This document shows, piece by piece, positions 1 through 34,145 of a stretch of 34,145 bases of DNA. Source of the stretch: Clostridiales bacterium. Lineage in GTDB: Bacteria; Bacillota; Clostridia; Lachnospirales; Lachnospiraceae. The stretch's first letter is position 1; each line of letters opens with the position of its first letter. Location: NCBI GenBank assembly GCA_021202655.1, contig JAJQCO010000202.1, positions 1-34,145 on the forward strand. Direction: 5' to 3'. The notes under the pieces were generated by a model that did no database searches, had not been told where the DNA came from, and saw nothing but the letters and a program-made list of their open reading frames with translations. A program made the translations under genes and the position numbers.

Positions 1-33
1 CGTGTTCACTGAGTAACCACTGGGTTAAGGGGG

Positions 34-708
34 TTAATACCACGACGTCAGAAAAAACGGTACAAACATGAGCAATACATAGGAAGCCAACCGAAACCAT
101 TTGATCACATGCGGTATTTCCTTTCGCATTTTCGCAGAAAGCGCTCCTGTCACCATAGCCAGTAACAAAGCCGGGCTGATCATAGTGGAAAGACCGAATG
201 CGATGCCAGTCACACCCGCCAGAGGAACCGGAAGTGTAAAGCAGTAACCGATCATCAGCAGAAGCGGGGCGCAGGGCGTCATGCCGTAAGTGAAGCCTGC
301 CGCCAGCATCGGCGCTGTACCTGATTTTTCTACTGGTTTTTCACACGCCTGACAGCCGCCGCATGCTTTCTGTTTTTTCAGTTCTGAAAACCACTGAACG
401 ATCAGAATCACGCCGATACCGCTCATGGCTATCTGCGAAAACAGGCGTAAATGAAAAGACCCAATATAACCGTTGTCACTGATAAAACTGTTGCTGACGA
501 TTGCGGAAATTGTGCAAAGCAGCGAAACACTGACCACCTTTCCCATGAAAAAGCTTACAAATGACAAAACTCCCTTCTTCACGCCGCTCGAATGGGAGAT
601 TACATAGGTAGAAAGAAAGGTGCTGACGATCGGACTGCAGCAGGTTCCGCACCCAAGTCCAACCGTAACGGCCATCGCAAGTGCGGGAAGGATCAATGAA
701 AGATTCAT
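34..708 (-). CDS. TauE/SafE- or CcdA/UreH-like polytopic membrane protein, cysteine-rich
   Basis: ORF track. Several hydrophobic segments, GLGCGTCCSP and TYGMTPCAPLLL motifs, CGGCQAC loop. Start overlaps the stop of the upstream activase gene. Confidence 0.75.
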   Translation of the reverse strand: MNLSLILPALAMAVTVGLGCGTCCSPIVSTFLSTYVISHSSGVKKGVLSFVSFFMGKVVSVSLLCTISAIVSNSFISDNGYIGSFHLRLFSQIAMSGIGVILIVQWFSELKKQKACGGCQACEKPVEKSGTAPMLAAGFTYGMTPCAPLLLMIGYCFTLPVPLAGVTGIAFGLSTMISPALLLAMVTGALSAKMRKEIPHVIKWFRLASYVLLMFVPFFLTSWY

Positions 709-1505
709 CTTCCACCTCGCTCACTGGCGATTAAGGCTGCGCCAACAGCACCGTTAAACTGCGGATAATCCGCGACATAGACTTCCTTCATCAGCTCTTC
801 TTCAAAAGCCCGGTGGATACCCGTATTTAATGCTCCACCGCCCGTCATCAGGATATCGCCGCCTTTTTCCGATTTTTTCATCATCTTAATGATTCGCTTT
901 GCCATCGACAGATGCATCCCCGCCAGAATGTCACGCCGGTCAACCTTTCTTGCCACCAGCGAGATCACCTCGGACTGTGCAAATACCACACAGGTGCTGT
1001 TGATGTCGCACGGGGCAGTGCTTTCCAGAGAAAGCGGCCCGATCTGATCGATTGTCGTCTCCAGGATCTGTGCGATCACTTCCATAAATTTCCCTGTCCC
1101 TGCGGCGCACTTATCATTCATGGTAAAATTCTTTACATTGTAATTCGCGTCAAGATAAATAATCTTACTGTCCTGTCCGCCGATATCAATCACCATGCCG
1201 GGGCGGTATCCTGTCGGCGCTGTCACACGCACCCCGTAGGCGTGAGCAGTAATTTCCGAAATATCATCATCGGCAACTTCAAGGATTTTGCGGCTATAGC
1301 CTGTAGCCATGATATAACCGATATTGCTCCGGCTGATCCCGTATTTTTCACACAGGTCCGTTACTATTTTCTTCGCGGTCCCATTATTGTCAATCCCCGT
1401 AGGGTACACCACAGTGTCTACAACCTTTTCATTTTTCATGAGCGCAGCTTTCAGGTAGGTGGAACCGCCGTCCAGTCCAAGGTAATATTTTTCCATAGCC
1501 GTCAC
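705..1505 (-). CDS. Acyl-CoA dehydratase activase (BadF/BadG/HgdC/YjiL family, ASKHA ATPase)
   Basis: YYLGLDGGSTYLKAAL, VIDIGGQDSKII, NDKCAAGTGKFMEVIA, MTGGGALNTG motifs. Confidence 0.93.
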   Translation of the reverse strand: MTAMEKYYLGLDGGSTYLKAALMKNEKVVDTVVYPTGIDNNGTAKKIVTDLCEKYGISRSNIGYIMATGYSRKILEVADDDISEITAHAYGVRVTAPTGYRPGMVIDIGGQDSKIIYLDANYNVKNFTMNDKCAAGTGKFMEVIAQILETTIDQIGPLSLESTAPCDINSTCVVFAQSEVISLVARKVDRRDILAGMHLSMAKRIIKMMKKSEKGGDILMTGGGALNTGIHRAFEEELMKEVYVADYPQFNGAVGAALIASERGGR

Positions 1506-2785
1506 GCCTCCTTTTTGTATTCTTTGAGCTTGATCAACTCGATAAATGCCTCGATGCGGACACGAAGCTGCTCCACATCCTCCTCGTTATAGTCGCTCTC
1601 CACACGGATAATGGGAATATCCATTTCTCCCATCGCTTCTTCTACAAGCTGATATTCGTAATCATAGATCAGACAGCCGCGCAGCACATGGTAAATAACG
1701 CCCTGAATATGGTTGTCTTTGATCAGCTGTTTTATCCGGTAAATGCGCTGCGTGTTGTCCACGAACACCGGACAGGTGCAGGGCTTTGTGTACCTGGAAG
1801 CCAAGGCGCGCATCATCCCGTCAAATCCGGCGTCAATCACCGATACCGGATCAGACAATCCACGCTCCCCCATACAGGTTTCATCCGCTGCAAGTACCCC
1901 GCCCATTTCCTCGATCAGAAGCGGAATCTTGAGATTCGGAAACGCGATGGGCGACCCCGTCACAAGAATGCGGGGCTGATTCTTTCTGCTCACAAAATGC
2001 CTCTGCTCCAGCCGCAGTTTCATTTCCGAATTGAGCCTGTGCATCTGTTTTGCCCACCGGTCGGCAGGCATATAGGCATAGGCGTTCATCACCGCCATGA
2101 CCTGTGTCCCGCTCATCAATGCCGGATCATGTCTGCGATACTTCATAAATTCTGACATCTCACGCTGCGCGTATCCGACCATATTGATCGCTTCCGCCAG
2201 AGACTTTGCCGTGACCTGTTTTCCGGTTTCCTTCTCCAGAATCGGGATCAGACGATACAGTTCTTTCAAAAAAACCGCTGTGTCGGCGTCCTCCTTTTTC
2301 AGAGGCGGAATGGAAAGCGGGACCGTGTTCTTCACGGTGTCAATCACACCGGCCAGCTTCTTCTTACAATCGCAGGTCACCGGCGCGATCAGAAGGGAGC
2401 AGTCATCAAATGCGGGAAGCGCCCTGATTTTCCCGAATCCCATAACCGCTTTTACCAGAGGGCAGGCGTCACGGGGAATGTAATCGTCCCCCATGGAATA
2501 CGCTGTATAGCTGCCGGAACACAGGCGCACGGGTCTGGCTCCTGCGGCGTAAATCAGCTCAGCCGGAACCATGACACATAAAGTCCCGATGCTTTTTCTG
2601 TTTTCCGGATCTTGAATATTCGAAAGCTTCACATAGGTATTTTCCAGCGCCTCAAAGAAGGATTCTGCCGCATCCGGCATGTCCGCGAGTTCCTTTGCGC
2701 GTCGTAAGTAGGACGCAGCCACCCTTGTGGATTTCCTTACAAATAATTCCCGCTGCCGTTCCCTGATTCCGCTCGGCTCTGCCAA
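1502..2785 (-). CDS. 2-hydroxyacyl-CoA dehydratase family protein (HgdB/YjiM-like; possibly double-cubane-cluster type)
   Basis: GTLCVMVPAELIYAAGARPVRLCSGS, RDACPLVKAVMGFGKI, VTCDCKKKLAG, DETCMGERG, VYHVLRGCLIYDYE; adjacent activase. Confidence 0.9.
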   Translation of the reverse strand: MAEPSGIRERQRELFVRKSTRVAASYLRRAKELADMPDAAESFFEALENTYVKLSNIQDPENRKSIGTLCVMVPAELIYAAGARPVRLCSGSYTAYSMGDDYIPRDACPLVKAVMGFGKIRALPAFDDCSLLIAPVTCDCKKKLAGVIDTVKNTVPLSIPPLKKEDADTAVFLKELYRLIPILEKETGKQVTAKSLAEAINMVGYAQREMSEFMKYRRHDPALMSGTQVMAVMNAYAYMPADRWAKQMHRLNSEMKLRLEQRHFVSRKNQPRILVTGSPIAFPNLKIPLLIEEMGGVLAADETCMGERGLSDPVSVIDAGFDGMMRALASRYTKPCTCPVFVDNTQRIYRIKQLIKDNHIQGVIYHVLRGCLIYDYEYQLVEEAMGEMDIPIIRVESDYNEEDVEQLRVRIEAFIELIKLKEYKKEA

Positions 2786-2788
2786 TGC

Positions 2789-4567
2789 TCACTCCTCCTC
2801 TTTCTCTGAGAATCTGGACATAAAAGTTTTTCTGGATGACTGATAAATTGTTTTTCCACAGAAGGTCATGGATAAGGCTTTATCCTCCGGGCATTTATGG
2901 ATACATTCGCCGCACAGCATACAGTCGACGGTCTGCACATTTTCCTTCTCTCTTTCGGTATAAATACTCTTAATCCGCATCGGGCAGGCGTCATAGCAGG
3001 CTCCGCATTCTGTACAGGCCGTACAGTCCTTCTTTAGCTTAAACAGATTAAACCGTTTGAAAAGCCCCATCAGATACCCCATCGGGCAGATAATGCACCA
3101 GAAGCGTTTGATAAAATAGCTGCCGACCAAAATCACGACTGCGAAAAAACCGCCGAGATATAAATTGGTCCAGAAACCGCCCTGCGCGGTTGTAAATACT
3201 TTCAACGGGCAAATGTCGCAGAAATCACCGCCTGTAAAAATAAAACCCAGAAACAGTACGATCCACACCCATTTAATCGGCTGCAAAAATCGGTTGATCC
3301 GATCCGTCACCACAATCAGGCGAATATGCAGCGCCCGGCGCAGCTTATCCATCAAGTCCTGCAAAAGACCTGCCGGGCAGAGGAATCCGCACAGAATACG
3401 TCCTAAGAAAATAAAGCAGAATAACAGCGTCCCCAGGAATGTGAGCGCATAGATCAGATTCAGCACGGGAAAGCCTTCCCCATATCTGCTGAACAGGTAA
3501 GGAAGATGGGACAAATAATAGCACGGCACCTCCGCCACCTGATCGAGATTAAACGGACAGCTGAATACCGGTATGGCGATCTCATTCCACAGCTGTCCCT
3601 GATGAATCAGCTTTCCGGCATAGGTCCACAGGAACATACCGGCAAACAGGCACAGCCATCGTATCACCAGAAATTTTGACGTCGTCTTCTGATGCAGTGT
3701 ATTCGGATAAATGCCGACGCTCTCTCTGGAATAAATTTTGTATTCAGGATTGTTCTTTTCTATTCGGTTTCTGATCAGATGCACCGCCACGATGCCAATG
3801 CCCGCCAATGCGAAGACGAGCAATAACGGCAGCTGCGCTCTCCAGAAATGTACGGAAAAGTACGAATAATCCTCCAGCGCGTACTGCATACGGTACATTG
3901 TTTCCCCGTCCGGCGAATAGGAGGCCGTAAAACCCTCCCGTATATCCCGGATGGAGAGTCCGTCAATCCAGCCATTTTCATCCGTTCGGTATGTGTTCGT
4001 CTCCCCATTATAGGATATTACCGTTATTTCCGCGTCTGTCAGAATTTCGTTTTCATAATAAACCATGATGTACTTGCGCTCGGTAAACACAAGCTCAAAC
4101 GGGATTTCCTCCGACAAGAAGCTTTGCGGCGCAGGGTTAAAAGCATTCGAGCCAAAATCGGCGCGCGCATAGTCATAGACCTGCTCTGTCTCTCCGTCCC
4201 CGTCAATGTCCATCTCTGCCACAGGGAGCGCTGCTATAAAATGTCCGAGAGAGTCCTCCTGAATCGGATTTTCACTGCCATGCGTTACACAGATCTCTCC
4301 TGTCTGCGTCAGCGCATAGACAGTCAGGCTTTCCTCCAAAATTCCCTCGTCAATGCCGTAAAAAACTTCCTTTCCGTCGTCTCCATAAGAAAACCATACG
4401 GAGGTATCCGCGAACAGAGGCTTTTCTTCCTCCGATTTTGCATACTGATAATCCGAAACCTCCATGTGATAATCATAGAGGACAAAATTCGTTGCGAAAA
4501 AGGCTGACACAAGCAGGAACGCGCAGACAGCACAGACCACCGCTGTCCCGATTTTCCGTTTCTTCAT
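2789..4567 (-). CDS. NapH/NosR/CcoG-like membrane polyferredoxin with N-terminal extracytoplasmic domain
   Basis: CGFLCPAGLLQD, CDICPLK, CIICPMGYLMG and two C-terminal 4Fe-4S motifs (CTACTECGACYDACP, CMLCGECIHKCP). Internal ATG at 4567 (MKKRKIG) overlaps the upstream stop as ATGA. Confidence 0.85.
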   Translation of the reverse strand: MKKRKIGTAVVCAVCAFLLVSAFFATNFVLYDYHMEVSDYQYAKSEEEKPLFADTSVWFSYGDDGKEVFYGIDEGILEESLTVYALTQTGEICVTHGSENPIQEDSLGHFIAALPVAEMDIDGDGETEQVYDYARADFGSNAFNPAPQSFLSEEIPFELVFTERKYIMVYYENEILTDAEITVISYNGETNTYRTDENGWIDGLSIRDIREGFTASYSPDGETMYRMQYALEDYSYFSVHFWRAQLPLLLVFALAGIGIVAVHLIRNRIEKNNPEYKIYSRESVGIYPNTLHQKTTSKFLVIRWLCLFAGMFLWTYAGKLIHQGQLWNEIAIPVFSCPFNLDQVAEVPCYYLSHLPYLFSRYGEGFPVLNLIYALTFLGTLLFCFIFLGRILCGFLCPAGLLQDLMDKLRRALHIRLIVVTDRINRFLQPIKWVWIVLFLGFIFTGGDFCDICPLKVFTTAQGGFWTNLYLGGFFAVVILVGSYFIKRFWCIICPMGYLMGLFKRFNLFKLKKDCTACTECGACYDACPMRIKSIYTEREKENVQTVDCMLCGECIHKCPEDKALSMTFCGKTIYQSSRKTFMSRFSEKEEE

Positions 4568-5781
4568 ACTGCCACCCTTCCCTTCCTGTATCTGCGCTGG
4601 TTCAGAATTTCCGAAAATGCCTCCATACGGACGCGAAGCTGTTCGATGTCCTGATAATTGTAATCGGTTTCCAGCCGGAATACCGGAATATCCCACTTTT
4701 CAAACAGCTCCTCAAAACGCTCTAACTCAAAATCATATTCAATCTGCCCTTTCAGCACATGATAAACAACGCCGTCTATCCTTTGTTCTGTCAGCAGCTT
4801 TTCAACTCGCTCATAAAGTGCATCGTTCTTTACATAGGCCGAAGACGCATCACTTTTATAAAAAATATCCGCCTCATTTACTCCTGACAGGTATTCCTCT
4901 CTGAAACCGCCTTGCATGGAAAGCGTCGTGTAATCGATCTGGTCGCATAACGTAAGCCCTGCTTCCTCAATCAAAAACGGAACCTTATAGTTTGGAAAAT
5001 AGATTGGCGAGCCAAGCAGCAGAACGCTGCCCCTCTCATCTTTTTGAATCTTTGGTTCTCTCCGCAGCCTTTCTGTCAGGCTGCGCAGCCGTGAGCACCA
5101 TTCCGAAAGATCCGCCGTGCAGTAATAACTGCCCAGGACAAACATTCTGATAACTCCGCTCAGCTTGTCCTGCGATATATGCCTGAAAGCCTGTATCTGC
5201 CTTTTTGCTGTCAGAATCTGTGCCTGCGATTTTCGCAGAGACCGATTTGTCATCGGCCTTTTCAAATGCAGAGAGATTGCATCTCGACATACTTCGTATT
5301 GCCGTCTCCATTCGAGATATGACTGCTCATCCTTTACGGGCGGGAAATGGCAGGTCTGTACCTTGTATCCCCTGGATTTCAGGATATAAGCCAGTTTCCT
5401 TGTACTGTCGCTGACCAGAGGGATCAGAATCAATGCATTCCACGCGAAACCGGAGAGAATATAGCCGAGTCCGGATCTGCTGACCGGATCCGTGTCTCTC
5501 GGAACCATGTCATCCGCCCACATGGAGCTTGCCCGGCTCCCTCCCAAAATCCAGTAAGGCATCTTCCCCGATATAAGCACCAGCTCCTCCGGAATGTTGG
5601 AGCCGATCACAACCAGAGTCGACTGATTCCTTTCAAAATCAGTGAGATAATGATTTCTGACACATTTCTCGAAATATTGCAGCTCCTCATATACGGGCAT
5701 GATTTCTACAAGCCTTTGCAATCCATCGTCGACTTCTTTTTTATATGTATGAAGGTCCATTCTGTTTTCCGTGTCCGGCAT
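4564..5781 (-). CDS. Cysteine-depleted paralog of the 2-hydroxyacyl-CoA dehydratase (HgdB-like) family
   Basis: Collinear with the 1502..2785 product (DDMVPRDTDPV vs DDYIPRDACPL; RIDGVVYHVLKGQIEYDFE vs HIQGVIYHVLRGCLIYDYE; DYNYQDIEQLRVRMEAF vs DYNEEDVEQLRVRIEAF); GGAGGTGG RBS. Confidence 0.85.
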   Translation of the reverse strand: MPDTENRMDLHTYKKEVDDGLQRLVEIMPVYEELQYFEKCVRNHYLTDFERNQSTLVVIGSNIPEELVLISGKMPYWILGGSRASSMWADDMVPRDTDPVSRSGLGYILSGFAWNALILIPLVSDSTRKLAYILKSRGYKVQTCHFPPVKDEQSYLEWRRQYEVCRDAISLHLKRPMTNRSLRKSQAQILTAKRQIQAFRHISQDKLSGVIRMFVLGSYYCTADLSEWCSRLRSLTERLRREPKIQKDERGSVLLLGSPIYFPNYKVPFLIEEAGLTLCDQIDYTTLSMQGGFREEYLSGVNEADIFYKSDASSAYVKNDALYERVEKLLTEQRIDGVVYHVLKGQIEYDFELERFEELFEKWDIPVFRLETDYNYQDIEQLRVRMEAFSEILNQRRYRKGRVAV

Positions 5782-5806
5782 GGCAATCCACCTCCGTTTG
5801 CCGCGT

Positions 5807-6070
5807 TCAAAAAGAATGCTCGATCAGATATTTTTCAACCTTTTGCAGTTGCTCCGTCAGATCGGTTCCATCCGCCATTAAGACCCTTTCTTCCGGCGCT
5901 TTCGCCAGTGCGTCTCACTTTCCGTTTATAATTCCAGTTTTTGAACGGAATCTTACAGGCACATCCTATACATGGTGGCCGCTTTGCCCCGCACCCTTCG
6001 CAAAGGCGTCGATCATCTGTTTTGTATTGCCCCTGGGACGGGGACTTCCGTTAAGGACCAGAATATTCAT
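5807..6070 (-). pseudogene. Degraded NADPH-dependent FMN reductase/flavodoxin-like gene
   Basis: ATG at 6070 with AAAGGAGGTG upstream reads MNILVLNGSPRPRGNTKQMIDAFAKGAGQSGHHV then TAG (5966-5968). Another frame reads ...ALAKAPEERVLMADGTDLTEQLQKVEKYLIEHSF and stops at 5807. Confidence 0.65.
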
Positions 6071-6087
6071 CCTGACTTCCACCTCCT

Positions 6088-7506
6088 TTAATACCAGTCG
6101 TGTTTTTCGTTCCTGTCCAGAGCGTTGATCTGCTCCATTTCCTCATCCGTCAGTTCAAAGCCAAACAGATCAAGATTTTCTCGAATATGATCCGGGTTAC
6201 TGGAGCCAGGTATCACTACAACGCCTTTCTGCAAATTCCACCGCAGGATTACCTGCGCAGAAGAAACGCCGTGAGCCTCAGCGATAGCGGAAATGGTTTC
6301 ATCCCCAAGCAGCTCTGCGGTATGCCCACGCCCACCAAGCGGATACCAGCCCTGCACCACAATGCCAAGTGACTGGATATAAGGGATCACATCATTTTCC
6401 TGATAATAGGGATGGATTTCGTTCTGCACCAGCGCCGGGGTAATGTTCACCTGGGGCAGAAACTCCTCCAGCTCCTTCACATACCAGTTGGACAGGCCAA
6501 TGGAATGCACCTTGCCTTCTGCGACAGCCTGTTCCAGCGCCAAATACGCTTCTACATCGCCGTCTCCCGGATGGTGCAGGAGAATCATGTCGATATAATC
6601 AAGCCCCATTTTTTCCAGTGCTTCGTCAATAGCATCGGCGGCATAGCTGTACTGGTTGGGATAGAGCTTTGTGATTACGAAAATCTCTTCCCGCGGCACA
6701 TCCGAATCCCGGACAGCCTGTCCGACAGCCGCCTCATTGCCGTACATATAGGCGGTATCAATCAGTCTGCCGCCCGCTTCCAGCAGCGCCGCAATGGAAA
6801 CGGCACATTCCTCATCGGTCAGGCTGTATGTGCCCAGCCCCATAATGGGCATTTCATAGCCGCTGTTCAACTGCACGGTCTTTGTCTCAAAATTAAATTC
6901 TCTCACGATATTACCCTTGTTTTCTTCAGATTCCCGTAATGACAGGCTGTCCACCCACTCATTCACGTCATTTTCGGATGCGCTCCCCGAAAACCGCCGC
7001 CCGTCCTTCCATGTAACGCTGCCAGAACAGAGCGTGTGCAGATTTTCAGCGCTGGAGCCAATGCCGCTGCTGTGGGAGGTACAGAATGGGATGATCGTCA
7101 CGTCAGCCAAATCATAACTTTCCAAAAAGGTGCTGATGATTCGCGGCGCCTGCCCATGCCAGATGGGATAACCGAGGAAAATCACATCATACTGTTCGAT
7201 GTTCTCTACACTGCCGGAGATTGCAGGACGGGCGGATGAATCTGACTGCTCCTGATCGGCACGTCCGCCGGTATAATAGGCCAAATCCTCCTCCGTATAA
7301 GGGTCTTCCGGCACAATTTCGTAACTGTCCGCACCGGTTTCACCTATAATCCACCGGGCAATCTGCTCTGTCGTGCCGGTACAGGAAAAATAGACAACCA
7401 GGATGCTGCTTTCAGAATCGGATGACAGCTCCGCACCTTCGGAACTGCAAGCCGCCAGCATGGAAATCATGCAAACCAAGAGAGTTAATACTATCGATCG
7501 CTTCAT
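6088..7506 (-). CDS. Lipoprotein: flavodoxin domain fused to aldo/keto reductase domain
   Basis: Signal peptide with lipobox (MISMLAACSS), flavodoxin motif ILVVYFSCTGTTEQIA, AKR motifs MPIMGLGTYSLTDEE, GGRLIDTAYMYGNE, LLHHPGDGD, VIPGSSNPDHIREN. Confidence 0.88.
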   Translation of the reverse strand: MKRSIVLTLLVCMISMLAACSSEGAELSSDSESSILVVYFSCTGTTEQIARWIIGETGADSYEIVPEDPYTEEDLAYYTGGRADQEQSDSSARPAISGSVENIEQYDVIFLGYPIWHGQAPRIISTFLESYDLADVTIIPFCTSHSSGIGSSAENLHTLCSGSVTWKDGRRFSGSASENDVNEWVDSLSLRESEENKGNIVREFNFETKTVQLNSGYEMPIMGLGTYSLTDEECAVSIAALLEAGGRLIDTAYMYGNEAAVGQAVRDSDVPREEIFVITKLYPNQYSYAADAIDEALEKMGLDYIDMILLHHPGDGDVEAYLALEQAVAEGKVHSIGLSNWYVKELEEFLPQVNITPALVQNEIHPYYQENDVIPYIQSLGIVVQGWYPLGGRGHTAELLGDETISAIAEAHGVSSAQVILRWNLQKGVVVIPGSSNPDHIRENLDLFGFELTDEEMEQINALDRNEKHDWY

Positions 7507-7507
7507 G

Positions 7508-8122
7508 TTATCCGTCCTCCTTATCAATTTTTTTGATTATTCGTGCTGGTACGCCGCCTACCACTGTAAAAGGCGGTACATCTTTTGTCACGACTGCCCC
7601 TGCCGCTACAACCGACCACTCTCCGATAGAAACTCCGGGGAGAACCGTCGCATTGGAACCGATCCACACATGAGCGCCGATTTTGACAGGTGCGTAGTGG
7701 TTCTTCCGGTTCTGCCCTGGAGACAAATCATGGTTGATGGTTGCCAATACCACGTTGTGGCCAAGCATCGCACCGTCTCCAATTTCGATACCGCCCTGAT
7801 CCTGGAAGTGACAGCCCGAGTTGATAAAAACGTCTCTCCCAATATGCGTGTTCTTTCCAAAATCCGTGTAGAATGGCGGAAACAGTCGAAAGGAGTTATC
7901 TATTCGCTGCCCTGTTAGGCGGCTCATGATTTCCCTGATTTCATCCGGAGTATGGTATCGGTTGTTTAATTCCATACTGATGCGAAGCGCCTCCTGATAT
8001 AGTGTATCAGCATAGGCATCGCATTCGGCACGATCCTTCGTTTCGTCATAGTAATCTGCAATGATGTCCTCAACCGTCAATTTTTGATAAAAACGTTGGA
8101 ATTCATTATTCGCTTCCGGCAT
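7508..8122 (-). CDS. Maltose/galactoside O-acetyltransferase-like sugar acetyltransferase (hexapeptide repeat)
   Basis: [40 protein letters not shown] and [23 protein letters not shown]...[14 protein letters not shown]. Confidence 0.92.
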
Positions 8123-8174
8123 GACAGCTCACCTCCTCATGATTATATTTTATATTGATGCCGGAGGAATGACA

Positions 8175-8215
8175 AATATTTAGTTTCTATTTCTAAATAT
8201 TCTTAAAAAGAATAT
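8175..8215. promoter_or_regulatory. Two overlapping inverted repeats upstream of the acetyltransferase gene (candidate operator)
   Basis: AATATTTAG-N9-CTAAATATT (8175-8183/8193-8201) and ATATTCTT-AAA-AAGAATAT (8197-8215). Confidence 0.45.
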
Positions 8216-8237
8216 CTAATTGTATTATAATGTAACC

Positions 8238-8287
8238 ATCAAAAAGAGGAAGCCTGCAACGCCGTAGCGCCGCTCGACTTCCTCTTT
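8238..8287 (-). terminator. Intrinsic terminator downstream of the Fbp-type permease
   Basis: Perfect 10-bp stem AAAGAGGAAG (8243-8252)/CTTCCTCTTT (8278-8287), followed on the minus strand by TTTTT. Confidence 0.6.
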
Positions 8288-8325
8288 AATGACTGGTACA
8301 AGAGAAAAAATTGATGATACACCCC

Positions 8326-9981
8326 TCACATCATCACTTCTTTGTTTTTACTGACCTTAAAGAAAATGATCAATGACACGACGGTAGTCGCGATCAGAAT
8401 GGAGGCCAGCGCCGCCGCGGTGCCGTAATTTCCTCTCACAACCTCCTGGTAAATTGTAACGGACATGGTTTTGGTTCCTCCCGTATAGAGGATCACCGAG
8501 GAGGATAGTTCGTTGATCACCGTAATCCAGCTTAAAATGGCGCCTGACAGCACGCCCGGCAGCATCATTGGCGCCGTTACCTCAAAAAACGTGCGCACGG
8601 TCCCGCTTCCCAGCGATATTGCCGCTTCCTCAATGCTGGGACTGATCTGATGCAGGATCGCCGAACTGGAGCGAAGCGTGTAAGGCATCCGGCGGATCAC
8701 GAGGGAAATAATAATGATCAACGCCGTACCGCTTAAAATCAGCGGTCTGTGGTTAAAGGCCAGAAGCAGGGTGATTCCCAGAACTGAGCCCGGAATGATA
8801 TACGGAAACATGGTTACCGTATCGAGAATTCCGGTAGCCAGATTCTGACGTCTCACAGAAAGATAGGCGATCAACACCCCAAGCACAACGATCAGAAGGA
8901 TCGCCGCGATCCCAAAGAGATAGGTGTTGCGAATCGCGCTGCCCAGAGAGGAAAAGATCCGACGGTAGCTGTTTAAGGAATATCCTTCCAGGAAGATAGA
9001 CGTATTCGCGTTTAAAAAAGACGTGTAAATGACCGTTGCCTGGGGGACGACCGAGAGCAGTACCATCCCGTAAATATAGAGATGCATCAACAGACCTCGG
9101 ATTCCTCCGGCGCGCTTTTTCTCAATCGGCCGCAGCGAGCTCATCGCATAGGAATGCCGGTTCACGTACCATTTCTGCAGGAAAAAGAAGACCGCCGTTA
9201 TCAGAATCATAATATTGGCCATTGCCGCGGCAAAATGCGCTTCGCTCCCGCTTTCGCTGACAAACTCGGAATACACCAGCACCGGCATCGTGACAAAGCC
9301 CTCGCCCAGAAGCTGCGGTGTGCCAAAATCAGCCAGCGCGTTCATAAATACCAGCATCGCTCCGGCAAGAATCGTCGGCGTAATTAACGGAAGGACAACG
9401 CCAAATATCTTTTTGGGACCCCGACATCCCAGGTTCTCCGCCGCTTCCAGCAGGGAAACGTCAAGCTTTTTCAGGGCTCCCGATACATACAGATAAATAA
9501 ACGGGTAAAGCTTTAAGGTAAATACCAGTAAAATCCCGCCAAACCCATAAATGGAGGGCAGTGAAATTCCCAGTGTTTTGTTGAAAAACTGAGTGACAAC
9601 TCCGCTTCTGCCGCACAACAGAATCCAGGAATAGGCGCCGATAAACGCCGGCGACAGCATGGATATAATAATCAGTATCTCCAGCACACCGCTGCCCATG
9701 ATCCGATAATTCGACATAAAATACGCCATCGGAACTCCCGTCAGAACCGCCAGAATTGTCACCGAAAACGTGACCTTAAAGCTGTTAATCAGCGCCCGGT
9801 AATAATATCGTTTGCTGAAAAACTTCTGAAAATTCTCCAGCGACCAGTTCCCGGTTTCCGGGCTCTGGAATCCCTTCAACACCATGGAAAACAGCGGATA
9901 AATCAAAAACACGGCAACCAGGAACAGCAGGAACAGGGTCATCATGTTCCAAAAATCCAGTTTTACTCCTTTTTTCTGCAT
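8326..9981 (-). CDS. Two-domain (fused) ABC transporter permease, Fe3+/Fbp-AfuB type
   Basis: 551 aa with duplicated binding-protein-dependent permease motifs (LLEAAENLGCRGPKKIFGVVLPLITPTI; IEEAAISLGSGTVRTFFEVTAPMMLPGV). Confidence 0.9.
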   Translation of the reverse strand: MQKKGVKLDFWNMMTLFLLFLVAVFLIYPLFSMVLKGFQSPETGNWSLENFQKFFSKRYYYRALINSFKVTFSVTILAVLTGVPMAYFMSNYRIMGSGVLEILIIISMLSPAFIGAYSWILLCGRSGVVTQFFNKTLGISLPSIYGFGGILLVFTLKLYPFIYLYVSGALKKLDVSLLEAAENLGCRGPKKIFGVVLPLITPTILAGAMLVFMNALADFGTPQLLGEGFVTMPVLVYSEFVSESGSEAHFAAAMANIMILITAVFFFLQKWYVNRHSYAMSSLRPIEKKRAGGIRGLLMHLYIYGMVLLSVVPQATVIYTSFLNANTSIFLEGYSLNSYRRIFSSLGSAIRNTYLFGIAAILLIVVLGVLIAYLSVRRQNLATGILDTVTMFPYIIPGSVLGITLLLAFNHRPLILSGTALIIIISLVIRRMPYTLRSSSAILHQISPSIEEAAISLGSGTVRTFFEVTAPMMLPGVLSGAILSWITVINELSSSVILYTGGTKTMSVTIYQEVVRGNYGTAAALASILIATTVVSLIIFFKVSKNKEVMM

Positions 9982-10013
9982 TGAGACGCCTCCTCCTGCT
10001 TTCCTCCGGATTT

Positions 10014-11108
10014 TTACTGAAGATCCATGTAAATATCCGTAAATTTATTCATCCATTCGCTCTTCTGCTCCGCGATAAAATCCTGATCCACCTCGATCGT
10101 ATTGATTTTATCCATACTGAGCAGAGTGGAGGATTCCGGAACATCCGTGCGCACGGTACGGCAGTTTAAAGAATCGTTCATCATGGTCTGTGTCTCCAGC
10201 GATGTGCAGTAATCCAGAAAGCTCTTCGCGTTCTCCTCGTTCTTGCAGCCCTTTATCATAAAAACACCGTCTCCGCTGAAAATCACACCTTCCGTCATAT
10301 GTACAATGGAGACGTTTGCACCGGCGGAAATCTGGTTCGCGGCGCTGCCCTCCGAGGTAAGGCCAACCGTATATTCGCCGTCCGGAACGCCCTTATACGC
10401 CGCGGAGGAACCGCCCAGCAGCTTTCCGTCAAGCTGCGCGCAGAAGGCTTCCACATACTCCCAGCCCTGTTCCGGATCTCCGTCGCCCATCGCATAAAGC
10501 ATGTTCACCACATGCTCCCAGGCAGAAGAGGATTTGTTCGGATCGGCCATGGCAATTTTGCCCTTCAGCTCCGGATTCAGCAGATCCTGATAACCTGTTA
10601 TTTCCATATCGCCGATCAGTTCGTTGTTGACGATCAGAACGCTGCCGATCACATCCAGACGCGTCAGGTTCCCCTCGGTATTTTTCATGCTGTCCATCAC
10701 AGCATCCTCATTTTCTGTCTGATAATCTGCAAACAGATCGGAAACATTCTTGACATTGCTGATGGTTCCGCTCATCATCACATCGCCCAGGGGATTCTCT
10801 TTTTCCGAATCAATCCTGGTCAGCAGTTCCCCGCCGCTGGCAACCACAACCTCAACCTCAACGCCTGTCTGCTCGTGATAGCCGTCAATAATTGCGTTCG
10901 CGACGGCCTCCGGCATCGACGTATAAACAACCAGCTTATCGCTGGCGCCGACCGCCTCCTTCTCAGTCTCTACAGCTGTCTCCGCAGCTGTCTCTGCAGC
11001 AGCGCTGCCTGACGCCGTCGTTGTGTCCGACGCCGTGCTCTGTCCGCCGCAGGCCGTCAGACTCATCATCATCGCGGCTGCGCATACCATGGAAATCATT
11101 TTTTTCAT
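10014..11108 (-). CDS. ABC transporter substrate-binding lipoprotein (Fbp/AfuA-like family)
   Basis: Lipobox LTACGG, KLVVYTSMPEAVANAIIDGYHEQTGVEVEVVVASGGELLTRI; adjacent to the permease. Confidence 0.88.
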   Translation of the reverse strand: MKKMISMVCAAAMMMSLTACGGQSTASDTTTASGSAAAETAAETAVETEKEAVGASDKLVVYTSMPEAVANAIIDGYHEQTGVEVEVVVASGGELLTRIDSEKENPLGDVMMSGTISNVKNVSDLFADYQTENEDAVMDSMKNTEGNLTRLDVIGSVLIVNNELIGDMEITGYQDLLNPELKGKIAMADPNKSSSAWEHVVNMLYAMGDGDPEQGWEYVEAFCAQLDGKLLGGSSAAYKGVPDGEYTVGLTSEGSAANQISAGANVSIVHMTEGVIFSGDGVFMIKGCKNEENAKSFLDYCTSLETQTMMNDSLNCRTVRTDVPESSTLLSMDKINTIEVDQDFIAEQKSEWMNKFTDIYMDLQ

Positions 11109-11226
11109 AATCGTTCTCCTTTACTGATTGATTTATTTATATCCGGAATCAAATCCGGATCTGAACAAGGAATGGCAAAAATACAGAATCTGCCGCCGGC
11201 AGCTCCTTCCGTATGCTATGACAAAT

Positions 11227-11565
11227 AAAAAAATGCCTCTGCCCCACACATGGGACAAAAGCATAAACCTCTGCGATACCACCCAACTTGACATCTCCTG
11301 AAAGATATCCTCTCGCTTCACGTACCATCATACGCGCCCCGATGGATAACGGGTGGGGATCCCGTCCGCTCCTACTCAGGAAATTCGCCTCCGGCTGCCA
11401 CAGCTTCGTCATCACTGTCGCGCTGTGTTCCTTTCCCGTTCAAAGCCGCCCTCGGAAGGCCATTCGTCGGTTAGCCGGACGCCCCGATTTCACCGCCCGA
11501 GGCTCTCTGCAGACTGGCATTTGCCGATTACTATTCTTCCTCACAGGTTTTTCTTATTACCGAAT
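11227..11565 (-). promoter_or_regulatory. T-box leader upstream of the Fbp-type SBP/permease genes
   Basis: Minus strand: AAGAATAGTAA, AGAGAGCCTCGGGCGGTGAAA, TTTGAAC, GAGTAGG, ACCCGTTATCC, antiterminator TTGGGTGGTATCGCAGAGG, then a 13-bp terminator stem ATGCTTTTGTCCC/GGGGCAGAGGCAT and T7. Confidence 0.88.
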
Positions 11566-11638
11566 CTCATTATAGGCCGTATGGCGCAGTTTTGTCAACC
11601 GGTTTTTTTACGCAGATTTTACCCGGATTTTACCTTCC

Positions 11639-12141
11639 TTACAATCCAACAGCCTGAAGCGCCTGATCCAGATCCTGAATGATGTCCTCCGGAGACTCGA
11701 GTCCGACGCTGAATCGAATAAAGCCATTTCTGAATTTCTCCGGATACAGATGAATCCGCTCGTCATAACTCGGCTGTGGAAAAATCAGACTTTCATCATG
11801 TCCAGGGGGAACGTGACGGAACCGCGAAAAATCTGCCAGGCATTAAACGGGCTGATGACTGCGCCAACATTGACCTGTGCTTCATAGCGAATGCGATCCA
11901 TCGTTTCCAGATCGTTGGACAGGATCGCGCCTCCCTGTGCGTCGCCATGGCCGTTGATGAATTTTGTAAGCGCGTCTACCACAAAGTCGGCCCCCAGATC
12001 CAACGGTCGCTGGTTCAGGGGAGAAGCAAAGGTGTTATCAACCGACAGGACAGCGCCGGTTCCTTCGTCGTAATCGGTTCCGGTATGTATGGCCTGCGTG
12101 GAATTATCGTATTCCCTGAATTTATTTTCTTTTTATGACAT
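11639..12141 (-). pseudogene. Decayed Cys/Met-metabolism PLP-dependent enzyme (cystathionine gamma-synthase / methionine gamma-lyase family)
   Basis: MS*KENKFREYDNSTQAIHTGTDYDEGTGAV joined to LSVDNTFASPLNQRPLDLGADFVVDALTKFINGHGDAQGG...SPFNAWQIFRGSVTFPLDMMK, then in another frame ESLIFPQPSYDERIHLYPEKFRNGFIRFSVGLESPEDIIQDLDQALQAVGL*. Early stop plus two internal deletions. Confidence 0.88.
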
Positions 12142-12158
12142 AGAGAAGCCTCCCGATG

Positions 12159-13349
12159 TCATGTCCTGTCTGTCACAAAGCGGATAAATTCCTCCGTTTC
12201 CTCCTGCGTATATGTGTGAGCCGTATACATCTGGTTGCCCATCTGGGCGACGTTCATTTCCGGCATCCGCTCACACATCACGATCCGCTCGCCGTACCTG
12301 TCCAGGATCTCCTGGTGACTGTGCCGATAGGCAAAACAGTCTCTCTGGCTTGCATAGACGCAGAAATGATCCTCACCACGTTCGGGAAGCAGCCGTCGAT
12401 TGGTGGACACCATGTCCGCCCAGATCTGATAGACGTCCGTGCTGTGCGCGTAATTCATCATATCCGGCGTATAACCGCCCGCCGGGCGCATATTCACCTC
12501 AAGCCCGACAAAATCACCGACCTCTCCCAGACCCTTACGCGCCTTTGTCAGCCGGAAAAATTCCATATGTACAAAGCGGCTCTTCGCGTCAAAAGCCTTC
12601 GCCGTGGCTCTCCCCAGCCTGCGCAGGGAGTCCGGCATCTGCGCCGCCACATAATAGGCGAGGTCGCGCTGCTCCAGCACGATGTCCATGATCGACGGCG
12701 GCCATACGGTCATCGATTCAAAGAGCGGCGTGCAGTCGGCGTCGGTGATCGCGTCATAGGAGCAGATATCTCCCTCGATAAACTCCTCCATGACATAGGG
12801 CGCTTTGGGAAGCCTGGCAAAGAACTTTTCCAGATCCTGCTCTCCACGAAGCCGCCAGGTGTCCGTCGCGCCCACGCCGACATCCGGCTTCACGATCACG
12901 GGATAGCCGACCTCGCTGAGGAAAGCTTTCGCCGCCTCGATTGTCGTCACCTTATGGCAGCGTGCGGTCGGCACGCCAGCCTCCCGATAATAGGCCTTCA
13001 TCCCTGATTTGCTCTTGAAGCGGCCCACCTCGTCCGCCTGCACGCCGGTCGTAACATGAAAATCCGTCCGCAGCCTCGCGTCCTGCTCCAGCCAGTATTC
13101 ATTGTTGGACTCGATCCAGTCAATCTTTCCATATTTAAAGGTGAAAAAGCCGACCGCCCGAAGCATCTGCTCATAGTCCTCCAACGTGTCCAGGCGATAA
13201 TATTCTGTAAGCGAGCGTTTCAGCTCGACCGGCAGCTCGTCATAGGGCGCATCTCCGATTCCAAGCACGTTTACGCCGTTCCTTTTCAGACGGTCGCAGA
13301 AATTCCAGTAGGTGCGCGGAAACTGCGGCGAGATAAACACAAAATTCAT
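12159..13349 (-). CDS. ATP-grasp domain protein (carboxylate-amine ligase-like)
   Basis: GYPVIVKPDVGVGATDTWRL, YVMEEFIEGDICSYDAI, GLEVNMRPAGGYTPDMMNYA. Confidence 0.85.
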   Translation of the reverse strand: MNFVFISPQFPRTYWNFCDRLKRNGVNVLGIGDAPYDELPVELKRSLTEYYRLDTLEDYEQMLRAVGFFTFKYGKIDWIESNNEYWLEQDARLRTDFHVTTGVQADEVGRFKSKSGMKAYYREAGVPTARCHKVTTIEAAKAFLSEVGYPVIVKPDVGVGATDTWRLRGEQDLEKFFARLPKAPYVMEEFIEGDICSYDAITDADCTPLFESMTVWPPSIMDIVLEQRDLAYYVAAQMPDSLRRLGRATAKAFDAKSRFVHMEFFRLTKARKGLGEVGDFVGLEVNMRPAGGYTPDMMNYAHSTDVYQIWADMVSTNRRLLPERGEDHFCVYASQRDCFAYRHSHQEILDRYGERIVMCERMPEMNVAQMGNQMYTAHTYTQEETEEFIRFVTDRT

Positions 13350-13387
13350 ATGTTCCGTCCTCCCTCATTTATTAGAAGCCAGGAAAT

Positions 13388-14047
13388 CTAAAGCTTCAGT
13401 TCCTTCTTAAATCTGGAATACATGGACGTTGCCGTATACAGAGCGGCTACCGGATTATGCCCCAACACGCGATCCTTGACAATCATGACGGTTGTCGGCG
13501 CCTTTGAGTGACGCAGAAACAGCGTATCATGGCCTACGCAAAGGCCAATCACAATATTGAAATCCGTTCCCTGCGCCTCCAGTGCTTTGGCCTGCATAAT
13601 CGGGTTGCACATGGACTCATGACCGCAGCCGTGATTCAGCTTCTTCTCTTCCGGCACACCGATGAATGTCTTATCCACCGCGCCTATTTTGCAGCCCACC
13701 GTGTAGTAATCAATCTTTCTGGCTTTTAGAATTTTGCAGAAGATACGAGTCTCATTCATTAATCCGACGCAGGAGGCTATCCCGATTTTTTTATAACCCA
13801 TGCGATCAATGAGCTCCAGCGTTTCCTCCACACGTGTGAGACGGCCATAGAACTCGCCCTCAATCTCAGCGGAGATCCTGGCAATTTTCCCCAGCTCCTC
13901 ATCGGTTTTGTAAATCTCAAGCACCTGAGCCAGCAATTCCTGGTCTACATGTTCTGTCAGGCAAAACGCCGGATATTTTTCTTCATTTTTGCCGCGACAG
14001 GCCAGAACCGCGCAGTCAGAACAGGTACGTGTACATTTTGCAGCCAT
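13388..14047 (-). CDS. DUF1847 domain protein (cysteine-rich)
   Basis: MAAKCTRTCSDCAVLACR, GIASCVGLMNETRIFCKIL, CGHESMCNPIMQA, GLCVGHDTLFLRHSKAPTTVMIVKDRVLGHNPVAALYT. Start at 14047 chosen from the GGGGGTG RBS. Confidence 0.8.
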   Translation of the reverse strand: MAAKCTRTCSDCAVLACRGKNEEKYPAFCLTEHVDQELLAQVLEIYKTDEELGKIARISAEIEGEFYGRLTRVEETLELIDRMGYKKIGIASCVGLMNETRIFCKILKARKIDYYTVGCKIGAVDKTFIGVPEEKKLNHGCGHESMCNPIMQAKALEAQGTDFNIVIGLCVGHDTLFLRHSKAPTTVMIVKDRVLGHNPVAALYTATSMYSRFKKELKL

Positions 14048-14066
14048 AAAAAAGCACCCCCTTCTT

Positions 14067-15152
14067 TCAATCGTAGAACCCCGCGATGTCGTCTGCCGTA
14101 TAGCTGTCCGGAACATCGTCATAAAAGACATACACATCGTCCGCAAACTTCTGCGCATCCGTTCCTTCTTTCAGAACGCCAATATCGGCAAGCTGCTCCA
14201 CGCTCAGTCTGATGGCGTCATAACCGCCCTGTACCGATGGGATGTAGTTGTACGACTTCAGAATGCCTGCATTAAACTCTGCATCACCGGTGACATAATT
14301 CTTATCCAGCTGGAGCTGCGCCGTCTCCTCCGGATGTTCATTCACATAGACAGAAGCTTTCAGGATCGCCCGGGTAAATGCGGCGGCAACGTCAGGATGT
14401 TCTTCGGCGAACTTCGTACTGACAAAGGAGGCGCAGCAATATTCGGAAGCGAACTGCTCGCTGGAAGCCGTGTCCACAAGCGTATTCAGGTCATACTGCT
14501 CGACATACTGGGAAGCGGTGGGATCGCCGGTAGCAATGACGTCGATTGCTCCATTTTCCAAAGCCTGGCCCAGATCGCTCTGAGAAAAGACCACAAACTC
14601 AACCTCAGGATTTTCCTCATCAAAGCTGATCCCTTCCGCCGCCAGCACTCTCTTCGTCACGATGGTTTCCGCCCCTGCCAGACCGGAGACTCCGATCCTC
14701 TTGCCCTTCAAATCTGCGGTCGTGTCGATGCCGGAATCCTTGGGCACAATGATCTTGGTGCAGCCGGTATGGACGCCGGCGGTGAATTTGATGGCCAGGC
14801 CGTTCTCAATCGGCTGCAGGAACTTGCCAATCAGGCCAAAGCCTACGTCCACCTGATCCGCGCCGATGGCTTCCTGAACATGTGAGGCTTCCACCTGAAT
14901 GTTTTCCGGATCAATCCCTTCGTCTGCAAAAAATCCTTTTTCTACCGCGATATGGAGAGGAGCCTGGCATAAGGACGGCGAATATGCGATGCGCAGATGA
15001 AACGGTTCCTTCGACGTCTCGTCTGCAGCAGCGGAGACAGAGGTATTCTGGGCAACAGCGGGCTCATTATCCGACGCAGACTTAGCTCCGCATGCGGTCA
15101 GGAAAGCAAGCGACGACAATACAAGCAAAACAGATACTATTTTATTTTTCAT
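14067..15152 (-). CDS. Sulfonate/nitrate/taurine-type ABC transporter substrate-binding lipoprotein (SsuA/TauA-like)
   Basis: Lipobox FLTACGA, LRIAYSPSLCQAPLHIAVEKGFFADEGIDPENI, LKGKRIGVSGLAGAE; next to ssuBC-like genes. Confidence 0.85.
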   Translation of the reverse strand: MKNKIVSVLLVLSSLAFLTACGAKSASDNEPAVAQNTSVSAAADETSKEPFHLRIAYSPSLCQAPLHIAVEKGFFADEGIDPENIQVEASHVQEAIGADQVDVGFGLIGKFLQPIENGLAIKFTAGVHTGCTKIIVPKDSGIDTTADLKGKRIGVSGLAGAETIVTKRVLAAEGISFDEENPEVEFVVFSQSDLGQALENGAIDVIATGDPTASQYVEQYDLNTLVDTASSEQFASEYCCASFVSTKFAEEHPDVAAAFTRAILKASVYVNEHPEETAQLQLDKNYVTGDAEFNAGILKSYNYIPSVQGGYDAIRLSVEQLADIGVLKEGTDAQKFADDVYVFYDDVPDSYTADDIAGFYD

Positions 15153-15185
15153 AATCATTTCTCCTCGTACAAGCATGTTATGTCC

Positions 15186-15210
15186 ATTCGATACAGTCTT
15201 TCTATCGAAT
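15186..15210. repeat. Inverted repeat between the ssuB-like and ssuA-like genes
   Basis: ATTCGATA (15186-15193)-N9-TATCGAAT (15203-15210), perfect 8-bp arms. Confidence 0.6.
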
Positions 15211-15257
15211 TATGAAACTATCCATGTATTCACAGGTACCGGATATCGACATAACGG

Positions 15258-16037
15258 TTACAGATAGTAGTCCGGCTCCTGCACGGTTCCGCCAAAATCC
15301 AGCAGCTGCAGGACCTTTCCGCGGCAGTGCAGAAAATCCTCGCTGCTACGCGCCCTTGGACGGCTGAAACCAACGTCGACAATTTTTGTCACGCGGCCAG
15401 GTCTTGGCGTCATAACAACAATCTGATCCGACAGGTAAATGGCTTCATCCACATCATGAGTAACCATAACCATGGTCATATTACTTTCACTCCAGATACG
15501 CAGGATTTCATCCTGCATGTTCATCCGCGTGAAGGCATCCAGCGCTCCCAACGGCTCATCCAGCAGAAGAACCTTCGGGCGACCCACGAGCGCGCGCGCC
15601 AGAGAAGCACGCTGACACATGCCGCCGGAAAGCTGATGCGGATAATATTTTTCAAAACCGGAGAGCTCGACAAGCTCAATGATTTCATGGACGTCCTTTG
15701 CCCGTTCACGATAAATTCCGCGGGCGCGCAGTCCAAAAGCAACATTCTCGTAGATGTTGAGCCACGGAAACAGGGTATGCTCCTGAAACATAAAGCCACG
15801 GTCGCTTCCCGGCTTCGTAATCCGGTCGCCATCCAGAGACACTGCTCCGGAATCCGGGTGAATAAGACCCGCAATCAGACGAAGCAGCGTGGATTTCCCA
15901 CAACCGGAGGGACCAATCAGAGAGACGAAGGAACCGGCTCGGATCTGGAGATCAATTCCTGACAAAGCGGTAATCGTTTCTCCCTGTGGGTTTGTAAAAC
16001 GCTTTTCTACATTGGAAATCGAAATGCCGCCTACCAT
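15258..16037 (-). CDS. Sulfonate/nitrate-type ABC transporter ATP-binding protein (SsuB/TauB-like)
   Basis: Walker A GPSGCGKSTLL, signature LSGGMCQRASLARAL, Walker B VLLLDEPLGALD. Start at 16037 chosen from the AGGGAG RBS. Confidence 0.9.
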   Translation of the reverse strand: MVGGISISNVEKRFTNPQGETITALSGIDLQIRAGSFVSLIGPSGCGKSTLLRLIAGLIHPDSGAVSLDGDRITKPGSDRGFMFQEHTLFPWLNIYENVAFGLRARGIYRERAKDVHEIIELVELSGFEKYYPHQLSGGMCQRASLARALVGRPKVLLLDEPLGALDAFTRMNMQDEILRIWSESNMTMVMVTHDVDEAIYLSDQIVVMTPRPGRVTKIVDVGFSRPRARSSEDFLHCRGKVLQLLDFGGTVQEPDYYL

Positions 16038-16993
16038 TTGATCACTCCCTTCTGCCACACCAGCACCCGGTCTCTCAGACGGAACAACAGTGTAATGAAA
16101 CAATAACAGGTAATACTCATGACAATCAATCCGGCATAAACATTAGCATAAGACATCATATCCTTCTGCCAGTTGATATACCAGCCGATTCCATACTTTG
16201 CTCCCAGCATTTCAGCCGTTACCAGCGTAATAAATGAGGAGGTCGTTCCATTGAACAATCCGATAAACATGTGCGGCATCGCTGCCGGGACTCCAACTCG
16301 TAAGATTGTGTATCGGTTAGAGGCTCCCAATGTTGCCGCCGCTTCAAAATAAGAATTCTGGATACTGGCTATTCCGCTGCTGGTTAAAACGGTAGTGGGG
16401 AACCACACGGCAAGCGCAATCAGAAATGCGCTTGCAGAGACAACGGTCGGAAAGCTGACCAGGACAAGAGGGATCCACGCCGTGGACGGAATGGGTCCCA
16501 ACACCCGCACCAGAGGATAAATCCAATATCGCGCGTGGCGGTTAAATCCAATCGCCACTCCGGTCAGGATTCCCACAGTTGCGCCGGAAACCCATCCGGT
16601 AACCAGTAAACGCAGAGAGTAAAGCAGGCACTTCCCAATAAACGCCGCATCTTCAATCAACACCCCGAAAATCCGGTCTAACGATGGAAAATACAGGACT
16701 GGCAGCCTGGCTGTTTTTACAGTCAGTATATTTAACACACACAGAAAGCAGATCACTCCTGTATAGAATGGGGCTTTTCCGGAATAATGAGTTTGAAGTA
16801 CCGGAAAGAAAAATCCGGCCAGAAACAGCGCGCCGGCCAGGACGCATATCCCGATCAGGACGATCAGGAAATATGGGCGTTCTGCTTCCGGATGCAGAGA
16901 AGAATCCGGAAGCACGTATGCTATGGCCAGCGTCGCCGCGGCAGCAAGAAACGGTAGCAACGATTTTATGGATTTCCAAGTTGTTTCTCCCAA
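16031..16993 (-). CDS. Sulfonate/nitrate-type ABC transporter permease (SsuC/TauC-like) with extra N-terminal TM segments
   Basis: ATLGASNRYTILRVGVPAAMPHMFIGLFNG permease motif; apparent TTG start after GAGGAGG. Confidence 0.87.
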   Translation of the reverse strand: MGETTWKSIKSLLPFLAAAATLAIAYVLPDSSLHPEAERPYFLIVLIGICVLAGALFLAGFFFPVLQTHYSGKAPFYTGVICFLCVLNILTVKTARLPVLYFPSLDRIFGVLIEDAAFIGKCLLYSLRLLVTGWVSGATVGILTGVAIGFNRHARYWIYPLVRVLGPIPSTAWIPLVLVSFPTVVSASAFLIALAVWFPTTVLTSSGIASIQNSYFEAAATLGASNRYTILRVGVPAAMPHMFIGLFNGTTSSFITLVTAEMLGAKYGIGWYINWQKDMMSYANVYAGLIVMSITCYCFITLLFRLRDRVLVWQKGVIKW

Positions 16994-17025
16994 TGTAGTT
17001 CCTCCTCAAGGATAAAAGCTGCCTC

Positions 17026-17958
17026 TTAATCTGCGAACAACGGGGTGGAAAGATACCGTTCGCCCGTATCGGGCAACAGAGCTACGATCGTCTTCCCCTT
17101 GTTCTCCGGTCTCCTGGCCAGCTGAATGGCAGCCCATGCAGCGGCGCCGGAAGAAATACCTACTAATACGCCTTCCTTCTTACCGATCCTCTTGCCCGTG
17201 TCAAAGGCATCCTTGTTTTCTACAGTGATGATCTCATCATAAACTCCTGTATCCAACACATCGGGAACGAAACCGGCTCCAATCCCCTGGATCTTGTGGG
17301 AGCCGGAAATTCCCTTGCTCAGCACGGGAGAATCGGCAGGCTCTACCGCCACTACCTTCAGATCAGGATTCCGGCTCTTTAAATATGCGCCGACGCCGGT
17401 GATCGTCCCGCCGGTACCGATGCCTGCCACGAAAATATCCACCTTGCCATCGGTATCCTCCCAGATTTCAGGGCCGGTCGTCGCCTTATGGACGGCAGGA
17501 TTAGCAGGATTGACAAACTGCCCGGGAATAAAACTGTTGGGGATTTCCCTGGCCAGCTCATCTGCCCTGGCAATGGCTCCCTTCATGCCCTTAGCGCCCT
17601 CGGTCAGAACCAGCTCCGCGCCATAGGCCTTCATCAGCTGGCGTCGCTCCACGCTCATGGTTTCGGGCATCACGATAATGATGCGATAACCGCGGGCAGC
17701 CGCCACGGAAGCCAGGCCAATTCCTGTGTTGCCGGAGGTTGGTTCAATAATAACCGCACCGGGCTTCAGAAGCCCCTTCTCTTCGGCGTCGTCAATCATG
17801 GCCTTGGCAATGCGATCCTTTACGCTGCCTGCGGGGTTGAAATATTCCAGCTTGGCCAGAAGCTTTGCCTCCAGCTTCTCCTCCTTTTCCAGGTGAACCA
17901 GCTCCAGCAACGGAGTCCTTCCAATCAGCTGGTCTGCGGATGTATAGATCTTGCTCAT
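17026..17958 (-). CDS. cysK: Cysteine synthase (O-acetylserine sulfhydrylase)
   Basis: [62 protein letters not shown]. Confidence 0.95.
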
Positions 17959-17991
17959 AATTTTTTTCCTCCAATCATGTTTTAACCAATT

Positions 17992-18022
17992 AAAAAACCG
18001 GAAGCCTGAAACAAGCTCCCGG
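17992..18022 (-). terminator. Intrinsic terminator between the Cys-rich leader ORF and cysK
   Basis: Minus-strand RNA CCGGGAGC-UUGUUUCAG-GCUUCCGG followed by UUUUUU (8-bp stem with one G-U). Confidence 0.8.
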
Positions 18023-18049
18023 ACAAACGGCTGTGAGAATGCTGATCAT

Positions 18050-18187
18050 CTAATCATGCATCGTATCGAGGCGACCAGTTATGACGCAACATGCGCATGA
18101 CCGCACCCCAGCCATATCATATGCCCGGGAGTCCCTCATTCGACAACACATGGTGAGATTCCTTTTTTGAGAATAAACATGAATCAT
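18050..18187 (-). CDS. Candidate regulatory leader peptide, Cys-rich, upstream of cysK
   Basis: Unlisted 45-codon ORF MIHVYSQKRNLTMCCRMRDSRAYDMAGVRSCACCVITGRLDTMHD. ATG at 18187 preceded by AAAGGAGACGGAGACG; an in-frame ATG at 18151 also has an AAGGA RBS. Confidence 0.7.
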   Translation of the reverse strand: MIHVYSQKRNLTMCCRMRDSRAYDMAGVRSCACCVITGRLDTMHD

Positions 18188-18245
18188 CGTCTCCGTCTCC
18201 TTTCCCCATTATTTCTTCTCATCAGATTCTGAATTCGATGTGCCT

Positions 18246-18274
18246 ATCATATCACCATTCGCCTACTATGTCAA
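18246..18274 (-). promoter_or_regulatory. Promoter of the leader-cysK-ssu operon
   Basis: Minus strand TTGACA (18269-18274)-N17-TATGAT (18246-18251); TAGGCGAAT in the spacer. Confidence 0.75.
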
Positions 18275-18313
18275 TAGGTTTAATAAGCGGTTTTCAAAAA
18301 ATTTTTCAGTGTC

Positions 18314-18343
18314 TTGATTTGTCAACCCGCCCTGCGTTATAAT
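18314..18343 (+). promoter_or_regulatory. Promoter of the rrf2 (pseudo)gene
   Basis: TTGATT-N18-TATAAT, with AATAGGCAAA overlapping the end of the -10. Confidence 0.5.
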
Positions 18344-18369
18344 AGGCAAAAGCGGAAAGAGGTAATCCT

Positions 18370-18765
18370 ATGATTTCAACAAAAGGGCGTTATGCGCTCC
18401 GGCTTATGATAGATATCGCCGAGCATCCGAACGAGGACTGTATTCCATTAAAAGACATAGCAGAACGACAGGAAATATCAAAAAAATATCTTGAAATTAT
18501 CGCGAAGGAGCTGGTTAAAGGTAAGCTGATATCCGGCCACGGCGGACGCGGCGGCGGTTATGTCTTATGACGACAGCCGGAAGAATATACAAACGGAGAG
18601 ATCCTTACACTGACTGATGGCTCTCTTGCCACGGTCGCCTGCATTACAAAAGATGCACCTCCCTGCAGCAGATCCTCTGTTTGCAAAACGCTGCCTCTCT
18701 GGAAGGAATTCGACAAAATGGTATGTGATTTTTTCTATGGAAAGACCCTGGTCGATTTGCTGTAA
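18370..18765 (+). pseudogene. Rrf2-family transcriptional regulator interrupted by an in-frame TGA
   Basis: MISTKGRYALRLMIDIAEHPNEDCIPLKDIAERQEISKKYLEIIAKELVKGKLISGHGGRGGGYVL, TGA (18568-18570), then same frame RQPEEYTNGEILTLTDGSLATVACITKDAPPCSRSSVCKTLPLWKEFDKMVCDFFYGKTLVDLL*. Confidence 0.9.
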
Positions 18766-18834
18766 AAAAGGCGCCTGAATTGTTCAAAACCGTCAGACCG
18801 CCGGGAGGCGGAACGGCGGATCCCTGGCTGCGAC

Positions 18835-20118
18835 TTACTTTTCAACGACTGTGATCGTATTTTTCAGCATTCCCATCCAACAGGAATATGTATACGTTCC
18901 CTCTTCGACCGGTGTAAATTCTATGATGACTTCACCTGCGGTAAGCTTTACCTGTTGGTGAAACGCTGACAGTGTAATCTCATTATTGCAGCCGTTCAGA
19001 TTCTTCTCATCTACCTCCATCGTCCACACGACAGGAATCCCTGCAGTAATCTGAATATCGTCGTAGCCGTTGGCATGGAGTGAGGTAGTCACATACTGGA
19101 CATCTCCGTCAATGGTTGAAACGATAGCTCCATCTGTGTTTTTCTTTGTTGATGAAACAGCAAAGCCTGTCAGGGCAAGATTATTCTGTATCATAAAAAT
19201 TCCCATGATAACCAACAGGATGGAACCGACCTGAAGCATACGCTGCCGCCAATGCATTTTCAGCATCCCGGCTGCCAGGCCAAATGTAAAGACAAGAGGA
19301 ATCGTACCCAGACAAAAGAAAAACATGGACAGAGCTCCGGCCAGCATACTGCCGCTGGCGATGGCGTAGACCTGCATGGATTGCAGCGGCCCGCAGGGCA
19401 TCAAACCATTTGCCAGACCCACTGCAAAGAAGCTGTGTTTTCCCACACTTTGTATTTTGGCAGAAAGCTTCCCGATCAGTCTCGGAAAAAAACGAACAGG
19501 CAGAGAAATTCCTCCCAGCATATGAATGCCCATGAGCAGCATAAACCCGCCTGCAACCAGGCCGATTACGCCTCTTACCCGTAGGGTAATGGCCGCTTTT
19601 TCGCCAATCAGACCCAGAATACCGCCGATCAGAGTGTAGCTGGTAAGCCGCCCAAGATTGTACAGGATACTGCGGCGCAAGGGTTTTATATTTCCGGAGG
19701 AAATGCTCTGAGCCAGATTTAATCCTCCGCACATGGCGATACAATGGACACTCGTCAACAAGCCGATCACGAACAGGGCAACATAACTCATTCGTTCTTC
19801 GCTGATCGTCGGAATACTCTGAAATATCTCCAGCCATCCCATGTGCCGGGCGATCATATAAACTCCCAGAATGATAACCAGCATAGCCGCCGTATCCCGG
19901 GCCTTTTTTTCGTTTTTCGCAACTCCGTAGCCAGTCTTTTGAATTGTTTCAATGATGACGCTTTCTGTGCAGGGAGTGTTGAACTCAACTGTCAATTCAC
20001 CTCTACTGCGATTTGCGGTTACGGACTGTACGCCTTCCAGTGCCGATACCGCTCCTTCCAGTCGGCGCTCACAACCGGAGCAGGTCATGCCCGCAACGTA
20101 AAAAATAACCTTGCTCAC
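18835..20118 (-). CDS. HMA domain - TauE/SafE-like membrane domain - cupredoxin-like domain fusion protein
   Basis: GMTCSGCERRLEGAV (HMA), TSVHCIAMCGGLNLA and GLANGLMPCGPLQSMQ (SafE-like), C-terminal YTYSCWMGMLKNTITV (cupredoxin-like). Confidence 0.88.
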   Translation of the reverse strand: MSKVIFYVAGMTCSGCERRLEGAVSALEGVQSVTANRSRGELTVEFNTPCTESVIIETIQKTGYGVAKNEKKARDTAAMLVIILGVYMIARHMGWLEIFQSIPTISEERMSYVALFVIGLLTSVHCIAMCGGLNLAQSISSGNIKPLRRSILYNLGRLTSYTLIGGILGLIGEKAAITLRVRGVIGLVAGGFMLLMGIHMLGGISLPVRFFPRLIGKLSAKIQSVGKHSFFAVGLANGLMPCGPLQSMQVYAIASGSMLAGALSMFFFCLGTIPLVFTFGLAAGMLKMHWRQRMLQVGSILLVIMGIFMIQNNLALTGFAVSSTKKNTDGAIVSTIDGDVQYVTTSLHANGYDDIQITAGIPVVWTMEVDEKNLNGCNNEITLSAFHQQVKLTAGEVIIEFTPVEEGTYTYSCWMGMLKNTITVVEK

Positions 20119-20132
20119 GAATGTCGCCTCCT

Positions 20133-20624
20133 TTAAAACTGCTTCCAGTTGGAAAAGCGGTATGCGTTTTCTTTCAAAAAGGAGTCGGAAACCGTAATGA
20201 TTCCGTTTTCTTCGTTGTAATCATCCTCCGTAATCGGAACAGGGTTGCAGCCTCCGCCTGTAAGCCCTATTTTATCGGATGAGAAGCGATTCCCGCAGTT
20301 CTGGCAGACAAAGTCGTCGCCGTCCTGTTCAAAATAAGCATAGGGAGATCCGTTGCAAACCTGACAGGTATTCATTGCGAGACGAACGGTATCGTCCGAA
20401 GCGAGAACCGCAAAAATCTCAACATCCGTTTCATCAATTGTCGTATCATAATAACTGGCGCTGGTGCTTATATCTTCTACACGGATTTCGATTCCGGTTT
20501 CTGTTGTACCGGATACATTTTCCTGCATTTCCCCTGACTCTGTTTCGGAAGAACAACCGACCATAACAATCGCCATAGCTGCTGCAATAACTCCTGTGAC
20601 GAATCGTAATCCTTTTTTGCGCAT
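20133..20624 (-). CDS. DUF2318-type lipoprotein
   Basis: Lipobox MVGCSS; TCQVCNGSPYAYFEQDGDDFVCQNCGNRFSSDKIGLTGGGCNPVPI. Confidence 0.85.
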   Translation of the reverse strand: MRKKGLRFVTGVIAAAMAIVMVGCSSETESGEMQENVSGTTETGIEIRVEDISTSASYYDTTIDETDVEIFAVLASDDTVRLAMNTCQVCNGSPYAYFEQDGDDFVCQNCGNRFSSDKIGLTGGGCNPVPITEDDYNEENGIITVSDSFLKENAYRFSNWKQF

Positions 20625-20641
20625 GATTGATACCTCGACTT

Positions 20642-21394
20642 TCATTTAATCAGATCCTTTATAACCTCTCCCGCCAGGATCAGACCGGCTACAGATGGAA
20701 CGAATGCAACGCTTCCTGGAATATCTCTTCGCCGCGTACATTTTCGTTTTGTCCCAGGTGGGCAGATACAGTGCGTCCGACAGCTGATCTCCATATCATC
20801 CAGAGGACGGATGCTTTTTTCCGTGGAATACACCACCTTCAACGCGCGTATCCCGCGCTTTCTGCATTCATGCCGCATCACCTTTGCCAGCGGACATACC
20901 GTTGTTTCGTAAATATCTGCCACCTGAAATTTTGTGGGATCGAGCTTATTTCCGGCTCCCATACAGCTGATGACCGGCACGCCGCATCTTTGCGCCTGTT
21001 CGATAATTTCGAGCTTTGCCGTAACGGTATCTACTGCGTCTACAACGTAGGAATATTGCGAAAAATCAAATTCGTCTGCATTCTCTGGAAGATAAAAACA
21101 CTTCCGGACTTCCACCTTTGCGTTCGGATTGATCTCGAGTATCCGTTCCTTCATGACATCTGCTTTATACTGGCCGACCGTTTTTCTGCTTGCAATGATC
21201 TGCCTGTTTAAATTGGTCAGGCAGATTTTATCATCGTCAACCAGCACGAAGGAACCGACTCCGCTTCGGGCAAGCGCTTCCACTGCGTATCCGCCTACGC
21301 CGCCGATGCCGAATACTGCGATGCTGGAGGTCGATAAGCGTTCCATTCCGTCTTTGCCCAGCAGAAGCTCTGTCCTTGAAAACTGATTCAGCAA
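20642..21394 (-). CDS. tcdA: tRNA threonylcarbamoyladenosine dehydratase (ThiF/E1-like)
   Basis: AVFGIGGVGGYAVEALARSGVGSFVLVDDD, NLNRQI, VVDAVDTVTAK, PPGTKRKCTRRRDIPGSVAFVPS. Confidence 0.9.
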   Translation of the reverse strand: MLNQFSRTELLLGKDGMERLSTSSIAVFGIGGVGGYAVEALARSGVGSFVLVDDDKICLTNLNRQIIASRKTVGQYKADVMKERILEINPNAKVEVRKCFYLPENADEFDFSQYSYVVDAVDTVTAKLEIIEQAQRCGVPVISCMGAGNKLDPTKFQVADIYETTVCPLAKVMRHECRKRGIRALKVVYSTEKSIRPLDDMEISCRTHCICPPGTKRKCTRRRDIPGSVAFVPSVAGLILAGEVIKDLIK

Positions 21395-21409
21395 TGTGTT
21401 GCCCTCCCG

Positions 21410-22240
21410 CTATTTTTGCTCCTCAAGCGTCTCATTCATACTTCCGGTTCGGTAGCCCAGCAGATCCAATGTGACATAGGAAAACCCAAAGGACTTGAAC
21501 TCTGCATAAACGGTTTTCCTCACATCCTCCTGCATCAGCTTTTCAAACTCCTGCGGCATAAGTTCGATACGAGCAATGCTGCCGTGAATACGCACACGCA
21601 CTTGTCGAAATCCCAGATCGAGTAATAGCTGCTCCGCCTTATCTACCATTTGCAGCTTTTCTTCCGTGATGGTCTCTCCATATACAAATCGTGAGGACAG
21701 GCAGGCAAAGGACTGCTTGTTCCAGGTTGGAAGGTTAAACTCCCTGGACAGGCTGCGTATCTCCTCTTTGTTCAGCCTGGCATACCGCAATGGGCTGGCA
21801 ATTCCAAGCTCTTTTACGGCAATCAATCCCGGACGATAATCACCGTTATCGTCCATATTGGAGCCTTCGGCGACTGCCGCAATATGACGCTCTTTTGCCA
21901 GGGCAAGAATTTTTTCAAACAGCTCTCGCTTACACAGATAGCATCGATTTTTCGGGTTCTGCCGAAATCCTTCAATGTCCAGTTCCTCTGATGTGACTAC
22001 AAAATGCCGCACATGGAATTCGTCGCAAAAAGCTTTTGCCTCATCCAGCTCTCTTTTGGGGAAAGAGCAGGAGGACGCCGTTACCGCGATCACACGATCT
22101 CCCAGAGCTTCCTTCGCCGCATATAGCAGGAACGTAGAATCTACGCCGCCGGAAAAGGCGACGGCAACGCTTCCCATACTTTTCAGGTAGTCCTGTAATT
22201 TCTGATATTTCATGGATAAATTTTGTCCCATATCACTCAC
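21410..22240 (-). CDS. larE: ATP-dependent sulfur transferase LarE (three-cysteine type)
   Basis: VAFSGGVDSTFLLYAA PP-loop, NRCYLCKRELF, AEGSNMDDNGDYRPGL, SFACLSSRFVYG. Confidence 0.92.
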   Translation of the reverse strand: MSDMGQNLSMKYQKLQDYLKSMGSVAVAFSGGVDSTFLLYAAKEALGDRVIAVTASSCSFPKRELDEAKAFCDEFHVRHFVVTSEELDIEGFRQNPKNRCYLCKRELFEKILALAKERHIAAVAEGSNMDDNGDYRPGLIAVKELGIASPLRYARLNKEEIRSLSREFNLPTWNKQSFACLSSRFVYGETITEEKLQMVDKAEQLLLDLGFRQVRVRIHGSIARIELMPQEFEKLMQEDVRKTVYAEFKSFGFSYVTLDLLGYRTGSMNETLEEQK

Positions 22241-22246
22241 CTCAAC

Positions 22247-23044
22247 TCAAGAATACAGCTCCGGTCTGCGCAGCGACACATACGGGCGGCTATCGCCCCT
22301 TCTGCGGTTATTGTCTACATCAATGTCAACATAGATAAGCTGCTCTCGGTCATCTGCTTTCGCTATAAGATTTCCGTCAGCATCCACAGCAAGCGATTCC
22401 CCCGAAAACGCCATCTGCCCCTCTGTTCCCGTTCGATTGCACATAGCAATGGGGATACAATTTTGAAACGCCTGCACACGGATCTCCCATTCAAACATGG
22501 TGAGTCGCTCGACTTTGGTGTTTGCCGTTGGTATCAGGATCAGATCTGCACCCTTCAGTTTTTCTGTCCGGATACTTTCCGGGTAATGACGGTCAAAGCA
22601 AACGACGATCCCCAGGTTTCCCAGAGGAGTTTGAAATACCAGAAATCCATCATCCGAAGGAGCATAGTAATCCTGTTCGTAAAAATTGACTGCCTGCGCG
22701 ATATGTACCATCTTCTGGGTACCCTGTATATCACCCGTTGCAGTGATAAGAAGGCTTGCGTCATAACGCTTTTGATTTTCCTCGTAATAAAAATTGGGAA
22801 CTGCATATATACGGTTCTCCCGACAGGCTTTCTGAAAGCTCCGTATCTCATCGGCATTCAATCTCACGACCTTATCAGATACATTTTGCTTTTCATACTG
22901 AGGAAAAAAGGGCAGAAGCGACAGCTCCGGGTACAAAATCAAATCCGCACCATTTTGAGCCGCATCCCGCAAAGCGGATAAGCATTTTTTCAAATTCCCC
23001 GCCTTATCTGATCCCATTTTCATTTGAAATAAGGCGATTTTCAT
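22247..23044 (-). CDS. Carbon-nitrogen hydrolase (nitrilase superfamily)
   Basis: MKIALFQMK start, LILYPELSLLP (Glu), GTQKMVHIAQ (Lys), GIVVCFDRHYPE (Cys). Confidence 0.88.
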   Translation of the reverse strand: MKIALFQMKMGSDKAGNLKKCLSALRDAAQNGADLILYPELSLLPFFPQYEKQNVSDKVVRLNADEIRSFQKACRENRIYAVPNFYYEENQKRYDASLLITATGDIQGTQKMVHIAQAVNFYEQDYYAPSDDGFLVFQTPLGNLGIVVCFDRHYPESIRTEKLKGADLILIPTANTKVERLTMFEWEIRVQAFQNCIPIAMCNRTGTEGQMAFSGESLAVDADGNLIAKADDREQLIYVDIDVDNNRRRGDSRPYVSLRRPELYS

Positions 23045-23121
23045 TCCATACCTCACATTCATTTCAACTGCGGAATCTTCCACCGGAAGCTTCCTTCGTA
23101 TGCTAAGGCAAATAAAGAGCG

Positions 23122-23164
23122 ATTTGCCTATCCGCCTACCGAATATATAGGCGAATAGGCAAAT
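23122..23164. promoter_or_regulatory. Long inverted-repeat operator of the nitrilase-larE operon
   Basis: ATTTGCCTATCCGCCTA (23122-23138)-N9-TAGGCGAATAGGCAAAT (23148-23164), 16/17 complementary, directly downstream of the -10. Confidence 0.75.
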
Positions 23165-23191
23165 TATAGCTTACAATGAGGCCAATGTCAA
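23163..23191 (-). promoter_or_regulatory. Consensus promoter of the nitrilase-larE-tcdA operon
   Basis: Minus strand TTGACA (23186-23191)-N17-TATAAT (23163-23168). Confidence 0.85.
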
Positions 23192-23272
23192 GAGCGGCAA
23201 TTTCCGCAAAAAACTTAATGATACTTCAGCTTCGAGAAATGTGAGCAGCCGTACCTGAATCGTTTAGACAGG

Positions 23273-24157
23273 CTACAGCTGATCTAGCACCTTTCCGATA
23301 TCATCATCTATACAAATCGACTGATGCGAGATTTCCTGCGGGCAAAAGGCTTCCCCATAGTTCACGCAGGCATAAACCGCTTTGGGATTCCTCGCCGTCA
23401 TCCGCCAGAAGGGGTATTTGATGATGACCGGCGTATTCGCTCCCACGCCAAGTTCCAGAAACAGGACATGCAGATTCTCATGCCGACGGATAAAATCATT
23501 GTACCGTTCCGCCGCCCGGCGCCAGCCCTCGTCCTCCACAAACGTATCATCACAGCGCAGATTCACATTCATGGGTGCGCCGCAGATTGGACAATGGGGA
23601 ACCATCTCCGACGGAATCCTCATGTCTCTTTGTTCGGCTACCATCTGTCGGACAATTTCTTCGTTATCGTAAGTCTTGTCATGACAGGGTTTCGAACATT
23701 GCCACAGGCCATAATCACCCTGGGTATAGAACAGGCGCTGCCTGTCAAACCCGGCAAGCTGAAATTGATGATCCACGTTGGTGGTCAGCACAAAATAATC
23801 CTTGTCCTTCACAAGTTCGAGCAGATCTGTGTACGGCTTTCCAATGCCAGCCTCATAGCGGTTGACCAAGATATGCCGCGACCACCACGCCCAGTATTCC
23901 TCTAAGGTATCAAAAGGATAAAAGCCGCCGGAATACATGTCGGTGATGCCATATTTTAAGTGAAAATCCGAAAAATATTTTTCAAAGCGTTCCCCGCTGT
24001 AGCTCATACCCGCCGATGTGGAAAGCCCTGCTCCTGCCCCGATGACAATGGCGTCCGCCGTTTCCAGTTCATTTTTCAATCGGTCTATCTTATCTGATTT
24101 CTTAGTATAACAGGCGTTCTGTATTTCAATAAACGAATCCCTGACTGACTGTATCAT
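23273..24157 (-). CDS. Sir2-family NAD-dependent protein (class M/SirTM-like)
   Basis: ADAIVIGAGAGLSTSAGMSYSG, YFVLTTNVDHQFQLAGF, YTQGDYGLWQC, CPICGAPMNVNLRCDD, LELGVGANTP. Start at 24157 (MIQSVRDSF) with AGAGAGGATAGCC upstream. Confidence 0.85.
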   Translation of the reverse strand: MIQSVRDSFIEIQNACYTKKSDKIDRLKNELETADAIVIGAGAGLSTSAGMSYSGERFEKYFSDFHLKYGITDMYSGGFYPFDTLEEYWAWWSRHILVNRYEAGIGKPYTDLLELVKDKDYFVLTTNVDHQFQLAGFDRQRLFYTQGDYGLWQCSKPCHDKTYDNEEIVRQMVAEQRDMRIPSEMVPHCPICGAPMNVNLRCDDTFVEDEGWRRAAERYNDFIRRHENLHVLFLELGVGANTPVIIKYPFWRMTARNPKAVYACVNYGEAFCPQEISHQSICIDDDIGKVLDQL

Positions 24158-24280
24158 GGCTATCCTCTCTTTAAATAATCGTTTTCGTTCATACGATATC
24201 AACCCCCGTTTTGCTGAATGGAGCGCCCAACAGCACACTGTGACTGTCAGGCGCTCCAAAAATCATACATTTCCCCGGAC

Positions 24281-24676
24281 TTAGAACTCGTAGGGCGGAT
24301 TGCCGGAGAAATCAGCGATCAGGCCATGTGCATTCTCCAGATAGAACACCTCAAAGATCGGGTTGTCAGCCGTCTGATACTGACCCTTCACGATGGGATT
24401 CTGGATGCACATCTCCTTGGCAGCCATGTTGTTCTCAAACACAGCCTTGCCGTGCAGACGAATCCAGGCATATTCCGGGCTGGATACAGAAATCTCAATC
24501 TCCGGATTCTCCTGCATATCCTTGTAGACATCCTTGGTGTTGTTGGTGCAGAACCACAGCTTGCCATCCAGCTCACCGGCAAACATAAACGGGCGGCACT
24601 TTGCCTTTCCGTCGCGGCCAACCGTAGCCAGATACTGAACGGGATTTGTGTTTAAAAATTCGATGACTTTCTTCAT
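24281..24676 (-). CDS. Pyridoxamine 5'-phosphate oxidase-family/FMN-binding split-barrel protein
   Basis: VIEFLNTNPVQYLATVGRDGKAKCRPFMFAGELDGKLWFCTNNTKDVYKDMQENPEIEISV; start MKKV at 24676. Confidence 0.88.
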   Translation of the reverse strand: MKKVIEFLNTNPVQYLATVGRDGKAKCRPFMFAGELDGKLWFCTNNTKDVYKDMQENPEIEISVSSPEYAWIRLHGKAVFENNMAAKEMCIQNPIVKGQYQTADNPIFEVFYLENAHGLIADFSGNPPYEF

Positions 24677-24849
24677 GATGATTACCTCCAGTTTTAATCG
24701 GTTTTCTGCTTTTTGGGAAATGATTGGATCAGAATCACCTTGCCTTTCCCTCTTGCTGCTTATATAATAAGAATGTACAGCCGATTTGTAAAGCAGGCAC
24801 AATATTGTGCTATAGTTACCAAAAGGAAACTAAGAGGAGGTATGTCACC

Positions 24850-25215
24850 ATGGAAACAGAAAAGGATATTCAGGCAACGCCGGCAAAGGAATTACCCGCC
24901 TGTCCGGTCGAAACGACTTTGACTTTAATCAGTGATAAATGGAAGGTATTGATTCTGCGTGACCTTTTGCCCGGGACAAAGCGATTTGGGGAATTGAAAA
25001 AATCCATCGGCCACATTTCTCAGAAGGTACTGACGGCTCAGCTCAGACAGATGGAAGAGAGCGGGCTTGTGACCCGCACCGTATTTCCGGAAGTGCCGCC
25101 CCATGTGGAGTACACCCTGACCGACCTGGGATATAGTCTGAAGCCAATCCTGGATGCCATGTGGGATTGGGGTGAAAACTATAAGGCACAGAATGAACAC
25201 AGAAGCCATCCTTAA
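24850..25215 (+). CDS. HxlR-family winged-helix transcriptional regulator
   Basis: CPVETTLTLISDKWKVLILRDLLPGTKRFGELKKSIGHISQKVLTAQLRQMEESGLV; AGAGGAGGTATG RBS. Confidence 0.92.
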   Translation: METEKDIQATPAKELPACPVETTLTLISDKWKVLILRDLLPGTKRFGELKKSIGHISQKVLTAQLRQMEESGLVTRTVFPEVPPHVEYTLTDLGYSLKPILDAMWDWGENYKAQNEHRSHP

Positions 25216-26312
25216 AAACGGTTCCCAAACGCCTCGCAAATCATTTTCATCCGCTCACTCTGACGGACATGGAACGGGCATCGGCTGTCGCAGTGGCCGC
25301 AGCCGATACAATCCCCGGCAGTTTTATCCAGCGTCAGGTAATGCTCCCTGGCCAGATTGTCACCCAGCATCGCCAGGTCATAATATTTATTGATGAGTGC
25401 AATATCGAGACCTGCGGGACAGGGGTGACAGTGCTTACAATATACGCAGACGCCTTCGGATTCTTTGGGCGTATATCCGGCGATCACGGAATAGTCTTTC
25501 TGCTCGTCCGGAACATGGAAATAGTCCAGCACCTCCATCAGTTCCGCCTCACTGCCATATCCGGGCACGACAGTAAGCACACCCGGCTTATCCAGGGCAT
25601 ACTGGATACAATGATGTTTGCCGAGCGCCACGCCGAAGGGTGACTGCTCCGCATCCAGAAGCTGTCCGCCGCAGAAGGGCTTCATAACCACGATGCCAAC
25701 GCCCTCCTTTTCACAGCAACGATACAGCTCATAGCGTTCGCTGTTGCTGCCGATGCCATAATCACCCTGCCCATAATCATACAGCGGGTTGATGCTGAAC
25801 ATCAGGACATCCAGGATCCCCATATCCAGAACCCGATGCGCCACGGCAGGGGTATGGGAGGACATTCCGATATGATGGACGATGCCCCTTTTTTTCAGAT
25901 CCAGAATATAATCCAGAACTCCGTTTTTGATGTAAGTGTCCAGATCCTTCCCCTCATCCATGCAATGGATAAAGCCAAAATCAATATAATCCGTCCGCAG
26001 CTTCTCCAACTGCCATCTGACAGATTCCTTTATCTTCTTCAGGCTGGTCGTCCAGCCGTATTCCCCGGAGGTGTAATCTGCACCAAAGTGAACCTGCAGA
26101 TAGACCTGGTCCCGTTTTCCCTCCAGAGCTTTTCCATAGGCGTCAAAAATCGTCGCATGGCCGCCAGCCATATCAAAATAGTTGATGCCGTTTTCCATCG
26201 CGGACTGGACGGTTGCAATGATCTCCTGCTCCGGGCGCGCCCCGATCACGGAAGATCCCATTCCAATCACGCTGATTTTTTCGCCCCCGTGGGGCAATAT
26301 CCGATATTCCAT
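25212..26312 (-). CDS. Aldo/keto reductase with C-terminal ferredoxin-type Cys motifs
   Basis: AKR barrel motifs (GINYFDMAGGHATIFDAYGKAL, YIDFGFIHCMDEG) and CVYCKHCHPCP ... CIGCGHCDSRCPFHV. Confidence 0.9.
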   Translation of the reverse strand: MEYRILPHGGEKISVIGMGSSVIGARPEQEIIATVQSAMENGINYFDMAGGHATIFDAYGKALEGKRDQVYLQVHFGADYTSGEYGWTTSLKKIKESVRWQLEKLRTDYIDFGFIHCMDEGKDLDTYIKNGVLDYILDLKKRGIVHHIGMSSHTPAVAHRVLDMGILDVLMFSINPLYDYGQGDYGIGSNSERYELYRCCEKEGVGIVVMKPFCGGQLLDAEQSPFGVALGKHHCIQYALDKPGVLTVVPGYGSEAELMEVLDYFHVPDEQKDYSVIAGYTPKESEGVCVYCKHCHPCPAGLDIALINKYYDLAMLGDNLAREHYLTLDKTAGDCIGCGHCDSRCPFHVRQSERMKMICEAFGNRF

Positions 26313-26423
26313 ATGGTTCTCCTCCTTCAGCGGCAGTCCTCACTTTAATTTCCCATATACCTCATCCGTTACAACTTTTTTCTGCCATATCAAAGACCTT
26401 CTGTTCAAATTATAGTACCTTAT

Positions 26424-28016
26424 TTACACCACCGCTTCCACCAGCACCTTATCTCCCAGCATAATTTCCCTCACACCGATCTGTTTCTTTTTATTGAAAT
26501 TAAAGCTGAGCATATAGCCCTTCTTCAGATGATAATGATCCAGATAATCCATCAGTTGCTGCTCACCTCGCTCATGATATGAGTTTCCCCGCCATATTTT
26601 AAGTTCGCATATATATTGCCCGCCCAGATAATCCACAATCACATCTGTGCGTTCCTGATTCCTCGTTCTGGATTCTATATAATAATTTCCTGTACCGTTG
26701 ATAATCGGACGCAGATATAAAAGGAAATATCTTCTTCCATCATCCTCTATAAATTTCTGCGGCTGATCGCCATACAAATCATGGAAAGCAACAACAAAAC
26801 GTTCCAATATCAGTTTCATGTCCAGTTTGCCGTTCCTGACAAATTGATATTTTTCCCTGTCTCCGCACAGGAAAAACTCAGATTTGCGCATCTCGGGGGA
26901 TGCCAGGAATGTGTCATATAACTGTGTCTCGAAAATACGGTTGGCAACCACCACCGCCTTATTTTCAATTCGAATAAATCCGTACATCAGTGCCGTTTGT
27001 ATTGCCGGATCATATCGATTATAGATCACGGGCTTTCCATCCATCAACATGGAATACAACATTTCTTTAAGGTACGGATAAGTATCCAGCTTGTCCTGCA
27101 ACGATTCAAACAGCATGTTTGATTCATCATAAATACGACTGACCGCCGCTACAACCCCTTCCGCAGACCAGGCTGCCTTTTTATTCGAGAACGAATCCGT
27201 TTTGCTGATATCCTCATCAATATATTTGCAAATACTGGACACCAGAACAGGATATCCCGATGTATATTCATAAATCAGCTGTGCAATGGAATCCACATCC
27301 ATTCCTGTTGCGTAATCATCCTCGTATTCCTGGAGCATTCCCGATATCTCCCTGGCAGAAAAACTCATGTCCAAAGAGAAAACAACCGCAATGTTCCACG
27401 GACTATTCGACTGGTGCTCCGATTCCGAGCGAAGTTTTTTCTTGATATTGCGAATATCCTGCACTCCTGCAAGAATGACCGACTGAAAGGTTGGTTTTCT
27501 TGCACGACGAATATAATACCCTCTCAACATGCTTAAAAAATCCAGAAACACCTGATAATTCGCCGCCTGATCCACCTCATCAATCAACAACACCAGCGGT
27601 TTTGCCGACTGACCGCACCAATCAGAAAGCAACGCAAACAACGGCGCCAGACCCACGTTTCCATTCGCACCATCTGCGTATTGCCGCAACTGAATCACAA
27701 TATTACCGGGGATGTCATCCTTTTCCTCCTCAGCAAGCAGAATTTCTCTCGCAAACGCACAGACAAAGGAAAATTCCGTATCAAAGTCAGCCTCACTCAT
27801 CAGTTGAAAATCCAGGCTGATCACATGATATCCCTCGCGTAAATAGGAGGCCAGTGCAATCAGAGTAGTTGTTTTTCCGTACTGACGGGCACGGTTAACC
27901 GTAAAATAATCACCGCAGTCCACCATCTCCTTCATTTTCATAAGTCTCTCTGAGATATCCACCATATAGTGCCGCTTCGGATCACAGTTTGCCGTTACAT
28001 TAAATGTCTTCGCCAT
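26424..28016 (-). CDS. AAA-ATPase-like protein with C-terminal PD-(D/E)XK nuclease-like domain
   Basis: NRARQYGKTTTLIALASYL (P-loop), PLVLLIDEVDQAANY (Walker B), DVIVDYLGGQYICELKIWRGNSYHERGEQQLMDYL. Confidence 0.87.
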   Translation of the reverse strand: MAKTFNVTANCDPKRHYMVDISERLMKMKEMVDCGDYFTVNRARQYGKTTTLIALASYLREGYHVISLDFQLMSEADFDTEFSFVCAFAREILLAEEEKDDIPGNIVIQLRQYADGANGNVGLAPLFALLSDWCGQSAKPLVLLIDEVDQAANYQVFLDFLSMLRGYYIRRARKPTFQSVILAGVQDIRNIKKKLRSESEHQSNSPWNIAVVFSLDMSFSAREISGMLQEYEDDYATGMDVDSIAQLIYEYTSGYPVLVSSICKYIDEDISKTDSFSNKKAAWSAEGVVAAVSRIYDESNMLFESLQDKLDTYPYLKEMLYSMLMDGKPVIYNRYDPAIQTALMYGFIRIENKAVVVANRIFETQLYDTFLASPEMRKSEFFLCGDREKYQFVRNGKLDMKLILERFVVAFHDLYGDQPQKFIEDDGRRYFLLYLRPIINGTGNYYIESRTRNQERTDVIVDYLGGQYICELKIWRGNSYHERGEQQLMDYLDHYHLKKGYMLSFNFNKKKQIGVREIMLGDKVLVEAVV

Positions 28017-28202
28017 ATCAACCTCTGCAGATTCCTTTTATACCATTGCGTTCGTTTTCTCTATTTATCATAGCTCATTCAAAATCAATTTACAAGCGTA
28101 ACCGATTTGCAGAGTGCAAATAAAAACTGTCGAATACAGTGAGAGCCTTCCTTAACAATCCTGTGCATGGAACATACGATTTTGCCGCTGTTTTTCACTT
28201 CA

Positions 28203-28724
28203 TCATATATTTATTGCCAGTCCTGTCACAAATGCAAAAATCAACACGAACGCTATGTACAGCAGAAACCGCTTCATGCCTAAGACGATCTTTACCGCTC
28301 CAAGGTTCGTAATTTTCGTCGCCGGTCCCGTTATCATGAATGCGGCGGCACTCCCCAGACTCATCCCGTCTGACAGCCACGCCTGCAAAAGAGGGATTGT
28401 CCCCCCGCCGCAGGCATAAAGCGGTACGCCGATTGTGGCTGCCATCAGCACGCCCCAGGCTTCGTTTCCCCCAAACAGATTCGTCATCATATCCTGCGGC
28501 ACATAGCGCTGAAACACTGCAGACAGCACGATGCCAAATATCCCGAGCTTCTTTTCGCTAAGGCTGCGAAATGTATTGTGGATGCGATCCTTTAAAAATA
28601 CGGAAACGAACGAGCCCAGCGCCATGCCCAGCACCCAGTACCAGAAAATCTGCCGCAGCTGGACATCGAAGTAATACCAGAGATAAGTGGCTTCTCTTCT
28701 TGCAATCTCCCACATGGCTGTCAT
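28203..28724 (-). CDS. Half-size permease (ArsP/YraQ/DUF318-type)
   Basis: 173 aa; GVPLYACGGGTIPLLQAWLSDGMSLGSAAAFMITGPATKITNLGAVK. Confidence 0.72.
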   Translation of the reverse strand: MTAMWEIARREATYLWYYFDVQLRQIFWYWVLGMALGSFVSVFLKDRIHNTFRSLSEKKLGIFGIVLSAVFQRYVPQDMMTNLFGGNEAWGVLMAATIGVPLYACGGGTIPLLQAWLSDGMSLGSAAAFMITGPATKITNLGAVKIVLGMKRFLLYIAFVLIFAFVTGLAINI

Positions 28725-28763
28725 CTCCCATCACTGCTTCTCTGATTGCTCCCTGTTCTCTCC

Positions 28764-29030
28764 TCATTCACTGATATCAACCAGCTGATAACTTCTGCTG
28801 CCAAGACCAATCGCTTCCGCGTTCTCCAATGTATGAAGGCCGTTTCTACTCTGAACACGGTTAACAAAGGCTTCCCTGCCCTCCGCAGCCGCCACACCCG
28901 GTCCATCTGCCTCTTCCTGCCCCGCGCTTCCTGCGACAACCACATCTGCCGCGTTCCCGGTCATGGCACATCCAGACAACACATTTGCCGCCGCCAGCGC
29001 GGCTATAACTAACAGGACTTCTTTCTTCAT
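28764..29030 (-). CDS. Small putative lipoprotein of unknown function
   Basis: MKKEVLLVIAALAAANVLSGCAM lipobox; 88 aa. Confidence 0.5.
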   Translation of the reverse strand: MKKEVLLVIAALAAANVLSGCAMTGNAADVVVAGSAGQEEADGPGVAAAEGREAFVNRVQSRNGLHTLENAEAIGLGSRSYQLVDISE

Positions 29031-29186
29031 CTTACTCTCCCTTCTATGACTGGTTTCCTGTATAACAGAATAAACCCTCACTTTCTATCTATCAAATGCT
29101 TATTTTCTATCTGTTTCTATGCTCAAAAAGTATCTGCCGGAATCACGCGGACCAGACCGAAGTTTGCTTCATTAATATTGAGTGAC

Positions 29187-29215
29187 TTGACAACCCACAA
29201 ATTATTTGCTATGAT
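29187..29215 (+). promoter_or_regulatory. tyrS promoter
   Basis: TTGACA (29187-29192)-N17-TATGAT (29210-29215). Confidence 0.7.
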
Positions 29216-29292
29216 TCCATACGAATCGGACGGTATGCAAAAAAGCATACCCTGCAAGGCACAGATAATTGTAGCCGGATGGACGAATGAGA

Positions 29293-29330
29293 CAGATAAG
29301 ATTTCAGTCTTATCTGGCTTTTATTATTTT
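29293..29330 (+). terminator. Leader terminator/attenuator upstream of tyrS
   Basis: CAGATAAGA-TTTCAG-TCTTATCTG then GCTTTTATTATTTT, 17 nt before the tyrS ATG. Confidence 0.7.
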
Positions 29331-29346
29331 CAGGAGGGAATGATCA

Positions 29347-30567
29347 ATGAAAATTTATGAGGAATTACAGGCAAGAGGTCTGATTGCCCAGGTGACGGAC
29401 GAAGCAGAAATCCGGGAACTGATCAACAACGGCGGCGCAAAATTCTATATTGGATTTGACCCGACTGCTAACTCTCTTCATGTAGGACACTTTATGGCAT
29501 TGTGTCTGATGAAGCGTTTACAGCTTGCCGGGAATAAACCGGTGGTACTTTTGGGCGGCGGAACCGGATTTATCGGCGACCCTTCTGGACGGACAGATAT
29601 GCGTTCCATGATGAATGCGGAAACCATTCGGCATAACTGCGACTGCTTTTTAAAACAGATCGGCAAGTTTATTGAATTTGGAGAGGACAAGGCCATCGTA
29701 GTCAATAACGCTGACTGGCTGCTTGACTTAAAATATGTGGATCTGCTTCGGGAAGTGGGCACGTATTTTTCAGTCAACAATATGCTCCGTGCCCGGTGCT
29801 ACGAGCAGCGCATGGAACGGGGACTGAGCTTCTTTGAGTTCAACTACATGATCATGCAGTCCTATGATTTCCTGTACCTCAACGAAAAATACGGCTGCAA
29901 TATGCAGTTCGGCGGAGACGATCAGTGGAGCAACATGCTGGCAGGTACGGAACTGATCAGGAAGAAAACAGGCAAAGACGCCTATGCCATGACCATCACG
30001 CTGCTTTTAAACAGTGAAGGAAACAAGATGGGAAAAACGGCAAAAGGCGCTGTCTGGCTTGACCCGAATAAGACCACACCCTTTGAGTTTTACCAGTACT
30101 GGAGAAATATCGACGACGCGGATGTGATGAAGTGCATCCGTCTGCTTACGTTTATTCCGGTGGAGCAGATTGAGGAAATCGACCATTGGGACGCTAGCCG
30201 TATCAATGAAAAGAAAGAGCTGCTTGCCTATGAGCTGACGGCCATGATCCACGGGAAAGAGGAAGCCGATAAGGCAAAGGAAACTTCTCTGGCTCTTTTC
30301 TCCGGCGAGGGCGATGACAGCAATATGCCAACGACAAAGGTCGCGGAAACAGCCTTCACAGATGGCAAGGTGTCTCTGATAGACCTGCTTGTGATGGGAA
30401 ATCTCGCCAAAAGCAAGGCTGAGGCAAGACGACTGATCGTCCAGGGCGGCGTTACCGTGAACGGCACGAAGATTGATTCTGTAGAGAAGGTCATTGACCG
30501 TGCAGAAGTCGCTGACTGCCTGAAGGTTCGCAAGGGGAAGAAAATCCACCACAAATTTGTTCTGTGA
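29347..30567 (+). CDS. tyrS: Tyrosyl-tRNA synthetase
   Basis: YIGFDPTANSLHVGHFM (HIGH), GGDDQWSNMLAGTELIRK, EGNKMGKTAKG (KMSKS-like), C-terminal S4 domain. Confidence 0.96.
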   Translation: MKIYEELQARGLIAQVTDEAEIRELINNGGAKFYIGFDPTANSLHVGHFMALCLMKRLQLAGNKPVVLLGGGTGFIGDPSGRTDMRSMMNAETIRHNCDCFLKQIGKFIEFGEDKAIVVNNADWLLDLKYVDLLREVGTYFSVNNMLRARCYEQRMERGLSFFEFNYMIMQSYDFLYLNEKYGCNMQFGGDDQWSNMLAGTELIRKKTGKDAYAMTITLLLNSEGNKMGKTAKGAVWLDPNKTTPFEFYQYWRNIDDADVMKCIRLLTFIPVEQIEEIDHWDASRINEKKELLAYELTAMIHGKEEADKAKETSLALFSGEGDDSNMPTTKVAETAFTDGKVSLIDLLVMGNLAKSKAEARRLIVQGGVTVNGTKIDSVEKVIDRAEVADCLKVRKGKKIHHKFVL

Positions 30568-30700
30568 AGGGTGAAACTGATTTAGACTTCTAACTGCAAC
30601 ATAAAGGAGGTGTCTGCCCATACGGTTAACCCCTTATGCAATCCATGGCAGCGATTAAAAAGAACCGATAGAACGATATTTAATTATTGCACACTTTCTA

Positions 30701-30731
30701 TTGACTCCATTATTATGGTGGGCTTTAAAGT
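30701..30731 (+). promoter_or_regulatory. MerR-type promoter with 19-bp spacer upstream of the kinase/MATE pair
   Basis: TTGACT-N19-TAAAGT; spacer has CCAT-TATT-ATGG dyad. Confidence 0.6.
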
Positions 30732-30790
30732 AAAAAGGATGGCTTAAAAGCTATTCAAAATATGTATTACTTTTAAAGCGAGGTCAGACT

Positions 30791-31372
30791 ATGAAACATA
30801 CAATCATTACAATCAGCCGTCAGTTTGGCAGCGGCGGAAGAAAAATCGGACATCTTGTGGCGGAGCAGCTTGGAATTCCCTGCTATGATCGGAGCATCAT
30901 TGATGAGACAGCCAGGATCAGCGAACTCAGCCCTGACTTTATCGAAAAAAACGAGCAGCATTTATCCAACTCCTTCATTTTTGATATGACAATGACTGCC
31001 CATATCTACAAAGCACAGTCTGCCGTTATCAAAGAATGTGCTGAAAAAGGGAGCTGTGTGATCGTCGGACGTTGCGCGGATAAAATTCTGGAGAATGACT
31101 TTCCGTGTCTGAAGGTATTTCTTTACGCTGATTTTGACGCACGATGCAGACGGGCAGTTACCGAATATGGAAAAGACTCCAAACATATTCGTGATCTGGT
31201 GAAAAGGGCGGACAGAGGTCGGGAGAGATTTTTCCGCCTTTTCCATGAAGCCGAATGGAAAGATGCGTCGAACTACAATCTTTGCCTGGACACAGGGCTG
31301 TTCGGTATGCAGCGCACGGCAGAGATAATAAAAGCGGCATATCTGATGATGCATGAGGAGGAGATCGCATGA
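30791..31372 (+). CDS. Cytidylate kinase-like family protein
   Basis: IITISRQFGSGGRKIGHLVAEQLGIPCYDRSIIDETA, GSCVIVGRCADKILEN. Confidence 0.87.
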   Translation: MKHTIITISRQFGSGGRKIGHLVAEQLGIPCYDRSIIDETARISELSPDFIEKNEQHLSNSFIFDMTMTAHIYKAQSAVIKECAEKGSCVIVGRCADKILENDFPCLKVFLYADFDARCRRAVTEYGKDSKHIRDLVKRADRGRERFFRLFHEAEWKDASNYNLCLDTGLFGMQRTAEIIKAAYLMMHEEEIA

Positions 31373-32754
31373 GTGAAAGTGAAATCATAACGCAAAATCC
31401 ATTAGGCTCCGAACCTCTCAGAAAACTGATTCCCCATTACGCGATCCCGGCCACCATCGCTCTGGTCGTGAACGCGCTCTATAATATCGTTGACCAGATT
31501 TTCATTGGGCAGACGGTAGGATACCTGGGAAACACAGCCACGAATATTATCAATCCACTTATGATCATTATGCTGGGGATCGCCACCCTCTGGGGAGACG
31601 GCTGCGCGTCCTACACAAGCCTTCAGCAGGGGAAAGGAAATAACGAAAACGCCTCCACAGGGGTATGTAATACGTTTGTCGTATCTTTGGTCATTGGATT
31701 GATTTTCATGGCAATCTCTTTGATTTTTCTGAAACCCATATGCCTGCTGTTTGGCGCTTCAGAAACCTCTCTCCCATACGCGATGGCTTACGGTTCGATT
31801 ATTGCGTTTGGATTTCCCCTGATGGCAATCCTCAATCCGGTTACCGCATGTGTCCGTGTGGACGGAGGAGCTACCTATGGAATGATCGGTCTGCTGGTTG
31901 CCTGCTGTTCCAACATCGCTCTTGACGCGCTCTTTTGCATGGGATTTGGCTGGGGCGTACAGGGCGCGGCGATTGCCACAGTGATCGGAGAATTGATCAA
32001 TGTAATCTGGATATTGGCTTACATACCCAGGTTCAAAACAGTAACCATACGAAAAAAATACTTCCGTCCCAGTCTGTCCGTGATAAAAAGCATTGCCGGT
32101 CTTGGCGCTTCCAGCTGTATCTTACAGCTTTCCTTCGCATTGATTGCGGCCGTTTCCAATAATATGCTTGCCATCTATGGCGCACTGTCAAAATATGGGG
32201 CGGACATCACCGTAGCAGCCATGGGAATTACCATAAAAATCAGCAATGTGGCGGTGAATGTGGTACAGGGCATTTCCACCGGTTCACAGCCGATTATGGG
32301 CTATAACTACGGCGCCGGCAAATATGAACGCACAAAATCCACATTCCGCTTCGTAGCTGTCACAGGCACCCTGTTCATGGCTTTAGCCACCGTTGTTTTT
32401 CAGCTTTGCCCGATGGCGCTGGTGTCCCTGTTCGGATCGGAATCCGAACTGTACAATGAATTTGCCGTTATGTGCATGCATATCTTCCTGATGCTTGTCG
32501 TGGCAAACGGGCTGCAATATTGCGCCAGCATTTTCTTTCAGTCTGTCGGAAAACCCTTGCAGGCTTCCATCAATACGTTTGCAAAGCAGATTTTCCTTGT
32601 ACCGCTTACTATGATTGCCCTTTCCCATATCATGGGGGTGACAGGCGTGCTCTGGGCGGGGCCGATTACCGATGGAATCGCGTGCCTGATCTCTGTTATT
32701 CTTTTGAAGAGGAACTGGGAAAAAATATTTCCGGAAACGCCAAAAGCTTCATAG
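31369..32754 (+). CDS. MATE-family efflux transporter
   Basis: 461 aa, 12-TM pattern, ALYNIVDQIFIGQTVGYLG, QGISTGSQPIMGYNYGAG; ATGA overlap with upstream gene. Confidence 0.93.
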   Translation: MSESEIITQNPLGSEPLRKLIPHYAIPATIALVVNALYNIVDQIFIGQTVGYLGNTATNIINPLMIIMLGIATLWGDGCASYTSLQQGKGNNENASTGVCNTFVVSLVIGLIFMAISLIFLKPICLLFGASETSLPYAMAYGSIIAFGFPLMAILNPVTACVRVDGGATYGMIGLLVACCSNIALDALFCMGFGWGVQGAAIATVIGELINVIWILAYIPRFKTVTIRKKYFRPSLSVIKSIAGLGASSCILQLSFALIAAVSNNMLAIYGALSKYGADITVAAMGITIKISNVAVNVVQGISTGSQPIMGYNYGAGKYERTKSTFRFVAVTGTLFMALATVVFQLCPMALVSLFGSESELYNEFAVMCMHIFLMLVVANGLQYCASIFFQSVGKPLQASINTFAKQIFLVPLTMIALSHIMGVTGVLWAGPITDGIACLISVILLKRNWEKIFPETPKAS

Positions 32755-32765
32755 ACGTTCCGAAA

Positions 32766-32810
32766 ACAATATTGGCCGGCAGCAGCTTATGTGTTGTCGG
32801 CCGGTATTGT
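32766..32810. terminator. Hairpin between convergent MATE and merR genes
   Basis: 19-nt arms (32766-32784/32792-32810), complementary except four G-U-compatible positions; minus strand continues into TTTT. Confidence 0.55.
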
Positions 32811-33599
32811 GTAACCGTCAAATACCTGTATTTCGTTATATCGGCTGTTGATTTTCAACTGGTCACGGGTCAGATTGGAGAAAACAGCAATTCGCCTGTC
32901 GGAAACGCCGAAGCGCTGCTCCAAAAACGGAATGTGATTCAAATCCGGATCAAACTCCATTTGCAGACAGGCCCAGGTTCCTCCGGGCAGTTGGATGACC
33001 TTTTCGTCCGTCTGCTCGGTTGGCAGCACCTCATAAAACAGATATTGCCTGACTTCCCCGCCGTCAAAAAGGAACATAAAACCCGTGGGCAGAAGGGTGG
33101 AGAGTCCCCTGCTTTCCGCATAATCAAATAATTGAGTGGAAATGCGGCCAAACTGCGTGATATTTGCCAGATTGCCCACGTATTCCTCTACGATAAAAAA
33201 ACGCGGCGCGATCTCCCGCCGATAAATTCCCTTGCTGGCAGCGTAACTGTCCTGCTCCTCCTGGCATTGCAAAGAGTATTCAATTTTGCGCAGATCGGTC
33301 TGCATTTTGCAAATTTTCTCTTCCGTCCAGCGCTTGCCGTCCTCCAGCAGCTTTCTCTGCCAATAAGCGTTTTCGCTCTGATACTGTTTCAATTCTTTCA
33401 GCGGGATGTCCAGATTGATGCAGAGCAGGATAATATCCAGTGTAGATAATTGCTCCGGCGCGTAATAGCGATACCGGCTGTCCGGATCAACGTAGGCAGG
33501 CAAAAGAATTCCCAGCTTCTCATAGTAGAGCAGCGAATTGATATTAACACCTCGCAGCTTTGCAAATTCTCCGATGGTAAGATAATGATTCATAAACAA
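32787..33599 (-). CDS. MerR-family transcriptional regulator with C-terminal effector-binding-like domain
   Basis: LTIGEFAKLRGVNINSLLYYEKLGILLPAYVDPDSRYRYYAPEQLSTLDII. Confidence 0.92.
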   Translation of the reverse strand: MFMNHYLTIGEFAKLRGVNINSLLYYEKLGILLPAYVDPDSRYRYYAPEQLSTLDIILLCINLDIPLKELKQYQSENAYWQRKLLEDGKRWTEEKICKMQTDLRKIEYSLQCQEEQDSYAASKGIYRREIAPRFFIVEEYVGNLANITQFGRISTQLFDYAESRGLSTLLPTGFMFLFDGGEVRQYLFYEVLPTEQTDEKVIQLPGGTWACLQMEFDPDLNHIPFLEQRFGVSDRRIAVFSNLTRDQLKINSRYNEIQVFDGYTIPADNT

Positions 33600-33973
33600 A
33601 CAGTCTCCTGTCCTCCAAATATCCCTTTATTATAATGGAGTTAAGGAAAAGAGGCAAGGCGTTTGACAAAATCTGATTTTGAAAGCAACGAGGAGCGCTG
33701 GGCTTATTGGGCAAGATGGTCCTATTACCATGCGTTCTGCCCACTGCCTAAAGATCCTGCAATAACAATTCACTCTGAAATTTAATAGTGACTCATAAAT
33801 TTGCTAATATCTTGTTATCTAACAGCGACTCCGATATAATGAGCGCAAGTGAGGAAGGAACATGCTTGCATGTTTCTGACGAACGGCGAATTGGATCGTG
33901 AGCTTTGCTCATGATATACTAAGCATAGTTCAAGCAACCACATAATTTCAAATGATTTCAGGAGGTCATTCAT

Positions 33974-34145
33974 ATGTTAAACGAAAATGTAAAAAAGCTG
34001 CTCGATGCAAGTATGTGGGATCTGGCTACCTGTGCCAGTGGCGAGCCGAACGTGGTTCCGGTTGCCTTTAAGATGGTAACGGAGGACGGCAAGCTGGCGG
34101 TTGGAGATGTGTTCCTGGAAACCACACTGAACAATCTGAATGCCA
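33974..34145 (+). CDS. Pyridoxamine 5'-phosphate oxidase-family protein, truncated by window end
   Basis: MLNENVKKLLDASMWDLATCASGEPNVVPVAFKMVTEDGKLAVGDVFLETTLNNLNA; TCAGGAGGTCATT RBS. Confidence 0.8.
   Translation, partial: MLNENVKKLLDASMWDLATCASGEPNVVPVAFKMVTEDGKLAVGDVFLETTLNNLNA

Follow-up and report, generated by a model that had tools for sequence, protein, structure and literature searches.

A conserved gene set of some gut Clostridia that suggests a double-cubane enzyme with one metal-free half

Background

In the characterised members of the family to which the proteins described here belong (DCCP, BzdNO and HAD), each of the two subunits of the dimer has a cluster. The DCCP homodimer holds one double cubane per subunit, BzdNO carries one double cubane and one [4Fe-4S]-OH2 cluster, and HAD carries one [4Fe-5S] and one [4Fe-4S]-OH2 cluster; the ligands of the [8Fe-9S] cluster in BzdN are Cys36, Cys73, Cys100, Cys263, Cys293 and Cys327 (PMC11971306). 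DCCP reduces acetylene, hydrazine and azide, and the physiological meaning of these activities is unclear (PMC11971306).

A conserved half that is free of a cluster would offer a natural way to ask what the second half does, and whether one double cubane is sufficient. The gene set analysed here, which is conserved in some gut Clostridia, suggests an enzyme of two subunits, one of which is metal-free. Among open-licence papers, no publication was found on a Cys-less HGD-D paralog or on the cassette that encodes it.

The gene cassette

The window, i.e., the whole stretch of DNA that was analysed (34,145 nucleotides of contig JAJQCO010000202.1 of a Clostridiales bacterium), contains five tightly packed genes on the minus strand, in the order A, NapH-like, B, activase and DsbD-like. 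A (4564-5781) encodes a 405-aa HGD-D (PF06050) paralog, recognised by profile match, alignment to B and predicted fold. It is followed by the gene for a 592-aa NapH-like membrane ferredoxin (2789-4567; Pfam and NCBIfam matches) and by B (1502-2785), which encodes a 427-aa HGD-D protein with all six double-cubane ligand cysteines, as judged from its PF06050 match and its alignment to DCCP and BzdN. The last two genes encode an ATP-dependent activase (705-1505; BcrAD_BadFG / CoA_E_activ), which scores 235.6 bits against TIGR00241 (cut-off 125.4) and 194 bits against PF01869, and a 224-aa DsbD-like membrane protein (34-708), which is kept in the cassette and is without a Pfam match of its own; its ortholog in locus L111 matches PF13386 (DsbD_2, 48.6 bits).

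The stop codon of A overlaps the start codon of the NapH-like gene (ATGA), the NapH-like gene and B are separated by 3 bp, and the B/activase and activase/DsbD-like junctions are 4-bp overlaps. An ORF check found A and B intact on the minus strand where an earlier reading of the letters and their ORFs (the sequence-only reading) had placed them, and its assignment of both to the same operon agrees with these junctions and with the NapH-like gene lying between the two. A and B are the only HGD-D matches in the 3.0-Mb, 251-contig genome.

Directly upstream of A lies a decayed remnant of an FMN-reductase/flavodoxin-family gene (5790-6085, minus strand), of which a longer open copy of 174 aa is found at the corresponding place in locus L016. 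Next to it, a flavodoxin domain is fused to an aldo-keto reductase domain (6088-7527, minus strand); relatives of this gene are common near the cassette. Farther away (17026-22240, minus strand), sulfur-related genes were recognised by eye, namely cysteine synthase-like, HMA/DsbD-like/cupredoxin-like fusion, ThiF-like and LarE-like ORFs. Neighbouring genes were considered as a guide to function and set aside: flavodoxin/aldo-keto reductase, acetyltransferase and FMN reductase genes recur often, yet they are generic. In 25 loci, which are most of them, a LysR gene is located divergently upstream; the DCCP unit of Calderihabitans is likewise reported to contain a LysR-like gene (PMC7306483).

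Cysteines, cluster ligands and fold of A and B

A aligns to B over its full length (BLASTP 159 bits, E 7e-49, 28% identity over 405 columns), and the collinearity of the two products, which had previously been proposed by eye, is thus confirmed from end to end. The agreement is highest in the last 70 residues, with 50% consensus identity. Both proteins score above the PF06050 gathering cut-off of 28.4 bits (A 137 bits, B 307 bits).

B contains ten cysteines (positions 70, 89, 108, 129, 138, 140, 304, 336, 338 and 371) that are invariant among the 24 B orthologs examined, and A has a cysteine at none of these ten positions. The sequence-only reading had claimed that A lost all six conserved cysteines. 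The loss itself stands, and all the substitutions quoted for it are present in A, but the count does not: seven of the ten cysteines were named, while C129 and the C336/C338 pair, in which C338 is a presumed ligand, were missed. In the A family as a whole (36 rows), nine of the ten positions are never occupied by Cys, and position 124, corresponding to C138 of B, is Cys in two rows; one further A-type sequence (G242) also has Cys there.

Replacement cysteines elsewhere in A may be ruled out. The six cysteines that A does have (positions 40, 144, 165, 221, 229 and 279) are not universal among its orthologs, several of which contain only two to four cysteines in total. No alternative set of conserved cysteines was found in the 36 A-family rows, and no A ortholog retaining the ligand cysteines was found in the ortholog survey.

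The six ligands of BzdN align to C70, C108, C138 or C140, C304, C338 and C371 of B, the third being ambiguous by two residues, with the alignment to DCCP favouring C138. Since all six align to cysteines, B should bind a double cubane, as far as alignment can tell. The corresponding residues in A are G60, D98, S124, Y284, S313 and Q346, none of which is Cys. The other HGD-D proteins found have either six of the six ligands (DCCP-type) or mostly three (Had-type), and only the A clade has none, or one in a few rows. Against the NCBIfam double_cubane model (NF040772, cut-off 350 bits), B scores 335.6 bits, just below the cut-off, and A scores 112.1 bits. A therefore falls outside the DCCPs by both its ligands and its score, while B has the six ligands by alignment and misses the score narrowly. 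Nor does A qualify as a HadB/BzdO-type catalytic subunit by its ligands, for it keeps none of the three cysteines that bind the [4Fe-4S]-OH2 cluster.

The fold of A was predicted by AlphaFold2 from a 30-sequence alignment (pLDDT 88.3, pTM 0.90). In a comparison of the model with the PDB, 20 chains were matched at E ≤ 0.001, all of them DCCP, HadBC, BzdNO or MbdON, the top match being DCCP (TM 0.80-0.83). According to the model, A is a protein in which the ligands are gone and the whole two-domain HGD-D fold is kept, in line with the earlier claim of a retained fold.

Distribution, phylogeny and selection

A scan of GTDB genomes yielded 35 A loci, labelled mostly Lachnospiraceae, Oscillospiraceae or Clostridia, and whole-genome searches raised the number to about 40. 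Nearly all loci with enough contig exhibit the cassette of A, NapH-like, B and activase genes, usually together with the DsbD-like gene, and in most cassettes A is the first gene. Heterodimeric HGD-D enzymes are marked by two paralogs whose genes lie together with that of an activase, and A and B display this arrangement.

When cassette-type B is defined by a score of at least 575 bits (other DCCP-type proteins score at most 330 bits), A is present in 13 of the 14 sampled genomes that carry it. The sole candidate for a B without A (G793) was not accepted as such; the 6.2-kb contig that carries its B breaks off within the NapH-like gene. In one genome (G312), A was detected and B was not, the contig with A being 3.5 kb long and ending in the NapH-like gene, and one locus (L033) has A and a truncated NapH-like gene with no B within 8 kb. 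In L042 (8001-9160), the first part of A continues directly into the last part of B, as though the intervening DNA had been deleted or the contig misassembled. A search of 399 genomes of the phylum revealed no additional clear A-type protein in other classes, and in the best 29 other loci from this search the full-length ORFs all have six of the six ligands.

In a tree of 89 HGD-D proteins, including the distant A sequences of genomes G102 and G340, all A sequences form one clade (100/100) that groups with B (100/99); the remaining DCCP- and Had-type proteins are placed elsewhere. The tree tool gave a warning of long branches joining. Because A is one clade, grouped with B and apart from the other double-cubane proteins, the ligands were probably lost once in the A lineage.

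Both genes are under purifying selection, with dN/dS values of 0.14-0.20 for A and 0.06-0.11 for B, and A diverges faster than B. The distances of A and B are correlated (r 0.93), although linkage alone would also give such congruence. The six ex-ligand columns of A have a mean conservation of 0.88, compared with 0.66 for A as a whole (p 0.009). Among the replacing residues, G60, D98 and S313 are present in 27 of 27 sequences, Q346 and S126 in 26 of 27, and Y284 and S124 are variable among A orthologs. D98 and Q346 are kept even in the remote compact form described below.

That A is merely a decaying or strain-specific duplicate might be argued from the cassette deletions in a few loci (L027, L041 and L042). 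Such an origin is ruled out by the orthologs in many species, the dN/dS values, the single old clade and the fixed replacing residues, and its probability is practically nil. The description of A as a selected cluster-less paralog has accordingly held up: its orthologs are without the cysteines throughout, and A itself is intact in this genome, where the gene directly upstream has decayed to a remnant.

The near-invariant residues at the ex-ligand positions would also suit an A in which conserved Asp, Ser, Tyr and Gln hold another cofactor or metal where the cluster used to be. Y284 and S124 vary, however, and no HGD-D protein is known to bind one there; we regard such binding as very improbable. 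It is also unlikely that A stands outside the final enzyme, as a scaffold or chaperone for the assembly of the cluster of B or as a regulator or sensor. Its first place in most cassettes and its faster divergence would be consistent with such roles, but no A-type partner was found for other double-cubane proteins in the genomes searched, and A, having no conserved thiols, would be a poor cluster carrier.

Membrane partners

The NapH-like protein consists of an extracytoplasmic beta domain, a Fer4_5 membrane part and a C-terminal 2x[4Fe-4S] ferredoxin domain (Pfam, NCBIfam), and it is the probable electron donor. The predicted structure of the protein is of moderate confidence (pLDDT 69.7) and its PDB matches are weak, the best being Zcp (target TM 0.41-0.43), so that the model was given no weight. 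The long forms that were aligned share an invariant pair of cysteines, C337/C349, located between membrane segments. In two loci (L050 and L205), the extracytoplasmic domain is apparently encoded by a separate gene adjoining A.

Two forms of the cassette may be distinguished. The extended cassette has the long NapH-like protein with the C337/C349 pair and usually the DsbD-like gene. The compact cassette (L112 and L113) has a NapH-like protein of 234-237 aa, in which C337 is without a counterpart and C349 is aligned to a Cys in a doubtful part of the alignment, and neither locus showed a DsbD-like gene next to it. That the compact form has no counterpart of C337 and no such neighbour gives at most a hint that the DsbD-like protein acts on the pair. 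A divergent Crp-family gene adjoins both compact cassettes (L112:1960-6606 and L113:5761-6471), and ferredoxin genes and an hcp-like gene (hybrid cluster protein; by reading, a single case) are near that of L112.

Proposed function

We consider it likely that A and B are the two subunits of an ATP-dependent double-cubane reductase and that A is its cluster-free half, because A has none of the ten cysteines, B has the six ligands, and the predicted fold of A, its linkage in the cassette and purifying selection are all maintained. A would bind B as its partner, because solved relatives with two HGD-D paralogs form heterodimers (PMC11971306). The two would pair pseudo-symmetrically, as BzdN/BzdO and HadC/HadB do, in a heterodimer in which A would provide the other half of the dimer interface and a docking platform. 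The NapH-like protein would pass electrons to the activase, and ATP hydrolysis by the activase would drive them onto the [8Fe-9S] cluster of B. The emptied pocket of A, with its near-invariant lining, may hold the substrate or brace the fold. Among the three roles that the sequence-only reading had offered, that of a partner subunit is best supported and that of a substrate-binding half is possible, while there is little to favour a scaffold on which the cluster would be assembled.

A stronger form of the cluster-free-half explanation is that A is the catalytic, substrate-binding half, with the emptied cavity as the active site and the double cubane of B storing and delivering electrons. The ex-ligand residues D98, S313, Q346 and S126 are polar as well as near-invariant, and the persistence of D98 and Q346 in the compact form points the same way. 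In BzdO, moreover, the substrate ring is accommodated where a sub-cluster has been lost, and the double cubane of BzdN is thought to be an electron store (PMC11971306). These residues may, however, serve the structure alone; in DCCP the reaction takes place at the protein's own double cubane, and without a cluster in A the electrons would have to cross the interface straight to the substrate. We rate this stronger form as less likely than not. On this reading, A would have given up its metal, and its vacated cavity would have become a substrate site reduced across the interface by the ATP-charged cubane of B, with electrons supplied by a membrane NapH/DsbD-like relay.

Returning to the cluster-free half as such, the cassette, which recurs in many Clostridia, apparently couples ATP-driven low-potential chemistry to a membrane ferredoxin.

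Comparison with known systems

Duplicated cluster proteins that have specialised and are served by an ATP-driven electron donor are familiar from NifEN and NifDK, which offer an analogy to A and B; NifEN, however, keeps its cluster sites. NapH/MauN-type ferredoxins are matched by the membrane gene at 77.5 bits, well under the 213-bit NapH cut-off; unlike these ferredoxins, the cassette protein has an additional N-terminal domain, and inspection of the window by eye showed no napA-like gene.

The closest solved relatives are DCCP and DCCP-R (PDB 6eno, 7yyl and 7yzm), to which B scores 219-221 bits and A 48-49 bits. DCCP, like the cassette, is paired with an ATP-dependent activase-type reductase; unlike DCCP, the cassette encodes a second, ligand-free paralog and membrane partners. 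BzdNO (PDB 8s02) and MbdON (9g87), of class I benzoyl-CoA reductase, likewise have two HGD-D paralogs and an ATP-driven activator, with the double cubane in BzdN, but BzdO has three ligand cysteines and a [4Fe-4S]-OH2 cluster, whereas A has kept none. HadBC (2-hydroxyisocaproyl-CoA dehydratase, PDB 3o3m) is likewise a heterodimer of HGD-D paralogs with an activase, and both of its subunits, unlike A, retain a cluster.

In terms of ligand cysteines per subunit, DCCP is 6+6, BzdNO is 6+3 and HadBC is approximately 3+3, and A·B, judging from the alignments, would be 6+0. Single-cluster variants of BzdNO made by Cys-to-Ala replacement are reported to have been unstable, and according to the authors such variants would be needed for the assignment of the EPR signals (PMC11971306). 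An enzyme composed of A and B would be a naturally occurring one-cluster form.
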